NCBI GenBank assembly: GCA_016841675.1
Contig: JAENYQ010000003.1
Coordinates: 1-64,000 of the forward strand
Source: Desulfotomaculum sp.
Lineage (GTDB): Bacteria > Bacillota > Desulfotomaculia > Desulfotomaculales > Desulfallaceae
Reading direction: 5' to 3'
DNA: 64,000 bases
In this document: piece after piece, positions 1-64,000 of the stretch
How the letters are laid out: every line of letters begins with the position of its first letter
Position numbering within the stretch: the first letter of the stretch is position 1
Translations under genes and position numbers: made by a program
Notes under the pieces: generated by a model
What the model saw: only the letters and a program-made list of their open reading frames with translations
The model's database searches: none
Told to the model about the DNA's origin: nothing

Positions 1-55
1 TTATTAAAAATGTTTATCTCATCGATGGGGATTACTGAGTAAAGGGAATAATCAT
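1..55. repeat. Dispersed repeat, copy A (about 54 bp)
   Basis: This stretch is almost identical to 13277-13330; both carry the core ATCTCATCgATGGGGATTAC with one substitution, followed by TGAGTAAAGGGAAT. Both copies lie just beyond the 3' end of a minus-strand gene. No coding capacity or clear hairpin is seen. Function unknown. Confidence 0.75.
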
Positions 56-61
56 CAAAAT

Positions 62-220
62 TTATTTTTTTTCATTGGCCAGACTTTGAACCATTTTTTT
101 TAGGTCTTGTAATAAGTTCTCCAGCTCGTCTATCCTCTGGAGGGCCTTACTGGGGCTGCAATTCCCAAATTGGGCACATTCTGCACAGGGGTCAGTATAG
201 GCTAGTGGGCATTGACTCAT
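62..220 (-). CDS. Small Cys-rich protein with a C-terminal helix (52 aa)
   Basis: An ATG at 220 is preceded on the minus strand by an AGGAGG ribosome site six bases upstream. The 52-residue product begins MSQCPLAYTDPCAECAQF and has four cysteines in its first 21 residues (C4, C12, C15, C21), which suggests a small metal site. The rest is a charged amphipathic helix rich in Leu, Glu and Lys, probably a short coiled coil. It lies downstream of and co-directional with glutamate dehydrogenase, 61 bp away. I do not recognise the family; the strong ribosome site and the Cys spacing argue that it is a real gene. Confidence 0.7.
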   Translation of the reverse strand: MSQCPLAYTDPCAECAQFGNCSPSKALQRIDELENLLQDLKKMVQSLANEKK

Positions 221-281
221 AATGCTTCCTCCTTTCATCCCCTAATTTAAGTCCAACTTTTAATCCTAAGGCCGTTTTATA

Positions 282-1628
<1,347 letters not shown>

Positions 1629-1711
1629 TTATGCCTCCTTTGATTTTTACTGTCCTCTTTTTTGTATCTTTCTCTAAACTTCATCATCTCAGGTATTAGG
1701 TAGGTGATCTT

Positions 1712-3037
1712 TTAAGAGATGGAGAGGTATTCTTTAAGTTCCCAGGGGTGCACAAAAGCCTGGAAACGTTCCCATTCCTCACCTTTTACTCGGGCAAACA
1801 TGCGGTATATATACTCACCCAGTGTGGCTCTGGCCAGCTGGTCGGAGGCAAGCTCCCGCAGGGCTTCCTCTAGAGTACGGGGCAGGCAGGCAACCCGAAC
1901 TCCATGCTGCCGGTTATCGTTTAGCTGAAAGGTGTTTTCAGTCAGCGGCGGTGGCTGGGGCAGCTGTTTTTTAATCCCGTCTAAACCCGCTTTTAGGATT
2001 ACGGCTAGCGCCAAGTAGGGGTTACAGGTCGGATCAGGGTTCCTTACCTCAACCCGTGAAATATGCTCATCATCAATAACCAACCGCAGCACTGAACTAC
2101 GGCTGTCTTTGGACCAGGCCACGTACATGGGCGTCAGATCCCCGTGCACCAACCGCTTATAAGAGTTGATTAGTGGATTGGTTATGGCTGTATTGGCCCG
2201 GGTATGGGCTAATACGCCCCCGATAAAATGCCCAATTTCCTGGTTAAGTTGTAAAGGCTGTTCGGTATTGATCAGCGTGGCGGCTTCCCCGCGCAGGAGA
2301 AACAGGTGCAAGTGCAGCGCAGATCCAGGCATGCCATTGAGCGGCTTGGGCATCAACGAAGCGTGTAATCCATGCCGCTGGGCAATAGTGCGCACGATGA
2401 ACTTGAAGGTCACCAGTTTGTCTGCGATAGCCAGGGCGTTATCCGATTTTAAAGTAATTTTGTGCTGGCCCGGACCTACCTCGTGGTGGCTAAAACCAAT
2501 GTCCAGTCCTGTTTCTTCCAGCGTTAGCACCATGTCCCGGCGGACGTTTTCGCCCAGGTCAAACGGAGTGAGGTCGCAAAAACCAGCACCGTCGTGGGTA
2601 TTGGTGGTGGGGTCGCCTTGATTGTCAGTTTGAAAAAGATAGAATTCCACCTCTGCTCCCACCAAAAGTTCAAAACCCATCTGGGCGGCTTCATCCAGCA
2701 CCTGCTGCAGAATGCTGCGTGAGCATCCCTGGTATGGCGTCCCATTTGGATTGGCCACATTACAGATGAAGCGGGCTACGGCCCCTTCCCTTGGCCGCCA
2801 GGGGAAAACTACAAAGGTGGATAAGTCCGGCAAGAGGAGGATATCCTGTTCCCGGTGGTTAATCACTCCGTCCACCACTGAGCTGTCGAAGGATATCCGG
2901 CCTTCCAGAGCCTTATCTAACTCATCCGAAGTCACAGCAATGTTTTTTAATACTCCGAAAGTGTCGGTGAACTGCAGGCGCAGGAACTTTACGCGCTCTT
3001 CACTGGCCTTTTCCAGAACTTCTTGTCGGGTGAACAT
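1712..3037 (-). CDS. glnA: Glutamine synthetase, type I
   Basis: ATP-dependent amidation of glutamate to glutamine; cytoplasmic dodecamer. At 441 residues it fits the short GSI-alpha type of Firmicutes, which lacks the adenylylation insert of proteobacterial enzymes. The N-terminal beta-grasp domain begins MFTRQEVLEKASEERVKF; the catalytic domain contains VGAEVEFYLF (metal-binding Glu), HHEVGPGQHKI and the NPYLALAVILKAGLDGI segment. The start is ATG at 3037, with GGGAGG seven bases upstream; an extension to 3052 would read through the ribosome site. It precedes gdhA on the same strand, consistent with a nitrogen-assimilation pair. No GlnR operator was identified. Confidence 0.93.
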   Translation of the reverse strand: MFTRQEVLEKASEERVKFLRLQFTDTFGVLKNIAVTSDELDKALEGRISFDSSVVDGVINHREQDILLLPDLSTFVVFPWRPREGAVARFICNVANPNGTPYQGCSRSILQQVLDEAAQMGFELLVGAEVEFYLFQTDNQGDPTTNTHDGAGFCDLTPFDLGENVRRDMVLTLEETGLDIGFSHHEVGPGQHKITLKSDNALAIADKLVTFKFIVRTIAQRHGLHASLMPKPLNGMPGSALHLHLFLLRGEAATLINTEQPLQLNQEIGHFIGGVLAHTRANTAITNPLINSYKRLVHGDLTPMYVAWSKDSRSSVLRLVIDDEHISRVEVRNPDPTCNPYLALAVILKAGLDGIKKQLPQPPPLTENTFQLNDNRQHGVRVACLPRTLEEALRELASDQLARATLGEYIYRMFARVKGEEWERFQAFVHPWELKEYLSIS

Positions 3038-3180
3038 GCTAGAGCCTCCCAAAATCAGTCTATTGTTATGCTTATCGTGTGCGATATTTCTATTATTAGT
3101 AATAATTTTAGAGGATGCTTAGTAAATAAATCATAATAAAGCATCCGTAAACATAAAAATTTCATAACAAAAATAAGAAA

Positions 3181-3207
3181 AATGGGGACAGGCTGCCTGT
3201 CCCATTT
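3181..3207 (-). terminator. Hairpin terminator of the two-component operon, REP-like
   Basis: AATGGGGACAGGC faces GCCTGTCCCATT with a single bulged G. Read on the minus strand it is followed by CATTTTTCTTATTTTT, so it can terminate the response regulator gene that ends at 3228. The arm sequence GGGGACAGGC recurs in palindromes at 7747 and 36232. Confidence 0.7.
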
Positions 3208-3227
3208 TTATTATTTCGCCTATAGCA

Positions 3228-3923
3228 CTATTCAGTTGCCATTTGGTACCCAATTCCATGTTTACCAAGAATGTATTTAGGGTTGGCCGGGTCGTCTTCA
3301 ATTTTCTTACGTAGACTGCTGATATAATTTCTTAGGTAGTGTAACTCGTTACGATATTCGAGTCCCCATACCCAGGTTAACAAATCCTCGTGGGTAATTA
3401 TTTTACCTGCATTGGTGCCCAAATGGTACAAGACTTCGTATTCCGTAGCCGTGAGCTTAACTTCTTTCCCCCTGACAAATACTCGCCTCTGGGCAAAATT
3501 AATCACCAGCTCTCCGGATGAATAGGTAGGGCACTTTGGAGAATCCCCTGCTTGATATGTTCTCCTAAGCACCGCCTTGATGCGGCGCAGCAATTCATCA
3601 ACGCTAAAGGGTTTGGTTAAATAATCGTCAGCCCCCACGTCAAAACCGCGTAGGCGGTCCTGTTCGCGAGCCCGGCCCGTAAGCATAATCACAGGGATAT
3701 CGGAGAATTCGCGTATTCTTTTACAAACTTCAAACCCATTTAGCGGGCCTGGAAGCATAATATCCAGAATCAACAAATCGTAGTAAGAAGCTTCTATCAA
3801 CTCTATAGCAGTTTTACCGTCGGTGGCTGTGGCCACCTCGTATCCGCTGGCCAACAAGTTAACTTTAACCAATCGCAATAGGCGGGGTTCATCATCCACT
3901 ATTAAAATCGTTTTATGCTTCAT
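3228..3923 (-). CDS. OmpR/KdpE-family response regulator
   Basis: Two-component DNA-binding regulator of 231 residues. The receiver domain (about 1-120) shows the acidic pair in ILIVDDEPRLL, the phospho-acceptor Asp in YDLLILDIMLPG, the switch Thr in VIMLTGRA and the conserved Lys in DDYLTKPFS. The C-terminal winged helix (about 130-228) has the OmpR pattern LTATEYEVLYHLGTNAGK and ends YILGKHGIGYQM. The cognate kinase lies 10 bp upstream on the same strand, so the pair is an operon. The receiver most resembles KdpE, but no kdp transport genes are in the window and the target is unknown. Confidence 0.9.
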   Translation of the reverse strand: MKHKTILIVDDEPRLLRLVKVNLLASGYEVATATDGKTAIELIEASYYDLLILDIMLPGPLNGFEVCKRIREFSDIPVIMLTGRAREQDRLRGFDVGADDYLTKPFSVDELLRRIKAVLRRTYQAGDSPKCPTYSSGELVINFAQRRVFVRGKEVKLTATEYEVLYHLGTNAGKIITHEDLLTWVWGLEYRNELHYLRNYISSLRKKIEDDPANPKYILGKHGIGYQMATE

Positions 3924-3933
3924 CCATAGCCCC

Positions 3934-5193
3934 CTAGTCTCCCAGCGGGTGGCAGCTTAATTCCGTTTTAGCTGGTTGTGAACTCATTGGCAGCGTGAAG
4001 TAAAAAGTTGTCCCCTGTTGCAGTTTACTTTTGGCCCAAATTCTCCCACCATGGCTGAACAATATTTGACGGGCTAAAGGCAATCCAAGCCCCATTCCTT
4101 TCTGATTCTCCTTGGCGCCATTATCGACCCGGAAAAACTTTTCAAACAACTGGTTTAAATGTTCGTCGCCAATACCAATCCCTTCATCGGCCACCGAAAT
4201 AACTATTTCCTCAGCATTAAACTCTCCTTTAATCATAATGGGGGTGTTATCCATGGAATACTTGACTGCGTTATCTACCAGGTTGCGCAATACCTGCTCA
4301 ATTCTAATTGGGTCTGCTTCCACAAACGGGAATCCCTGGGGGAAAAATACCGAAAATTGGTTGTTTTTACTGCGGTATGAAGGATCCTTGAGCACTTTAT
4401 TTACTATTTGAGGTAGTAAAACCGCCTCTTTTTTAAGTTCTATTTCACCTTTCCAACTAAAGGTGGAAGAGTCTAACAGGTTATTGATTAACACCTCAAT
4501 GTGGTCTGTCTCTTCAACAATAATATTTAAAAACTCTTTTTGCACATCAGGATCCCAGTTTACGTCTTCTCTCAGCAAGGTGGTGACATAGCCTTTAATA
4601 CAGGCTAGCGGTGTTCTTAAATCATGGGACAAGCCGGCTAGCATCTCCGACCAAATTTGCGCCATGTCTTCGGATGGTAAAAAATATGAGGTGGCTTTTC
4701 CAACGCGCTGGCCGGTATCCAGGCCGCATTCAATTACATGGGTTGTCGCTTTAAGTATCTCTGTAACGGGGAAGGAATTCAGCAGCAACCCTTCTCCACA
4801 AGCCATCAAAAAGCCTCGCTTGCCCGCCATGGGGAAGCAGGTTACTTCTTGACCCGGTTTGTCGCACCTTTCAAGAACCCTTTGCCGGACGGGGCAATCA
4901 AAAACATGGCATGGAACATTATTGTTTTCTAATGATTCCTGTTGCGAGCACCAGAGCACGTCAACGCCGATTTCTGTAGTATCCGAATTGCTGTTTTTAT
5001 CTTGACTGTTAAAATGAACGATACATTGCTGGGCTACCGTAATTCCCACTGCGCATACGTTGAGCCCCAGGGTTCCCACCAGCCAGCCCGGAACCCAGTT
5101 GAAATTGCCCTGCTCTTGTAACAACTTACCGGCAAAATAAAGCATATTAATATCAATTGGGTAATTAAATTTGGCATGATTTTTTTGATTCAT
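3934..5193 (-). CDS. Sensor histidine kinase with a Cys-rich N-terminal domain
   Basis: Partner kinase of the adjacent OmpR-type regulator (419 aa). The C-terminal half has all kinase boxes: H-box GLSHDLRTPLACIKGY (phospho-accepting His near 190), N-box LVDNAVKYS, G1 VADEGIGIGDEH, F-box FEKFFRV and G2 GMGLGLPLA. The N-terminal 180 residues have no convincing membrane segment but carry six cysteines between about 82 and 132 (C82, C95, C100, C110, C119, C132), suggesting a cytosolic metal or redox sensor; the signal is not known. The start is ATG at 5193, behind GAGGAG; the longer frame to 5238 reads through that site. Confidence 0.88.
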   Translation of the reverse strand: MNQKNHAKFNYPIDINMLYFAGKLLQEQGNFNWVPGWLVGTLGLNVCAVGITVAQQCIVHFNSQDKNSNSDTTEIGVDVLWCSQQESLENNNVPCHVFDCPVRQRVLERCDKPGQEVTCFPMAGKRGFLMACGEGLLLNSFPVTEILKATTHVIECGLDTGQRVGKATSYFLPSEDMAQIWSEMLAGLSHDLRTPLACIKGYVTTLLREDVNWDPDVQKEFLNIIVEETDHIEVLINNLLDSSTFSWKGEIELKKEAVLLPQIVNKVLKDPSYRSKNNQFSVFFPQGFPFVEADPIRIEQVLRNLVDNAVKYSMDNTPIMIKGEFNAEEIVISVADEGIGIGDEHLNQLFEKFFRVDNGAKENQKGMGLGLPLARQILFSHGGRIWAKSKLQQGTTFYFTLPMSSQPAKTELSCHPLGD

Positions 5194-5238
5194 ATATTTA
5201 TCTCCTCGGTAGTTGTTATCTCTTCGTAAATAAACCAT

Positions 5239-5759
5239 TTACACAAGGCCGGTTACTACAATCTTGTTTAATAAAAATAATTATTATTGTAATTCGTTAA
5301 TTTAACGCCAAATCCTTTACTTTTTTGCTCATTGGGTTTGAACCTTAGAAATAGATAGTAATGAAAGGTGGCTGTGCCGGTCAGTTCTGGAAGCCCAGCG
5401 GCGGAATGGTGCATCTACAAGGGCTGGAAGAGTTAGAATAATTACCCTGAGCATGATTAAGAAAAAAGCGGAGCAAGTGGCTAAAGAAGGGTTGACGGAG
5501 ACCGCTGAGGAACACAGAGAAACGGATATGTAAAAGTTATTATTGCATTAGACAGCAATCGACAAAATGGCCAAAGGAGCTGTGGTTGAAGTTGTCAAAA
5601 TATTTAAATATTATTAAATAAGTCAACATTTGCGAGGTGCTGTAGATTGCAAGATGAGGGAAAGACCAAAAACCATGGGAAAAAACCAGCAATTGACCAT
5701 TAGAACATATCTAGCGGAAAGTGAAGTCGTTATGTCGGTAGATGATCAGCAAAATAAAA
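5239..5759. other. Gene-poor interval with short coding-like fragments
   Basis: This gap between the sensor kinase and typA carries no full-length gene. It contains the short frame at 5361-5441 (listed separately) and a second short frame around 5453-5533, rich in Lys and Glu, that starts MIKKKAEQVAKEGL. Both look like decayed or very small genes. No RNA structure or transposon end was recognised. Confidence 0.4.
5361..5441 (+). pseudogene. Possible remnant of a small protein gene (26-aa frame)
   Basis: ATG to TAA gives a 26-residue peptide beginning MKGGCAGQFWKPSGGMV and ending LQGLEELE. The CxxxxWKPSxG... LQGLEEL pattern resembles the N-terminus of small (about 70-80 aa) proteins in related anaerobes as I remember them, but here it stops early. 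AAAGGTGG lies inside the frame rather than upstream, and no good ribosome site precedes it. Probably a truncated gene; a real micro-peptide cannot be excluded. Confidence 0.3.
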
Positions 5760-5808
5760 GGGGACAGCACCGCCGAATCACATTTAATATGGTGCCGTCC
5801 CCTCTTTT
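5760..5808 (-). terminator. Terminator of typA, GGGGAC-type hairpin
   Basis: GGGGACAGCACC (from 5761) pairs with GGTGCCGTCCCC (to 5806) apart from one central mismatch, enclosing about 20 bases. On the minus strand the stem is followed by TTTTATTTTGC. It overlaps the last bases of typA and shares the GGGGAC / GTCCCC ends of the palindromic repeat family of this window. Confidence 0.65.
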
Positions 5809-7579
5809 ACTTCTTACGCATCCGTATCGACTTAGGCGTTACTTCCACCAGTTCGTCATCGGCGATGAATTCCATACATTGCTCCAAGCTCAAGGTCCGG
5901 GGCGGGGTCAGTTTCACAGATATGTCGGAGGTGGAACTGCGCACGTTGGACATCTGTTTCTTTTTGCACACGTTAATAGGCAGGTCACCGGGGCGGGAGT
6001 GTTCGCCCACCACCATACCCTTGTATACCGATACGCCTGGGCCTAAGAACAATTCACCCCGCTCTTGGGCGTTTTCCAGCCCGTAGCTGGTAGTAGTGCT
6101 GGTCTCAAAGGCCACCAGCGAGCCCCGGCTGCGGGTCTGGATTTCACCCTGGTAGGGGGCGTAATGGTGAAACGAGTGGTGCATTACGCCCATGCCTTTG
6201 GTGTCGGTCATAAATTCAGAACGGAAGCCGAACAATCCGCGGGTGGGCACGTGATATTCCAAGCGCACCTGGCCGTCGCCCTTATGGGTCATGTTAATCA
6301 GCTCGCTTTTTCTGGGGCCTAGTCGTTCCATCACCATACCCACGTAATCTTCCGGCACTTCGATAAGCAATTCTTCCACCGGTTCGCACCTAACCCCGTC
6401 AATTTCTCGTTCTACCACCTGGGGCCGGGAAACCTCAAATTCATAATCCTCGCGCCGCATAGTTTCAATTAATATGGACAGGTGCAGTTCGCCACGCCCC
6501 GATACCATGAAGGTATCCGGGGAAGCGGTGCCCTGTACCCGCAGGCTGACGTCGGATTCCAGTTCCCGGGCCAGCCGCTCTCCCAGTTTTCGTGAGGTAA
6601 CATGAGAGCCTTCCAGTCCGGCAAAGGGACTCTTATTTACATGCATGGATACCGCTACGGTGGGTTCATCGATGCGGACAAAATCCAGAGGCACCGGGTT
6701 TTCCGGGTCTGCCACCGTATTGCCTACGTTAATGTCGTCCAGCCCGACTACCACCACTATTTCACCGGCGCTGGCTTCTTCCGCCAGTACTTTCTTTAGT
6801 CCGTTAAACACGTAAATGCCCGAAGGACGGCGGCGCTTAATTACTCCACCGGGCGCGATTACCGCCACTTCATCTTTGGCCCTGATCACACCGTTATGAA
6901 TCCGCCCGATGGCCTGGCGACCAACATAGGTGTCGTAATCGATTAAGGTGACGCCCATTTGCAGCGGGGCGTTGGGATCTCCTTCGGCAGCGGGGATGTT
7001 CTCTACAATCATTTGAAAGAGTGGTTGCAGGTCGGTACCCGGCACCGCGGGGTCCAAGGTGGCAGTCCCGGTGCGGGCGTTGGTGTAGATAACCGGGAAG
7101 TCCAGCTGTTTGTCGTTGGCCTCAAGTTCAATGAACAACCCCAGCACTTCGTCCTGCACTTCGGCGGGTCTGGCGTGCAGGCGGTCAATTTTGTTGATTA
7201 CTACGATAGGGGCCAGTCCGGCTTCCAGCGCTTTGCGCAGTACAAACCGGGTCTGGGGCATCGGCCCTTCAAAGGCGTCCACCAGCAGTAGCACCCCGTC
7301 TACCATTTGGACGATGCGTTCTACCTCGCCGCCGAAGTCGGCGTGTCCGGGGGTGTCCACTATGTTCAGCTTGTAATCGCCGTAAAAAACAGCCATGTTT
7401 TTGGCCATAATGGTGATGCCCCGCTCGCGCTCCAGGTCGTTACGGTCCATCACGCGTTCTTCCACTACCTGTCTTTCGTGAAAAACGCCACTTTGTTTAA
7501 GCATCCCGTCCACCAGGGTGGTTTTCCCGTGGTCCACGTGTGCAATGATGGCCAGGTTGCGTATCATGTTCTTTTCCAA
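5807..7579 (-). CDS. typA: Ribosome-associated GTPase TypA/BipA
   Basis: Translational GTPase of the EF-G superfamily that acts on the ribosome under stress and in subunit assembly. G1 is [10 protein letters not shown]3 DTPGHADF and G4 NKIDR; the EF-Tu-like domain 2, domains III and V, and the BipA-specific C-terminus ([15 protein letters not shown] onward, ending MRKK) follow in the usual order. About 590 residues is below the ~605 typical length but complete. The start is probably TTG at 7579, preceded by AGAGGGG; ATG at 7567 (MIRNLAII) or ATG at 7603 are alternatives. Monocistronic, with its own terminator. Confidence 0.93.
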
Positions 7580-7676
7580 AATAAAAGTCCCCTCTTGGTG
7601 CATTTATAATCCCGATAACAGGACCACATCTTATATTACTTCTTTGGTGGTATGTTTTCAACTATGCCGTGTTTAT

Positions 7677-7708
7677 AAAGGTGTTATTTTTATGTAAATA
7701 ACACCTTT
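7677..7708. repeat. Perfect 13-bp inverted repeat upstream of typA
   Basis: AAAGGTGTTATTT and AAATAACACCTTT flank a six-base loop. It lies about 100 bp upstream of the typA start and downstream of the ABC permease. No T-run follows on the minus strand, so it may be a regulatory hairpin or operator rather than a terminator. Confidence 0.5.
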
Positions 7709-7746
7709 GGGAGTTAGGAGTCAGGATTCAAAGTGAGAGAACCGGC

Positions 7747-7812
7747 GCCGAAAAAAGGGGACAGGCATTCTTTTTTAAAATACGAAAAAGCAGCCTGTCC
7801 CCTTTTTTCGGC
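7747..7812 (-). repeat. GGGGACAGG-type palindrome, also terminator of the ABC operon
   Basis: Perfect 20-bp arms, GCCGAAAAAAGGGGACAGGC (7747-7766) and its complement (7793-7812), enclose an A/T-rich 26-base loop. It sits 25 bp beyond the stop codon of the ABC permease. On the minus strand the stem contains the run CCCCTTTTTTCGGC, giving terminator ability. The inner GGGGACAGGC matches the arms at 3181 and 36232. Confidence 0.75.
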
Positions 7813-7837
7813 AATGATGCCGTTACGGCGGGGGCGT

Positions 7838-8671
7838 TTATATATCTTTGCGGCCAAATGCGTAAGCCGCCAGGCCGGTGAAGATCATTACATAACTCAG
7901 GGCGTAAAGAACCATCCATACGCTGGGTTCGGCCATGCTCCCAAAGGGCCCCATTTGCTGCAGCGCGCCCAAAGGGTTGTTGGTGGGGTTCATCAGCAGG
8001 TGCACAATTTTGCGGTACAGCGAGTCTACCGGCATCACCAGGCTGGTTACTATACCGGCCTGCTGCAGCCCGGTGTTGCCGATCAGCCAGCCAATCTGCT
8101 CTACCATGCCGCCGATAACGGCCACCGCGTAGAGCATGAACATGACTACGCCGTTGGCGATGGTGGGCAGCACTACCGAACCGAAAAGGGTTATCGCCAG
8201 CAGTACCACGGGCTGTAGTGCGAACAGGCCCAGCGCCCGCCATTGGCCATCCAGCACTAGTCCTGTCTTAATGTTTATAATCATCGCAATAACGATGAAA
8301 AACAAAGCGGCGTAGAGGGCTAGAAACAGGCCCAAACCCAGGAATTTGCCCAGTACGTAGTCGCGCCGGCGGATGGGCTTGGTAATGACGGCCTGGATAA
8401 TGCCGGTCTCAATTTCCGCAGATATTGCTCCTACCGCCGAAAAAATGGCCAGGAAAGAGACAATGAACCCGCCGAAATACAGGCCAAAGGACAGCAACTG
8501 CGGGTAAACTACCGCGGCCAGCATGGGGTTGGGGTGTTCATTAAAGCTTTGGCCGGCATAATGCACACCGGTGCCGTAAAGCCCCAGGAAAATAACGGCC
8601 AGAACTAGCGATATTAGCATTACTTTACGGTTTAAACCTTCGCGAAAGGTAATCCCCATCATGGTCAGCAT
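7838..8671 (-). CDS. ABC-2 type transporter permease
   Basis: Membrane subunit (277 aa) of an ABC exporter, with about six hydrophobic segments starting with VMLISLVLAVIFLGLYG and ending MIFTGLAAYAFGRKDI. The loop IITKPIRRRDYVLGKFLG (IQAVITKPIRR...) is typical of ABC-2 permeases of the NosY/YhaP kind. The start overlaps the 3' end of the ATPase gene by 7 bp, so the two are translationally coupled. Substrate unknown. It is the last gene of the sigma / anti-sigma / ABC operon, so the exporter is probably an output of that signalling pair. Confidence 0.85.
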   Translation of the reverse strand: MLTMMGITFREGLNRKVMLISLVLAVIFLGLYGTGVHYAGQSFNEHPNPMLAAVVYPQLLSFGLYFGGFIVSFLAIFSAVGAISAEIETGIIQAVITKPIRRRDYVLGKFLGLGLFLALYAALFFIVIAMIINIKTGLVLDGQWRALGLFALQPVVLLAITLFGSVVLPTIANGVVMFMLYAVAVIGGMVEQIGWLIGNTGLQQAGIVTSLVMPVDSLYRKIVHLLMNPTNNPLGALQQMGPFGSMAEPSVWMVLYALSYVMIFTGLAAYAFGRKDI

Positions 8672-9582
8672 ATTTCCTCACCCCCGCCGGTGGTGCGGAT
8701 AAACATTTCTTCCAGAGTGGACCTTTTCCGGTTCATCTCAAACAGGAAACCACCGCCGGTGACAACGAGCGCGGCCAGGCGGGGAATGTCTTCATCTTGT
8801 TTGACCCGGATCCGGACCAGGTCATCTTCTATTTCTATGGAACGGGCCAGGGAAGCCAGTGCCGCTGTCAGCGCCGGGGTCAGCCCACCAATCTTCATCT
8901 CCACTTGAATGTCTCCGGTGCGCAAGTCTTCCAGCAGGCCCTGGCGAATTATTTTGCCCTGCCTGATAAAAGCTACGGCGTCGCAAATCATTTCCACCTC
9001 GCTGAGCAAGTGGCTGTTCAGGAATATCGTTTTACCGAGGGCTTTAATAGTGACCAATATTTCCCTGACATCCTTACGGCCAATGGGGTCCAGGGCTGAT
9101 GTTGGTTCGTCCAGGAACAGCAGGTCGGGGTCGGGCAGCAACGCGCAGGCCAGGCCCACCCGCTGGCGCATGCCCTTGCTGTAGGTTTGCACTTTTTGTT
9201 TTTCTTTACCGGCCAGGCCTACCAGGTCAAGTACTTCGTCCACCCGGCGCTTTTTAGCTGTTCCCCCCAGTTTGTAAAGGGAGGCGTGGAACTCCAGCAG
9301 TTGCTGGCCGGTAAGCCAGTCGTGGTAGCGGAAGTTTTCTGGTAAAAAGCCAATTTTTTTGCGCACTTCTATGTCACCCAGCGCTCGGCCCAGCAGGATA
9401 GCTTTGCCCGAGGTGGGGAACAACAGGCCCACCAGCATCTTGACCAGTGTACTCTTGCCGGCGCCGTTGGGGCCCAGAAAACCAAAGATTTGCCCCCGGG
9501 GAACCCGGAGGCAGATCTCGGCGCATCCAACCTTGGCACCGTATTTTTTAGTCAGGTTAAAGGTTTCTATGGCCATATCCAA
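8665..9582 (-). CDS. ABC transporter ATP-binding protein
   Basis: ATPase subunit (305 aa) partnering the overlapping permease. Walker A is FLGPNGAGKSTL, the signature is YSKGMRQRVG, Walker B is LLFLDEPTSALDP, and the switch His is in IFLNSHLLSEVE. A C-terminal domain of about 90 residues follows, as in NatA/BcrA-type exporters. The likely start is TTG at 9582 behind AGAGGTG (nine-base spacing), with ATG two codons later as alternative. It lies 14 bp downstream of the anti-sigma gene. Confidence 0.9.
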   Translation of the reverse strand: MDMAIETFNLTKKYGAKVGCAEICLRVPRGQIFGFLGPNGAGKSTLVKMLVGLLFPTSGKAILLGRALGDIEVRKKIGFLPENFRYHDWLTGQQLLEFHASLYKLGGTAKKRRVDEVLDLVGLAGKEKQKVQTYSKGMRQRVGLACALLPDPDLLFLDEPTSALDPIGRKDVREILVTIKALGKTIFLNSHLLSEVEMICDAVAFIRQGKIIRQGLLEDLRTGDIQVEMKIGGLTPALTAALASLARSIEIEDDLVRIRVKQDEDIPRLAALVVTGGGFLFEMNRKRSTLEEMFIRTTGGGEEIC

Positions 9583-9596
9583 TGTAGGTTACACCT

Positions 9597-10715
9597 CTAC
9601 TTCATTTGAGCGGCTAGCGCCAGCGCGTCGTCCAGTGCCAGGCCGGTGCCTGCCACCATGTAAATGACACCGTTTTGCTGCCATACCAGTGATTGGGTAT
9701 CCTTTGCACCGTCACCCGCGGTAATGAGTACGCCTGTGGTGCCGTTGACGGTTACTTCTTGGGAACTGCCGTCCAAGTTGGGGATTAGCAGGGTGTGATT
9801 CAGGTCATTTACGGCCAGCAACTGTTGGCGCAGATTTTCCGGCAGCGCCGGTATGCTCAGCAGCGCATCGCGGATAACCTTCACGTCAACCCCGGATGAT
9901 GTTTTAATTTCCGGACTGCGGGACTGGGCCACAAACAGCTTATTACTGTCGCTTTTGTAGGTGGCCATGATTCCTGTGGGAACATCCATACTAAATGACT
10001 GTCCGTCAAGTTCGGCCGGCAGTATCTGGGTGCTGCCCATGGCTTGCAGCATGGCGTTAATGTTATCTACTGCCAGGGTTAGCTTCACCGAGTGCCCGGT
10101 AATTTTGTGCAATTCAGGCTCGTTGTAATTTGCCGGGTCTGGCAGTTTGAAATCGAAATCAACAGCCTCGACCGCTTCGGTCGGGGTTACCGGAACCGAC
10201 TCTTGTTTGCCAATGACTTCTATTTTACCGAAGTTTTCAATATCAACTTTGCCGGCCCCTTCTTGGAAGGCCTTTTCCAGGTCCTGTATATCGGTGGTGC
10301 TGATATTGATAGTTTGCACTGATTCTACCCGGAATACAGTTAAGAATTCAGAGGCCACGCTGCGTACCGCTGGGAAACTAAAGGCGGTGAACATTACTGC
10401 CGCCAGGGCGGCAACAGCAGCCAGTTTTTTATATTGGTTCATGAAATCAAACTTCCTTCCTATTGTTTTTAACAGTTTACTCCTGCGCCCTTGGGGGACC
10501 ACGTTTAAACGCGTTTTGACCACATGGCTGGTTTCGGAAGCGTCAGTCGGGAAAACGGACAAGCATTCTTGCACGAACATGTCGTTGGAACGCAGTCCGT
10601 CCAAATTGTGGCGGCAGGCTGCACAGCGTTCCAGGTGCCGGGTAATCTCCCACCACAATGCGCTATCCAACTGGTCGTCGATGTATGCCTGAAGAATGCC
10701 CTCGTCGTAACACAT
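9597..10715 (-). CDS. Zinc-finger anti-sigma factor, membrane-anchored
   Basis: Predicted partner of the ECF sigma factor encoded immediately upstream (the ATG overlaps the sigma TGA by one base). Residues 1-40 have the ZAS-type motif H27-x3-C31-x2-C34 (RHLERCAACRHNL). A single membrane helix, LAAVAALAAVMFTAFSFPAV, lies near residue 100. The remaining ~250 residues are extracytoplasmic and end in a DUF4367-like segment (QNGVIYMVAGTGLALDDALA). Such proteins hold the sigma factor at the membrane until a surface signal releases it. Signal unknown. Confidence 0.82.
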   Translation of the reverse strand: MCYDEGILQAYIDDQLDSALWWEITRHLERCAACRHNLDGLRSNDMFVQECLSVFPTDASETSHVVKTRLNVVPQGRRSKLLKTIGRKFDFMNQYKKLAAVAALAAVMFTAFSFPAVRSVASEFLTVFRVESVQTINISTTDIQDLEKAFQEGAGKVDIENFGKIEVIGKQESVPVTPTEAVEAVDFDFKLPDPANYNEPELHKITGHSVKLTLAVDNINAMLQAMGSTQILPAELDGQSFSMDVPTGIMATYKSDSNKLFVAQSRSPEIKTSSGVDVKVIRDALLSIPALPENLRQQLLAVNDLNHTLLIPNLDGSSQEVTVNGTTGVLITAGDGAKDTQSLVWQQNGVIYMVAGTGLALDDALALAAQMK

Positions 10716-11269
10716 CAGGCGTCACTCCCTTTCTGCTCGAGGTACAACTTTTTAAACCTGGCCTGGGCCCGGGCGATAATGGTACCTACCGAGGATTTTT
10801 TAAGTCCGGTGGCTGCGGCTATATCTTCGTAGGTGAAACCAGAATGCTTCATTAACAGGCATAACTGGTCCCTTTCGGGCAGTTCATCCAGCACAAGCCG
10901 TACCGAGCGCACGGCTTCGTTCTTTAAGGCCTGGTCCTCCGAAGAATCCGCTGCCCGTCCCGGCAAACTGGTTTTTTCTTCTCTGCGCTGGCGGCTCTTT
11001 TCGCTGCGTAGATAGTTATAGGCCAGGTTGGTTGCCACCCTGGATAGCCAACCCCCGATATTTTGGAATTCACGCGGCGGAGAACTGTACAGTTTTAAAA
11101 AAACCTCTTGAGCCATGTCTTCTGCCATTACCCGGTCTGCCAGCAGGTAAGTTAATTGGCGGCAAACAAACGGGTAATAACGATTGTATAGATCTTGGTA
11201 ACTTGCAGACATCCCATGGATTATTTTTTGCGGTGGGATAATGGCCGGCCACCTCCCGTTCCCTTTCAC
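10715..11269 (-). CDS. ECF-type RNA polymerase sigma factor
   Basis: Sigma-70 family, extracytoplasmic-function group (about 165-184 aa). Region 2 spans roughly residues 25-95 with AEDMAQEVFLKLY and GGWLSRVATNLAYNYLR; region 4 near the C-terminus has ELPERDQLCLLMKHSGFTYE and the helix-turn-helix IAAATGLKKSSVGTII. It starts the operon with its anti-sigma and an ABC exporter. The start is uncertain: GTG at 11269 has no ribosome site, GGGAGGTG lies inside the frame, and ATG at 11212 (MSASYQDLYNRYYPF) begins where the conserved domain begins. ECF operons are usually autoregulated; no promoter motif was resolved. Confidence 0.88.
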   Translation of the reverse strand: MKGNGRWPAIIPPQKIIHGMSASYQDLYNRYYPFVCRQLTYLLADRVMAEDMAQEVFLKLYSSPPREFQNIGGWLSRVATNLAYNYLRSEKSRQRREEKTSLPGRAADSSEDQALKNEAVRSVRLVLDELPERDQLCLLMKHSGFTYEDIAAATGLKKSSVGTIIARAQARFKKLYLEQKGSDA

Positions 11270-11556
11270 ATATGTAACACAGCAATCGTCATAAAGTTGA
11301 CAAAACAGTACTGTGTATCTAGTTTTTTTTAATGGTACAGGAGCACGTTTTGGTTGATTGTATCATAAAACAAGAGCGTGAGCGGCATTAATAACTGGTA
11401 TTACCGCCCGGCAAAGCACATGTTGTACGCAGTGCAACAGCAGGGCGTGCTAAATCTTGTGACTATGGCCCCGAAAAAATTAGTACCGTTGTGTCCCCCT
11501 GAAAAAAATACCTGTCCGCGAATTAATTAGTAAAAGACCATGAGGAGGTATGACGT

Positions 11557-12999
11557 TTGAAAAGGATTTTGGTATTAATTTTGACCGGGCTGATGGTAAT
11601 GGCCCTGTCGACCGGCGCAGCCTGGGCCAAGCCGGACAACACTAAGCAAGAGGCGGCCAAGGCCAAGGTAAGCGCAATGAAGTTGTATAAGGCCCAGTAC
11701 AAAGTCATGGTGGACGGTAAGATTTCGGTTAAGAGCAATAAGTTCAAGGATACAGACAACCACTGGGGTAGCGCTCCAATACAACGGATGACGGCTATGG
11801 GGTTGTTCGCCGGTTACGACGATGGCACGTTTAGGCCCAACAATAACATTAGCCAGGCAGAGATGATTGCGCTGCTGATGAGATTGGTGGACACCAATAG
11901 TAACGATGATGAAGAAGATGTAGATGAGGATGAACTTGACGAAGTCCCCGGCTGGGCCAGGGATTCGGTTAAACAAGCTGCCAAACTAAAAATAATGAGC
12001 CTTAACCGGTTCCATTCTGCGCAGCAGGCCTCTCGGGCTCAAACATGCATTGCATTTGCCAAAGCCTTGGAAAAGGAAGGATACCTTGATCTGGATGAGT
12101 TTAATATAGACCCCGACAATTTACCATTTGCTGACGGTAAGTTATTGCTGGACAATGATGACCTAGTTTATATTTTGGCTATGTATCAGGCAGGTTACAT
12201 TAAGGGTGCGCCGGGCAACAAATTTCTGCCTAATAATGCTATAACCAGGGCTGAAATGGCTGCCATCCTGGAAAGAATTCTGGCCGACCTTAAAGAGGAC
12301 GACGACGGGGAAGATGAATACGAGCTATCCGACCTGGAAGGCGATCTGTTAGGCGATTACAAAAAAATTAAAGATGTACGTGTATCTGACATCAATTTAG
12401 ATGGTGACAAGGATGAGGTTGACGTTAAGGTAGAGGTTGACCTGGAATACTACGACGTTGAGTGGGCCGATTTAAGTGATAGGGATATCAAGGACTGGCT
12501 GGAAGACCTGGTCGGCGATATCCAGGACGAACTCTCCAGATATACCGAAGTTAACGGCGAAATTATTAACAATGATAACGATGCTGTGCTGGTTAAGTTT
12601 AGCAAAGAGGGTACCGGTCGCCTTTCAGTAATTTATAAGGACGACGATTACCGTGACGCCGGTGGCGATGTGAACGAAGTGGAGCTTGCACTGAAAGGCG
12701 ATCAATTTGATGTGGGTAACGTCGAATTCAAGATTACTAGGATTAATTACGACGTAAATGATAATGAGATTATGGTCGATTTAAAGGCTCAGGAAGATTT
12801 TTCATCTACTCAATGGAATTACCTGGACGTGAACGGCTATATTGATGATGACGTGGAAAACATTTGCGCAGAAATTGCTGAAGCATTTCAAAATGATGCT
12901 GATGCTGAGCCTGTAATGATTTATCTCGACTTGTATGATGATGATTCAAATTTGCTGGAAAGCTATGAGTATGACGTAGCAAATGAATCACTGGATTAG
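11557..12999 (+). CDS. SLH-domain S-layer / cell-surface protein
   Basis: Secreted surface protein of 480 residues. The signal peptide ends ALSTGAAWA. Three S-layer homology repeats follow (about 55-105, 115-165 and 180-235), recognisable by DTDNHWGSAPIQRMTAMGLF, GYDDGTFRPNN and GAPGNKFLPNNAITRAEMAA; they anchor proteins to secondary cell-wall polymer. The C-terminal half (about 245-480) is very acidic (runs of Asp/Glu, DINLDGDKDEVDVKVEVD) and contains two similar strand-rich blocks; its role is unknown. The start is TTG at 11557 with GAGGAGGT seven bases upstream; a closer ATG at 11550 is in another frame. A terminator follows. Confidence 0.88.
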   Translation: MKRILVLILTGLMVMALSTGAAWAKPDNTKQEAAKAKVSAMKLYKAQYKVMVDGKISVKSNKFKDTDNHWGSAPIQRMTAMGLFAGYDDGTFRPNNNISQAEMIALLMRLVDTNSNDDEEDVDEDELDEVPGWARDSVKQAAKLKIMSLNRFHSAQQASRAQTCIAFAKALEKEGYLDLDEFNIDPDNLPFADGKLLLDNDDLVYILAMYQAGYIKGAPGNKFLPNNAITRAEMAAILERILADLKEDDDGEDEYELSDLEGDLLGDYKKIKDVRVSDINLDGDKDEVDVKVEVDLEYYDVEWADLSDRDIKDWLEDLVGDIQDELSRYTEVNGEIINNDNDAVLVKFSKEGTGRLSVIYKDDDYRDAGGDVNEVELALKGDQFDVGNVEFKITRINYDVNDNEIMVDLKAQEDFSSTQWNYLDVNGYIDDDVENICAEIAEAFQNDADAEPVMIYLDLYDDDSNLLESYEYDVANESLD

Positions 13000-13035
13000 A
13001 TGACAAAGAAGATAAATAAACGGTACCCCATATGA

Positions 13036-13077
13036 AAAGAGAGCCGGGTTTATTAATTTGCCCGGCTCTCTTTATTG
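13036..13077 (+). terminator. Terminator of the S-layer gene
   Basis: Perfect 13-bp stem AAAGAGAGCCGGG / CCCGGCTCTCTTT with a 12-base loop, followed by ATTGTTGTTG. It starts 37 bp after the stop codon. Confidence 0.85.
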
Positions 13078-13194
13078 TTGTTGCTGAGTAATTTACAAAG
13101 GACAGACTACTATTTTTGTTTCTTGAAAGATTTGTGTCCCCTTTTTTTTGTATTCATGGTTATACCGTTAACTCAGTAAGTGGTACAGCGTCGT

Positions 13195-13249
13195 GTCATT
13201 GTAGAACGAAGTGAAGAATCTAGATCCTTCGCTAACGCTCTTAGATGAC
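13195..13249. repeat. GTCAT...ATGAC intergenic repeat
   Basis: Imperfect palindrome bounded by GTCATT and GATGAC, with inner arms GAACGAAGTGAAGAATCT and ATCCTTCGCTAACGCTC. The same theme (GTCATNCTGAGCGCAGCGAAGGATC) occurs at 23010, 36592 and 58984; it belongs to a widespread class of intergenic palindromes in bacteria. Confidence 0.6.
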
Positions 13250-13276
13250 AGCTCTCCCCCCGCGGTGCACAATTGT

Positions 13277-13330
13277 TTATAAAAATGTTTATCTCATCAA
13301 TGGGGATTACTGAGTAAAGGGAATTATCAT
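13277..13330. repeat. Dispersed repeat, copy B (54 bp)
   Basis: Near-identical to positions 1-55, with one substitution in the core plus a one-base length difference at the 5' end. Located 60 bp beyond the 3' end of the beta-propeller gene. Confidence 0.75.
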
Positions 13331-13389
13331 GTTTGTATTTTTCAGTGCGTGCTTAAGTTGTTACCAGCTTTAACAAAAAACAGTGGTTT

Positions 13390-15516
13390 CTAACGTAGGT
13401 TGATTTGCTTAATTTGTCGCAGGGTATCAAGGTCATTTACTTTGACCGCCCGGTCAGAGATGGTGTAAAGTGCATCATCAATATAAAGGGACCGTTTAAC
13501 CGAGTTGAATTCATAGTAATCTTTTGTAGTATCTAAAGTAGCAGGGTGTTCCACCTTACCCTGCAGTCGAATGCCTTTTTCCGGGGAAATTTCCAATACG
13601 AATGCTCCCTGCCAGCCCTGATCTGAAGGGGCTATTTCCCGCCCTGATTGGTCAATCATAATCCGGTACTGCGGCATGTAGCTGATGGGTATCACCAGCA
13701 GGTTTTTATCCCGGCTAAACAGCACCGCCCGATGGTCACGCAGTGCCAAGGAATCGGAGTCGTCACGGTCCACCACGTATTTGGCCACTTCTTTGGGCGC
13801 GGCGGGGTTGGATACGTCAAACAGGGCAATTTTTACGCCCTGCTGCCTGGTGGGCGGCGGCATAATCATGGGCCTTGGACCGGGTGTCGGTTCCGATGCT
13901 ACGCTAACTTCCTTGCCGATACCAATCAACAGTTTTTCATCGTAAGGGTGCAGGTAATTAGAGAAGCCCGGGATTTTCAGTTCCCCCAACACTTTGGGAG
14001 CGGCTGGTTCCTTCATGTCAATGACGAACAGGGGGTCCACCTGTCGGAAGGTCACCAGGTAGGCTCGGTCGCCCATAAACCGGGCGGAGTAAATCCTCTC
14101 GGTGGGGGCCAGGCCTAATAGTTTGCCGGCCACCTGCAGGTTTTGGTCCAACACGTAAATATTGTTTTTGGGGTTGGCCGGGCCGTTAAACCAGAATCCC
14201 TCGGAGGTGGTGGCAATGCGGAAATAATCGTTATGCTCATCCATGGAAAACTGGTTCAAAACCTGGCCGTCAACTTCGCCATGGCAACGGTATTGTACCT
14301 GGCCGTCCGCGATGGCTAGCTTAAAAATGGCGGTTTTTTGTTGCTCCCGGGCCATATCCCGGTGCCACTTGTCGCGCAAGGCCGCGATTTTTTCTTCCAG
14401 GGCCAGGGCTGGCCCGTAGTCCAGCTGGCTTAAATAACTGTCTATTATTGTCTCGGCCTGCTGCAGCTGCTGGGAGTAATCCTGGCTGGAGTTACGTACT
14501 ACCTTGAGCTTTTCGGCAATGTTTGCCGGCATAACAGAGGCCAGGCCGTCCAGCAGTTTGCCGGTGAGCAGGGCGAAATCAGGGGTTTTGGGGCCGGTCA
14601 AATATATGTTGTTTGGAGAAACATAAAGGTTTTGCGAAGTGCCGGTCAGGTATGTTTTGCTTACCGGTGAGTTTGATTTTTCCCCGGTTTTTAGGGTTAA
14701 GACAGTTGTGTACTGATAAGAGTAATCGGGATTGGGGAAAAAGTGTATCTCGGTGGCCGGTACCGTGCGTACCTGCCCGTTGGTGGTGATCCGGGGCAGG
14801 GTAATCTTGGATGCGCTGTCGTTTACGCCGTGCCGGTACACCGGGGTGCTAATGACAGCGTAAATATTTTCGCCAATCATGCGGGAATTTACATAGTAGC
14901 CGTCACACTTATTAACCTGGGTCAAAACCGGTTTAGTGCGGTCGGAAATGTTGTATTTGTTTATGAACATGGTCTGCGGATCCGGCCCGTTGCCAAATAC
15001 TACCAGGGTGTCACCGTTGATAAAAGCTTCCGAGGGCTGGCCTGTAAACTTTAGCGTAGCCAGTTTAACCGCCGAGTTGGCCGGGTGAGCTTTGATGATA
15101 AACAGCTCGCTGCCGCTAATCACATACAGGTAGTTACCGTCGGTTTTAACCAGGTCGGCTTCATCCACGCCCTGTACCTGAGTGTTGGTGCTGGAATAAT
15201 CGGGAGCAGTTGTAGATTCCTGCACTGCCCGCCCGCTGTCCTGGGCCACCGTGTTCTCCATTTGCTTCATGCGGCTGCCTGACTGAGCCATGTCAGCAGA
15301 ACCGGTTAGCATCGCCCCGCGATGCCCGAACAGTATATTGAATTGTTCCGCCATCTTGGTGCTGCTGCCGATGTAGTTAACCAGTTCTTCGTAGGAATTG
15401 AACCTGGCCGGCTCATTGGCCGCCGACTGGACCGGGTTGTAGGATAGTCCCGCTGCCAGGGCTGCCGCTAGTATGCCTACAATTAAAACCCCGCCGATAA
15501 TTTTTCGCACCAGCAT
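13390..15516 (-). CDS. Secreted beta-propeller protein (DUF/Beta_propel family)
   Basis: About 708 residues. The signal sequence (IIGGVLIVGILAAALAAGLS) is followed by a long exported region with repeated blade-like segments, e.g. VDEADLVKTDGNYLYVISGS, DRAYLVTFRQVDPLFVIDM and LLIGIGKEVSVASEPTPGPR. The GVDEADLVKTDG segment is a hallmark of the family of secreted proteins with a C-terminal propeller distantly related to WD40. Function of the family is unknown. ATG at 15516 is the most likely start (AGGTG nine bases upstream); GTG at 15528 and ATG at 15522 are alternatives. Monocistronic. Confidence 0.85.
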   Translation of the reverse strand: MLVRKIIGGVLIVGILAAALAAGLSYNPVQSAANEPARFNSYEELVNYIGSSTKMAEQFNILFGHRGAMLTGSADMAQSGSRMKQMENTVAQDSGRAVQESTTAPDYSSTNTQVQGVDEADLVKTDGNYLYVISGSELFIIKAHPANSAVKLATLKFTGQPSEAFINGDTLVVFGNGPDPQTMFINKYNISDRTKPVLTQVNKCDGYYVNSRMIGENIYAVISTPVYRHGVNDSASKITLPRITTNGQVRTVPATEIHFFPNPDYSYQYTTVLTLKTGEKSNSPVSKTYLTGTSQNLYVSPNNIYLTGPKTPDFALLTGKLLDGLASVMPANIAEKLKVVRNSSQDYSQQLQQAETIIDSYLSQLDYGPALALEEKIAALRDKWHRDMAREQQKTAIFKLAIADGQVQYRCHGEVDGQVLNQFSMDEHNDYFRIATTSEGFWFNGPANPKNNIYVLDQNLQVAGKLLGLAPTERIYSARFMGDRAYLVTFRQVDPLFVIDMKEPAAPKVLGELKIPGFSNYLHPYDEKLLIGIGKEVSVASEPTPGPRPMIMPPPTRQQGVKIALFDVSNPAAPKEVAKYVVDRDDSDSLALRDHRAVLFSRDKNLLVIPISYMPQYRIMIDQSGREIAPSDQGWQGAFVLEISPEKGIRLQGKVEHPATLDTTKDYYEFNSVKRSLYIDDALYTISDRAVKVNDLDTLRQIKQINLR

Positions 15517-15604
15517 TGTCATTGTCACCTACTTTAGATTATTTTTACAATGCTGACGTCACCGACAGGGAAAAAGTTCCCATCCCCCCGGTGCCAGGTG
15601 TTTA

Positions 15605-15682
15605 AAGTGTGTCAAGGGGACGGTTCCTTTGACACACAATGAATCTTAAGTGTGTCAAAGGAACCGTCCCCTTGACACACTT
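15605..15682. repeat. Double palindrome with GGGGACGGTTCC arms
   Basis: Two 33-bp arms (15605-15637 and 15650-15682), perfectly complementary, flank a 12-base loop. Each arm is itself palindromic, with TGTGTCAA at one end and TTGACACA at the other around AAGGGGACGGTTCC. The GGGGAC / GTCCCC core links it to the other palindromes of the window. No gene is present in 15529-15795. Confidence 0.85.
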
Positions 15683-15795
15683 TTAGGTGAGTAGGTTCCA
15701 TGCGTATACTCCGGCGATGCCGCCCAGCAGCAGGGAATAATCCAATTTAGTTGTAGATATTATAAAACAGGTAATCATTGATAACCAAATAAAAA

Positions 15796-15825
15796 AACAG
15801 TACCCCTATTGAGTGGGGTACTGTT
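15796..15825 (-). terminator. Terminator overlapping the 3' end of the coat protein gene
   Basis: AACAGTACCCC / GGGGTACTGTT, perfect 11-bp stem, followed on the minus strand by TTTTTATTTGG. The stop codon of the coat gene (15806) lies inside the hairpin. Confidence 0.85.
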
Positions 15826-16486
15826 GTTGGTTGGTGGTGGAATGGGAGATAAAGTTCTGCGGCGTATTCGGCATTTGGTACCAGCCGCGCTGGGACATAT
15901 AGTTATAAATTTCATATGACATTTCAATGCAGTTGCGGGACATGTTGGTCAGTGCATTACGCAGGTGCGGTTCGGCACTTTCCAGGGCGGCCGTGGTATT
16001 GGTTTCGGCACTGTGTTTGTGAAACATCAGCGCACCTTCGGCGATAGCCCGGTCGTTTAGCATGGTGGTACCGGTGGTCGTTCCGGTTTGCATGGCCGAC
16101 TGTTGGCTAGTTCCTGTACCTGCGCTATACTGAGTGCCGTACTGCATGCCTGCCTGTCCGGTGAATGCCTGCTGCTGCTCGGCCCCGTACTGTGGTGCAG
16201 ACCACTGGTTGCCGTATTGAACCGTTCCCGTTGTAACCTGTTGGTTGCCCATGGTTGTGTTTATGGTAGTGGGGAGAGGCATCTGGTTGGTATCAATACC
16301 GTGACTTTGGGCCATCTGCAGTAATCTCTGGAAAGTGTCTATGGTATGTCTCTGCTGGCGGTCTAGAATGCTGCGCAATTGTTGATCCTGGCAGCTGTTC
16401 AAGTAAAGGTTATAATGGTCAATGATGCTTGAATTAGTTCTAAGTACTTCACTGATTTCCATTGCTTCCCGAGTTCCAAGTTTCAT
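15806..16486 (-). CDS. CotF-like spore coat protein
   Basis: 226 residues. The N-terminal half resembles the CotF coat domain: MKLGTREAMEISEVLRTNSS, then a helix with DQQLRSILDRQQRHTIDTFQ. The middle is a low-complexity Gln/Gly/Thr segment (about 85-135). The C-terminal part, LNDRAIAEGALMFHKHSAET through EMSYEIYNYMSQRGWYQMP, is the conserved coat-protein end. The start is ATG at 16486 behind GGGAGG (seven-base spacing); the longer frame to 16573 has no ribosome site. Expected in the mother cell or outer spore layers; no sigma-E/K promoter was resolved. Confidence 0.8.
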   Translation of the reverse strand: MKLGTREAMEISEVLRTNSSIIDHYNLYLNSCQDQQLRSILDRQQRHTIDTFQRLLQMAQSHGIDTNQMPLPTTINTTMGNQQVTTGTVQYGNQWSAPQYGAEQQQAFTGQAGMQYGTQYSAGTGTSQQSAMQTGTTTGTTMLNDRAIAEGALMFHKHSAETNTTAALESAEPHLRNALTNMSRNCIEMSYEIYNYMSQRGWYQMPNTPQNFISHSTTNQQQYPTQ

Positions 16487-16562
16487 GTTATTCCTCCCTT
16501 TGATATTTTTTTCAAGTTTAGTATTTAGGTATTTAACGGAAATTATACGGACTGTTAAAAAA

Positions 16563-16583
16563 AGAACCCCCATTGGGGGTTCT
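16563..16583 (-). terminator. Terminator of the sdhCAB operon
   Basis: AGAACCCCC att GGGGGTTCT, perfect 9-bp stem with a 3-base loop, followed on the minus strand by TTTTTTTAAC. It lies 6 bp beyond the sdhB stop. Confidence 0.9.
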
Positions 16584-16588
16584 AGAAT

Positions 16589-17344
16589 TTACGCCGGTTT
16601 GATGCGTTTCTTTTCCTTGTAGCCCAGGCCGTAGGCTGCCATTTTGCGGCGTACGTAGGCCAACTGCATCTGCAGAGGCAGTTCCATGGGGCAGTTGTCG
16701 TCACAGGCCATCAATCCCATGCAGCCAAAGGCACCTTCCTCGGAACCCACTATCTCAAAGTACTCACCGAAGGAACGCTCGTCCCGGGGGTCGACCATGA
16801 ACCTGGCCACTCGATTGATACCGGCCGCGCCCAGGAATTCATCCCGGATGTTGGCGGTGGCGCAGCCGGCTATACAGCAGCCGCACTCAATGCAACGCTC
16901 GGCTTCGTAAATCTGATTGGCTACAGCGTTGTCCATTCGTTCTTCCTGGATCTTAGGGTCAGGTACTTTGCTGGTATGCACCCAAGATTCGGTTTTTTCC
17001 GACAGGTACCTGAACCAAGTGCCGGTGTCCACGGACAGGTCGCCGACCAGTTTAAATACCGGCAACGGGAACAGTTTAATTTTGGCCGGCAGTGTATTGG
17101 TCAGCGTTTTACAAGCCAACCGGGGCCGTCCGTTGATGACCATGGCGCAGGAGCCGCAGATAGCGGCCCGGCACACAAAATCGAACATCAGGGAAGGATC
17201 CTGTTCTTCACGAATCATGTTCAGAGCCACAAATATGGTCATACCCGTGGTTTCTGCTAACTTATAGGTTTGCATGTACGGGGCAACCTCGGGCTTTAGC
17301 GGGTTGTACCGAAATATTTCAAAGGTTAACTGACGATCAGCCAT
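16589..17344 (-). CDS. sdhB: Succinate dehydrogenase/fumarate reductase iron-sulfur subunit
   Basis: Electron-transfer subunit (251 aa) between the flavin in SdhA and the cytochrome b. The [2Fe-2S] site is CRAAICGSCAMVINGRPRLAC (about 64-84); the [4Fe-4S] site is CIECGCCIAGC (about 147); the third cluster site is CMGLMACDDNCPMELPLQ. It overlaps sdhA by 8 bp, with GGAGGCGGC before the ATG. Last gene of the sdhCAB operon, directly followed by a terminator. Confidence 0.95.
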   Translation of the reverse strand: MADRQLTFEIFRYNPLKPEVAPYMQTYKLAETTGMTIFVALNMIREEQDPSLMFDFVCRAAICGSCAMVINGRPRLACKTLTNTLPAKIKLFPLPVFKLVGDLSVDTGTWFRYLSEKTESWVHTSKVPDPKIQEERMDNAVANQIYEAERCIECGCCIAGCATANIRDEFLGAAGINRVARFMVDPRDERSFGEYFEIVGSEEGAFGCMGLMACDDNCPMELPLQMQLAYVRRKMAAYGLGYKEKKRIKPA

Positions 17345-19172
17345 TCTTTTTGCCGCCTCCTTCCGGTTGTGCCGAGGATTCTCCGTAACCGCGATCCCCG
17401 GGCGGCAGTTCGGTGATGGTGACCGGCTCGTACTTCAGCTCGGGCAGGTCGGCTCCCTCCGGCCAGTAAGCCAGAGTACGTTTTAGCCAGTTGGCATCGT
17501 CCCGTTTGGGGTAATCCTCCCGGGCATGGCTGCCGCGGCTTTCGGTGCGCGTCAGCGCGCCGTAGGAGATGCACAGAGCCAGTCGAATCATCCCGGGCAG
17601 GCGCAGAGCCTGGGCCAGCTCAGGACTGGGCCCTTCGCCGCCGGATTTCAGACCGATATTTAGGGAGCGGTGGTATACTTCCCGCAGGTTGTCGACTGCT
17701 TTCTGTAAATCCGGGCCATTGCGGAAGATACCCACGTAATCCATCAGGCTTTTTTCCATCTCGTTGCGCAAATTATAAACGTCTTCCTTACCGTTCCAGC
17801 CGTTGACCAGCGCCTTGACACGGTTTTCCTGTTCCTTGACGGCGTTATTAACCTGCTCGTAGCTGTACGACAGGGTGGCGCCCAGGGTGTATTCGGTTAC
17901 TTTTTTACCAATAATCCGGCCGGCCGTGATTGTTTCCGCCAGGGAGTTGCCTCCCAGGCGGTTGAACCCGTGCAGATCCCAGCAGGCTGCTTCGCCGCAG
18001 GCAAACAGGCCTTTTAATCCGTAAGCATAGCCGTCTTTGTTGGTACGCACACCGCCCATACTGTAGTGCTGGGTGGGTCGTACCGGGATTAAATCTTTCA
18101 CCGGGTCAACGCCGGCGAAGTTTTTGGCAATGTTGGCAATTTCGCGCAGGTTGGTGTTGATATGTTTGGCTCCCAGGTGCCGGATATCCAGCCACAGGTG
18201 TGGGCCGTAAGGGCTGTCAACACCGTAACCTTTACGGATATGCTGGGTCATGCGGCGGGATACAACGTCCCGGGAGGCCAGCTCTTTTTTCTTGGGTTCA
18301 TAGTCGGGCATAAACCGGTACAGGTTTTTATCTAAAAGATAGCCACCGTCACCCCGGGCACCCTCGGTAATCAGGATCCATACCGGCACCATACCGGTGG
18401 GGTGAAACTGAACCGCTTCCATGTTCCCCAGAGGAACCACGCCGGTGTTTAGGGCTACGAACATACCGTTGCCTTCGTTAATTACGGCATTGGTGGAGGC
18501 GCTGTACAGCCGTCCATAACCGCCGGTGCACATGACGGTGGACTTGGCGATATAAACCCGTAGGTCGCCTGTGCGCAGACAGCGGGCCACCACGCCGATG
18601 CATTTGTCGCCGTCGTGGATCAGGGAGATGGCCTCAGTGCGGTCGTGCACCGTGATGCCCATCTGGACGACCATGCTGTCCATGGTATATTGCAGGGTAT
18701 GTCCCGTGCCGTCAGCGGTGTAACAGGTGCGCCATTTGGCGGTGCCGCCGAAGTCCCGGGCGGTAATCAAGCCCTCTTTCTCTTTCTTTTCTTCTATTTC
18801 TCGCCCGTCGGGCAGGGTTCTTTTGCCTGCCACAACGCGGCTCCAGGGCACGCCCCAAACCGCCATTTCCCGTACGGCCAGGGGGGCGTTTTCCACAAAC
18901 GCCCGGGCTACATCTTGTTCACATCCCCAGTCCGAGCCCTTAACGGTATCGGCAAAGTGGACGTCCGTGCTGTCACCTTCGCCCATGGCACAGTTGCCAA
19001 GGGAAGCCTGCATGCCGCCCTGGGCAGCGGTACTGTGGGAACGTCGTGGCGGTACCAAGCTTAGAATAATTACGTTTAGCCCCTGGGAAGCGGCTTCAAC
19101 AGCGATCCTCTCTCCGGCCAGGCCTGCGCCTACTATTAACATGTCAGTAATGTGTGTTTGGTAATTACTCAT
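17337..19172 (-). CDS. sdhA: Succinate dehydrogenase/fumarate reductase flavoprotein subunit
   Basis: Catalytic subunit (611 aa) interconverting succinate and fumarate on the cytoplasmic membrane face. FAD-binding MLIVGAGLAGERIAVEAASQ; the covalent flavin His is H46 in RRSHSTAAQGG. Active-site segments include QFHPTGMVPVW, RPTQHYSMGGVRTN and TRTESRGSHAREDYP. The ATG directly follows the sdhC stop (TAAATG), with GGAGGAGGTG upstream. The direction in vivo (succinate oxidation or fumarate reduction) cannot be decided from sequence. Confidence 0.95.
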   Translation of the reverse strand: MSNYQTHITDMLIVGAGLAGERIAVEAASQGLNVIILSLVPPRRSHSTAAQGGMQASLGNCAMGEGDSTDVHFADTVKGSDWGCEQDVARAFVENAPLAVREMAVWGVPWSRVVAGKRTLPDGREIEEKKEKEGLITARDFGGTAKWRTCYTADGTGHTLQYTMDSMVVQMGITVHDRTEAISLIHDGDKCIGVVARCLRTGDLRVYIAKSTVMCTGGYGRLYSASTNAVINEGNGMFVALNTGVVPLGNMEAVQFHPTGMVPVWILITEGARGDGGYLLDKNLYRFMPDYEPKKKELASRDVVSRRMTQHIRKGYGVDSPYGPHLWLDIRHLGAKHINTNLREIANIAKNFAGVDPVKDLIPVRPTQHYSMGGVRTNKDGYAYGLKGLFACGEAACWDLHGFNRLGGNSLAETITAGRIIGKKVTEYTLGATLSYSYEQVNNAVKEQENRVKALVNGWNGKEDVYNLRNEMEKSLMDYVGIFRNGPDLQKAVDNLREVYHRSLNIGLKSGGEGPSPELAQALRLPGMIRLALCISYGALTRTESRGSHAREDYPKRDDANWLKRTLAYWPEGADLPELKYEPVTITELPPGDRGYGESSAQPEGGGKKNG

Positions 19173-19805
19173 TTAGGCACCTCCTCCCAACCGGACGAAA
19201 GCAACCATGGCTGCCAGCCCTAGGACAACAATAATAACGGTGATTAGCTTGGCTACGTAGCCAATAGGTTTACGGGGGAACATGCCCCACTTAACAAATT
19301 GACGGTAAATGCCAAAGCCGGCATGGTACTCACCGATGAACAGCAGCACCAGGTAAAACCACCAGAATGCTGCCATCCGGTCGGCACTGTTCATTGCGTT
19401 AATCGGCCAGCCGGTTAATACCAACCATACGTGGATAGCGGCCAGCATCAGGATGGCCATACCGGTAATGGTCTGGAATACCCAGGTCCAGGTGTCGAAG
19501 TGGTGCAGCATTTTAGCATGCTGCCAGACAATTCTTTGCTCCTGGATGCGGGTGGGAATTCTACGTCCGGCAATAACAAAATGGAAAAGAGCAACCACAA
19601 TTATAAACGGGATGCCGACGTAGGATAGATAGTATGTGTCCAAAAACTCGGACAGGGTGTTGAACATTTCCTGAGAGATCAGAATTGTAGACACGAATAA
19701 CATATGTGCCCATAAAAATCCCACCAGGAGAAGCCCACTGGCCAGTTCAATCAGATCCAGATATAAATCTGATTTGTTGCTTTTGGTCAAGACTTTTTGT
19801 AGCAA
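19173..19805 (-). CDS. sdhC: Di-haem cytochrome b subunit of succinate:quinone oxidoreductase
   Basis: Membrane anchor (210 aa) with five helices, of the fused single-subunit B type known from Bacillus SdhC and Wolinella FrdC. Four histidines in helices are placed to bind two haems: H34 (LWAHMLF), H75 (ALFHFVIAGRR), H125 (AAIHVWL) and H161 (GEYHAGFGIYR). E159 sits two residues before H161, the spacing of Glu180/His182 in Wolinella FrdC, where the Glu serves the E-pathway for compensatory proton transfer. The start is TTG at 19805 behind AAAGGAG. First gene of sdhCAB. Confidence 0.9.
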   Translation of the reverse strand: MLQKVLTKSNKSDLYLDLIELASGLLLVGFLWAHMLFVSTILISQEMFNTLSEFLDTYYLSYVGIPFIIVVALFHFVIAGRRIPTRIQEQRIVWQHAKMLHHFDTWTWVFQTITGMAILMLAAIHVWLVLTGWPINAMNSADRMAAFWWFYLVLLFIGEYHAGFGIYRQFVKWGMFPRKPIGYVAKLITVIIVVLGLAAMVAFVRLGGGA

Positions 19806-20510
19806 CGTTTCTTCTCCTTTCCTGTGCAGAAGGTTTATGATTTGGCTATGATTATTTAAACAACTACCTGGTTACAGTCTATTATCATCCCTCCTTGGAA
19901 GAATTGATTATTTCTGACTATATATAAAATTAAGAATTCTTTCTGGAAATTTTAAATTTTATAACCTAACCCATTATAAAATTAGACGCTAAGATGTGAT
20001 TATCCTTCAAATATGGGACATCTCTAAGTTAGGGGCATCCATAGGCTAGAGACATTCCTCAGCAAGTTGTGTATCCCTTGCCGTTGATTATAATTGAATT
20101 ATGCAATTCTTGTGCCTTAAACAAATCTTAATTAAAAAGAATGTTGTAAGGACGAAAGTTTTTAATTTTTAATAGTTAGAAATTGTTTTTTATACTTTTT
20201 AGAAATAACAGCTGATGATATGCCTAGTCTAAAAGAAACTTATAACCAAAAGCTAATATTAGGGTAGGCCTAATAAAGCAAAAGGTTAAACGAAGTAATG
20301 TCGCTAAAATGTTAACTAAAATATTTAGTAATTTTTGTTAAAAAAATAAAATAAACCAAGATTATTGTTTGGCGGGCCTAGAAATGTTGGAAACATTGTA
20401 TTTGTTAAAATTTGACACACCTAAAAATTTTATTTGTCACATATGTTGTAATGGTTTTCCTGTAATGGTTTGGTCAAAATTAGGATAATACTAAAGCAAG
20501 ATCCAAACTA
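19806..20510. other. AT-rich divergent promoter region between sdhC and spoVT
   Basis: About 700 bp with no gene. It must hold the sdhCAB promoter (minus) and the spoVT promoter (plus). Possible spoVT elements are TGTAAT at 20461 and AATACTA at 20487, which resemble forespore sigma-G sites, but the 20-bp spacing is too long for confidence. TTGACA at 20412 has no matching -10 element. Confidence 0.35.
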
Positions 20511-20523
20511 AGGAGGTTAAAAA

Positions 20524-21057
20524 ATGAAAGCCACGGGAATCGTCAGAAGGATAGACGACCTTGGCCGGGTTGTTATCCCCAAGGAGATAAGGCGCACAAT
20601 GAGGATCCGTGAGGGCGAACCCCTGGAAATATATGTAGATCGTGAAGGGGAAGTAATTCTTAAAAAATACTCTCCGATCAACGAACTGGGTGAATTCGCC
20701 AAAGAATATGCTGATTCTCTTTACGAAGCGTTGGGACATGTGGTTTGCATAGCTGACAGAGACGAGATTATTGCCGTTTCCGGTGGTTTTAAAAAGGATC
20801 TATTAAAGAAACCCATCGGAAACGTCCTTGAGGAAACCATAAGTAACCGGCAGACCAAGGTTATTGAGGGTGACCACGGTCTTACCACCGATGACCGGGT
20901 ACAGTTTAAAAACAGTGTTGTGTCACCCATTATTGCCAATGGTGATGCCATCGGCGCGGTTATTATTACCTCTAGCGAGGAAACCAAAATGGGAGATCTG
21001 GAGAAAAAACTGGCCGAAACAGCGGCATCGTTTTTGGCCAAGCAAATGGAAGAATAA
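20524..21057 (+). CDS. spoVT: Stage V sporulation regulator SpoVT (AbrB/GAF)
   Basis: Forespore transcription factor that tunes sigma-G genes and spore germination. The N-terminal swapped-hairpin domain is the canonical MKATGIVRRIDDLGRVVIPK followed by EIRRTMRIREGEPLEIYVD; residues about 55-177 form the GAF-like domain (LYEALGHVVCIADRDEIIAVSGG). 177 residues equals the usual length. AAGGAGG lies seven bases before the ATG. Monocistronic, with a strong terminator. Immediately downstream on the same strand lies the structured RNA unit at 21385-21849. Confidence 0.95.
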   Translation: MKATGIVRRIDDLGRVVIPKEIRRTMRIREGEPLEIYVDREGEVILKKYSPINELGEFAKEYADSLYEALGHVVCIADRDEIIAVSGGFKKDLLKKPIGNVLEETISNRQTKVIEGDHGLTTDDRVQFKNSVVSPIIANGDAIGAVIITSSEETKMGDLEKKLAETAASFLAKQMEE

Positions 21058-21066
21058 AAAATTCTA

Positions 21067-21095
21067 AACGCCCCCACCGGGGCGTTATTTTTTTT
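21067..21095 (+). terminator. Terminator of spoVT
   Basis: AACGCCCC cacc GGGGCGTT followed by ATTTTTTTT. Begins nine bases after the stop codon. Confidence 0.92.
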
Positions 21096-21248
21096 GGGTG
21101 TCGGAGTTAAGTATTTTGGGTAAAAAACAGGTAAGTGGACAAGCTTCTCATTTTCGCCAGCTGTTTGTTTTGGCGGGGCATGCGTGGTGCGAAGTTTACA
21201 GAGCGACTTTTTTGTGTCCTCGGTCTGAGTGATTAGTAATTCATCTTT

Positions 21249-21306
21249 GGTGTTAGTTGTTGCAATTCTGAAACTCTTAAATTTCAAAATTGCAACAACT
21301 AACACC
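21249..21306. repeat. Perfect 19-bp inverted repeat between spoVT and the structured RNA
   Basis: GGTGTTAGTTGTTGCAATT (21249-21267) and its exact complement (21288-21306) enclose 20 bases that contain a further GAAA/TTTC pair. No T-run follows. It ends 10 bp before the promoter-like TTGATC of the RNA unit. Confidence 0.75.
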
Positions 21307-21316
21307 ATGGTTTTAA

Positions 21317-21381
21317 TTGATCACCTATTTATCTTACCATAATATACCACGTGTGTTATCTCATTTAGCGGGCATTATAAT
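21317..21381 (+). promoter_or_regulatory. Promoter region of the structured RNA
   Basis: Two candidates: TTGATC (21317) with TAATAT (21340), 17-bp spacing; and a perfect TATAAT (21376-21381) with a poor -35. Either would start transcription shortly before the first helix at 21398. Confidence 0.5.
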
Positions 21382-21384
21382 AAC

Positions 21385-21849
21385 GCAAGGTTCGTAATGG
21401 CCGAGCCAAGAGCGCTGTAGGGTCGAAAGGCTCTGCAGTGGTCGGCCAAAGGTTAATACAGGGTCTCACAAGGCTCTGTATTAGCCGGCGGGCAGATCGG
21501 TAAGTGTTCTGGTAGGCTGTACTGCAGTCCAAACGATTGCAGTATGGTCACAAGGGATGCTTATCGGTCGAGCTAAGATTATTATGGGTGTCGAACAAAC
21601 TTAACATGGTTGCCGGTAATTTTATTGTTAAGTCATTGGGTTTGCAGCAGTCGAGAGATTGTTGCAGGCTCATAAGATATCCATAATAGTCGAGCAAAGA
21701 TCATTATGGGTGTCGTAATGGTCTATAGCAGCCGAAAGGTTGTTGTGGGCTACGTAGATACGCATAGTGGTTGTAGCGTAGGTCATTACGGGCTTGAAGT
21801 AAGCAACGAAATCCTCTTTTCCTAAAGGAAAAGGGGATTTCGTTTTTAA
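21385..21849 (+). ncRNA. Large multi-hairpin structured RNA of unknown class (about 450 nt)
   Basis: No open frame of note, yet nearly every base can be placed in local helices. In order: TGGCCGA/TCGGCCA (21398/21442) enclosing CTGTAG/CTGCAG; GGTTAATACAG/CTGTATTAGCC (21451/21476); GATCGGTAAG/CTTATCGGTC (21495/21560) enclosing TACTGCA/TGCAGTA; ACTTAACA/TGTTAAGT (21599/21626); TGCAGCA/TGTTGCA (21643/21660); CCATAAT/ATTATGG (21681/21703); CGTAATG/CATTACG (21714/21784) enclosing CTATAGCAG/TTGTTGTGG and TACGC/GCGTA. Loops recur as AGTCGAGnnAGAT, and GTCGAGC...TATGGGTGTCG (27 nt) is present twice (21567, 21689) with two differences. A promoter lies upstream and an intrinsic terminator on the plus strand closes the unit. 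I cannot assign it to OLE, GOLLD, HEARO, 6S or any riboswitch I know. Confidence 0.75.
21805..21849 (+). terminator. Intrinsic terminator of the structured RNA
   Basis: AACGAAATCC-t-CTTTTCC / GGAAAAG-g-GGATTTCGTT, 17 pairs with one central T-G, a TAAA loop, followed by TTT. T-run only on the plus strand, which fixes the RNA strand. Confidence 0.88.
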
Positions 21850-21853
21850 AAAC

Positions 21854-21927
21854 GGGGTCAGGCTCTTAACTTATTAACTTATTGGCGAAATAACGCCAAT
21901 AAGTTAATAAGTTAAGAGCCTGACCCC
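21854..21927. repeat. GGGGTCAGG-type palindrome, copy 1
   Basis: Perfect 34-bp arms starting GGGGTCAGGCTCTTAACTTA and a six-base loop. The outer 29 bp of each arm are identical to those of the palindrome at 30080-30150; only the loop-proximal bases differ. It sits between the RNA terminator and the 3' end of the GerMN gene. Confidence 0.88.
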
Positions 21928-21935
21928 CGAAGTTA

Positions 21936-22853
21936 TTATTTGTCTGGGGGGAAATCCCATTTCCATTGCCCGTTTTCGCGAACCATGTAAGCAGTGTATA
22001 CTGCGTTGGGTTGTTTTTGCCCTTCCAGTTCCTGGTCGCCTTTTATTGTGACTATGGCGATGTCACCTTCTATTTTTTCCTCTGTTACTTGGTAACTCTT
22101 CCAACTGCCCAGCCCTTCACTAAAAGCGGTGTACTCAATATTGCCGGCGCTTCCGTAGACCCCTTTGGCGTTGGGACCCATTAGAGCCCACATTTTTTCA
22201 ACTTCGGGTATTACAGCAATGAAAAGGTCAAGTGTGTCAGCCGGGCCAAGGGTGGCGGCAGTTTCGGCGGCAGGGTCTATTGTCAGGTCGTTAAACAGGG
22301 CCCCCTCACCGGTAAAGGGTTGTTTTTCGGTGCCGACCCGCTCTCCTTCAATCATCAATATCACCGACTTAATCCCGGGGACGGATGACATGGTCCAGGT
22401 AAGTTGTTCCAACACAGCATGCAGTCGGGAAGTACCGCCAAACTGTTCGAATTCCTTGCTAAAATTTAGTATTACATGAGGGCGTTCCAACGTTAGCTCA
22501 AGTAGTTTTGCTTCGGGAAGGCTATTGACCAAACCCTGTTCTTTTTCATTATTAGATGGCCCTCCATATAGCAGTTCCAGCGCTTTTGCAGCTATTACAC
22601 TTGTATCTTCGCTGTCTAAAACAACTTCCCTGGTTACCGGTACCGTCTCAATTTTACCCTGGTTGTCGCGGGTAAAGAAAATTTGCAAGGCGGTTTTATC
22701 TTTGTTTTCATCATTATCCGCTGGTTGTTCCTGACCGTTGTCGGCAGGCGGAATGGCGGTTTTGTCCTGGGGGTCTTTGGTGGTGCAGCCCGCCAAGATT
22801 GCAGCACTGAGTAAAAATACCAAGCATACAAAAGTGATTTTTTTTAAGTACAA
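21936..22853 (-). CDS. GerMN-domain lipoprotein
   Basis: 305 residues. A lipoprotein signal (VFLLSAAILAGC, lipobox Cys near 22) is followed by an acidic linker and a GerMN domain (about 55-175: LQIFFTRDNQGKIETVPVTR, VILNFSKEFEQFGGTSRLHA, SVILMIEGERVG). The C-terminal ~120 residues (LDLFIAVIPEVEKMWALM... YTAYMVRENGQWKWDFPP) look like an NTF2-like/DUF4878 fold. GerMN proteins occur in spore germination and sporulation complexes (GerM) of Firmicutes. The start is TTG at 22853. A second GerMN lipoprotein lies at 48912. Confidence 0.82.
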   Translation of the reverse strand: MYLKKITFVCLVFLLSAAILAGCTTKDPQDKTAIPPADNGQEQPADNDENKDKTALQIFFTRDNQGKIETVPVTREVVLDSEDTSVIAAKALELLYGGPSNNEKEQGLVNSLPEAKLLELTLERPHVILNFSKEFEQFGGTSRLHAVLEQLTWTMSSVPGIKSVILMIEGERVGTEKQPFTGEGALFNDLTIDPAAETAATLGPADTLDLFIAVIPEVEKMWALMGPNAKGVYGSAGNIEYTAFSEGLGSWKSYQVTEEKIEGDIAIVTIKGDQELEGQKQPNAVYTAYMVRENGQWKWDFPPDK

Positions 22854-23009
22854 TGGTGTGCCCGTCCTTTCGCTTCTTTTATTTGATTCAAATGACGGGT
22901 CGGCGATTAAAAAAGTTCCGTTGTTTAGGTGGAAATATATTCAACCAAGAATACAAAAAAGCCCGCGCTTTTTGCTCCCGGGCTACCCTGAAAATAAACT
23001 TTGGGTTTT

Positions 23010-23070
23010 GTCATCCTGAGCGCAGCGAAGGATCTTAAGGATCTAGATTCCTCACTTCGTTCGGAATGAC
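23010..23070. repeat. GTCATCCTGAGCGCAGCGAAGG intergenic palindrome
   Basis: GTCATCCTGAGCGCAGCGAA at one end faces TTCGTTCGGAATGAC at the other across AGGATCTTAAGGATCTAG. Same family as at 13195, 36592 and 58984. Confidence 0.7.
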
Positions 23071-23147
23071 AATCCAAGCAGATTTTCATCCCTCTGATGA
23101 TGCCGCGACAGCGGCATGGTGGTCTACCCATAAAATAAATATGCGCT

Positions 23148-23202
23148 GTCATTCTGAGTCGTGGGAGCACCCGCGAGGGCTGCCCCTGCGACTCAGAATG
23201 AC
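23148..23202. repeat. Perfect 14-bp inverted repeat GTCATTCTGAGTCG
   Basis: GTCATTCTGAGTCG and CGACTCAGAATGAC enclose a GC-rich 27-base loop. Related to the GTCAT...ATGAC family. Together with 23010-23070 it fills most of the 22854-23243 gap, in which no gene is seen. Confidence 0.7.
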
Positions 23203-23243
23203 ATAAAACGGTCGCTGCGACGCAGTGTGGGTGCCTAACCAGG

Positions 23244-26024
23244 TTATGCTTCAGTATAACCTTTCTTAACTGCTTCGGTGTATACCTCTCGGGTGGAGGC
23301 AGCTATTTGTTTCCAGCTAAACTTGACCATGATATTGCGCCGGGCTCGGTGGACAAAGTGACGGGCTAGTTCTGTGTTGCTGATAACTTCCGATACGTAG
23401 TGGGCCAGCATGTGTATATCACCAGGCGGGGAAAGGTATCCATCAACTCCGTGCTCGATGACATCGCTGAGGCCTCCGGTATCTGATGCCACCACCGGAA
23501 CACCGGCAGCCATGGCCTCTAAGGCCACGATGCCGAAGGGCTCATAGATGCTGGGGAACACAGCCACTGTGGCCCGGTGGAGCAATTTGTTTCGGCCGGG
23601 GTCGTCCACAAATCCCAGAAACTCCACGTGCTCGGAAACGCCGATGCTGTGGGCCAGTTCTTCCAGTTCCTCTTGATATGGACCCTTGCCTGCTATTTGG
23701 AGTTTCACCGGGCCAACTGCCTCCATGATGGCCGGAAGTGCCGAGATTAATACATGGACCCCTTTTTCCGACACTAGCCGGCCCAAAAAAACGATAACTT
23801 TTCTCTTTTGCCGTTCAACACTGTTGGCTCCCAGCCCGGTAGTTATGTTGTCAGGATCTACACCGTTGGGAATTACCCTGATTTTTTCGGCGGGCTGGTT
23901 AAACAGAGTTGCTATCTCATGCCCCATGTAACGGCTGCAGCCGATAACTAGAGCGGCCTGCCGCGCCAGTTCCCCTTCCAGTTGGTGGATATGCCGCTGC
24001 AGATCGGTGTGCAGTCCCCGGTTGCGGCCATGCTCGGTGGCGTGGATGGTGGCCACCAGCGGTAGTTGGCTGCGGCGGGAGATAGTGACAGCGGCGGTAC
24101 CTACCAGCCAGTCATGGGCATGGATTAGGTCGAATTGATCGTAAATTTCCATCAGTTTGGTGGATAGTTCCAACATACCGTTATTAAGCTGTTTCACCCA
24201 GTCCATAAAATTTTCGGCGGTTAGGCGATTGGGATGAATCCTGTGCACGTGCACACCTTTATCCAGGGTATATACCCCCTGTTCTGCTACCGGGCAGGTG
24301 ATTACGTGCACTTGACTGCCTGCCTCGGCTAGGGCGACGGAAAGATCGTGCACGTGCCTGGCCAGGCCGCCGACGGTTTTGGGTGGGTATTCCCAGGAAA
24401 GAATTAATACCCGATAAACCGGCTGTTTTTTAGGTTCAGCAGCAGCCGCGTCACTCTGAAAGATTTGGTATTCGATATTCGGCAAAAACTGCGAGCGCGA
24501 TTCGATCTCCGACAGTGTTTGCACATCCAGCTCGCCTTTTTCAAGCATTTCGGCAAGCATGTTGAACCGGCCGATGTGGTTTTTAAACCGCTTGACGGCA
24601 TAGTCCACGGTGGTGCCCGAATGCATAATAAATGGCCAGTCGCTGCTCTGGGCCAGTAATAGTTCCCGGGCTGCCTGGTTTAGGCATCTTTTATCAGGGG
24701 CCTCGGTAACCTGGTGCAGGTCAGCCAGTTCGGTCATCCTGCTCTCGGCCCGGTGCAGGTGCCAGTAAATCCAGTCAGTAGAGGGGTTAAGCCAGTATTG
24801 ATTATAGCCGCCGGCCCCCCAACTGGACATTGGTATGTCCACAGCCTGGTTTTGGGGGTATTCGCGCAGGTAATCACCTGGCGTGACCAGGCGCAGTGCG
24901 TTGCCGGCTGCTGTTTCCCGGCACAGAAATTCCAGCCAGGCGGGCCCTTCGTACCACCAGTGGCCGAATAGTTCGGCGTCATATGGGGCGGTAATCATCG
25001 GGACGCGGTCCATACTCTGGCCTGCATTTTGCGATTGTTCCAGGCGGCGGTGGTAGAAATCTTTGGCGTCCCGGGCTGCTCGTTCTAAGGCGCGTTCGGG
25101 CAGGTAGGGTTCCTTTTGTAGGCCCGGATCCGAAATGCGGTGGTACTTAAAACCGGTGTCGATACGAATATGCCCGCTGGGCAGGTAATGGCCGACGTAA
25201 TCAAGTTCCAGGTCATAACCGATATCGCGGTAAAATTCACGGTAGAGCGGATCACCTGGATAGCCCGCATGCCGGTCCCACACCTGACGGGATGATTCCG
25301 GATCTCTGCCGAAAACAGCTACCCCGGGCTTGGTGCAGACCGGGGCATAAATGCCGTAGTAAGGAGCGGGGCGGCTGTTGGTGATACCGTGCTGGTCCAC
25401 AAAAAAGTATTTTATGCCATACTCGGCCAGAAGCTCATCCACCCCGGGGGCGAAACCGCATTCGGGCAGCCAAATGCCTGTTGGATGATGGCCGAAATGT
25501 TGGGCGTACAGGTCAAGTGCCGGTTTTATCTGCCCTCTCCAACCTTCCCGGCTTCTGATTAGGGGCAAAAAACCGTGGGTGGCGCAGGTAGTGATGATTT
25601 CCAGGTGTCCCTGCTGCTGCAGCTGTATTAGCGGTAGCAGCGGGTTATGAGCGCAGTCTAAGTACATATTGCGGGCCCGGGTTATTTTATGCATATAAAA
25701 GTTGGCCAGGTGGCCGTAATTGGCATCACCAACCAGACGTTTTTCTTCCAGCCCGGCCAGTACCAGCAGTTTTTCCAGGTGTTCCATGTAGCGCTGCTGC
25801 AGTAATTCGTTGGTCAGCATGGTAATAAGGGTGGGGGATAGGGATAAGGTAATACGGTAATTGACCCTGTCCCGGGCCAGAGTTTGAAAAACATCAATTA
25901 ATGGTAGGTAACATTCAGTCAGGGCTTCAAACAGCCAGCGTTCCTCCAGAGCTTCGCTCTGTTCCGGATGGCATACATAAGGTAGGTGTCCGTGCAGCAC
26001 CAACGCCAGGTATCCGACAGACAT
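23244..26024 (-). CDS. GH57 glucan branching enzyme fused to a GT4 glycosyltransferase
   Basis: 926 residues in two parts. Residues about 1-525 are a family 57 glycoside hydrolase with the DUF1957 domain (1,4-alpha-glucan branching type): LALVLHGHLPYV at the start, the nucleophile Glu in TGIWLPECGF (about E188) and the catalytic Asp in ITAPYDAELFGHWW (about D349). Residues about 530-926 are a GT-B family 4 transferase: VLILSWEYPPKTVGGLARHV, VIPNGVDPDNI, and the donor-site E-x7-E in YEPFGIVALEAMAAGVPVV. A single chain could thus elongate and branch glycogen. The start is ATG at 26024, six bases after AGGAGGTG; five bases separate it from the upstream gene. Confidence 0.9.
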   Translation of the reverse strand: MSVGYLALVLHGHLPYVCHPEQSEALEERWLFEALTECYLPLIDVFQTLARDRVNYRITLSLSPTLITMLTNELLQQRYMEHLEKLLVLAGLEEKRLVGDANYGHLANFYMHKITRARNMYLDCAHNPLLPLIQLQQQGHLEIITTCATHGFLPLIRSREGWRGQIKPALDLYAQHFGHHPTGIWLPECGFAPGVDELLAEYGIKYFFVDQHGITNSRPAPYYGIYAPVCTKPGVAVFGRDPESSRQVWDRHAGYPGDPLYREFYRDIGYDLELDYVGHYLPSGHIRIDTGFKYHRISDPGLQKEPYLPERALERAARDAKDFYHRRLEQSQNAGQSMDRVPMITAPYDAELFGHWWYEGPAWLEFLCRETAAGNALRLVTPGDYLREYPQNQAVDIPMSSWGAGGYNQYWLNPSTDWIYWHLHRAESRMTELADLHQVTEAPDKRCLNQAARELLLAQSSDWPFIMHSGTTVDYAVKRFKNHIGRFNMLAEMLEKGELDVQTLSEIESRSQFLPNIEYQIFQSDAAAAEPKKQPVYRVLILSWEYPPKTVGGLARHVHDLSVALAEAGSQVHVITCPVAEQGVYTLDKGVHVHRIHPNRLTAENFMDWVKQLNNGMLELSTKLMEIYDQFDLIHAHDWLVGTAAVTISRRSQLPLVATIHATEHGRNRGLHTDLQRHIHQLEGELARQAALVIGCSRYMGHEIATLFNQPAEKIRVIPNGVDPDNITTGLGANSVERQKRKVIVFLGRLVSEKGVHVLISALPAIMEAVGPVKLQIAGKGPYQEELEELAHSIGVSEHVEFLGFVDDPGRNKLLHRATVAVFPSIYEPFGIVALEAMAAGVPVVASDTGGLSDVIEHGVDGYLSPPGDIHMLAHYVSEVISNTELARHFVHRARRNIMVKFSWKQIAASTREVYTEAVKKGYTEA

Positions 26025-26029
26025 ATCGT

Positions 26030-26578
26030 TCACCTCCTCTCGGGGCTGTCGTCTTTTTTGATGCCCATGTAAAATGACATGGAGTCAATAAGTTCCTGTA
26101 CCGTTGCCATGACGGGTTGTTCGTCGTAAGTGGTGGTTGTAGTTGTTGTAGATGTTGTGGTTTTTGGCGTGGTGATGTCTACCGGTTGCCACCGGGTTGG
26201 TAGGGCGGTGGTGGTTGATGGTGATGCGGGTGGGAGATCAACGATATTTGATTTAATAAAACTGTAGAAACGGTGACCGTTTTCCCAGCCCATTTCAGCC
26301 CTGTAGCGACACGCTGATTTTAGGTCGTGGAAGTACCAGTCATTAGTCAACGGGGGGAGTTCCACGCTTTTTACCAACCGGGGATTTTCGCTTTCATACC
26401 CCAATTCAGACGACAACTCATACAGTTTAAGTACCAATAAGCGTTCCTGCAGGGTTTTGATTTGTCCGAAGGCCAGTTCCCAATACAGGAAAACTGAATT
26501 CGGATTAACTACCAGCATGGCCAAAGTATTTTCATCGTACCAACGCGGAAGTTTCATCCGGTCAATATCACGGCTCAC
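26030..26578 (-). CDS. DUF4912-domain protein
   Basis: 182 residues. The N-terminal ~110 residues match DUF4912 (LPRWYDENTLAMLVVNPNSV, FLYWELAF, WYFHDLKSACRYRAEMGW), a domain that often accompanies GH57/glycogen genes and may bind carbohydrate. The C-terminal third is low-complexity Thr/Pro-rich (STTTALPTRW, TTTSTTTTTT), likely a flexible tail. GTG start with GGGGGG upstream; coupled to the GH57-GT4 fusion. Function not established. Confidence 0.75.
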   Translation of the reverse strand: MSRDIDRMKLPRWYDENTLAMLVVNPNSVFLYWELAFGQIKTLQERLLVLKLYELSSELGYESENPRLVKSVELPPLTNDWYFHDLKSACRYRAEMGWENGHRFYSFIKSNIVDLPPASPSTTTALPTRWQPVDITTPKTTTSTTTTTTTYDEQPVMATVQELIDSMSFYMGIKKDDSPERR

Positions 26579-26921
26579 AGGAAGCCCCCCTTTCTGGCAT
26601 GGTTTGGTAAGTATATTATAGCAAAATATAGAAATGGATGTTAATTAACAGAATATTAAATTTTAACGATTATATTATAAAAATTGACAAAGACTTGGAA
26701 TAATCAGGGCATAGACATTATAATGAAGATAGTAAACTGTTTAGGAGTTAAAATTCAGAATTTAGAATAAGGAACCAATAAAACATTTGCAGGTTTTCTT
26801 TTGTGGCAGAGGGCGCACTTTTTGGTGCTGGTGGTTTCCAGGGCATTCTGAATTTTGAGCACTTGAATAGTAATGAAGAATAAAACGAAGCGCTGCTAAG
26901 GAGGCTTAATCTGTTATCATT
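26579..26921 (+). promoter_or_regulatory. Divergent promoter region of the glycogen genes
   Basis: An AT-rich gap holding TTGACA (26694) and TATAAT (26719) on the plus strand; the 19-bp spacing is longer than ideal. A 12-bp inverted repeat AAAATTCAGAAT (26750) / ATTCTGAATTTT (26845) spans 83 bp downstream and could form in the leader or be an operator pair. No gene. Confidence 0.4.
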
Positions 26922-29477
26922 ATGTACTCGTACCGTACTGTTTCAGTAATACCGCGCCTGCCGGATTCTATTAAGCGGCTTAGAGAACTGGCCTATAATC
27001 TTTGGTTCAGTTGGAACGATTCCGCCCTGGAATTGTTTCGCTCCATCAACCCGATCCTCTGGGAGGAAGTATACCATAACCCGGTGCTTTTTCTGTTACA
27101 GGTGCAGGAGGAAGAGTTGAATGAGGCCGCCAGAGAGCGCAGTTTCCTTGGACGATATGCCAGCGTGATGAATAATTTTGACCGTTACATGCAGGGTGAG
27201 ACCTGGTGCGGCACTCAGCCCAAGCCCAAGATGGATGGCGATCACCTAATCGCCTATTTTTCAGCCGAGTTCGGTTTGCATGAATCATACCCCATTTATT
27301 CTGGGGGGTTGGGCCTTTTGGCCGGCGACCATTGTAAAGCGGCCAGCGACCTGGGACTGCCATTTGTGGGTGTGGGCCTTCTTTATAAGTACGGTTACTT
27401 TACTCAGTTAATTAACCGGGAAGGACGCCAGGAGGAACATTATGCGTATCATAATTTCCGTGAAATGCCGGTTATGCCGGTGCTGGATAAAGACGGTAAG
27501 GATGTAATAATTTCAGTGGAATTACCCGGTCGCAATGTTTCCGCCCGGGTCTGGCGGATGAATGTGGGTAGGTGTAAGATAATCTTTTTGGATGCTGATC
27601 TTGCTGCTAACGACCGGGATGATCGGGCGCTTACGGCGCAGCTTTACGGAGGCAATCAGGATACCCGCATCAGCCAGGAGATACTCTTGGGCATTGGCGG
27701 TGTCCGGGCACTCAGGGCTATGGGGTTACAGCCTACGGTATGGCATATTAACGAAGGGCATGCTGCTTTTCTGCTGGTGGAGAGAATGCGGGAAATGATT
27801 GAAGAGCAGGGTATGCCGGCAGGTCCGGTGATGGAATTACTTCGGGCGGATACCATTTTTACTACCCATACTCCAGTACCGGCCGGACATGATGTTTTCA
27901 GTTCTGAAATGATTGATCGTTACCTGGGTCATTTTTACGGGCGTTTAGGCCTGTCCGGAGAACAGTTTTATGCATTGGGTCACGATCAGGGCCGTAGCGG
28001 TTTTAACATGACCACGCTGGCCCTGGGGCGTTCGGGATTCTGTAACGGGGTCAGCCGGCTGCATGGTCAGGTTACTCGGGCTATGTTTCACCACCTTTAC
28101 GAGGGGCTGCCCGAGGAGGAAGTGCCCATTGGACATGTGACCAACGGTGTGCACACGTTGACCTGGCTGGCTCCCGGCGTACGTGAGCTGTTTGAAGATT
28201 ATCTGGAGAAAAGCTGGGATACTTGCGTATCTGACCCTGGCAGTTGGAAAAGAGTGGACAGCATTCCTAACCGGGAATTATGGATGGTGCACAGCCAGCA
28301 AAAGGAGAAGGCCTTGGATTTCGCCCGCAAAAAACTTGTTGAGCAGCGCATGCGTAACAGGGAAACCATGGACCGCATCAGCGAAGTAGATGATTATCTT
28401 CGGCCCGAGGTGTTGACCATTGGTTTTTCCCGCCGTTTTGCCACATACAAGCGGGCTGACCTATTGTTTCGAGATTTGGAACGGCTTAATAATCTGGTCA
28501 ATGACCCCGGGCAACCGGTGCAATTCATCTTTGCTGGTAAGGCTCACCCCGCAGATGTACCGGGACATGATTTGATTAAAATGATTAACGATGTTTCCAA
28601 GGAGGAGCGGTTCCGAGGCAAAGTGGTGTTTCTGGAAAATTACGATATTAACGTATCACGCTACCTGCTCCAGGGAGTGGACGTATGGCTCAACACTCCT
28701 CGCAGGCCGTTTGAGGCTAGCGGTACCAGCGGTATGAAAGCAGCCATCAACGGCGTGCTAAACTGCAGCGTGCTGGACGGTTGGTGGCCGGAAGCGTACA
28801 ATGGAGAAAATGGTTTTATGGTGGGAACAGACTGGGATTTCACTGACGAGGAAACCCAGGACCGTTATGATTTCAACGCTCTGTATACACTGCTTGAGGA
28901 GGATGTGGTTCCGGCTTATTACGAGCGGGAGGATGGTATACCAAATCACTGGGTTAAGTGGATGAAAGAATCAATTAAGTCCATAGGCCCTTATTTCAGC
29001 ACTGAGCGAATGGTTATGGAATATGCCAAGAACTATTACTTTTCAGCCATGGAGCGCCACATTACTTTTTTTGCAGACGGTTACCGGGTCGCTAGTGAAT
29101 TGTATGCATTGAAAAGATTTCTTTTAGAAAACTGGCATCATGTTAAAGTTTTATCTGTTAGGACTGACGGTGCCAAAAACATCCATCCAGATGAAAAGAT
29201 GCTGCTTTGGGCCGAGGTTGAACTTGGCCCGGTGAAACCAGATCAGGTACGGGTGGAAATAGCATATGGTGAAGTTTGGGAAAAAGGTCTGCGCGACATT
29301 CAAACCGCTCCTCTGGTGTTGGAAGTGGGCGCGGGTGACGATGGAAAGTCGATATACAAGGGTGAGATCAGCCTGCCCCAAGGTATGTTTGGCTACACGG
29401 TACGGTTGCGACCACACAGCCCGTATTTTGCCAGTCGATTTGAATTACCCCTGGTTGCCTGGTCACCGCCGTTTTAA
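26922..29477 (+). CDS. glgP: Alpha-glucan (glycogen) phosphorylase, GT35
   Basis: Releases glucose-1-phosphate from glycogen using pyridoxal phosphate. 851 residues: a DUF3417 N-terminal domain (IKRLRELAYNLWFSWNDSAL), then the phosphorylase core: GLHESYPIYSGGLGLLAGDH, WHINEGHAAFLLVERM, THTPVPAGHDVF, and the region EASGTSGMKAAINGVLN that contacts phosphate and PLP. This is the short archaeal/bacterial subtype without allosteric N-terminal helices. The nearest GGAGG is 17 bases before the ATG, unusually far; no better start was found. It faces the branching enzyme gene across a shared promoter region, so synthesis and breakdown genes are paired. Confidence 0.92.
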   Translation: MYSYRTVSVIPRLPDSIKRLRELAYNLWFSWNDSALELFRSINPILWEEVYHNPVLFLLQVQEEELNEAARERSFLGRYASVMNNFDRYMQGETWCGTQPKPKMDGDHLIAYFSAEFGLHESYPIYSGGLGLLAGDHCKAASDLGLPFVGVGLLYKYGYFTQLINREGRQEEHYAYHNFREMPVMPVLDKDGKDVIISVELPGRNVSARVWRMNVGRCKIIFLDADLAANDRDDRALTAQLYGGNQDTRISQEILLGIGGVRALRAMGLQPTVWHINEGHAAFLLVERMREMIEEQGMPAGPVMELLRADTIFTTHTPVPAGHDVFSSEMIDRYLGHFYGRLGLSGEQFYALGHDQGRSGFNMTTLALGRSGFCNGVSRLHGQVTRAMFHHLYEGLPEEEVPIGHVTNGVHTLTWLAPGVRELFEDYLEKSWDTCVSDPGSWKRVDSIPNRELWMVHSQQKEKALDFARKKLVEQRMRNRETMDRISEVDDYLRPEVLTIGFSRRFATYKRADLLFRDLERLNNLVNDPGQPVQFIFAGKAHPADVPGHDLIKMINDVSKEERFRGKVVFLENYDINVSRYLLQGVDVWLNTPRRPFEASGTSGMKAAINGVLNCSVLDGWWPEAYNGENGFMVGTDWDFTDEETQDRYDFNALYTLLEEDVVPAYYEREDGIPNHWVKWMKESIKSIGPYFSTERMVMEYAKNYYFSAMERHITFFADGYRVASELYALKRFLLENWHHVKVLSVRTDGAKNIHPDEKMLLWAEVELGPVKPDQVRVEIAYGEVWEKGLRDIQTAPLVLEVGAGDDGKSIYKGEISLPQGMFGYTVRLRPHSPYFASRFELPLVAWSPPF

Positions 29478-29504
29478 AATTATTATTCGTGAGGTAAAAC
29501 ACCT

Positions 29505-30074
29505 TTGAAACAGCATTCATTGCAACACCTGTATGAACGAATACGCCGGTGCAGTTGTGATTGCCCGGGTGAGCGGCAGGGTGCCGGTACGGTAAGAGAT
29601 ACCGGCAGTCCGGAAATTGGGGTGGTGCTGCTGGGGGAAGCACCCGGCGGGGAGGAAATTAAGCGTGGTGCCCCCTTTGTGGGGCAGGCCGGGGTTAATC
29701 TGGACGATTATCTGCAGTTGGCCGGTCTGACACGTTCCGACATTTTTATTACTAACACGGTAAAGTGCCGTCCCACTAAAAACAACGGGCGGGCCAACCG
29801 TCGGCCTGTTAGTTGTGAAATAAAATCCTGCGCCCGGTGGTTGGACGAGGAATTGGAAATTATTTTGCCACGCGTTATCATCACCCTTGGGGACGTGGCG
29901 TTGAAAAGGTTAGGTGGGCAGACCAAGCGCATAGGCGAATGCCATGGTGAGCCGCTGATGTTAAACGGAATTACGGTCATACCTATGTACCACCCCGCGG
30001 CTGTCATTTACCGCCGCCAACTGGAACCAATCATCGCCGCCGATTTCACCAACCTAAAAAAATGGCTAACCTAA
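29505..30074 (+). CDS. Family 4 uracil-DNA glycosylase
   Basis: Removes uracil from DNA. 189 residues with motif GEAPGGEE (family 4 motif 1), GAPFVGQAGVNLDDYL and motif 2 HPAAVIY. Four cysteines expected to hold a [4Fe-4S] cluster: two in RRCSCDCPG near the N-terminus and two in SCEIKSCARW. The TTG start at 29505 lies behind GTGAGG; it is separated by 27 bp from glgP and may be cotranscribed, though functionally unrelated. A palindromic repeat follows the stop codon directly. Confidence 0.88.
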   Translation: MKQHSLQHLYERIRRCSCDCPGERQGAGTVRDTGSPEIGVVLLGEAPGGEEIKRGAPFVGQAGVNLDDYLQLAGLTRSDIFITNTVKCRPTKNNGRANRRPVSCEIKSCARWLDEELEIILPRVIITLGDVALKRLGGQTKRIGECHGEPLMLNGITVIPMYHPAAVIYRRQLEPIIAADFTNLKKWLT

Positions 30075-30079
30075 CCAGT

Positions 30080-30150
30080 GGGGTCAGGCTCTTAACTTAT
30101 TAACTTATTTCAATTTTTGAAATAAGTTAATAAGTTAAGAGCCTGACCCC
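30080..30150. repeat. GGGGTCAGG-type palindrome, copy 2
   Basis: Perfect 34-bp arms starting GGGGTCAGGCTCTTAACTTA around a 3-base loop. The outer arms equal those at 21854-21927. It lies between the glycosylase gene and a pseudogene, five bases from each. Confidence 0.88.
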
Positions 30151-30154
30151 AATC

Positions 30155-30500
30155 CTATACTGCAACGGCTATAGCTGCGCCCAGTGCTCCCATGCTGAGG
30201 CTCTTGGGGAACCATTACTTTTACTACCAGTTTGGCTGCTAATAATTTTACCATGCAGTGGTTATTGGCCACGCCGCCCGTAAATACCAGCGGTTGTTCA
30301 AAACCGACCCGCTGCAGCATACCGCAAGTTCTTTCCACCACCGCTGCTGCGTGCAGGGCCAGGGCGATATCGTTTCTTGGTGCCCCCCGGTGCAGCAGGG
30401 ATACTGCTTCAGACTCTGCAAACACTGTACACATGCTGCTGATTTTGATCCCCGGTCTGCCATGCAGTGCCGCGTCGCCGAATTCAGTGATCCCAGAAAA
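30155..30500 (-). pseudogene. Truncated HgdC/BadG-type CoA-dehydratase activator ATPase
   Basis: The minus strand encodes the C-terminal third of an activator of 2-hydroxyacyl-CoA dehydratase: KISSMCTVFAESEAVSLL, then VFTGGVANNHCMVKLL and VMVPQEPQ. A one-base shift near 30195 puts the expected ending MGALGAAIAVAV and its TAG (30155-30157) in a different frame. The N-terminal ATP-binding and first [4Fe-4S] Cys regions are absent; sequence upstream of about 30500 has no homology. Clear decayed remnant. Confidence 0.8.
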
Positions 30501-30597
30501 AGTGTATATGGGCCCCATAATATAAACGTAAACCAGGATTTGCTTATTGAAGTCCAGAATTACACACATAAAACGGTTTAATAGAGGCGGAGTCATA

Positions 30598-31683
30598 ATG
30601 TACGATGTTGCTATAGTGGGTGCTGGTCCGGCAGGAGCTACCCTGGCCCGGTTAATCGGCAGTAAATTGAAAGTACTTTTAGTTGACCAGCGAAGGCCAA
30701 TCGAGCCCAACCAAAAAACATACCAAAAGCCCAAATGCTGTGGTGGTTTGCTGGCCCCCGATGCTCAAAAAATGATTGCCATGCTTGGTCTGGGGTTGCC
30801 CGGAGACTTAATCGTGGGACCGCAGTTATTTACGGTAAGAACTATTGATTTACAAAATTTTATAGAAAGATATTACCAACGGTTCTACATCAACATAGAC
30901 AGGCGGAAGTTTGATAGTTGGCTGGTATCCCTGGTCCCGGATGCGGTGGATCTACGTTTGGGTTGCTCGTTTAAGTCACTTGCAAGGGAAGAAGGGTATT
31001 TTCAAATGAGATTGGTAAGAGATGGTAAAGCACACATTGAACGGGCGAGATTCTTGGTGGGGGCTGACGGTGCATTTTCAATGGTACGTAGGACGGCGTT
31101 CCCAGCCCAACCGGTGCCCGTAAAATATACTGCCGTGCAGGAATGGTTTTACCCCGAAAAGATGCAACCTTATTTCACGACAATATTTGACCCGGAAATA
31201 AGTGACTTCTATTCTTGGACCATTCCCAAAGAGGATATGCTGCTTCTCGGTGCCGCTATTCCCCATCGGCACGACGTAAACAAGCGGTTTAATCTGTTGA
31301 AAAACAAGCTTAAAAATTATGGGTTTAGTTTGGGCCCTGCAGCTAAAAGGGAAGGAACACTGTTACTCAGGCCAATGCACATGAATCAGATATGTACGGG
31401 AGCAAATGGTGTTGCGTTAATTGGAGAGGCGGCGGGCTGGATTAGCCCCAGTTCTGCTGAGGGTTTGAGCTACGCTTTTAAAAGCGCGCTGGCCTGCGCC
31501 CAGAGCCTCGTGAAGGAACCGCCGGACTTTTTAGAAACCTATCGCCGGAACGCTGCCGGAATGTTCTTTAATATCAGGCTTAAGAATTTGAAATCACCTT
31601 TTATGTATCACCCTGGACTTAGAAAAATAATCATGAAGTCAGGCATAATGAGTATGGATGTAAAACACAGCCCACTAAACTAG
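30598..31683 (+). CDS. Geranylgeranyl-reductase-family FAD oxidoreductase
   Basis: 361 residues. The FAD site is at the N-terminus (YDVAIVGAGPAGATLARLIG); KPKCCGGLLAPDAQ is typical of GGR-type proteins of anaerobes; RFLVGADGAFSMVRR and GVALIGEAAGWISPSSAEGL complete the flavin fold. Family members reduce isoprenoid chains or act on unknown substrates; the substrate here is not deducible. The start is ATG at 30598; an extension to 30547 lacks support. Isolated gene beside a pseudogene. Confidence 0.8.
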   Translation: MYDVAIVGAGPAGATLARLIGSKLKVLLVDQRRPIEPNQKTYQKPKCCGGLLAPDAQKMIAMLGLGLPGDLIVGPQLFTVRTIDLQNFIERYYQRFYINIDRRKFDSWLVSLVPDAVDLRLGCSFKSLAREEGYFQMRLVRDGKAHIERARFLVGADGAFSMVRRTAFPAQPVPVKYTAVQEWFYPEKMQPYFTTIFDPEISDFYSWTIPKEDMLLLGAAIPHRHDVNKRFNLLKNKLKNYGFSLGPAAKREGTLLLRPMHMNQICTGANGVALIGEAAGWISPSSAEGLSYAFKSALACAQSLVKEPPDFLETYRRNAAGMFFNIRLKNLKSPFMYHPGLRKIIMKSGIMSMDVKHSPLN

Positions 31684-31824
31684 CTTATTTATTCCGGGGT
31701 TTTGTTTATTAATTTAAATTTGTTTTTTGCTAAGGGCATCCCTTGCGGGTGCCCGAAATGGTAATCCGGTAGGAGGAAAAGTATGTTTTCTTGCAAGGTC
31801 AAAAGGGTAGAATGGGGTAGGTTA

Positions 31825-32289
31825 CTATTTTGTTTTTAAATCATCGGCTTGCGTTAACTTAAACTCCGCCAATCGGTCGTGCAGTTGCTCGAATAGCAGT
31901 CCCACGGCAAACCACAGTGGGGCCATGTCCAGGCGGATCAACCCGTTAACCTGCCAGCCTTCCCGATAAATCCAGGGGCTGGTGCCAACCAGGGAGCGGA
32001 TTACGCCACCGGTGGCATACTCCAAAAACCAGATTACCAGCACCCAGACCATGCCCCGCAGGTACCAGTGCAGGGGACGTATGGCGTTGTGCAGCGGTTC
32101 CAGGAAAACCGCCAGCCCATATATCGGAAACATCCATAGGTAGGTATGGCCCTCCAGACGCGAGCTTCCCCGCATTGCGGAACCCAGTCCTGTGTATGCC
32201 ACCTCCAGACCCCAGCCAAGTAAACCGTAAATGAAAAATCTAATGCCCATATAAGTATTTTGTGCCGAAATGTAATTATTATGGGGCAA
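31825..32289 (-). CDS. CmpB-like putative ABC transporter permease (PF06541 type)
   Basis: A 142-154 residue integral membrane protein with four hydrophobic segments: GIRFFIYGLLGWGLEVAYTG, YLWMFPIYGLAVFLEPLHNA, LRGMVWVLVIWFLEYATGGV and LDMAPLWFAVGLLFEQLHD. The ILGWxxEV... and PWxYR patterns fit the small CmpB-like family, whose transport role is only predicted. The start is uncertain: TTG at 32289 or ATG at 32253, neither with a ribosome site. No ATPase partner nearby. Confidence 0.65.
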   Translation of the reverse strand: MPHNNYISAQNTYMGIRFFIYGLLGWGLEVAYTGLGSAMRGSSRLEGHTYLWMFPIYGLAVFLEPLHNAIRPLHWYLRGMVWVLVIWFLEYATGGVIRSLVGTSPWIYREGWQVNGLIRLDMAPLWFAVGLLFEQLHDRLAEFKLTQADDLKTK

Positions 32290-32379
32290 AAAATCAATAG
32301 TAAAAAATTAACAGGCAGGTATTTGAGTCACACTCGTCGAAGGCTTTTTTGAAAAATTTAAGCCCCGGAGGTGATTAAA

Positions 32380-33636
32380 ATGGGCTACGTTATTGTAGGC
32401 AACAGTGCTGCTGGGGTAACTGCCGCCGGGACATTACGGCGGCTGTTACCGGATGCCCGTATAACGGTGGTTGACTCGGATCCGCACGGAGCTTACGCCC
32501 GGTGTATGATTCCAGATGTTGTGGCCGGGAAAGCCGATCTTAACAGTATTTCATTCCGGAGTAACGAATTCTACCAGGACACGAATATAGAGCTGGCGCG
32601 GGACCGGGTAGTTTCAGTGCACCCGGACAGACACCTGGTCAAATTGGCTGGAGACAAGGAGCTGGGTTACCAGCGATTGTTATTGGCCTCGGGATCGCGC
32701 CCGGTTAAACCTCAGGTGGAAGGCATGGATTTACGCGGTGTGTTTTACTTGCGTACATATGCTGATGCCGCCAATATGGCTGTTTTAGCGGAGAAATCGC
32801 GCCGGGCTGTGGTACTGGGCGGTGGTTTGGTGGGATTAAAGGGAGCTTTGGCCTTGCGCAGGAAAGGATTGCCCAGGGTGACGGTGTTAATGAAAAGCAG
32901 TCACCTGCTGAACCGCCAGCTTCCCCCTGAGGCGGCAGAGCTGCTGGAACGGGAATTAACGCTGGCCGGAGTGACTGTTATCCGGGAAGTAAACCCAAAA
33001 TTCATCAGCGGTTTGGATGATCAAGTGCATACAGTGGTGCTCGAAAACGGTCGGGAACTATTGGCCGACATTGTGCTGGCAGCCAAGGGAGTACAACCCA
33101 ACGCCGAACTGCTGCAGGACGCCGGCGGGTTGGCCGACCGCGGAGTAAGGGTTAACGATTACCTGCAGACTTCGCTGACAGACGTTTATGCCGCCGGCGA
33201 CTGCATAGAAGTAACTGATGCCGTTACCGGACGCAAGGCGCCGGCCGGCTTGTGGCCACTGGCGGTGGAACAGGGGCGTTCCGCGGCTTTCAATATGGCC
33301 GGCCAAAGGTTGAAATACCCGCCTCCGGTGGCTGCCATGAGTGCGGTTCAGTTTGGGGATCTGGCATTAATTTCTGTAGGCCCGGTTGATTATCCCGGAG
33401 ACGATGTCTACACTTTCGGCCCCCGGGACTGGCTGTACCGGCGGCTTGTGTTCCGGGATGGGTGCTTGGTAAGCGCGGTGTTTACCGGAAATGTGGAAAG
33501 AGCCGGGCTTTACACATGGCTAATCCGCAGTGGCCGCCGGGTGACGGATGCCCTGCGCGGTAAAATGGTGGCCGGAACGTTGACAGCGGCCGACCTGGCC
33601 CTGTCAGGTGAGTGTTGTAGTAAGGGCACAAGGTAG
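32380..33636 (+). CDS. FAD/NAD-dependent oxidoreductase of the CO dehydrogenase cluster (FNOR)
   Basis: 418-residue flavoprotein of the NADH oxidase / CoA-disulfide reductase fold. FAD motif YVIVGNSAAGVTAAGTLRRL; C42 in YARCMIPD occupies the place of the redox-active Cys of Nox enzymes; NAD motif AVVLGGGLVGLKGALAL; second flavin contact DVYAAGDCIEV. The start is ATG at 32380, behind GGAGGTG. It precedes cooS and cooF on the same strand. CODH-CooF-FNOR clusters are known, and are thought to pass CO electrons to NAD(P). Confidence 0.85.
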   Translation: MGYVIVGNSAAGVTAAGTLRRLLPDARITVVDSDPHGAYARCMIPDVVAGKADLNSISFRSNEFYQDTNIELARDRVVSVHPDRHLVKLAGDKELGYQRLLLASGSRPVKPQVEGMDLRGVFYLRTYADAANMAVLAEKSRRAVVLGGGLVGLKGALALRRKGLPRVTVLMKSSHLLNRQLPPEAAELLERELTLAGVTVIREVNPKFISGLDDQVHTVVLENGRELLADIVLAAKGVQPNAELLQDAGGLADRGVRVNDYLQTSLTDVYAAGDCIEVTDAVTGRKAPAGLWPLAVEQGRSAAFNMAGQRLKYPPPVAAMSAVQFGDLALISVGPVDYPGDDVYTFGPRDWLYRRLVFRDGCLVSAVFTGNVERAGLYTWLIRSGRRVTDALRGKMVAGTLTAADLALSGECCSKGTR

Positions 33637-33800
33637 AATTGGTGCAGCGATACAAACTTAGGGTGGACGTCCATAGCACAATCAGAAGGTGAAAATCTAT
33701 TTTTCGGGTAGCCTAGCATTCCCGCAAGGGTGCTCCTACGACAACAATTTTAAGTTTGTTTGCGAATATGTTGTATTCCTCAATAAAGGAGGCAGCGAAA

Positions 33801-35702
33801 ATGAAATCCAAAGACCCGGCAGTTAACCGGTTAATTAACGTGGCAAGGGACAGGGGCGTGGAAACAGTCTGGGATCGCTTGGCGGCGCAACAGCCCCAGT
33901 GTGGATTTGGTGAACTGGGGGTGTGCTGCCGCAACTGCGCCCAGGGGCCCTGCCGCATTAATCCTTTTGGTGACGGGCCGCAGCGGGGAGTTTGTGGTGC
34001 CGATGCGCATACTATTGTAGCCCGGAACCTGGTGCGGGCCATTGCGGCGGGCTGTGCCGCCCATTCGGGACATGCCAAACATCTGGCCCATGCACTGCAA
34101 AAGGGTCTTTCCGGTAAAGCCCCTGCTTATGGGGTCAAAGACGAGGGTAAACTGCGGGCGTTGGCGGCCCGTCTAGGACTGGATGCTGAAAAAACAACCG
34201 GTGAATTGACCCGTGATGTACTGGATACTGCACTGGCGCAGTTTGCCGAGGGGGAAGGGCCAATGGTCTGGGCCACTGCGGTGATGACCGAAGGCCGCAC
34301 CCAAAGACTGGCTAAATTGGGCGCATTGCCCACCGGAATAGAAAATACCGTGACCGAAATGATGCACCGAACCCACCTGGGGGTGGATGCCGACCCGGTA
34401 AACCTCCTGTTGGGTGGGGTAACCTGCTCGGTGGCTGATATGGCGGGCAGCCATATGGCCACCGACCTGGCCGATATCATGTTCGGCACCCCCAGGCCTG
34501 TGGTTTCCGAGGCCAACTTAGGCGTGATGAATGAAAACATGGTCAATATAGCTCTGCACGGTCACAACCCGGTGGTCAGTGACGTGCTGGTGCAGGTGGC
34601 CCGGGAAATGGAAGAGCAGGCCAAAGCGGTTGGGGCAGAAGGTATTAACTTACTAGGTGTTTGCTGCACCGGCAGCGAAGTGCTGATGCGCCATGGTATT
34701 CCGTCCATTACCCATTCCATTTCCCAAGAACTGCCCCTGCTTACCGGCGCGCTGGATGCTATGGTGGTTGATTACCAGTGTGTTTACCCGTCCTTGGCCG
34801 GGGTGGCCCAGTGCTGCAGTACGCCCCTGATTACCACCATGGATATAGCCAAGATACCTGGTGCAACGCACATTGGCGTCAGGGAAGAGGAGGCCCGGGA
34901 AAAAGCCCGCGAAATTATAACCAAGGCACTGGAGGCCTATCAAAGTAGACTGGGCAGACCGGTTAACATTCCGCAGTATAAAAGCAAGGTAGTAGCCGGT
35001 TTTTCCGTTGAAGCGGTGGTGCAGGCACTGGCAGCGGTAAATGCGGATGACCCGCTTAAACCGCTTGTAGATAGCATCGTAAGTGGCAGCATCCAGGGTG
35101 TGGTTTTGATGGCCGGATGTAATAATGTCAAGGTGCCCCAAGATCATAACTTCTTGACTATTGCCCGAGAACTGGTGGCCCGGGACGTGCTAATACTGGC
35201 CACGGGCTGTGGGGCCGGAGCTTACGCCCGTCACGGGATGCTGACACCAGAGGCCGTGGGTGAGTTTGCCGGGCCGGGGCTTAAAGCGGTACTAACCGCC
35301 GTTGGCGAGGCTGCGGGCTTGGGCGGTCCGCTGCCTCTCATACTGCATTTGGGGTCCTGCGTGGATAACAGTCGGGCGGTGGACCTGGCGGTGGCTGTGG
35401 CTAATAAACTGGGAGTGGATGTAGATAAATTGCCGGTGGCGGCCTCTGCTCCCGAATTTAAAACCGAAAAAGCGGTGGCTATCGGTACTTACGCGGTGGC
35501 CCTGGGGATGCCGGTACACTTGGGTGTTGTTCCGCCCGTGCTGGGCAGCGCTCAGGTAACTTCGCTGCTGACAGCAGGAATCAAAAACCTTCTCGGCGGT
35601 TATTTCATCGTGGAGACAGACCCTGTGGCAAGCGCCCGACTTATATTCGAGGCGCTGCAGGAACGGCGTCAGGGTCTCGAGCTGCCCACCAGGGCCTGGT
35701 AA
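33801..35702 (+). CDS. cooS: Anaerobic Ni-CO dehydrogenase catalytic subunit
   Basis: Interconverts CO and CO2 at a Ni-Fe-S C-cluster; 633 residues, the usual size. N-terminal cysteines C34 and C42 (D-cluster, Cx7C) and C43, C46, C51, C65 (B-cluster) lie in QCGFGELGVCCRNCAQGPCR. C-cluster ligands appear downstream: GVCCTGSEVL, MAGCNNVKVPQDHN, LATGCGAGAYARHGM and LHLGSCVDNSRAV; SGHAKHLAHAL holds His residues of the active-site proton network. The start is ATG at 33801 after AAAGGAGG; the longer frame to 33756 has no site. No acetyl-CoA synthase or cooC maturation gene is in the window, so it is a stand-alone CODH. Confidence 0.95.
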   Translation: MKSKDPAVNRLINVARDRGVETVWDRLAAQQPQCGFGELGVCCRNCAQGPCRINPFGDGPQRGVCGADAHTIVARNLVRAIAAGCAAHSGHAKHLAHALQKGLSGKAPAYGVKDEGKLRALAARLGLDAEKTTGELTRDVLDTALAQFAEGEGPMVWATAVMTEGRTQRLAKLGALPTGIENTVTEMMHRTHLGVDADPVNLLLGGVTCSVADMAGSHMATDLADIMFGTPRPVVSEANLGVMNENMVNIALHGHNPVVSDVLVQVAREMEEQAKAVGAEGINLLGVCCTGSEVLMRHGIPSITHSISQELPLLTGALDAMVVDYQCVYPSLAGVAQCCSTPLITTMDIAKIPGATHIGVREEEAREKAREIITKALEAYQSRLGRPVNIPQYKSKVVAGFSVEAVVQALAAVNADDPLKPLVDSIVSGSIQGVVLMAGCNNVKVPQDHNFLTIARELVARDVLILATGCGAGAYARHGMLTPEAVGEFAGPGLKAVLTAVGEAAGLGGPLPLILHLGSCVDNSRAVDLAVAVANKLGVDVDKLPVAASAPEFKTEKAVAIGTYAVALGMPVHLGVVPPVLGSAQVTSLLTAGIKNLLGGYFIVETDPVASARLIFEALQERRQGLELPTRAW

Positions 35703-35717
35703 AGGGGGACTGTAGAG

Positions 35718-36215
35718 GTGAACAATGAAATCTTAATGCGGTACGAACGCTGCCTAGGATGTCGTTCATGCGAATTGGCCTGCGCGGCGGCCCACAGCAA
35801 GGCGGGCAGCGTTATTGGCGCTATACTGGCTGGAGAAAAGCCGGCCAATAGAATTTTCGTTAGCCAGGCCGGGGACAAAAAAGTGCCTCTTAACTGCCGT
35901 CATTGTGAGGACGCCCCTTGTATTGATGCCTGTATCACCGGTGCCATGCACCGTGAACCATCGGGTGTCGTTACCAACGAGGGCGGCACAAGCCGCTGCA
36001 CCGGTTGTTGGATGTGCGTAATGGTCTGTCCCTACGGGGTAATTCGCAGCGATCTGTTCCAACGCCGGGCGGTCAAGTGCGACCGAGCCTGCTTGGATGA
36101 AGGAGGCATTCCCGCTTGTGTGCGGTCCTGTCCCACCGGTGCGCTGGTGCTGGCCCCGGTGGCAGAGGGCAGCGGCACCCGACGCAAAGAGTTTTTAATT
36201 CAGTCAATTGGTTAA
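35718..36215 (+). CDS. cooF: CooF-type four-cluster ferredoxin
   Basis: 165-residue electron carrier for CooS. Cys motifs for four [4Fe-4S] clusters: CLGCRSCELAC, CRHCEDAPCIDAC, CTGCWMCVMVCPYG and CDRACLDEGGIPACVRSCP. The GTG start at 35718 is 15 bp after the cooS stop, with AGGGGGA eight bases upstream. It probably takes electrons from the D-cluster of CooS and hands them to the FNOR flavoprotein. Confidence 0.93.
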   Translation: MNNEILMRYERCLGCRSCELACAAAHSKAGSVIGAILAGEKPANRIFVSQAGDKKVPLNCRHCEDAPCIDACITGAMHREPSGVVTNEGGTSRCTGCWMCVMVCPYGVIRSDLFQRRAVKCDRACLDEGGIPACVRSCPTGALVLAPVAEGSGTRRKEFLIQSIG

Positions 36216-36231
36216 GAAGGTAAGGAAAGGT

Positions 36232-36296
36232 AAAAAGGGGACAGGCTACTTTTTAAAGAAGGTAAGAGAAGGTAAAAAGTAGCCTGTCCCCTTTTT
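36232..36296. repeat. GGGGACAGG-type palindrome after cooF
   Basis: Perfect 24-bp arms, beginning AAAAAGGGGACAGGCTACTT and ending in TTTTT, around a purine-rich 17-base loop. It can also terminate cooF transcription (GTCCCCTTTTTTT). Arms share GGGGACAGGC with 3181 and 7747. Confidence 0.85.
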
Positions 36297-36301
36297 TTGT
36301 T

Positions 36302-36475
36302 TTACTCAGTTGTTGCTTTAACGGCGGGCCGAAACATGTCGAGAACGCCAAGCAAAATATGCGCAAGGCCGAACCCCATGATGCCGGCACCCCAAAGGTC
36401 ACCTACATACCACCCGATTAGGGTAACAATGACACCCAAACCGGCGACGATATAACTAGTAGTATTGCGTTGCAA
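36302..36475 (-). CDS. Small two-helix membrane protein (57 aa)
   Basis: TTG start at 36475 behind AGGAGGCGG; stop TAA at 36302. The peptide begins MQRNTTSYIVAGLGVIVTLI and ends MFRPAVKATTE, with two hydrophobic segments (YIVAGLGVIVTLIGWYVG and IMGFGLAHILLGVLDMF). Family not recognised. The strong ribosome site and clean transmembrane pattern support it as a gene; convergent with cooF. Confidence 0.7.
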   Translation of the reverse strand: MQRNTTSYIVAGLGVIVTLIGWYVGDLWGAGIMGFGLAHILLGVLDMFRPAVKATTE

Positions 36476-36591
36476 TCAAACCGCCTCCTGTTTATTTACT
36501 AGGTTTTTAATATTTTTACCACTTCCTGGGTATTCTATTCAAAATAAATTAAATTAAATTAAATAAAAAAAGTCCGGTGGCTAACGAAACC

Positions 36592-36732
36592 ACTGAAAAA
36601 GTCTAGGTAGAGTCCGTATCATTCTGATGAAATGAAATGAGATGAAGAATCCCTGGGCCCTTAAATAATCAGACTCTTCGCTGCGCTCAGAATGAAACTT
36701 GGCTATTTGCCATAATAATTGACTTTTTCAGT
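36592..36732. repeat. Nested inverted repeat of the GTCAT/ATGAC class
   Basis: Outer arms ACTGAAAAAGTC (36592) and GACTTTTTCAGT (36721) are perfect; inside, ATCATTCTGA and TCAGAATGA pair, with CTTCGCTGCGCTCAGAATGA as the typical end. GTCCGGTGGCTAACG and its near-inverse lie just outside. No gene in 36476-36784. Confidence 0.6.
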
Positions 36733-36784
36733 ACCTTCGTGGCTAACCGGACGGTTTTCGCAGGTGAATACTTATTTTTAAATT

Positions 36785-37030
36785 TTAGGAGATTTTCTGC
36801 AGGTTCTCTTGCTGCTTTTGACGCTTATTCTGTAATTCTTCTCCATAGTCAGTGGCTATTAAATACAAATTAACCCATAAATCATGCTCATTATGCTTGC
36901 CCTCTAACTCAGTAGCCAGGATTTTAAATTTTTTGTTTACCCTGTCTTTAAAGGAAGAGAACTCAATCAGCAGGTCCACAACCTCGCGTTGATTATATGA
37001 TGCCCCGTCTTTAATGGTTTTAACGGCCAC
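36785..37030 (-). CDS. Hypothetical helical protein (81 aa)
   Basis: Charged, helix-rich cytoplasmic protein with YNQREVVDLLIEFSSFKDRV and LATELEGKHNEHDLW. GTG start at 37030 with a G-rich stretch upstream. Family not recognised. Its position beside a coat-like gene hints at sporulation, but that is inference only. Confidence 0.55.
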   Translation of the reverse strand: MAVKTIKDGASYNQREVVDLLIEFSSFKDRVNKKFKILATELEGKHNEHDLWVNLYLIATDYGEELQNKRQKQQENLQKIS

Positions 37031-37137
37031 GCCCTTTCACCCCCCGCTTGCAATAGGAATTTACCATATTATAAACCAAATGGAATATAATGTTAAGAAA
37101 AATAATTGTCTATTAATAAGGTTTTAAAAGGAAAAAA

Positions 37138-37162
37138 GAGAGGCCTCTTATTGCAGCCTCTC
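37138..37162 (-). terminator. Terminator of the Gln-rich spore-type protein gene
   Basis: GAGAGGC / GCCTCTC with an 11-base loop, followed on the minus strand by CTCTTTTTTCC-type T-rich sequence. Confidence 0.75.
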
Positions 37163-37190
37163 AAATTAATATGAAATTGGGTCAACTTGA

Positions 37191-37868
37191 TTAGAACGTG
37201 GAATTGTATGTTGACAGCCCGAACTGGCTGCCCTGGTTGGACATGTTTTGATTCATCCGATTGGCCATGGCTTGCTGCGCTTGCTGGCTGATGAGCTGAT
37301 TTTGGGCAAAGCTCTGGTTGGCGGTGTTCTGGTTTTGCAGTTGATTTGGGAACTGGTTATAGCCCTGGTTGCCGCTGAATTGGCTTTGTGATGCATAACC
37401 GGAGCTGGCTGTACCCGGGTTGGAGTAGGTTTGTGCAAATCCGCCAATACTGGGTGATTGGTATCGCTGTTGTTGTAAAGGAGTGGCTGAAGTGTAGTTA
37501 GGTTGATAATGTTGTTGAGTTCCCATCATGCCTGTCTGGCCAGTGGTGAACTGGGAGCCGAAAGTAGTGGGCTGTTGGGCATACCCGCCGGCATAACTGG
37601 TGCCAAACTGATTGCCGCCCTGGCTCATGCTCTGAGTTACTTGCTGGGCTGCGCCGCTGACAAGATTCAAGTCATTGTTGATCTGGTTGCAGACCTGTTG
37701 AATGCGCTGCAGTTGCTGACTGGCGTTAACTTCGTGCTGATGCAATTGCTGTAACTGAGATGCGTTGTTTTGCTCGAACTGCTGTAGTTGGGAGGTCATC
37801 TGGGAGATGTTGTTAATCTCCTGGCGCATTCTTTGGATTTGTTGTTGCAGTTGATAGATTTGATCCAT
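37191..37868 (-). CDS. Gln/Asn-rich coiled-coil protein, probably spore-associated
   Basis: 225 residues. Residues 1-75 form a heptad-like helix (MDQIYQLQQQIQRMRQEINN, LQQFEQNNASQLQQLHQHEV); the rest is low-complexity Gln/Asn/Ser/Gly/Tyr (e.g. GNQFGTSYAGGYAQQPTTFG). Composition resembles the middle of the CotF-like protein at 15806, and such Gln-rich proteins are common in spore coats. The start is ATG at 37868 behind GGGGG; the longer frame to 38012 lacks a site. Function unproven. Confidence 0.65.
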   Translation of the reverse strand: MDQIYQLQQQIQRMRQEINNISQMTSQLQQFEQNNASQLQQLHQHEVNASQQLQRIQQVCNQINNDLNLVSGAAQQVTQSMSQGGNQFGTSYAGGYAQQPTTFGSQFTTGQTGMMGTQQHYQPNYTSATPLQQQRYQSPSIGGFAQTYSNPGTASSGYASQSQFSGNQGYNQFPNQLQNQNTANQSFAQNQLISQQAQQAMANRMNQNMSNQGSQFGLSTYNSTF

Positions 37869-37983
37869 AAAGTAACCCCCTTGGAATAGTTTTGTTTTTA
37901 CATCCACGTATATTATGTTCCAAGTGAGGCTTAATATTAGTGGCATTTCATGGCAATTAAGCCTTCGTTCCCTTGTGCTAGGC

Positions 37984-39570
37984 TTACTGCATAGCCTCCT
38001 TTTTAACTCCACCCAGCGTATGCCACCCCGTGGGACTGAATGCGAAACCGGTTATGTCTGGTGCAGTGGCGGCGTGATAAAGACTATGGCCCAACACCAC
38101 CCAAGGAGTGTCTTTGTTCAGTATCTCCTGCGCCTGGGCGTATAATTCACGGCGAATTTCCATATCTGTAGTGTTCCGTCCACTGACCATTATTGTCTCC
38201 AATTGGGTGTTGTGGTAATGGGTTATATTTTGACCATGTTCAATTTGATCTGGGGCCAGCAGGGTATACAAAAAATTGTCCGGGTCTCCGTTATCACTAA
38301 TCCAACCGTACAAGAAAGCGTCGCCTTCCCGCCGCTGTAGAGCTTCCTTGAACTGATCCCAGGGGTATGCCCGTACATTGATAGTAATCCCTGCCTGGGC
38401 TGCTGACCGGGTCAGTGCTTCAGCCAATTCTTTGCCGCCACCGGGGGTGTATGGCCGGGGGTCAGAGTAGGTAATCAGCGTGAAAGACAATCCATCTTTG
38501 TGACCGGCATCATTCAACAACCGGGTTGCCTCAGCCGGGTCATAGCCGGGTCGGTCAGTTAACTCGCTACCAATAACACCGGGCGGAAGATGTCCGACTG
38601 CCGGCTGGGCCTGCTGTAATCCCTGGTGCTTGTACGCCTCTTTAATATCGATGGCCTGGGCCACCGCTTTACGCACCCCGGCGCGGTCAAACGGTGCCCG
38701 TTCGGTGTAAAAGCCGAGGTAGCATATGTCGAGGCCGGTGGTTCTGAATACCGGGTAACCCTGAAAACGAACCTTGGCAGCGTCATCAAAGGTCAGGTCC
38801 AGTGCAATATCGGACTGCCCATGCAAAAGCATTTCTGATTGCAGCAATGAATCGGTAACGGTTAAAAAAACTATCTCTTGTATCCCGGGTGTCGTTGCCC
38901 AGTAATGCGGGTTGGCGCGAAGTAATATTCCATTGTCTATTTCCCCGGCCAAAATATAAGGACCGGTCCCCGGCGGTGGCACAGAAGTTTCTTCGGCATT
39001 GTCACGTGCCGGGCCAACTACTGGTGCAGCCATTGGCATAGCTAGGTTGTTTAAAAAAGGAGCGTAAGGGTATTTTAAATGAAACTGGACGGTGTAATTA
39101 TCCACCGCCTCGATTTTTTGCACGGGAGCGTAAACAAAATCGGCATAGCTGGTTTGATTCTTTTTGGACTCTATTTGCCTTTTTATACTGGACTCCACCG
39201 ACCCGGCGTCCAGTGGCGTTCCATCTTGGAATAGGACATTTCGACGCAGGTTAAATGTCCATACTTTAGCGTCTTCGGATACTTCCCAGGAACTGGCCAG
39301 GCATGGTTCCACTTGGACTGTGCCAGGTTTAAACCGTACCAGCCCTTCGTATATATTGGATGTAACTCGCAGCGACCCAGTGTCTGATGCCAGAGTCGGA
39401 TCTAGGCTCTTAACGGCATATTTCTGGGTAACCACAAGCCGGTTGGATGATATTTCAGCATCAACCGCAGTACTTAAGCTGTTCTCCTCCCGTTGTTTTT
39501 CCTGGCTTAAAACTAGAAACGCTGCCAGACACAGAATAATAACAAAAAAAATATTAAACTTTTTTTCCAT
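37984..39570 (-). CDS. Family 5 solute-binding protein (peptide/nickel type)
   Basis: Extracytoplasmic binding protein of the DppA/OppA/NikA family; 528 residues. The N-terminus is a hydrophobic signal or anchor (FNIFFVIILCLAAFLVLSQ) with a Cys inside the helix but no clean lipobox. Family landmarks: YAVKSLDPTLASDTGSLRVT, SNIYEGLVRF, VWTFNLRRNVLFQDGTPLDA and PYAPFLNNLAMP. The start is ATG at 39570, with GGAGG eight bases upstream. No permease or ATPase genes adjoin, so it is an orphan that may use a transporter elsewhere. Ligand unknown. Confidence 0.85.
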   Translation of the reverse strand: MEKKFNIFFVIILCLAAFLVLSQEKQREENSLSTAVDAEISSNRLVVTQKYAVKSLDPTLASDTGSLRVTSNIYEGLVRFKPGTVQVEPCLASSWEVSEDAKVWTFNLRRNVLFQDGTPLDAGSVESSIKRQIESKKNQTSYADFVYAPVQKIEAVDNYTVQFHLKYPYAPFLNNLAMPMAAPVVGPARDNAEETSVPPPGTGPYILAGEIDNGILLRANPHYWATTPGIQEIVFLTVTDSLLQSEMLLHGQSDIALDLTFDDAAKVRFQGYPVFRTTGLDICYLGFYTERAPFDRAGVRKAVAQAIDIKEAYKHQGLQQAQPAVGHLPPGVIGSELTDRPGYDPAEATRLLNDAGHKDGLSFTLITYSDPRPYTPGGGKELAEALTRSAAQAGITINVRAYPWDQFKEALQRREGDAFLYGWISDNGDPDNFLYTLLAPDQIEHGQNITHYHNTQLETIMVSGRNTTDMEIRRELYAQAQEILNKDTPWVVLGHSLYHAATAPDITGFAFSPTGWHTLGGVKKEAMQ

Positions 39571-39769
39571 CAACTTAACCTCCGCTGCTTAATTGTCTTA
39601 CGTTATATCCATATTAAACATTTAATGAAAATATAAGTTATTTCTTCGCTCAAAAGCAAATTCCTTTGTAAAACAGGGCAAGAATAGAAAGTTTAATAAA
39701 ATGGTACTAGTGTAGCGGAGATTTAACTGGTAGCATGGGTGATATTAGGATTTCACAGGAGGTTATGGG

Positions 39770-40627
39770 ATGCAGATTAAATTTGGTCCGGCGGGGAACT
39801 CGGATTCTTTTTACCAAGCAGGGCACAAATCTTCTCTGGATATGCCGCGCTGGCTGGAGGGGATGGGGCTTACTGCTTATGAGTACCAGTGCGTACGCGG
39901 GGTGCATCTTAAAAAAGAAACGGCTGGTAAATTGGGGGAAGCAGCTCGCCAGCACCATGTGGCACTAAGTATTCACGGACCTTATTACATTAGCCTTACT
40001 GCTACAGATCCGGGGATAAAGGAAAAAACACAAAAACATTTTATTGATGTTCTGCGGGCAGCTCATTGGATGGGTGCACGTACGGTGGTTTTTCACCCCG
40101 GAGGCGGTGCAGGGGAAGATCGTGTCGCCACGTTGAAACAAGTCCGTAGCCGGCTGGCCGAACTGCTGGATATAGCCGCTGACCAGGGTTTTGGTGATAT
40201 ACCGGTGGCGCCGGAAACCATGGGAAAGGCGTCGATACTAGGTAACCTGGATGAGGTGCTGGAGCTATGTACGCTGGGGGAAAATGTTATACCAGCCATT
40301 GACTTCGGGCACTTACACGCAGCCGGAGCAGGAGCCCTAAGGGATGAAGAACATTTCGCCGCCGTGCTGGATCGGATAGATGAGGTGCTGGGCGCCGCAG
40401 CGCTGCAAAAACTCCATATCCATTTTAGTCCCATAGAGTTTACTGGGGCTGGGGAGCGACGTCACCGGACCACGTTGGACGATGGTTACGGCCCTGACTT
40501 TGCCTTACTAGCTCGGCAGATTGTGCAGCGGGGTATGACACCCACTGTTATATGTGAGTCCAGCGGACGGCAGGCCGAGGACGCGGTGCATTTCAAACGT
40601 ATATATGAGGCAGCGGTTGGCCAGTAG
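39770..40627 (+). CDS. Endonuclease IV-like TIM-barrel protein
   Basis: 285 residues with the metal-binding fold of AP endonuclease IV / xylose isomerase-like proteins: LSIHGPYYISLTATDP, VVFHPGGGAGEDR, VAPETMGKASILG, AIDFGHLHAAGAG, LHIHFSPIEF and VICESSGRQAEDA. These His/Glu/Asp residues match the three-metal site of Nfo, so incision at abasic DNA sites is likely but not certain for this divergent branch. GGAGG lies seven bases before the ATG. Followed by a bidirectional terminator. Confidence 0.8.
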   Translation: MQIKFGPAGNSDSFYQAGHKSSLDMPRWLEGMGLTAYEYQCVRGVHLKKETAGKLGEAARQHHVALSIHGPYYISLTATDPGIKEKTQKHFIDVLRAAHWMGARTVVFHPGGGAGEDRVATLKQVRSRLAELLDIAADQGFGDIPVAPETMGKASILGNLDEVLELCTLGENVIPAIDFGHLHAAGAGALRDEEHFAAVLDRIDEVLGAAALQKLHIHFSPIEFTGAGERRHRTTLDDGYGPDFALLARQIVQRGMTPTVICESSGRQAEDAVHFKRIYEAAVGQ

Positions 40628-40640
40628 TGTTTAAATATAT

Positions 40641-40684
40641 AAAAAGTGAGTGCCTTGGTGTGATCAAAAAGGCACTCACTTTTT
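40641..40684. terminator. Bidirectional terminator
   Basis: AAAAAGTGAGTGCC / GGCACTCACTTTTT, perfect 14-bp stem with A-run and T-run, between two convergent genes. Confidence 0.9.
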
Positions 40685-40701
40685 ATAAAATTTGTTTCGT
40701 T

Positions 40702-41187
40702 TTATTTTTTAGTTTGGTGTACTTCTACATCTTGGGCACCGAGATTTTTGAGTGTACCCTCAGCGTCGTTGATCTTCTGGTCATCTGCATGAACAGAAAC
40801 CAGCACCCGGCCTTCTTTTATCTTACCCTCGTAGTAATTGCTCCGGTCACTGGGAATGCCCCAGTCGATCAGACCACCGGCAATTCCCCCGGTGGCGGCC
40901 CCGGAAAGCATCCCGGCAATGGGCCCGGCAGCAATCAGCGGCCCGATTCCAGGTATGGCCAGCGCCCCGGCCCCTACTGCCAGCCCGGCCAGCCCGCCGA
41001 TTACTCCCCCTGTTGTAGTGCCTCCGGTGAGATTATTGCCCCGGCCTATGCCGCCTTGATCTTGCCCCTTGTTTTCGCTATCCCGCGCCAGGATAGAGAT
41101 CTCTTTTTCAAAGCCCTTTTTGCGTAGTTCATCCACTGCTCGTTCCGCCTGTTGACGGTCAGTAAAGGTACTTAGTACCGTTTTCAT
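40702..41187 (-). CDS. YflT-type general stress protein with glycine-zipper segment
   Basis: 161 residues. The N-terminal 40 residues match the heat-induced stress protein fold (TVLSTFTDRQQAERAVDELR, FEKEISILARD); the middle is a Gly/Ala hydrophobic hairpin (VIGGLAGLAVGAGALAIPGI, AGMLSGAATGGIAGGLIDW); the C-terminal part KEGRVLVSVHADDQKINDAE resembles the second half of the domain. GGGGG lies before the ATG. Probably membrane-associated; role in stress inferred from family. Confidence 0.75.
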   Translation of the reverse strand: MKTVLSTFTDRQQAERAVDELRKKGFEKEISILARDSENKGQDQGGIGRGNNLTGGTTTGGVIGGLAGLAVGAGALAIPGIGPLIAAGPIAGMLSGAATGGIAGGLIDWGIPSDRSNYYEGKIKEGRVLVSVHADDQKINDAEGTLKNLGAQDVEVHQTKK

Positions 41188-41298
41188 TGGTTAATTCCCC
41201 CTTCATAGGTTGTTATTCCTTAATCTGTCTCGATGCGCGCTCTCCTATACGCAGTATGTTCAATCCTTAAAAAAATTTGTTTATTTTAGGGTAAGTTT

Positions 41299-41307
41299 TG
41301 ATATAAT
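41299..41307 (+). promoter_or_regulatory. Extended -10 promoter of the polyamine operon
   Basis: TGATATAAT, a perfect extended -10 (TGnTATAAT), 46 bp before the arginine decarboxylase start. The -35 region (TTGTTT near 41277) is weak. Confidence 0.55.
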
Positions 41308-41353
41308 AGGGTTTGTTGTTTTAAAAAAATAATATTTGGAAGGGGTTTTAAAA

Positions 41354-41812
41354 ATGTTGGCTACCCCCAAAAAGTTCTTTCTTACGGCAGCGGCGGCAGA
41401 AGGCTACAGTGAACTGACGGCTTTTGACAACGCGCTTTTGGCCGGCCGGATTGGCAACATTAACCTAATTCGGGTTACCAGCATTCTGCCTCCCAGCGCG
41501 GAATACGACCCAGACCTGCAGATCCCTCCGGGTTCACTGGTGCCAACGGCATACGGTTATATATATAGTGACGTCCCCGGCGAACTCATATCCGCGGCGG
41601 TGGGGATAGGATTTTCTGCCGATACTTTCGGCGTGATTATGGAAACTGCCGGTTATTGCAGTAAGGACGAAGCAACAGATAAGATAGAATCTATGCTTCG
41701 GGAGGCTTTCGCATCGCGGGGTATGGAATTAAAAGAAATTAAAACGGCGGCAGTGGAACACCGGGTAGAAAAAGTAGGCTGCGCTCTGGCGGCCGTTCCC
41801 ATGTTTTACTAA
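41354..41812 (+). CDS. Pyruvoyl-dependent arginine decarboxylase
   Basis: Converts arginine to agmatine, the first step of polyamine synthesis here. 152 residues, the size of archaeal/bacterial PvlArgDC. The pro-enzyme self-cleaves before the Ser in IRVTSILPPSAEYD, turning that Ser into the pyruvoyl group; GSLVPTAYGYIYSDVPGE and GFSADTFGVIMETAGY complete the active site, with the conserved Glu in VIMETAG. The start is ATG at 41354 with GGAAGGGG upstream; the TTG at 41336 precedes that site. First of three genes (decarboxylase, speE, speB). Confidence 0.9.
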   Translation: MLATPKKFFLTAAAAEGYSELTAFDNALLAGRIGNINLIRVTSILPPSAEYDPDLQIPPGSLVPTAYGYIYSDVPGELISAAVGIGFSADTFGVIMETAGYCSKDEATDKIESMLREAFASRGMELKEIKTAAVEHRVEKVGCALAAVPMFY

Positions 41813-41884
41813 TGTTTAACCCTGAACCGGTTTTAGATAAATTATCAGTTCGCGTTTATTTTATTTAAATAGGGAGTGATTCCG

Positions 41885-42715
41885 ATGGAGGTATGGTTCA
41901 CCGAAGACCAAACCAAGAACTTGCGCATTAGTATAAGGGTCAAAGAGGTACTGTTCAGTGGCGAGTCACTGTTTCAAAAGGTGCTAGTCATGGACACCTT
42001 TGAGTTTGGGCGGCTGTTGGCCCTGGATAACGTAATCCAAACCAATATCAAAGATGAGTTTGTATATCATGAGATGATTACCCATGTTGGACTGAATACC
42101 CACCCCAACCCTAAAAAAGTGCTGATTATCGGCGGTGGGGACGGTGGCGCCGTGCGGGAAATTGTAAAACACAAAGGTGTGGAACAGGTTGTCCACGTGG
42201 AAATCGACCAGATGGTCATTGATGTAGCCAAGAAATATTTCCCCGAGTTAAGTATCGGTTTTAAAGACCCCCGGGTGGAGATTTTGGTAGCGGACGGGAT
42301 TAAGCACGTCAAGGACCATAAAAACACCTACGACATGATTATTGTTGATTCCACCGATCCAATTGGACCTGCGGTAGGGTTATTTAGCAAGGAATTTTAC
42401 CGGGATGTCTTTGAGTCGCTAACTGAGGACGGGTTGTTCGTGGCTCAAACTGAAACGCCTTTCTTTTTCGAGAACGTAATTAAGGAAGTTATCGCCTCAG
42501 TTAGTGAGATTTTCCCCATTATGCGCCTTTTCCAAGCCGTAGTGCCTACCTATCCTGGCGGATACTGGGCTTTTACCATGGGTTCTAAAAAACATGACCC
42601 GTTATCTGTAGATATGGACAAACTTCCCGTTATGGACACTAAGTGGTACTCACCAGAAATTCATAAGAGTGCGTTTGTTCTTCAGCCTTTTGTCCAAGCG
42701 TTGCTGAAGGGGTAA
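41885..42715 (+). CDS. speE: Spermidine synthase
   Basis: Transfers aminopropyl from decarboxylated S-adenosylmethionine to putrescine. 276 residues: an N-terminal beta-strand domain (MEVWFTEDQTKNLRISIRVK), then the nucleotide-binding motif VLIIGGGDGGAVREIVKH, the acidic VHVEIDQMVIDVAKKYFP and the catalytic-loop DSTDPIGPAVGLF. The start is ATG at 41885 behind GGGAG. Between the decarboxylase and agmatinase genes. Confidence 0.93.
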   Translation: MEVWFTEDQTKNLRISIRVKEVLFSGESLFQKVLVMDTFEFGRLLALDNVIQTNIKDEFVYHEMITHVGLNTHPNPKKVLIIGGGDGGAVREIVKHKGVEQVVHVEIDQMVIDVAKKYFPELSIGFKDPRVEILVADGIKHVKDHKNTYDMIIVDSTDPIGPAVGLFSKEFYRDVFESLTEDGLFVAQTETPFFFENVIKEVIASVSEIFPIMRLFQAVVPTYPGGYWAFTMGSKKHDPLSVDMDKLPVMDTKWYSPEIHKSAFVLQPFVQALLKG

Positions 42716-42736
42716 AAACGTGGGGAGTTGTTTCTA

Positions 42737-43723
42737 ATGCAAGAAAAAGCGGATAGGGGACACGCTTCCGTTAAAGGAAAGGGGACACACCTCCTGCGGA
42801 GGAATGTCCCCGATGGAATGTCCTCAACTTATGAATGTCCCCAACTTATGAATGGCCCCGACGGTATGGCCCAGTTTATGGAGCGGCGCGGCCTGTTTAT
42901 GGGTGCGTGCGAGAGGTACGATGAGGCTAAAGTTGTCATCCTTGGTGCGCCGATGGATTTTACCGTTAGCTTTCGCCCCGGTACCCGGCTTGGGCCGGGA
43001 CGCGTCCGGGACGTTTCGGTAGGCTTGGAAGAATACAGTCCTTACCTGGACCGGGACCTAGCGGAATATTGCTATTATGACGCCGGGGATATAATAATGC
43101 CCATGGGCCACGCTGGCGAAAGTCTGCGCCGCCTGGAGTTGGTAATTAAAAAAATGCTGGGGGATGGGAAGTTTCCGCTGGTTTTGGGTGGAGAACACTT
43201 AATCACCCAGGCCTGTGTCAAGGCGGTAGCAGAAAAATACCCGGGCTTGGTGGTGCTGCATTTCGACGCTCACGCAGACTTGCGCGAGGATTACCTGGGC
43301 GAAGCCCTGTCCCATGCCACGGTAATGCGCCGGGTGGTAGAAATAGTGGGGGGGGGGAACGTCTTCCAGTTTGGCATTCGTTCCGGCACCAGGGATGAGT
43401 TTGCTTTCGCCCGCCAAAACACTAACTTTTTTCCCTTCGAAGTGCTGGAGCCGCTCAGAAAAAATTTACCCCTCTTGCGCGAATGCCCGGTTTATGTTAC
43501 TATTGATATCGATGTTGTTGACCCGGCTTTTGCTCCTGGTACCGGCACGCCTGAGCCGGGTGGGTGCATGACCGCTGAAATAATTGAGGCGGTGCACTTG
43601 CTTCAAAGACTAAATGTGGTTGGCATGGACTTGGTGGAAGTGTGTCCGGTTTATGACCAATCCGAGCGAACCAGTCTGTTAGCGGCCAAACTGGTCCGGG
43701 AAAGTATTTTGTCATTTGGGTAA
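42737..43723 (+). CDS. speB: Agmatinase with an in-frame palindromic repeat near its N-terminus
   Basis: Hydrolyses agmatine to putrescine and urea; ureohydrolase fold. Mn ligands are in LVLGGEHLITQACV, HFDAHADLREDY and TIDIDVVDPAFAPGTGTPEP. 328 residues counted from ATG 42737, which has GGGGAG nine bases upstream. Residues about 5-45 are encoded by a repeat element (42748-42871) and read RGHASVKGKGTHLLRRNVPD and so on; the normal enzyme begins near RRGLFMGACERYDEA. Without the insert it would be about 287 residues, the family norm. Initiation at ATG 42866 (MAQFMERRG) would skip the insert but has no clear ribosome site. Confidence 0.9.
   Translation: MQEKADRGHASVKGKGTHLLRRNVPDGMSSTYECPQLMNGPDGMAQFMERRGLFMGACERYDEAKVVILGAPMDFTVSFRPGTRLGPGRVRDVSVGLEEYSPYLDRDLAEYCYYDAGDIIMPMGHAGESLRRLELVIKKMLGDGKFPLVLGGEHLITQACVKAVAEKYPGLVVLHFDAHADLREDYLGEALSHATVMRRVVEIVGGGNVFQFGIRSGTRDEFAFARQNTNFFPFEVLEPLRKNLPLLRECPVYVTIDIDVVDPAFAPGTGTPEPGGCMTAEIIEAVHLLQRLNVVGMDLVEVCPVYDQSERTSLLAAKLVRESILSFG
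42748..42871. repeat. In-gene palindromic repeat, speB copy
   Basis: Begins AGCGGATAGGGGACAC, the same entry sequence as in addA. It has one 25-nt left unit, a central hairpin GGGGACA-CA-CCTCC-TGC-GGAGG-AA-TGTCCCC, and right units of 14 and 17 nt ending in TCCTC, GTCCCC and GGCCCC. The whole stretch lacks stop codons in the reading frame of speB. Confidence 0.88.
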
Positions 43724-43744
43724 CAACAAATACAAAAATTTCAT

Positions 43745-43773
43745 TTGACATGAGAGTCGAAATTTTGTATACT
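43745..43773 (+). promoter_or_regulatory. Sigma-A promoter of the tRNA-Asp-Phe-Gly operon
   Basis: TTGACA, 17 bp, TATACT: an almost perfect match to the housekeeping consensus, 65 bp upstream of tRNA-Asp. Confidence 0.85.
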
Positions 43774-43837
43774 TGAGAATGTCAGCGCATGGGAGAAACA
43801 ATGAAATCACCCGTCGCCCGAAAGAGTTTGGTAACTT

Positions 43838-43914
43838 GGAGCTGTGGTGTAGCGGTCTAACATGCCGGCCTGTCAAGCCGGAGATCGCGGGTTCGATTCC
43901 CGTCAGCTCCGCCA
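43838..43914 (+). tRNA. tRNA-Asp (GTC)
   Basis: Complete cloverleaf of 77 nt with the acceptor GGAGCTG / CAGCTCC, anticodon GTC at 43872-43874, TTCGATTCC T-loop and an encoded CCA end. Confidence 0.97.
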
Positions 43915-43918
43915 AAAT

Positions 43919-43994
<76 letters not shown>

Positions 43995-44007
43995 GTAAGC
44001 ATAATGT

Positions 44008-44082
44008 GCGGAAGTAGCTCAGTGGTAGAGCATCGCCTTGCCAAGGCGAGGGTCGAGGGTTCGAATCCCTTCTTCCGCTCCA
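44008..44082 (+). tRNA. tRNA-Gly (GCC)
   Basis: Acceptor GCGGAAG / CTTCCGC, anticodon GCC at 44040-44042, T-loop TTCGAATCC, encoded CCA (75 nt). Last tRNA of this operon. Confidence 0.97.
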
Positions 44083-44098
44083 CACTTTTAAACGGAAG

Positions 44099-44129
44099 GT
44101 TCTGGACAAAATCCGGAGCTTTTTTATAT
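44099..44129 (+). terminator. Terminator of the three-tRNA operon
   Basis: GTTCTGGA caaaa TCCGGAGC, eight pairs including G-T, followed by TTTTTTAT. Confidence 0.75.
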
Positions 44130-44277
44130 GTATTTAGGGGTTTTGGTGGTTAAATACTACGCATTGTTTAAACGGGTTAATTGTATACCTTCTAACATTA
44201 GGGATTAAGAAAACTAAGTAAAAATGGTATGGGTAGGCGACCGAGTTAATTTGGTTGTGCCCGGGCAGTAATTACCC

Positions 44278-44306
44278 TTGACTGGACCAGAGTGATTTGT
44301 TATTAT
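44278..44306 (+). promoter_or_regulatory. Sigma-A promoter of tRNA-Cys
   Basis: TTGACT, 17 bp, TATTAT; 32 bp before the tRNA. Confidence 0.75.
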
Positions 44307-44337
44307 AGTTAATGCAGCGTGCAGAGCAATATAAGTT

Positions 44338-44412
44338 GGCGACATAGCCAAGCGGTAAGGCAGAGGACTGCAAATCCTCGATTCCCCGGTTCAAATCCGG
44401 GTGTCGCCTCCA
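44338..44412 (+). tRNA. tRNA-Cys (GCA)
   Basis: Acceptor GGCGACA / TGTCGCC, anticodon GCA at 44370-44372, T-loop TTCAAATCC, encoded CCA (75 nt). Transcribed from its own promoter. Confidence 0.97.
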
Positions 44413-44423
44413 CAAAAGAAAAG

Positions 44424-44458
44424 ACGGCTTTCTCGATAAAAGAGAGGGCCGTTTTTTT
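44424..44458 (+). terminator. Terminator of tRNA-Cys
   Basis: ACGGC-ttt-CTC / GAG-agg-GCCGT followed by TTTTTTT. A second copy of this hairpin, without the T-run, is at 45049-45077. Confidence 0.8.
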
Positions 44459-44624
44459 ATTGTGTTTTTTAATATAATCCACCGACCATTAATTGCTCCC
44501 TGCAGGACAGTGGACCCCAACCAGAAGGGGGTATGTCAAAACCGCTTAAAGTGACTGCTGTTTACCTGCGGTGTTTATTATCCTGGTGTGTTGACGAAGG
44601 CATTTGCCTGCAAATTTGACTACA

Positions 44625-44665
44625 TTAATGGGTTCACGCATCACATTGATGCGTGAACCCATTAA
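44625..44665. repeat. Perfect 19-bp hairpin in a gene-free gap
   Basis: TTAATGGGTTCACGCATCA, loop CAT, exact complement. It lies in the 700-bp gap 44413-45119 that otherwise contains no recognisable gene. No T-run, so more likely a repeat element or protein-binding palindrome than a terminator. Confidence 0.8.
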
Positions 44666-45048
44666 ATGTTTTGGTGCTTTTCTAAGATATATGTATGTTA
44701 AGCAATCTCTGGTTTTAGTTTTGTCATTCACGCCAGATCTCGAAAACCCGCCAGGTCCAATAAATTCAAGGCTTTGGCCTGTTTTTCGTTTTAAACCGGA
44801 GTTTATGTTCAGTATTAAACTGGGGCTAAATGGGGTACAGCTTAGTTGCGAACAGCCTGATTGGCGGTTTTGACTATTGTTTGGGCTTTCCTGGCGGATA
44901 GTAATACGGCGGAGTTTTCAGCCAACCTCTTTTTCTCATTAGGGGCAAGAAGTAGGCCCCATATTTAACTCTGTTAAGGAAAAACCGCAACCATAAACTT
45001 GCTATATCCGAACGAATAGACTGGGATAGCCCGCCTGTGCAAAGAAAA

Positions 45049-45077
45049 ACGGCTTTCTCATCAAAAGAGAAGGCCGT
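45049..45077. repeat. Second copy of the tRNA-Cys terminator hairpin
   Basis: ACGGCTTTCTCATCAAAAGA followed by GAAGGCCGT; more than 85 percent like 44424-44452 including the AAAGAAAA before it. Suggests a local duplication of tRNA-flanking DNA. Confidence 0.65.
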
Positions 45078-45119
45078 GTTGTCAGGTTAATACAATTGAT
45101 GCTTTGGAGCCTACTAAAT

Positions 45120-45836
45120 TTAATAACCTGAGGCCTCATCGTTCAGGTAATAACCGGCGGGAAAACTCTGGTCCTGAAGGATCAGCAGTTTCTCAAATAA
45201 AACTACTCCTACGCCTTCCTTAATCTCACGCTTTTCGAAGTAGTCCGAGTTTTTATCTTTGTAAACCACGGTGTAAATATCAACCCGGTCAACGTTCTTA
45301 ACATCTTCGATGGTGCATTCCAGGTCTGTTTCTAGATTATCCCGGGAAATCACTTTTTGTGTCCACCGGGTGCCTTTTTCCAGCGGCGTTTTAATTAGGT
45401 CCAGGCGGTCATAATTCGAATCCAGCATGGCATCTTCCTGTTTCGTTTGGGTCAGCACTCCGTTAGCGATGGTGTACACAATTTGAAGGTGGAAGTCTCT
45501 GTCCTTGGCTTCGCCGCCGGACGGGTCATCAACCTCGCCCTCAATGTCATAGACAAAAACGGTATTTTTTTTGTCTATGGTTTTAATGGTCATCCGGTGA
45601 CCATATTCGGCAAAGCCATTATAATACCATGTGTAACCTTCCCTAGAAGGGAGCAGAGTAGCTAGTTGGCGGTTTTGTTCATTATCTCGATTTTCTGCGG
45701 GCATTGGCCCGCGTGGTTGCTGATTTTGGTCATTCTGAGCAGGGGGGCGCTGGAGATTGCATCCCACTAGTGGGGTTCCCAACGCTAAGAGCACAAGAAA
45801 CGATATAATAATCATTTTACGTATAGGGTAAAGCAA
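45120..45836 (-). CDS. Lipoprotein of unknown function
   Basis: 238 residues. Signal peptide with lipobox LGTPLVGC, then a Gln/Asn/Pro-rich linker, then a beta-rich domain: YTWYYNGFAEYGHRMTIKTI, LIKTPLEKGTRWTQKV and GVGVVLFEKLLILQDQSFPA. The pattern 'EGYTWYYxGFAEYxHxM' recurs in exported proteins of related anaerobes; function unknown. The start is TTG at 45836, right after GGAGGTGA; ATG at 45815 is an alternative. Confidence 0.75.
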   Translation of the reverse strand: MLYPIRKMIIISFLVLLALGTPLVGCNLQRPPAQNDQNQQPRGPMPAENRDNEQNRQLATLLPSREGYTWYYNGFAEYGHRMTIKTIDKKNTVFVYDIEGEVDDPSGGEAKDRDFHLQIVYTIANGVLTQTKQEDAMLDSNYDRLDLIKTPLEKGTRWTQKVISRDNLETDLECTIEDVKNVDRVDIYTVVYKDKNSDYFEKREIKEGVGVVLFEKLLILQDQSFPAGYYLNDEASGY

Positions 45837-46479
45837 ATACTCACCTCCAGAATTAAGCTTAAGCTGCACGGTTTGCTGCCCGCGCTTGCGCCGCACCGTT
45901 ACACTTACTTACACCGCCAATGCCCCAGTTGTCGGTTTCTATTTCTTCAATAACAACCTTGAAACAACCATTGTGGTTTCGGTTGGTAGGCCTGGTTATA
46001 GGCTGTTGCCTTTGTTCGGTTGCAGCACCATACGAAAGGCATCAACAGACCTCATGAATTGTGTTACAGGGGAAATTTTGCCCATTAATCAAAGATTATA
46101 TCATAATCATAAATGATATTAAGCTTCCGTTATAATCTACAGCTATGTTTTAAAGCAAGGAGCAATAATGATCGAAGTTGACTTGTTTATTAAGGGGGCT
46201 CACTGAGGTTAAGTTCTGGTTTTACATCCTCTGATGCTAGGAAAACCGGCATACGTTATGCAGTAATTTTTTTTGTACATGACGAGGTTTTGTCACACAT
46301 TGAGCGTTGAATATGTTATATAAATGATGGGTAAAAAGAGGCTGTTTTACATAAGCATTTTGGACACGGTAACATTTGTTTTTAATTTGGTAAAGTTGAG
46401 CGATCTATCTTCTTCTTGCGGGGGTGATAATAGGTATTCCGAACCAGTTGACTAACTAAAAACATGGGGGTGTAAAAAA
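45837..46479. other. Gap upstream of two divergent secreted-protein genes
   Basis: About 640 bp without a convincing gene. It must hold the promoters of the flanking genes, but no clean -35/-10 pair was found. A 12-codon frame after AAGGAG at 46158 is too short to call. Confidence 0.3.
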
Positions 46480-47751
46480 TTGGGTAAAAAGCCTTTACTG
46501 GTTATCATTTTGGCATTAATGCTGTCACTGGTTGCTATTGCGCCGGCCACAGCATCTGACAGGTCTAACTTGATTGTTAACGGTGAAGCAGCCGGGATGT
46601 TTGATGTTTACGGGGAAAACGGTATCAGCATGCTCCCCGCTGAAGCATTTGTTCGTATTGCCGGTGCTGATATAAGCTGGAATTCAGATACCAGCTTGAT
46701 TATTAACGAAAATGGCCAAACCTTAGCGTTGGTGGTAGACCAAAAAGAAGCCAAGCTTAACGGTGAAAATGTTACTCTACCGGCCGTGCCGGCAATTGTG
46801 GCTGAACAGGTATACGTTCCACTGCGTTTTGTGGCCGGCACTTTTGGTTTTGATGTAATATGGGATGAACAGCAACGCCAAATCCTTTTGAATCGTGAGG
46901 AAACCAGGGATGATTTAACCCCGTTGGAAGTGGTGGTTAAATCTGGTGCTGTTACTCAGGAGATTAATACCTATAGTATGGATGGAAATATTAATATGAT
47001 TATGGATGTCCAATCAGACGGGACAAATGCTACTGCAGCACCCATGGATATGGATGTGCAGCTAAAGGGTCAGATTCAAAATGACCCGATGCAGGTTTAT
47101 ATGCGACAAGTAATCACAGCCGCTGCCGAAACTGGAATGCCTGAAATGGCAGTGGAGACCTACATGACTGCTGACAAAATGTATATCAATGTGCCGGAAC
47201 AGGGCTGGATAGTCCAGGATATGCCTTTTAGCCCGGAGCTTTGGCAGCAGCAGCAAGACATTCAGTCTAATCCCATTCAGGCCGCCCAGCAAATGAAGGA
47301 AATGGGCATGTTCATGAACTTCGGCAATGATGTAACTGTGGAGGGGCAAGATTACTACGTGGTCAACGCGACATTGGATATGGAAAAATTTCGTGAAGGA
47401 ATGCCCCAGATGATGCAGCAGGTTTTGCAGGGCATATCCGGACCGGGTGATAACCCCGAGCAGGTTAAGGCAATGCAGCAAATGATCGAAAGCATGGAGA
47501 TTGAATACTACTATACTGTGCTGATTAACAAGGAAACCTTGATTACTGATATTATTAAACTTAACGCTCGGATTAAAATGGACGTTGAAGCCTCTCAAAC
47601 AGAAACCGGTGCAGTTAGTGGTAGCGAATTACAGGTTCCGAAAGCATTTAAGCTGGACATGAAGATGAGCGGAGATATTAAAGTTACCGACCCGGGCATA
47701 CCTTTTAACGCACCTGATGTCAGCGATGCCATGGAAATGACAGCCGAGTAA
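46480..47751 (+). CDS. Secreted protein with copper amine oxidase N-terminal-like domain
   Basis: 423 residues. The signal peptide ends IAPATAS. Residues about 30-135 match the Cu_amine_oxidN1 stalk domain common in Firmicute exported proteins (LIVNGEAAGMFDVYGENGIS, YVPLRFVAGTFGFDVIWDEQ, RQILLNREE). The rest is a Met/Gln-rich, beta-strand domain with YMTADKMYINVPEQGWIVQD, resembling the LppX/DUF6612-like lipid-binding lipoproteins. It has no amine oxidase catalytic domain. The start is TTG at 46480. Probably cell-surface; function unknown. Confidence 0.78.
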   Translation: MGKKPLLVIILALMLSLVAIAPATASDRSNLIVNGEAAGMFDVYGENGISMLPAEAFVRIAGADISWNSDTSLIINENGQTLALVVDQKEAKLNGENVTLPAVPAIVAEQVYVPLRFVAGTFGFDVIWDEQQRQILLNREETRDDLTPLEVVVKSGAVTQEINTYSMDGNINMIMDVQSDGTNATAAPMDMDVQLKGQIQNDPMQVYMRQVITAAAETGMPEMAVETYMTADKMYINVPEQGWIVQDMPFSPELWQQQQDIQSNPIQAAQQMKEMGMFMNFGNDVTVEGQDYYVVNATLDMEKFREGMPQMMQQVLQGISGPGDNPEQVKAMQQMIESMEIEYYYTVLINKETLITDIIKLNARIKMDVEASQTETGAVSGSELQVPKAFKLDMKMSGDIKVTDPGIPFNAPDVSDAMEMTAE

Positions 47752-47757
47752 AACAAT

Positions 47758-47784
47758 TAGGGGCGCCGCTCATCGGCGCCCCTA
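47758..47784. terminator. Shared GC-rich hairpin between convergent genes
   Basis: TAGGGGCGCCG ctcat CGGCGCCCCTA, perfect 11-bp stem six bases after the stop of the upstream gene. The T-run is weak. Confidence 0.65.
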
Positions 47785-47805
47785 ATACTTTCCTGGGATT
47801 CCATG

Positions 47806-47922
47806 CTAGGCATCTAGTTTTCCGAAGAACGGGGTCATACCAAACACAAGCAGGATTAGGACGAGAAACAGGATAAAGCTACCGTCAAAATAGGGGGCGG
47901 TTGCGCCAGCGCCGTAAGCCAT
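47806..47922 (-). CDS. Very small membrane protein (38 aa), YjcZ-like
   Basis: ATG at 47922 behind AAGGAGG. The peptide begins MAYGAGATAPYFDG and continues with one hydrophobic helix, SFILFLVLILLVFG. The Gly/Ala-rich head plus single LFLVLILL helix resembles YjcZ-type sporulation micro-proteins of Firmicutes. Too short for gene finders but with good ribosome site and composition. Confidence 0.7.
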   Translation of the reverse strand: MAYGAGATAPYFDGSFILFLVLILLVFGMTPFFGKLDA

Positions 47923-48171
47923 CGATATACCTCCTTTGGCAAAGTTTTGCTTTAAGTAAAGCTATAATTCAATTTCATATTATTCACCTGTGATAAAAAC
48001 GTGACATTACAGCCCAAATTCACTGAACTTGTTTAAATCAAAAAAAATGGCTATTTATGAATGGTATTTTAACAAACACTGACCTTTTCAGGCCATCGCC
48101 GAATATCTTTAGGGAGCGAGTTAAATGAGGATGAACCAGTTGAATTAATATTATAATCAAGGGGATATTAT

Positions 48172-48252
48172 GTGGATCGCCGGGCAATAATATTAACACT
48201 GCTACTAGCAGTAACCAGCCTCCTAATTCTCTCTCAGCAAGCCCGCCTGTGA
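48172..48252 (+). CDS. Possible 26-aa membrane peptide overlapping a terminator
   Basis: GTG at 48172 with AAGGGGA upstream, stop TGA at 48250. The product begins MDRRAIILTLLLAVTSLLIL and ends SQQARL, one predicted membrane helix. The stop codon falls in the loop of the terminator at 48242, so translation and termination would interact. Could be a leader peptide or toxin-like micro-protein; the call is tentative. Confidence 0.45.
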   Translation: MDRRAIILTLLLAVTSLLILSQQARL

Positions 48253-48267
48253 AGGCGGGTTTTTTTC
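48242..48267 (+). terminator. Strong intrinsic terminator
   Basis: CCCGCCT gtga AGGCGGG followed by TTTTTTTTCTCC. There must be a transcript entering from the left, supporting a short transcription unit between 47990 and 48266. Confidence 0.9.
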
Positions 48268-48355
48268 TCCCTAACATAAACCTCGCAGTTTGATCTTGTG
48301 CATGCAGGATTTTTTCTTGGTGGGGTAAAAGTAATCAGGTGGGAGGGAGATTAAC

Positions 48356-48619
48356 ATGACCGAAAAAAAAAGTAGTTTGTCTCAACCTGTTCGCATTGTC
48401 ATGGCTACTGCTATGTGGGCAGTGATATTATGGTTCTTGTCTTTTGGACACCCCGTGATGGTGCCAATAACAAAGGCCATATTTATTGTTTTTGTAATTC
48501 CAACCGGGTTGGTGGAGTGGTATAAATACAGAGGCTTAATTAGCGAGAAGAGGGCCCCGGTGGTAAAGGTGGCTGGGATGGCTGTTTTTGGGGCGCTGTG
48601 GTACTTCTTCTTACAATAA
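48356..48619 (+). CDS. Small membrane protein (87 aa)
   Basis: ATG at 48356 with GGGAGGGAG upstream. Three hydrophobic stretches: IVMATAMWAVILWFLSFGHP, TKAIFIVFVIPTGLVEW and AGMAVFGALWYFFL. Family not recognised. Confidence 0.65.
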   Translation: MTEKKSSLSQPVRIVMATAMWAVILWFLSFGHPVMVPITKAIFIVFVIPTGLVEWYKYRGLISEKRAPVVKVAGMAVFGALWYFFLQ

Positions 48620-48660
48620 AGCAGTACTGAAACCTTTTGCGCATTCTTTTTAGGAAAATA

Positions 48661-48692
48661 AAAAAACCGCCCTCTTGAGTAAGCGGTTTTTT
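48661..48692. terminator. Bidirectional terminator
   Basis: AAAAAACCGC / GCGGTTTTTT with a 12-base loop between convergent small genes. Confidence 0.8.
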
Positions 48693-48733
48693 CTTCTTTT
48701 TGCATCTTATTGTTGCCGTTTGAACCGGTGTTT

Positions 48734-48883
48734 CTATTTGGGGAGTAGCGTGTAGGTTGCAGCAGCTGCAGCTAAGGCTGCGGCTAGAGCAAAAATGATC
48801 CATGTTAAGTCTCTTTTAACCCGAGCGACTAGTTTTTCCGGGTTTCTGTTTTCGGCCGGAAAGCTTACTTCGGTTTTAGCCAC
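48734..48883 (-). CDS. Small single-helix membrane protein (49 aa)
   Basis: GTG at 48883, eight bases after GGAGGTG. A charged N-terminal half (MAKTEVSFPAENRNPEKL) is followed by the Ala-rich helix WIIFALAAALAAAAATYTLL. Located 29 bp downstream of the GerMN-Gmad2 gene on the same strand, probably cotranscribed. Family not recognised. Confidence 0.65.
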   Translation of the reverse strand: MAKTEVSFPAENRNPEKLVARVKRDLTWIIFALAAALAAAAATYTLLPK

Positions 48884-48911
48884 GGTGTATTCACCTCCGT
48901 TGTTTCCGCTG

Positions 48912-49790
48912 TTACGGCCATTGTACAGGCACAGTAACTTTATCTTGTTCACTGCCGTCTTTGGGGCTGACCCAATAAACTTCAAGAGTACCTTTCCCCT
49001 CGGATGGTGGGTTGAACTTTAAGCTGGTTTCAAAATCTCCTCTTCCTGGTGCGCCTTCTGATGCCGTAACGGTACTTTCGTCCAATATTTTACCGGCATT
49101 ATCCGATAGGCGAATCTGTACCGTTCCTTCATACACCCGAGCGCTGCCATTAATTAACAATGGTATGCCTACTACCTGGTTTTCTGATGGGTGGGTTACC
49201 CAAATGGCAGGTTCATATACCCTGGAAAGATCCCTGGTGAAAGGCTGGTCATAAAGGCCAATATGCCCCCACCAATCCTTGGCCGGGCCTTCTGCGCTGC
49301 CCTCAACTTGGAAAGCCACTTTTTCAATGTTCGGAAACTCAGTGAGCGTGTTGACTACGCTTTGAATACCCAGTGCCTCACCACTGGAACCGACGTTCGA
49401 GTTGTATAACACTTCTTTGCTGAAATTAATAGTGGCTAGACCTTTTTCGATGGTGATATCGAGTACCTTGGTGTCCAATGGGAATATGCTTTTTTCATCG
49501 TTAATCAGTGTTTCAACAGCTGCTTGGGCTACCTGTTCAGTTTGGGGAACCATTCGTTCTTCCCGCACCAAGTATGCGTCATCGGCGGTAAATTTTACGA
49601 AATAGACGTTTAAACTAATGTCTGCTTGTTCCTGTACACCGTTATTCTTCTTCTCTGAGTCATTGGTGGTGTCGTTGTTACTGTCTGTGTCCCGACTCAA
49701 TGAGCAACCTGCAACATTTAGTGATACAAGCAAGACCAGCAATAAGAACAAACACTTTCGCAGTGCTGTTCTGGTACCTGATATGTACAA
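48912..49790 (-). CDS. GerMN and Gmad2 domain lipoprotein
   Basis: 292 residues. Lipobox LVSLNVAGC; Asp/Asn-rich linker; GerMN domain about 55-165 (LNVYFVKFTADDAYLVREER, LATINFSKEVLYN, SVVNTLTEFPNIEKVAFQVE); then an immunoglobulin-like Gmad2 domain about 195-292 (IWVTHPSENQVVGIPLLING, GTLEVYWVSPKDGSEQDKVT). This domain pair occurs in Firmicute spore and cell-wall associated lipoproteins. TTG start at 49790. Second GerMN protein of the window. Confidence 0.85.
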   Translation of the reverse strand: MYISGTRTALRKCLFLLLVLLVSLNVAGCSLSRDTDSNNDTTNDSEKKNNGVQEQADISLNVYFVKFTADDAYLVREERMVPQTEQVAQAAVETLINDEKSIFPLDTKVLDITIEKGLATINFSKEVLYNSNVGSSGEALGIQSVVNTLTEFPNIEKVAFQVEGSAEGPAKDWWGHIGLYDQPFTRDLSRVYEPAIWVTHPSENQVVGIPLLINGSARVYEGTVQIRLSDNAGKILDESTVTASEGAPGRGDFETSLKFNPPSEGKGTLEVYWVSPKDGSEQDKVTVPVQWP

Positions 49791-49988
49791 TATGTCCCAC
49801 TTCCTTTAGCTGCATATTTATTAGTATAACATTAATACAGCAACTTTTCCATAGTTGTGGACATTCCTCAATGGAATTAATTCCCAAGTTGGGGATATTT
49901 ACCCTTACCCTCTTTTCCTTTATAACAAGAAAACCCCGGCATGCCGCGTCGGGGCTAAGTTTAATACAATGACTAAAATTGTCTGGGC

Positions 49989-50153
49989 TTAATCATAGGG
50001 GGTGTAACTGTGATGAGCGGTCACCTTGCCGTTAGCATAATGTTCCAGGGTTTTCATTGATTCCTTAATTTGGTTGGCGAAAAATCCGGATAGAATCCCT
50101 ACCAAAGCCATAATGCCCATTATAATGTAAAATATGTTCCAGTACTGATCCAA
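49989..50153 (-). CDS. Small membrane protein (54 aa)
   Basis: TTG at 50153, about seven bases after AAGGAGG. One membrane helix (IFYIIMGIMALVGILSGFFA) is followed by a polar tail ending HHSYTPYD. Stop TAA at 49989. A CCCCG/CGGGG hairpin at 49935-49953 follows. Family not recognised. Confidence 0.65.
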   Translation of the reverse strand: MDQYWNIFYIIMGIMALVGILSGFFANQIKESMKTLEHYANGKVTAHHSYTPYD

Positions 50154-50325
50154 CAGTTTTCCTCCTTCCCGTAGCGGGTGAGTTTATATTAAATTTATCA
50201 TTTATAGAGCTAATAAGTCAACGATTTATATGCTAGTGAAGCATACCTTTTCTGTGTTTACTGCTAATGTTAGTCAATCACGGTGTTTTGGCTGCGGTTG
50301 GCTATCCGGGTGGTATAGTTTACAT

Positions 50326-50354
50326 TTGCGCAAACTCGACAAATGATTTATAAT
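50326..50354 (+). promoter_or_regulatory. Promoter of the RNase P RNA gene
   Basis: TTGCGC, 17 bp, TATAAT; the -10 is perfect and lies about 20 bp before the RNA. Confidence 0.7.
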
Positions 50355-50375
50355 GCATAGTGTATCAATTGAATA

Positions 50376-50740
50376 GAGCCAGAGTACGGTGAGCAGTCGC
50401 TGCCAAACGGTATATTGCCGTATGGTAGAGGAAAGTCGAGACACGCACACCGGATGTCTATGGACAAACGGTGTAGTACGGCGCCCGGCGTAAGCCGGGG
50501 CAGGGCGACCTGACGACGGTAAAATAGACCCCTTGGGTTTTAAGTAACCGTAAAGTGCCACAGAAACTAAGTCACCGGGCAACCGGTGAGTGCAAGGGTA
50601 AACTCCGCCAGCGTGCAACCCAAATAGGCGGTCTTTGAACCGCGGGTAGGGGCACCCCGTTGAGGGGAGGCAGACCGGAAGGTTTGCCTAGATAGATGAT
50701 TGCTGAAACAGAATCTCGCTTACAGCCGTACTCTGGTTTT
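50376..50740 (+). ncRNA. rnpB: RNase P RNA (catalytic RNA for tRNA 5' processing)
   Basis: Conserved core elements in order: GAGGAAAGTC near the 5' part, the CACAGAAA-type core (GCCACAGAAACTAAG), AGGGTAAACTCC-type P10/11 segment and the closing AGATGATTGCTGAAACAG. The ends pair as CCAGAGTACGG (50379) with CCGTACTCTGG (50727), forming P1. Followed by TTTTTTTA. Processes the precursors of the tRNAs, several of which lie 6 kb upstream. Confidence 0.93.
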
Positions 50741-50837
50741 TTTATATATTTGCATTTTTAGGTTAACATTTCAGTACGAACTAAGATTAAACATTGCCGT
50801 GGCAAAAAGATTAACAATACACTTTCTTACAAATTTT

Positions 50838-50866
50838 GTGACAATGCGCTATTTTTATGTTATAAT
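50838..50866 (+). promoter_or_regulatory. Promoter of the 6S-like RNA
   Basis: GTGACA, 17 bp, TATAAT: 5/6 and 6/6 matches to the sigma-A consensus. Confidence 0.75.
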
Positions 50867-50874
50867 GCAGTTGA

Positions 50875-51070
50875 AAATATGGCAAGTGACCTGCTTGGCC
50901 CGTTGCCCCTTTGTTTTTCTAACCTACAGATGAGTTTCGGGAGCAAACGGTCCTGTAGTCTATGTCAGGCCGCATCAAGGCGGAAGGCAGACGCCACAGG
51001 TCGGGCACCCACCTAGGAGAGGTGGGTTTTAGAAAAACAGTTGGTGACGACCCGGCGGGTATATAACAGC
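50875..51070 (+). ncRNA. ssrS: Probable 6S RNA
   Basis: A non-coding unit between its own promoter and terminator. GTTTTTCTAA (50911) pairs exactly with TTAGAAAAAC, closing a rod; inside are CTACAG...CTGTAG around GATGAGTTTCGGGAGCAAAC, and the hairpin CGGGCACCCACCTAGGAGAG followed by GTGGG near the 3' end. The GCACCCACCT...AGGTGGG block close to the 3' side and the GGAGCAAAC-type 5' segment are what I associate with 6S RNA of Gram-positive bacteria. 6S mimics an open promoter and sequesters sigma-A polymerase. SRP RNA was considered and does not fit. Confidence 0.65.
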
Positions 51071-51074
51071 AGAT

Positions 51075-51110
51075 AAACCCTTCGCTTTAAGTGGCGAGGG
51101 GTTTTATTTT
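51075..51110 (+). terminator. Terminator of the 6S-like RNA
   Basis: AACCCTTCGC / GGCGAGGGGTT with loop TTTAAGT, followed by TTATTTTATTTT. Confidence 0.85.
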
Positions 51111-51190
51111 ATTTTAAGACAGGAAAAAGTCCATACGATCGGGTAAGATCAATTTAACAATACAGTAAATGGCCTGGGAGGGAAACGACC

Positions 51191-54100
51191 ATGTGCTTAA
51201 ATATTGTTACCGGAAGGGCGGGGGCCGGGAAAACGACCAGCTGTTTGCGACAAATTTCCTTGGAGATGGCCAATGAGCCGCTGGGCTCCCCGTTAATTAT
51301 GCTGGTGCCTGAGCAGACCTCTTTTCAAACTGAAAAGCAGTTAGCCCGTACTACTGGCATGGGCGGGTACATACGCGCTCAGGTGCTTGGTTTTCGCCGA
51401 CTGGCTTATCGAGTGCTGCAGGAAACAGGTGGCGGCAGCCGTGTGCCCCTTGGGGAAACCGGAAAGCGGATGGTTTTGCGTCGAATGCTGGAAAGCAGGC
51501 GGGATGAGCTGAATATATTTCACCGGGCCGCGGATTTGTCGGGGTTTGTGGATCAGCTGGCTGGAGCACTGGGTGAAATGAAAATATACCGGGTCGGTCC
51601 GGATGATTTAAAGCGGGCGCTGACTAGTTTACCGGGGGCCGGAGATGGTGCCAATCTAGAGAAGAAACTACAAGATCTGTTGGTGATATTCAACGATTTT
51701 GAGTTGTTTACCCGGGAGCGGTTTACCGATCCAGATGACTACCTTACCTTGGCGGCTGAACAAATACGGTTATCAGGCTGGCTTAATGAAGTTCGGGTGT
51801 GGGTGGATGGGTTTACCGGTTTTACACCCCAGGAATACGACATGCTGGCTGCATTGCTGCGGCGTTCGTCCGGGGTGACGGTGACCCTGTGCCTGCACCC
51901 TGAAGAGACCCAAGGGGAACTGGCGGAAACCGATCCCTTTTACCCGGTATGGGAAACATATAACACCCTTGTAGACCTGGCGGCCAGAGAAAATATACCG
52001 GTAGTAATGCATGTTCCGGTGCCTGGCGGGCGGCAGTATCGTTTTGGAGCCCCTGGTCTTGTTCAACTGGAGCAATGCTACTTCAGTCAGCAGGCCGCCC
52101 CGGGAGCGGATCATGAGGGCATTCAAATCATGGCGGCGGCTGACCGGCGTGCCGAGGTGGAGGGTATGGCTCGGGAGATTACCCGCCTTTGCCGTGATCT
52201 GGGGTATCGCTGGCGGGACGTGGTGATTATGCTGCGGGAGGTGGATTTATACGCGGGCCTGATTGAGTCGGTGTTCAGTGATTATGGCATCCCCTTCTTT
52301 CTGGATCATAAACGCACGGTGTTACACCACCCGCTGGTGGAACTGATCCGAGCCGCTCTGGAAACGGTGGCCGGCGACTGGCCATTCGACCCGGTATTCC
52401 GCTATCTGAAAACAGATTTGGCACCGGTGTCGAGGGAAGAGGTGGACAGGCTGGAAAATTACGCCCTGGCTCACGGTATCCGGGGCGGGCGCTGGACTGA
52501 CGATCGGCCGTGGGACTATCGACGCCGGCTTACCCTGGAAGAGGATACCGAAACGACAGAAGCAGAAAAAAGGGCAATGGATGAAATCAACTCCATCCGA
52601 ACGAGGGCGGCTACGGCTCTGTTCCGCCTGCAGCAGCGATTGGCTGATAGTAAGGACGTGAAAGGCTGCGCCGCTGCGCTGTACGGTTTACTAGAGGAAC
52701 TGCATGTGCCGGCCCAGTTGGAACAATGGAGCCGCGCTGCTGCGGACGAGGGCAGGCTGGAGGCGGCCGGGGAGCACGCCCAGGTTTGGGAGGATGTGGT
52801 GCTGCTCCTGGACGAATTAGTGGAAGCCCTTGGCGAAGAGCAGATGAATCTGCGGCAGTTTATCCGGGTGCTGGAAGCAGGCTTTGCCTCCGTTCGACTG
52901 GGGCTAATCCCGCCGGGTCTGGATCAGGTGGTAGTGGGTTCTTTGGAACGTTCCCGGAGCCCCGAGGTAAAGGCGGCCTTTGTACCCGGGGTCAATGAGG
53001 GGGTGCTCCCGGCGCGGGTATTTGAACAAGGTATATTCTCTGAAGCTGAGCGGGAGCGCCTGCAGGGGGCAGGTCTGCGTTTGGCACCCGGTGCTCGTCG
53101 TCGGGCTTTTGACGAACAGTACATAGTTTACCAGGCATTGACCCGGGCCGGTGAACAGCTGGTGATCTCGTACCCGCTGGCTGACGGCGAGGGCCGATCA
53201 CTGAAACCGTCACCCATTGTGCGGCGGTTACGAGAGTTGTTCCCCACATTGGGGGAAGGGTTGTGGGCTCAGGGGCCAGGCGAACGGGGTGCCGACGACA
53301 TGGAGTTTGTCAGCCGCTCCGGCCGCTGTCTAACCTATCTGGCGGGCAGGATGCGTGACGCCTTTGCCGGGCGTGAGATTGACCCCCTGTGGTGGGACGT
53401 ATATAACTGGTTTGCCCGGGATAACAGTAACCAATTGTTTAAAAGAGTGATAGAAAGCTTGTTTAACGACAATTGTGAAGGTCGTCTGCCAGGGGACTTA
53501 AGCGGACGTTTGTATGGGAGGCCTTTTAAAACCAGCGTTTCGGCATTGGAGAAATATTATTCTTGCGCCTATGCTCACTATTTGGCTTACGGTCTGAGGT
53601 TGAGGGAGAGGGATGTTTTTCGGTTGGAAGCGCCGGACATGGGCCAGTTTTTCCATGCTGCACTGAAAATGTTTGCCCAGCGGCTGGTGGACCGGGGCAT
53701 TGACTGGGGCGTGCTTAGCATTGAACAATGCCGCAGCCTGGCCGGGGACGTGGTGGATGAATTGGCCCCCAGGCTGCAAAGTGAAATTTTACTCAGTTCG
53801 GCCCGGCACCGTTATTTAAGTGGCAAGCTTAAGCGGGTAGTCCAGCGTTCGGCGCTGGTACTGTCCGAACACGCCAGGCGCGGGGCGTTTCGCCCTGTGG
53901 GACTGGAACTAGCCTTTGGTATGCAGGGCGGTCTGGAAGGGGTGACCTTTGCCTTGCCGGACGGAAGCGAAATGATTCTTCGGGGCTTTATCGACCGGGT
54001 GGATGCGGTGGACGCCGGCGAAGACGGGGTATATTTGCGGGTAATCGATTACAAGTCCGGCCCTGCCACTATTAAGCTTGACGACGTTTGGCAGGGACTG

Positions 54101-54667
54101 AAACTGCAGCTATTGGCCTACCTGGATGTGGCCCTGCGCTATGCCCGGGAATTGACGGGAAAGGACGGTTTACCCGGGGCAGTACTGTACTTTAGGGTGG
54201 ACGACCCGCTGGTCAAAACAGATGGGGAACCGATTGAAGCAGTAGAAATCGAGCAACGGCTGCTACGCAAACTTAAAATGAACGGGCTAGTGCTGGCGGA
54301 CCGGACCCTGGTGGATAAGCTGGATGCCGAGACAGGTCCGGCTTCCGACCTGGTGCCGGTGGGTATCAAGAAGGACGGCACTTTTACTGCCTATTCATCC
54401 GTAGTGGACAGTAGAGATTTTAAACTGCTTTTGGCACTATTGCAAAACAGGCTGGTGGGTGCAGGTGGTGAAATTTTGACCGGTGTCAAGGACATCAATC
54501 CCTACCGCAAGGGCAATCAGCGCGCCTGCAAATTCTGCTCTTTTAAGCCGGTATGTCGGTTTGATCCATTACTACCGGGTAACGCATACCGGGTGCTGAA
54601 AATAGAAAAAAATGCAGACGTACTGGAAAAAACCAGGCGGGAATTGGGGGTGCGAACTGATGGCTGA
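51191..54667 (+). CDS. addB: ATP-dependent helicase/nuclease subunit B
   Basis: Partner of AddA in end resection and recombinational repair; 1158 residues, the usual size. Walker A GRAGAGKTTSC at the N-terminus, inactivated-helicase-like core, and C-terminal nuclease domain with GFIDRVDAVDAGEDG and LRVIDYKSG. A [4Fe-4S] staple is formed by the Cys in KYYSCAYAHYL (about 795) and the cluster CKFCSFKPVC (about 1117-1126). The ATG has GGGAGGGAAACGACC before it. Overlaps addA by 8 bp, so the subunits are translationally coupled. Confidence 0.94.
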   Translation: MCLNIVTGRAGAGKTTSCLRQISLEMANEPLGSPLIMLVPEQTSFQTEKQLARTTGMGGYIRAQVLGFRRLAYRVLQETGGGSRVPLGETGKRMVLRRMLESRRDELNIFHRAADLSGFVDQLAGALGEMKIYRVGPDDLKRALTSLPGAGDGANLEKKLQDLLVIFNDFELFTRERFTDPDDYLTLAAEQIRLSGWLNEVRVWVDGFTGFTPQEYDMLAALLRRSSGVTVTLCLHPEETQGELAETDPFYPVWETYNTLVDLAARENIPVVMHVPVPGGRQYRFGAPGLVQLEQCYFSQQAAPGADHEGIQIMAAADRRAEVEGMAREITRLCRDLGYRWRDVVIMLREVDLYAGLIESVFSDYGIPFFLDHKRTVLHHPLVELIRAALETVAGDWPFDPVFRYLKTDLAPVSREEVDRLENYALAHGIRGGRWTDDRPWDYRRRLTLEEDTETTEAEKRAMDEINSIRTRAATALFRLQQRLADSKDVKGCAAALYGLLEELHVPAQLEQWSRAAADEGRLEAAGEHAQVWEDVVLLLDELVEALGEEQMNLRQFIRVLEAGFASVRLGLIPPGLDQVVVGSLERSRSPEVKAAFVPGVNEGVLPARVFEQGIFSEAERERLQGAGLRLAPGARRRAFDEQYIVYQALTRAGEQLVISYPLADGEGRSLKPSPIVRRLRELFPTLGEGLWAQGPGERGADDMEFVSRSGRCLTYLAGRMRDAFAGREIDPLWWDVYNWFARDNSNQLFKRVIESLFNDNCEGRLPGDLSGRLYGRPFKTSVSALEKYYSCAYAHYLAYGLRLRERDVFRLEAPDMGQFFHAALKMFAQRLVDRGIDWGVLSIEQCRSLAGDVVDELAPRLQSEILLSSARHRYLSGKLKRVVQRSALVLSEHARRGAFRPVGLELAFGMQGGLEGVTFALPDGSEMILRGFIDRVDAVDAGEDGVYLRVIDYKSGPATIKLDDVWQGLKLQLLAYLDVALRYARELTGKDGLPGAVLYFRVDDPLVKTDGEPIEAVEIEQRLLRKLKMNGLVLADRTLVDKLDAETGPASDLVPVGIKKDGTFTAYSSVVDSRDFKLLLALLQNRLVGAGGEILTGVKDINPYRKGNQRACKFCSFKPVCRFDPLLPGNAYRVLKIEKNADVLEKTRRELGVRTDG

Positions 54668-57600
54668 GTGGACCCGGGAACAATTAGAAGCTATTGAAAA
54701 AAGGGATCGGCAAATGCTGGTGTCGGCAGCAGCCGGTTCGGGCAAAACCAGTGTGCTGGTGGAGCGGATCATCAGGCGTATCACTGACCCTGTAGACCCG
54801 GTGGATGTGGACCGACTGCTGGTAGTTACCTTTACCAGCGGGGCGGCAGCGGAAATGCGGGAGCGCATCGGCCGGGCCATTAACGCTGCCCTGGAGCATA
54901 ACCCAGGGTCGGCGCACCTACGCCGTCAACTGGCATTGCTGCAGCGGGCCGCTATCAGTACCATTCATTCATTTTGCCTGGACGTGATCCGTCAAAACTT
55001 TTACCGACTGGAATTGGATCCGGTGTTTAGGGTAATGGATGAAACAGAGGCGGCCCTGCTGCAGTTGGATGTGCTGGATGATGTGCTGGAGCAGCGCTAC
55101 GCCTTGGAAGATGCCGAATTTTTGCGGTTGGCGGACTGCTATGGCGGTTCAAAGGACGATGGCGGGGTGCAGGAACTGGTATTGCAAGTATTTAAATTTT
55201 CCCGCAGCACCCCCCGGCCGGACGCCTGGCTTGAGCACCTGCCCGGCGCTTTCGCTATCCCGGAAGATACGGTGGTGGACCACTTGCCCTGGTTTAATGT
55301 GCTCAGAGCAAGTGTGCGCAACGAAATCGACGCCGCCCGGGGTATGGTGGAACTGGCTGTGGGTATGGCCGGCAGACCTGGCGGCCCAGCCCCGTATTTG
55401 CCTACCTTGGAGAAAGATTTGGCGCTGTTGGATGAATTGGCCGAATCCTGTGCAGCCGGTTGGGACTCACTTTACCGTCAGTTCAGCTGGCTATCCTTTG
55501 CCGGTTTGGCGCGCTGCCGCAAGGAGGAGGCTGACGGGGACCTGGTGCAGTCGGTAAAGAAAACACGCGATATGATGAAGAGGAAAATTCAAGGCTTGCG
55601 AAACCGGTATTTTAACCGCCCACCCGCTGATTTATTGGCTGATTTGCGTCGTCTCGCTGAACCGGCTCAAACCTTGGCGGAATTAGTGCGGTATTTCGCG
55701 TCCTGCTATCGCCAGGCTAAGTTGGAACGCGCGGTAGTGGACTTTAATGATCTGGAACACTTCACCCTGGAGGTTTTAGCGGATAGGGGACACACCTCCG
55801 TTGGAGGAATGTCCCCAACGTATGAAAGGGGACACACCTCTGGCAGCGGAAAGGGGACACACCTCCGTAATAGGAAAGGGGACACACCTCCGAACAAGGA
55901 AAGGGGACACACCTTCTTCGAAGGAATGTCCCCGATGGAATGTCCCCAACTTAAGAATGTCCCCAACTTAAGAATGTCCCCAACGTATGATAGGGGACAC
56001 ACTTCTTTTAACACGGATGATGACGGAGGTGTGGTGTGGCCTTCGCCGGTGGCGTTGGAACTGCGGCAGCGTTATGCCGAGGTGCTGGTCGACGAATATC
56101 AGGATATTAACGCTGTGCAGGAAACCATTCTTAACCTGCTGACCGGTACCGATGAAGACGGTCCAGACCTGTTTATGGTGGGTGATGTCAAGCAAAGTAT
56201 TTACCGCTTTCGACTGGCTGAACCCGGTCTTTTCCTGGCCAAGTACAACTGGTTTTCAAACCAGTCTGATGCTGGGCGGCTGGTAAACCTGGCCCGGAAT
56301 TTCCGCAGCCGGCGCTCGGTGGTGGAATCCGTGAACCACGTTTTTCGCCAGATAATGACGCCGGCGGTGGGTGAAATGGAATACGACCAGCGGGCCGAAC
56401 TGGCTTATGGCGCTGATTACCCCCCCTTACCCGAAGAAACCGGTGATGTAGTTGAGCTGCTTCTGATTGACAACACGCCGGACGATGCTGTTGATGGGCA
56501 GGAAGAAGCTGCGGATGACGGGGCTGAACAGGGTGAAGAAACGGAAGAGGAACTGGATGGCCTGCAGGTGGAAGCGCGCATCGTGGCCCGCCGGATCATT
56601 GAACTGGTGGAAAGCGGACATCCGATATATGACCGAAGCGGTGGCGGATACCGCCCGTTGGCCTATCGGGATGTGGTGGTGCTGATGCGGGCCACCACCG
56701 GTCGGGCCAACACGTTCGTGGAAGAGTTCCGCAAACTGGGTGTGCCGGCTTATGCCGAGCTGACCACGGGCTACTTTGAGGCCACCGAGGTGGAGACGAT
56801 GCTCTCGCTGTTAAAAGTAATTGATAACCCGCGCCAGGATGTGCCTCTGGCAGCAGTGCTTCGATCAGCCGCGGCAGGCTTTAATTCCGACGATTTAGCC
56901 CGAATCAGACTGGCCGGTGGGAACGGTGAATTTTACGACGCATTGGATAAACTAGCCCGGGAAGGTTCAGGGGAACTGGCCCAACGCCTGGCCGAGTTTT
57001 TACGACAGTTGGATAGATGGCGCACCCAGGCTCGTCAAAGCGGATTGCCGGGCCTGATCTGGGCTCTGTACCGGGAGACAGGCTATTACGACTACGTGGG
57101 GGGCTTGCCCGGCGGCGGTCAGCGCCAGGCCAATTTGCGGGCACTATACCAACGCGCCGGGCAGTTCGAGTCCACTGTTTACAGGGGTTTGTTCCGCTTC
57201 CTGCGCTTTATTGAGCGGTTGCGCCAAAACGAGGGGGATATGGGTACAGCTCGGGCACTGGGTGAGAATGAAAACGTAGTACGTATAATGAGCATTCACA
57301 AAAGCAAAGGGTTAGAATTCCCGGTGGTCATAGTAGCCGGTCTGGGCAAGAAGTTTAACGTCACAAGCCTGAATAAAAGCGTTTTGCTGCACCGCGACAT
57401 GGGTTTGGGCCCTCAATTGATAGACCCGGAAAAACGCATCACTTATCCCACCATGGCTAAATTGGCAGTGCGGGAAAAAATGCGTTCCGAGGAACTGGCT
57501 GAAGAAATGCGGCTTTTTTACGTTGCCTTGACCAGGGCCAAGGAGAAACTAATCCTGGTGGGCTCGGTCTCTAAACTAAAAGATGCCGCCACCCGGTGGT

Positions 57601-58940
57601 GTGGTGTAATTGGGACGTACGGAACGCGGCTGCCGGCTTGGATGACTGCTCAGGCGGTTAATTATCTGGACTGGCTTTGCCCCGCCCTGGCCGGGCACCC
57701 CGATGGCGCAACGCTGCGGGAATTAGCCGGTTTAGAGAAGACCGCTTCTCCTCCCTGGGGAAATGGATCACATTGGCTGGTGCGGGTGACCGGTAGCAGG
57801 GGGCTGGATATGGAGGCTTTCGCGGGAGCAGCGCAAGAATATCGCCAAACGGTGTTTAAAATGCAGGCGGTGTCTCTGACCGGTCCGCGGGCCGGGGCAG
57901 TTGAAGCCCGTCTTAATTGGGTTTATCCCCATCACCACTTGCACAGTCTGGCTGCCCGGGCGACGGTAACCGCATTAAAGCAGATCGGGGATACACCTGC
58001 CATAGCGGAAAGGGGACACACCTCCGAACAAGGAAAGGGGACACACCTTCATAATCGGCAAGGGGACACACCTCCGAACAAGGAAAGGGGACACACCTCC
58101 AAACAAGGAAAGGGGACACACCTTCTTCGAAGGAATGTCCCCGATGGAATGTCCCCAACTTATGAATGTCCCCAACTTATGAATGTTCCCGATGGAATGT
58201 CCCCAACTTATGAATGTCCCCAACTTATGGGTGTCCCCGATGGAATAGCCCCGCTGGAATGTCCCCGGTGGGATGTTCCTGAGGGAATGTTTACTATGTA
58301 TGAATCTTCACAGTTAACTCTTTCGGGTAGTGTTGATCAAGATAAGGAAAACCGGTGGGAAATTTTTCGGGCCGATGCTGCAGTGAGGCCGGCCTTCGTC
58401 CAGCGACGGGGGGAACTTACCGCCGCTGGACGGGGTGTGGCGCTGCACTTGGTGATGCAGTTGTTAAACCTGGCGGGTGACTTGTCCGCGGACGGGGTTC
58501 GGGACCAAATAGCTCTCCTGGTGGATCAGGAGCAGGTTCTGCCGGAACAGGCAGCAGTGGTGGATCCCGAAGCAGTGGCTGAATTCTTCTGCAGTTTGCT
58601 GGGCCGCCGGGTGCTGGCCGGCCGCCGGGTGTACCGGGAGCAGCCCTTCACCCTGGCACTGCCCCTGAAGAATATTGACCCGGATATCAAAGGCAGCGAT
58701 TCCGGTGAAGACACCGTGTTGGTACAAGGGATTATCGACTGTCTGGTGGATGAGGAAAATGGGCTCCTGCTGGTGGACTACAAGACCGACTATTACACCC
58801 GAGATACTCTGCCCCAGTTGGTGGAACACTATCGGTACCAGGTGGACCTATACTCTCGGGCGGCGGCAATGCTCACCGGTTTGCCTGTGACAGCCCGGTA
58901 CCTGTACCTGTTTTATCGTGCCGAAGCAATAAAGGTTTAA
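54660..58940 (+). CDS. addA: ATP-dependent helicase/nuclease subunit A with two in-frame repeat insertions
   Basis: UvrD-like helicase plus RecB-type nuclease; 1426 residues versus about 1230-1250 expected. Motif I SAAAGSGKTSVLVERI, motif II VLVDEYQDINAVQE, QSIYRFRLAEPGLF, the late helicase motif VRIMSIHKSKGLEFPVV, VALTRAKEKL; nuclease motif GIIDCLVDEENGLLLVDYKT near the C-terminus. Residues about 373-448 lie between the FNDLEHFTLEVL helix and motif II and are encoded by repeat DNA; residues about 1109-1210 lie in the linker before the nuclease domain and are likewise repeat-encoded (units read RGHTSEQGKGTHL, KGDTPPNKE and MSPTYECPQLMNVP). Both fall where homologues vary in length. No frameshift or stop interrupts the gene. 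Start ATG 54660. Confidence 0.93.
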   Translation: MAEWTREQLEAIEKRDRQMLVSAAAGSGKTSVLVERIIRRITDPVDPVDVDRLLVVTFTSGAAAEMRERIGRAINAALEHNPGSAHLRRQLALLQRAAISTIHSFCLDVIRQNFYRLELDPVFRVMDETEAALLQLDVLDDVLEQRYALEDAEFLRLADCYGGSKDDGGVQELVLQVFKFSRSTPRPDAWLEHLPGAFAIPEDTVVDHLPWFNVLRASVRNEIDAARGMVELAVGMAGRPGGPAPYLPTLEKDLALLDELAESCAAGWDSLYRQFSWLSFAGLARCRKEEADGDLVQSVKKTRDMMKRKIQGLRNRYFNRPPADLLADLRRLAEPAQTLAELVRYFASCYRQAKLERAVVDFNDLEHFTLEVLADRGHTSVGGMSPTYERGHTSGSGKGTHLRNRKGDTPPNKERGHTFFEGMSPMECPQLKNVPNLRMSPTYDRGHTSFNTDDDGGVVWPSPVALELRQRYAEVLVDEYQDINAVQETILNLLTGTDEDGPDLFMVGDVKQSIYRFRLAEPGLFLAKYNWFSNQSDAGRLVNLARNFRSRRSVVESVNHVFRQIMTPAVGEMEYDQRAELAYGADYPPLPEETGDVVELLLIDNTPDDAVDGQEEAADDGAEQGEETEEELDGLQVEARIVARRIIELVESGHPIYDRSGGGYRPLAYRDVVVLMRATTGRANTFVEEFRKLGVPAYAELTTGYFEATEVETMLSLLKVIDNPRQDVPLAAVLRSAAAGFNSDDLARIRLAGGNGEFYDALDKLAREGSGELAQRLAEFLRQLDRWRTQARQSGLPGLIWALYRETGYYDYVGGLPGGGQRQANLRALYQRAGQFESTVYRGLFRFLRFIERLRQNEGDMGTARALGENENVVRIMSIHKSKGLEFPVVIVAGLGKKFNVTSLNKSVLLHRDMGLGPQLIDPEKRITYPTMAKLAVREKMRSEELAEEMRLFYVALTRAKEKLILVGSVSKLKDAATRWCGVIGTYGTRLPAWMTAQAVNYLDWLCPALAGHPDGATLRELAGLEKTASPPWGNGSHWLVRVTGSRGLDMEAFAGAAQEYRQTVFKMQAVSLTGPRAGAVEARLNWVYPHHHLHSLAARATVTALKQIGDTPAIAERGHTSEQGKGTHLHNRQGDTPPNKERGHTSKQGKGTHLLRRNVPDGMSPTYECPQLMNVPDGMSPTYECPQLMGVPDGIAPLECPRWDVPEGMFTMYESSQLTLSGSVDQDKENRWEIFRADAAVRPAFVQRRGELTAAGRGVALHLVMQLLNLAGDLSADGVRDQIALLVDQEQVLPEQAAVVDPEAVAEFFCSLLGRRVLAGRRVYREQPFTLALPLKNIDPDIKGSDSGEDTVLVQGIIDCLVDEENGLLLVDYKTDYYTRDTLPQLVEHYRYQVDLYSRAAAMLTGLPVTARYLYLFYRAEAIKV
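55778..56003. repeat. In-gene palindromic repeat array, addA copy 1
   Basis: Enters with AGCGGATAGGGGACACACC and leaves after a second GATAGGGGACACAC. Contains two complete hairpins: GGGGACA-CA-CCTCC-GTT-GGAGG-AA-TGTCCCC and GGGGACA-CA-CCTTC-TTC-GAAGG-AA-TGTCCCC, several left units (GGGGACACACCTCCG...GGAAA, about 25 nt) and right units (GAATGTCCCCAACTTAA, 17 nt). About 226 bp. All reading frames of the left units are used in turn (RGHTS, KGTHL, KGDTPP). Confidence 0.92.
57985..58290. repeat. In-gene palindromic repeat array, addA copy 2
   Basis: Begins with a worn unit (GGGGATACACCTGCC at 57987), then TAGCGGAAAGGGGACAC. Five left units of about 25 nt, the last forming the central hairpin with CCTTC-TTC-GAAGG, then ten or so right units of 14 or 17 nt (GATGGAATGTCCCC, AACTTATGAATGTCCCC) that decay towards the 3' end (ATAGCCCC, ATGTTCCT, AATGTTT). 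About 305 bp. Confidence 0.92.
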
Positions 58941-58983
58941 AGATTAGTGGTCGGGTTTTCTATTAATATGGCAAGCCAAAAGT

Positions 58984-59062
58984 GTCATACTGAGCGCAGT
59001 GCAAAATATGAGTATTTAAGGGCTTTAGTTCCTTCATTTCACTTAGTTTCATTAACAATGAC
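58984..59062. repeat. Degenerate GTCAT...ATGAC intergenic repeat
   Basis: GTCATACTGAGCGCAGTG at the left faces CACTTAGTTTCATTAACAAT-GAC at the right. Same family as 23010. The gap 58941-59247 contains no gene. Confidence 0.55.
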
Positions 59063-59247
59063 CCGGACCTTTGTTGACCCGGTTATCAGATCTTCTCTCT
59101 TGTATTGACAACGGTTTCGTCAGTGAATTAAGCTGGATTAAATTTAAAGTAAATAAAAGGTTACTTGGCAAATCTATTCGGTCGGGGGGCATATGATAAT
59201 AAGATGACACCATAAAGCTTCGATAAAATCCAAAGGGGGATTTCTAA

Positions 59248-59568
59248 ATGAATATAAAAGATGTATTTGCAGGGTTGCAGGAAAAAATCAATAGTGACCC
59301 GGCCAAAATGGCTGGTATTGCAGCTACTTACCAGTTTTGTTTGTCCGGTGAAGGCGGCGGTGATTATAACGTCGTTTTCTCAGACGGCAACGGCCAGGTT
59401 AAAGAAAGTCTGGCTGATGATGCTAACATTACCATAAAAATGGAAGTTGTGGACTTTATTGACCTGGCAAACGGCAAGCTAGACGCTATGAGCGCGTTCA
59501 TGACCGGCAGGCTAAAAGTTGAAGGCGATATGTCGCTGGCCATGCGCTTGCAGGGACTGCTGGGCTAG
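59248..59568 (+). CDS. SCP2 sterol-carrier-like lipid-binding protein
   Basis: 106 residues, a single SCP2 domain: VFAGLQEKINSDPAKMAGIA, TYQFCLSGEGGGDYNVVFSD, DANITIKMEVVDFIDLANGK and the hallmark C-terminus FMTGRLKVEGDMSLAMRLQG. Binds acyl chains or acyl-CoA in the cytoplasm. AAAGGGGG lies before the ATG. A thiolase remnant follows 29 bp later, reminiscent of SCP2-thiolase pairing in lipid metabolism. Confidence 0.88.
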   Translation: MNIKDVFAGLQEKINSDPAKMAGIAATYQFCLSGEGGGDYNVVFSDGNGQVKESLADDANITIKMEVVDFIDLANGKLDAMSAFMTGRLKVEGDMSLAMRLQGLLG

Positions 59569-59597
59569 TTAAACCGGGTGCAGCGGAGGTTGGGGCT

Positions 59598-59749
59598 ATG
59601 CCAGAAGCGGTTATTGTTGAAGCGGTGCGCACGCCCGTGGGACGAAAAAAAAAGGTGGTTTGTCCGGTATTCGGGCCGACGATCTAGCGGCGTTGGCGCA
59701 GCTTCAGTTTGAATTGCCAAAAGTAGTTAATGCTAGGTTTAGGGAATAA
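59598..59749 (+). pseudogene. N-terminal remnant of a thiolase (acetyl-CoA acetyltransferase)
   Basis: ATG after GCGGAGG starts MPEAVIVEAVRTPVGRKK, the standard thiolase N-terminus. A run of nine A at 59645-59653 shifts the frame; the continuation GGLSGIRADDLAALAQLQ is in another frame and stops at 59747. A thiolase has about 390 residues, so more than 85 percent is missing. Decayed gene. Confidence 0.82.
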
Positions 59750-59793
59750 TTTCACCTTCCGATTCACAGAATAATACCAGGAGGTGTGCCAAA

Positions 59794-60054
59794 ATGGAAC
59801 CTGAAAGCGGGTGGCATACATGGAAAAACATGCTGGGAAGGATTGTTGATGTCGCCGAATCGGTGGGCTTTTCCGGTAACCGGGTTAATGATGCGGCCTA
59901 TCGGGTCGGGGATTTTTTTGCCAACAATTTTGATCCCGGAAATCGTGAGCAAAGACTTTTGAAAGAATTGTGGGACGAGGCGGACGAGGAACAAAAAAGG
60001 GTCATGGCCACTTTAATGGTCCGCCTGGTGGAAAAAACTGAACCCAAGCATTAA
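59794..60054 (+). CDS. DUF3243 family protein (86 aa)
   Basis: Small soluble protein matching DUF3243 (YmfJ-like): WHTWKNMLGRIVDVAESVGF, YRVGDFFANNFDPGNREQRL and LLKELWDEADEEQKRVMATL. CAGGAGGTG lies before the ATG. Conserved in spore-forming Firmicutes, function unknown. Confidence 0.8.
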   Translation: MEPESGWHTWKNMLGRIVDVAESVGFSGNRVNDAAYRVGDFFANNFDPGNREQRLLKELWDEADEEQKRVMATLMVRLVEKTEPKH

Positions 60055-60416
60055 AAAGACTCCCGTTGCCGTTATGGCGCGGGGGTTGTAATTTGTGCGG
60101 TAGAAATTTGTTGAAAACAACCAAAATAATTTTGCTTGCTAGGCAGGAAATTCTTAAGTTGTATTGAATAGACTTAAATATAAGTGTGGCATGGTGATAA
60201 GGTGTAAGTTCTCCTGCCCGCGCGCGGGCTTTAAAAAAGGTAGAATGGTAGCATGGTAGGTATAAGGACGCGGTTATTCCGGTTGCCGGAAACCTGTCCC
60301 GCTAAGATTAATTCCGCTTACCTAATTATTAATTGGCTTATTAGTCAAGGTTAAGTGGTCTTTGTATTTTACGGGCAGGGCTTTGAAATTCCCTGTTAAT
60401 GGGAAGAGCGCTATCT
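60055..60416 (+). other. Structured leader region upstream of the TRAP operon
   Basis: No gene. Contains GCCCGCGCGCGGGC (60216-60229, self-complementary, then TTTAAAAAA), TTCCGG ttg CCGGAA near 60277, and CCGCTTACC with a near-complement around 60350. The terminator at 60417 closes it only about 30 bp before dctP. Could be an attenuator or riboswitch-like leader; not matched to a known class. Confidence 0.35.
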
Positions 60417-60445
60417 TAAACTCCTACGGGAGTTTTTTATTTTTT
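60417..60445 (+). terminator. Terminator just upstream of dctP
   Basis: AAACTCC tac GGGAGTTT followed by TTTATTTTTTATATA, 30 bp before the dctP start. It either ends a short upstream transcript or controls read-through into dctPQM. Confidence 0.75.
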
Positions 60446-60474
60446 ATATATACAATTTAAGAGGGGGAAAAGAA

Positions 60475-61560
60475 ATGAGGAGATTATTAAGGCAAGGCCG
60501 CCAGTCGGGCACCAAAATGTTAGTAATGTTGTTTTTGCTAGTATTGACACTGGGCATGACCATAACTGGTTGTTCATCGAATTCAACCGGCGAGCAGGAA
60601 CAAAGTCAAACAGTGGAACTTAAACTGGCCCACTTTTTCCCGGCCACCCACCCGGCTGAAACGGACCTGGTACAGCCCTGGGCCAAAGCCATTGAGGAAG
60701 CTACCGATGGTCAGGTAAAGATAACCAGCTACCCGGGCTCAACCCTGCTGAAACCCGAAGCCACCTACGATGGTGTAGTGAACGGGGTTGCGGACATCGG
60801 CCTTTCCTGTTATGCGTACACCCGGGGGCGCTTCCCGGTGCTGGAAGTTTTTGAATTACCGGGCATTATTTACGAAAATTCCAAAGTAGCTAGTAAAGTG
60901 GCCTGGGAAGGGATTAAACAACTGAACCCTGAAGAAATACAGGATACCAAACTAATGATGGTATTGACTACAGGCCCTGGGGATTTGTTTACTAAACAAC
61001 CGGTGCAAAATCTTGCCGATCTAAAGGGTATGACGATTAGGGCTACCGGTTTGAGCGCCAACACCCTGGAAGTACTTGGGGCCACTCCGGTTGCCATGGC
61101 CCAGTCTGAAGCTTATGAAGCCATTTCCAAAGGTGTTGTGCAGGGGAATCTGGGGCCCCAGGAAGTATTAAAAGGATGGAAAAACGCTGAAGTAACCGAT
61201 TACTTGACCATAACTCCATTTCTTTACAATACAGTTTTCTTTATCACAATGAATATGGAGCAGTGGAACTCCCTGTCGCCCGAGGTGCAGCAGGCTATTG
61301 AAGAGGTAAACGGGAATTATTTTGAAGAAGTGGCCATGGGTTTATGGGATATGCAAAATGAAGAGGCGCTACAGTGGGCAGTGGATGAAACTGGCATTGA
61401 AGTAATTAATCTGCCGGAAGATGAAGCAAACCGCTGGATTGAACTGGTTCAGCCTATTCAGGACGAATTTGTCTCCAAATTGAACGAGCAGGGGCTTAAC
61501 GGCCAGGAAACCCTGGATTTGGTCAAGGGATTGGCAGACCAGTATAACGGCGAGTTTTAA
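60475..61560 (+). CDS. dctP: TRAP transporter substrate-binding lipoprotein
   Basis: 361 residues. Lipobox GMTITGC (Cys about 33), then the DctP/SiaP fold: LKLAHFFPATHPAETDLVQP, ADIGLSCYAYTRGRFPVLEV, DLKGMTIRATGLSANTLEVL and the organic-acid binding Arg in MTIRATG, followed by GVVQGNLGPQEVLKGWK. Binds a carboxylate solute outside the membrane; identity unknown. GAGGGGG lies before the ATG. First gene of dctPQM. Confidence 0.92.
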   Translation: MRRLLRQGRQSGTKMLVMLFLLVLTLGMTITGCSSNSTGEQEQSQTVELKLAHFFPATHPAETDLVQPWAKAIEEATDGQVKITSYPGSTLLKPEATYDGVVNGVADIGLSCYAYTRGRFPVLEVFELPGIIYENSKVASKVAWEGIKQLNPEEIQDTKLMMVLTTGPGDLFTKQPVQNLADLKGMTIRATGLSANTLEVLGATPVAMAQSEAYEAISKGVVQGNLGPQEVLKGWKNAEVTDYLTITPFLYNTVFFITMNMEQWNSLSPEVQQAIEEVNGNYFEEVAMGLWDMQNEEALQWAVDETGIEVINLPEDEANRWIELVQPIQDEFVSKLNEQGLNGQETLDLVKGLADQYNGEF

Positions 61561-61582
61561 CCGAGCGTGGAGGTTTATTGAC

Positions 61583-62137
61583 GTGAATGCAATTATTGGG
61601 GAAAAAACTGCCAGAGAAGTAACACCGGCCTTGAGGGCTAAAACCGGTGAGCAATTGTTTGCCAGCGGCGTAAAATCACTTAGCCGGTGGCTGGACATAA
61701 TCGCCGGGTGTTGCCTGGCCGGGATTATGGTGCTGGTGGTATCCAATATAATTTTGCGGGTTATATTTAACAGCCCCATATTGGGTACCATTGATTACGT
61801 AGGTTTTCTTGCTGCCCTGGCCATAGGCCTGGCCCTGGCTTACTGTGCCGTACAAAATGCCCATATTGCAGTTGATTTTATAATTGAGCGGTTTCCGTAT
61901 CAAGTGCAGGCTGTGGTGGATTCTTTAATGAACATTGTTGCTCTTGGTTTCTGGGGCCTGGTGTCCTGGAAAATGGTGGAATATGCTCAGAGTTTGGCTG
62001 CCAGCGGGGTTGTTTCACCGACCACTCAAACACCGTTCCATCCCTATGTGTACCTGGTTTCCCTTGGTCTGTTTGTACTTTGCCTGGTATTGCTGGTTCG
62101 GTTAATCGACTCTATAAAAAGGATGACAGTTAAATAA
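61583..62137 (+). CDS. dctQ: TRAP transporter small permease
   Basis: 184 residues with four membrane helices (IIAGCCLAGIMVLVVSNIIL, TIDYVGFLAALAIGLALAYC, VVDSLMNIVALGFWGLVSW, YLVSLGLFVLCLVLLVRLI). The motif AVQNAHIAVDFI is the typical DctQ signature (xxHIxVD). GTG start at 61583 behind GTGGAGG; its stop overlaps the dctM ATG by one base. Confidence 0.9.
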   Translation: MNAIIGEKTAREVTPALRAKTGEQLFASGVKSLSRWLDIIAGCCLAGIMVLVVSNIILRVIFNSPILGTIDYVGFLAALAIGLALAYCAVQNAHIAVDFIIERFPYQVQAVVDSLMNIVALGFWGLVSWKMVEYAQSLAASGVVSPTTQTPFHPYVYLVSLGLFVLCLVLLVRLIDSIKRMTVK

Positions 62138-63447
62138 TGAGTGACAGTTTAATTGGCTTAATCGGTGTAATGATTTTTTTTGTCTTATTGGTTTTGCGCA
62201 TGCCCATATCTTTTGCAATGGCCTTGGTGGGTTTTGCCGGGTTTAGTTACCTGGTATCACCCGTTGCGGCCTTTCGCATGGTGTCGGAAGAGATTTATTC
62301 AACTTTTTCTTCCTATTCTCTAAGTGTTATCGCCATGTTTGTTTGGATGGGTTTTCTGGCTTTTTACTCGGGAATTGGCACCAGACTGTACGTCTTTGCT
62401 TACAAATTAATCGGGCATTATCCTGGTGGGCTGGCCATTGCCACCCAGGTGGCCTGCGCGGTTTTCGGAGCTATATGCGGTTCCAACACGGCAACGGCGG
62501 CTACCATGGGCGCTATTGCCCTGCCGGAAATGAAAAAATACAATTATGATGCCTCCCTGGCTACCGCCAGCATTGCCGCCGGTGGAGTGCTGGGAGTGAT
62601 GATTCCGCCCAGCGTGATTTTGATTGTGTACGGCATGGCCACTGAACAATCGGTGGGAAAACTGTTCATGGCTGGTATACTGCCGGGTGTTTTGCTGATG
62701 CTGTTTTTCATGGTGACCATCTATATATTGGCCGCTCGTAATCCCGCCTTGGCCCCTGCTGGACCCAAGTTCGATTGGAAGGAAAGGTTTACTGCCTTGA
62801 AGGGGGGGCTTGGTGAAGTACTGGTTGTATTTGCACTGTCCATCGGTGGACTTTTTGCCGGTTGGTTTACTCCCACGGAAGCGGGCGCCGTTGGTGCCGC
62901 CGGTGTTTTGGCAGTAGCCCTGCTGGGCAGGTCTATTAGCTGGCAGGGGTTGAAAAAGTCTCTACTGGATGCCACCCGCACCACCGCCATGATTATGCTC
63001 ATGGTGGCCGGGGCCATCATTTTTGGACGATTTATGGCCGTAAGCAGAGTGCCCTTTGAGTTTGCTGACTGGGCTGGTGCCCTGGCTTTGCCACCCTTTA
63101 TGGTAATGGGTATTGTTTTACTGATATACTTGATGCTGGGCTGTTTTATTGACGCTCTGGCCCTGGTGTTGCTTACCATACCTATTTTTTACCCGGTGGT
63201 AGTTACCACCCTTGGCTACGACCCCATCTGGTTCGGTGTGATTATCGTCATGGTGGTGGCCATGGGGGTTATTACACCCCCGGTGGGTATGAATGTGTAT
63301 ATCATCAAGGGGGTAGCGCCGGACATTCCCTTGGAGGTTATTTTTAAAGGCATTTGGCCTTTTCTGGCGGCCTTGGTCGTATGCCTGGTATTACTTATTG
63401 CTTTCCCGCAAATCGCTACTTTTTTACCCAATCTATTAGCTAAATAA
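62137..63447 (+). CDS. dctM: TRAP transporter large permease
   Basis: 436 residues, about 12 helices, of the DctM family: FAMALVGFAGFSYLV, GAICGSNTATAATMGAIALP, the conserved AAGGVLGVMIPPSVILIVYG and the repeat-symmetric MGVITPPVGMNVYIIKGVAP. Forms the sodium-driven channel with DctQ. Last gene of the operon. Confidence 0.93.
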   Translation: MSDSLIGLIGVMIFFVLLVLRMPISFAMALVGFAGFSYLVSPVAAFRMVSEEIYSTFSSYSLSVIAMFVWMGFLAFYSGIGTRLYVFAYKLIGHYPGGLAIATQVACAVFGAICGSNTATAATMGAIALPEMKKYNYDASLATASIAAGGVLGVMIPPSVILIVYGMATEQSVGKLFMAGILPGVLLMLFFMVTIYILAARNPALAPAGPKFDWKERFTALKGGLGEVLVVFALSIGGLFAGWFTPTEAGAVGAAGVLAVALLGRSISWQGLKKSLLDATRTTAMIMLMVAGAIIFGRFMAVSRVPFEFADWAGALALPPFMVMGIVLLIYLMLGCFIDALALVLLTIPIFYPVVVTTLGYDPIWFGVIIVMVVAMGVITPPVGMNVYIIKGVAPDIPLEVIFKGIWPFLAALVVCLVLLIAFPQIATFLPNLLAK

Positions 63448-63798
63448 TTATTTGATAGTAAAGACTTAATTGGCATGTAAACATGCCCACTTAGTTAAGT
63501 ACGGGAATCATTCTCAGCAGAATTGATTCCGATACCCTCTTCCTTTTAACGGCGGAAGATCCCATCACAGCCTACTTTAAAAAAACTTTCAGCCGTGCAA
63601 CTCCGGATAGAACTTCAACAGATCATACTTTAGGAGTGCTCACAGTATCTATGACACTCCATCCCTGAAAAGCTGGATCCTGCCTACTTTTCTCCATCAC
63701 TGTTTTTTAAATGTTTAATTGGTAAATGCTCATTTATATTACCATGGGACATACCACGGAGACATGTTAACAGTCAATTATTAATAAATATTTTTAGG
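63448..63798. other. Intergenic gap after dctM
   Basis: About 350 bp with no recognisable gene. A weak GGAGTG ... CACTCC pair lies near 63632-63662. No clear terminator for dctM was found. Confidence 0.3.
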
Positions 63799-64000
63799 TT
63801 AAAAAACAAAACTCTGACCCACCGGTACCACCGGTAAGCCGTCTTCTTCCCGCTGGTGAGAATCTTCTTCCACCAGGTCCCGGATGCGCTGGTCCGTAAG
63901 CATAATCTGCCAGGTTTGCTGCATGATGCTGATAAATCCGGGGTCCAGCGGGTTGCTCGCCGTAATCAACGGGCATTGGTAAGGTAGTTCCAGTGTTTCA
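63799..64000 (-). CDS. C-terminal end of a protein cut by the window edge
   Basis: Stop TAA at 63799-63801. The visible 66 residues read ...ETLELPYQCPLITASNPLDP, then FISIMQQTWQIMLTDQRIRD, ending GLPVVPVGQSFVF. Codon pattern is gene-like and no stop interrupts. Family not recognised from this fragment. Confidence 0.55.
   Translation of the reverse strand, partial: ETLELPYQCPLITASNPLDPGFISIMQQTWQIMLTDQRIRDLVEEDSHQREEDGLPVVPVGQSFVF

Follow-up and report, generated by a model that had tools for sequence, protein, structure and literature searches.

A large five-armed RNA with a forespore-type promoter, apparently a new structured class, in spore-forming Bacillota

The window analysed here, a stretch of 64,000 nucleotides from Desulfotomaculum sp. 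(contig JAENYQ010000003.1, positions 1 to 64,000), contains a gene whose identity as spoVT was confirmed by Pfam and, downstream of it at 21386-21850 on the plus strand, a region encoding a stand-alone structured RNA composed of a closing stem and five arms with helices of about 15 bp. Downstream of the RNA, and convergent to it, is a gene for a GerMN ('Germane') lipoprotein. A first-pass annotation had described this region as a non-coding array of hairpins between a promoter-like TATAAT and a same-strand intrinsic terminator, and all of the elements that it named were found at the positions it gave. The terminator was borne out as a hairpin with 19-bp, 95% complementary arms followed by a T-run. 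The lack of coding capacity was likewise supported: no open reading frame is common to most of 109 homologous copies, and a protein-coding explanation was rejected on this ground. The features of the locus are as follows.

21351..21357, plus strand: -35 element of the forespore-type promoter, GTGTGTT, weak in the window copy (consensus nnATAAT); position weight matrix (PWM) from RNA promoters
21370..21379, plus strand: -10 element GGGCATTATA (family consensus GGCCATAATA) after a 12-nt spacer; layout as in SASP promoters of the same order
21386..21850, plus strand: predicted transcript of ~465 nt, from the inferred start to the terminator; promoter and terminator positions conserved in homologues
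21388..21795, plus strand: conserved RNA core, closed by P1; 58-copy alignment A1 and 109-copy alignment
21388-21402 / 21781-21795, plus strand: closing stem P1, 15 bp; 58- and 109-copy alignments
21389..21391, plus strand: wobble sandwich 1, P1 (21389·21794, 21391·21792); G·U in 94% and U·G in 98% of 109 copies
21410..21443, plus strand: arm A, 15-bp hairpin; 97.0% of cells paired, double changes in 11 of 15 pairs
21421..21432, plus strand: wobble sandwich 2, arm A (21421·21432, 21423·21430); 99% and 95% of 109 copies
21446..21491, plus strand: arm B, 2 + 15-bp hairpin; two alignment helices, weak homology to arm C (E 3e-5)
21462..21475, plus strand: wobble sandwich 3, arm B (21462·21475, 21464·21473); 97% and 97% of 109 copies
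21495..21569, plus strand: arm C, two-tier (16 bp, 4x4 internal loop, upper hairpin); two alignment helices
21516..21548, plus strand: wobble sandwich 4, arm C (21516·21548, 21518·21546); 99% and 96% of 109 copies
21572..21695, plus strand: arm D, two-tier, with a length-variable 5' insert and a C-GAGA-G tetraloop (21653-21656); two alignment helices
21639..21670, plus strand: wobble sandwich 5, arm D (21639·21670, 21641·21668); 99% and 98% of 109 copies
21699..21772, plus strand: arm E, two-tier, with a GUAA/NGNA internal loop and a C-GAAA-G tetraloop (21734-21737); two alignment helices
21720..21751, plus strand: wobble sandwich 6, arm E (21720·21751, 21722·21749); 99% and 99% of 109 copies
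21805..21848, plus strand: intrinsic terminator, hairpin 21805-21844 and then a T-run; a terminator follows nearly every homologue copy

Repeats were also seen on either side of the RNA gene. Between spoVT and the RNA promoter lies an inverted repeat with 26-bp arms, 96% complementary, and an 8-nt loop (21248-21307), and a perfect 34-bp palindrome, GGGGTCAGGCTCTTAACTTA..., lies directly downstream of the RNA (21854-21927). Within the genome, 80 occurrences of the 20-nt end of this palindrome were counted at up to two mismatches (control, 0); most of them form inverted pairs with a spacing of about 50 bp, and the palindrome belongs to a REP-like repeat family.

The minimum free energy of the interval was -241.8 kcal/mol, compared with -131.1 ± 6.9 in dinucleotide shuffles (z = -16.0). 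The conserved fold consists of 12 helix segments, which form P1 and the five arms, and its consensus in the 58 aligned copies comprises 143 pairs. In these copies, 98.1% of cells were paired versus 90.0 ± 0.2 in the shuffled controls, and pairing fell to 33-41% of cells when the partners were slid by 1-3 columns. Compensatory double changes, with at least one change on both sides, occurred in 94 of the 143 pairs (53.4 ± 3.6 shuffled) and in 731 cells (179 ± 14 shuffled), every main helix contributing. Covariation, by which structured non-coding RNAs are judged in general and which the first-pass annotation had set as a test beforehand, therefore gives overwhelming support for the fold.

The same structure was recovered from the 109-copy alignment (mean identity 0.71). 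It consists of the 15-bp P1, the one-tier arms A and B and the two-tier arms C, D and E, with the tetraloops GAGA in arm D and GAAA in arm E. The enclosing helix CGTAATG/CATTACG, drawn earlier from the window sequence, is real and forms part of P1, and the GATCGGTAAG/CTTATCGGTC pairing is part of the lower helix of arm C. The description of AGTCGAGnnAGAT as a recurring loop held at 21650-21659, which is the C-GAGA-G hairpin loop, but not for the copies near 21568 and 21690, which belong to the multibranch junction and form no hairpin loop.

Repeated structural modules had also been suspected, and two results bear this out. A direct repeat of 59 nt, 75% identical with a spacing of 122, is present within the RNA, and covariance models built from single arms matched other arms. 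Model R1, built from arm E, matched arms C (9.6e-12) and D (3.9e-8), and model R2, built from arm C, matched arms E (1.2e-10), D (2.1e-6), B (3.2e-5) and A (9e-4). Since single-arm models recognize the other arms, arms C, D and E are homologous modules, and the fold probably evolved partly through duplication of a two-tier hairpin module. Two RNA copies (G008:C29:79129-79370 and G015:C24:3543-3842) lack the stretch equal to query positions 219-313 in blastn, which is consistent with the loss of one module or arm, as if by recombination between repeated GTCGAGCnAAGAT segments.

Most pairs of the fold interchange GC, AU and GU, and 109 of 145 pairs show two or more Watson-Crick types. At 18 pairs, by contrast, G·U or U·G is kept in 85% or more of the 109 copies, and 12 of these pairs combine into six G·U-N-U·G sandwiches, with each unit (P1, A, B, C, D and E) holding exactly one. 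Label shuffling over pairs gave 0.45 sandwiches on average and six in 0/100,000 trials, a sixfold statistic that partly reflects shared descent because the arms are homologous. Retention of the sandwich in all six units across such divergence indicates that it is under selection. Moreover, because G·U pairs become A·C mismatches on the opposite strand, the plus strand is the folding strand.

Homologues in relatives, which had been named as a further test, proved abundant. The genome of the window carries a second copy with 95% identity on contig C87, and blastn, run on 60 genomes of the same order, detected the RNA in 46, often at full length and with one to four matches each. Searches with the arm-E model R1 found it in at least 49 of the 60 order-level genomes and in at least 103 of 300 genomes across the phylum, both counts being lower bounds under the strict filters used. 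A degenerate-pattern scan of 84,980 species returned 65 stretches, all attributable by title or contig to Bacillota lineages (Desulfoscipio, Desulfotruncus, Desulfofundulus, Pelotomaculum, Sporotomaculum, Desulforadius, Carboxydocella, Moorella, Fervidicola, Tepidanaerobacter, Thermosediminibacterales and others), most of which matched the full-length profile. Two of the loci carrying the RNA are titled Actinobacteria and Deltaproteobacteria (L197 and L189); these are probably mislabelled MAG bins of order-level relatives such as G019 and G028. Two full tandem copies about 500 bp apart were seen at G014:C8:40683-41582 (L051; contig of L179, Sporotomaculum syntrophicum). Contig C93 of G000 (L093) has partial matches at 15916-15971 and 18135-18187, about 2.2 kb apart and each directly after a protein gene; they were rejected as full copies, as they contain the RNA 3' end and terminator only, and may be relics or recruited terminators, or may mark integration at the RNA 3' end.

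The promoter-like TATAAT of the first-pass annotation is present at 21376-21381, but what is conserved is the forespore-type -10 sequence GGGCATTATA at 21370-21379. Aligned upstream regions of the RNA copies gave nnATAAT-N12-GGCCATAATA, a layout that resembles sigma-F/sigma-G promoters. SASP genes are classical sigma-G targets, and as an internal standard a PWM made from the RNA promoters alone was run on the upstreams of 29 of them. Their median score was 11.2, compared with 2.6 for 246 control ORF upstreams (p = 4e-13). When each RNA copy was left out of its own PWM, the median was 15.3 and 55 of the 58 copies lay above the control 95th percentile; most of the distant copies, which come mainly from other families and lie outside the PWM set, also had a site of the same layout scoring >10 at the expected distance. 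A sigma-A promoter was rejected, since the best match near the start has 7-10 of the 12 consensus bases and the forespore matrix fits. The consensus sequences of sigma-F and sigma-G overlap, and the SASP and spoVT promoters of C. difficile are readable by both factors (PMC7438776); because of this overlap, we limit the claim to 'forespore type'. The RNA thus has, by sequence only, the sigma-F/sigma-G-type promoter of forespore-controlled non-coding RNAs of the CsfG and Bvs196 kind, and we infer with good support that it is transcribed in the forespore.

Because sigG was above the cut-off in 57 of the 60 order genomes, a contrast at the order level is uninformative, and spoIIR was therefore compared more widely. 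This gene is present in 245 of the 300 phylum-level genomes, in 99 of 103 RNA carriers versus 146 of 197 non-carriers (Fisher p = 4e-7 in a test that ignores phylogeny). The four carriers without a spoIIR match (G183, G224, G248 and G335, one of them only 61% complete) belong to families in which spoIIR is present in other member genomes. A genome of the window's genus (G003, 86% complete) has neither the RNA nor a sigG-level match. Many spore formers have no detectable copy, indicating that the RNA is not universally needed.

A constant gene neighbour was sought across the copies and none was found, several different contexts being present instead; a fixed neighbour as a clue to function or partner was therefore rejected. 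The recurrent positions are downstream of spoVT and convergent with ileS at the ileS/lspA locus, and other copies lie at a SASP locus or near spoIVA, a spoVB-like gene and thiC (the last three recognized by sequence). Some syntenic positions are common to different genera. At four loci (L084, L089, L178 and L208), the RNA is convergent to the gene recognized by sequence as spoIVA. The C87 copy of the window genome (29264-29719) lies just downstream of a SASP gene (29801-29983), both on the minus strand, and this arrangement also occurs in G002 (SASP, C6:34670-34852; RNA, C6:34915-35362). The spore role that the first-pass annotation had speculated on from the genes beside the RNA is thus backed by the forespore-type promoter and by the co-occurrence with spoIIR, whereas the adjacency to spoVT is one of several contexts.

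Varying neighbours, together with a promoter and a terminator of its own, indicate that the RNA gene is autonomous and trans-acting. These dispersed copies might otherwise be a mobile or repeat element, that is, a MITE or REP-like hairpin array without cellular function, as a genome can hold several copies, contig C93 has two relics of the 3' end and a true REP-like palindrome is found directly 3' of the RNA. Such repeats are dispersed and high-copy and are without a conserved promoter and terminator of their own, whereas copies of this RNA are few, occupy positions syntenic between genera, show strong compensatory covariation and have a conserved promoter and terminator nearly throughout. The RNA was also absent from the viral contigs, plasmids and phages searched. 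The mobile-element explanation is nearly refuted.

For the autonomous RNA gene, we consider it fairly probable that the RNA is a new class of the forespore (sigma-F/sigma-G) programme with six docking sites for one partner, working as an RNP scaffold or sponge. A transcript of ~465 nt would be made from its own forespore promoter and ended at its own terminator, and would fold into the closing stem and five arms with near-uniform helices of 15-16 bp, placing one G·U-N-U·G sandwich in each of its six helical units. Because the same near-invariant sandwich stands in each of the six units, six equivalent docking sites and action in trans are likely; the RNA would display these sites to one partner, probably a protein, and, within the developing spore, would serve as an RNP scaffold or a multivalent sponge. 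The docking of one partner at six sites is the weaker element of this proposal. SASPs were considered as the bound partner and not adopted, as alpha/beta SASPs are described as DNA binders.

The main rival to docking is an assembly of RNA only, in which no dedicated protein would take part. The sandwiches and GNRA tetraloops would pack helices within or between copies, giving a homo-oligomer of the ROOL, GOLLD or OLE type. Rather than a protein site, the invariant G·U pairs could be there for packing of RNA against RNA or for binding metal. Uniform helix lengths, the conserved GAGA and GAAA tetraloops and A-rich junctions fit such packing, and large ornate RNAs can form homo-oligomers by cryo-EM (PMC12286853). 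However, neither the sequence nor the length of the loops in arms A, B and C is constant, so that no conserved kissing loops stand out, and an intermolecular contact is beyond what sequence can show; we regard this assembly as unlikely.

Base pairing with mRNAs is a further alternative, in which the RNA would be a forespore sRNA antisense to targets such as SASP transcripts, as proposed for Bvs196. That RNA, of 294 nt and sigma-F/G controlled, binds mRNAs in vitro (PMC9147052) and shares the predicted cell compartment, and one copy of the present RNA lies just downstream of a SASP gene. Here, however, the conserved bases are almost all helical and the variable loops have no sequence conservation; conserved stretches outside the helices span just 2-4 nt, which could not hold a conserved seed. 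On this ground antisense regulation is the less likely rival, and we think it improbable.

Returning to six-site docking, we tentatively suggest a dedicated spore RNP, in which the forespore-made scaffold either collects six molecules of a single protein or assembles with itself, and then enters the dormant spore as packaged cargo. If so, this would be the first ornate RNA class tied by its promoter to a single differentiating cell type, and one found in several orders of anaerobic spore formers. Few large RNAs of unclear role are strongly conserved, and unusual biology has come from each of them. The present RNA looks like a new part of the spore-making machinery, and it offers a place of action that can be tested (the forespore), a distribution tied to spore formers, a precise consensus fold and, in the sixfold motif, a prediction of the bases read by a partner. 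A role of structured RNA in the forming or dormant spore is testable in the cultured Desulfoscipio geothermicus, Desulfotruncus, Carboxydocella and Moorella.

The first-pass annotation had placed the RNA in no known class and called for a comparison with Rfam. A scan of the window copy against Rfam 15 gave no match at the gathering score and none within 21385-21799, and at E up to 10 nothing convincing was found in the RNA core; the stronger matches of that search, microRNA precursor models on the neighbouring palindromes, were rejected as perfect-hairpin artefacts, and the rest were taken to be chance matches. Homologous loci from 16 other sources matched no Rfam family at the gathering score. 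Literature searches, largely confined to the main texts of open-access articles, found no such RNA in these organisms, and three large surveys of new bacterial RNA motifs make no mention of them in this connection in their main texts. A large structured RNA belonging to no known Rfam family is thus supported by the Rfam result, the abundant homologues and the covariation. We also asked how probable a diverged form of a described class is (OLE, GOLLD, ROOL, raiA, 6S, CsfG or a listed unnamed candidate motif). CsfG is a forespore RNA reported to be highly conserved in endospore formers, according to work cited in PMC9147052, but the Rfam and literature searches argue against such an assignment, which we take to be improbable. 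Because the RNA fails every family membership test made, we call it a new class of stand-alone structured RNA, a designation that appears secure at the RNA-class level, as judged by comparison of sequences. As broad kinds, forespore-controlled RNAs and large ornate RNAs have precedents, and in its complexity the RNA recalls OLE, GOLLD, ROOL and raiA.

Sponges of the CsrB/RsmY type have many identical protein-binding sites per RNA, in the form of GGA loops. The present RNA resembles them in its many repeated candidate sites, but its repeat is a wobble sandwich inside a helix and there is no relation. The raiA motif RNA (ModT) is likewise a structured RNA of Bacillota, and its disruption has been reported to give sporulation defects (reference in PMC12286853; C. 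difficile study PMC11706538), but its architecture is unrelated. GOLLD and ROOL are also large multi-helix RNAs and possible homo-oligomers; unlike the present RNA, they are encoded in phages and prophages (PMC12286853), and neither family was matched in Rfam. OLE, like this RNA, is large and highly conserved and comes from Bacillota that are anaerobic or extremophilic; it is known to act as an RNP scaffold, in the OLE RNP complex (PMC11332333), and is membrane-associated (PMC12265935). The present RNA differs from OLE in size and architecture, in matching no Rfam family, in adjoining no constant partner gene and in its forespore promoter. The predicted compartment, the forespore, is shared with CsfG and Bvs196/S547 of Bacillus, described as independent RNA genes under sigma-F/G (PMC9147052). 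Bvs196 is shorter, at 294 nt, and the present RNA is marked by its modular five-arm fold and its six wobble motifs.
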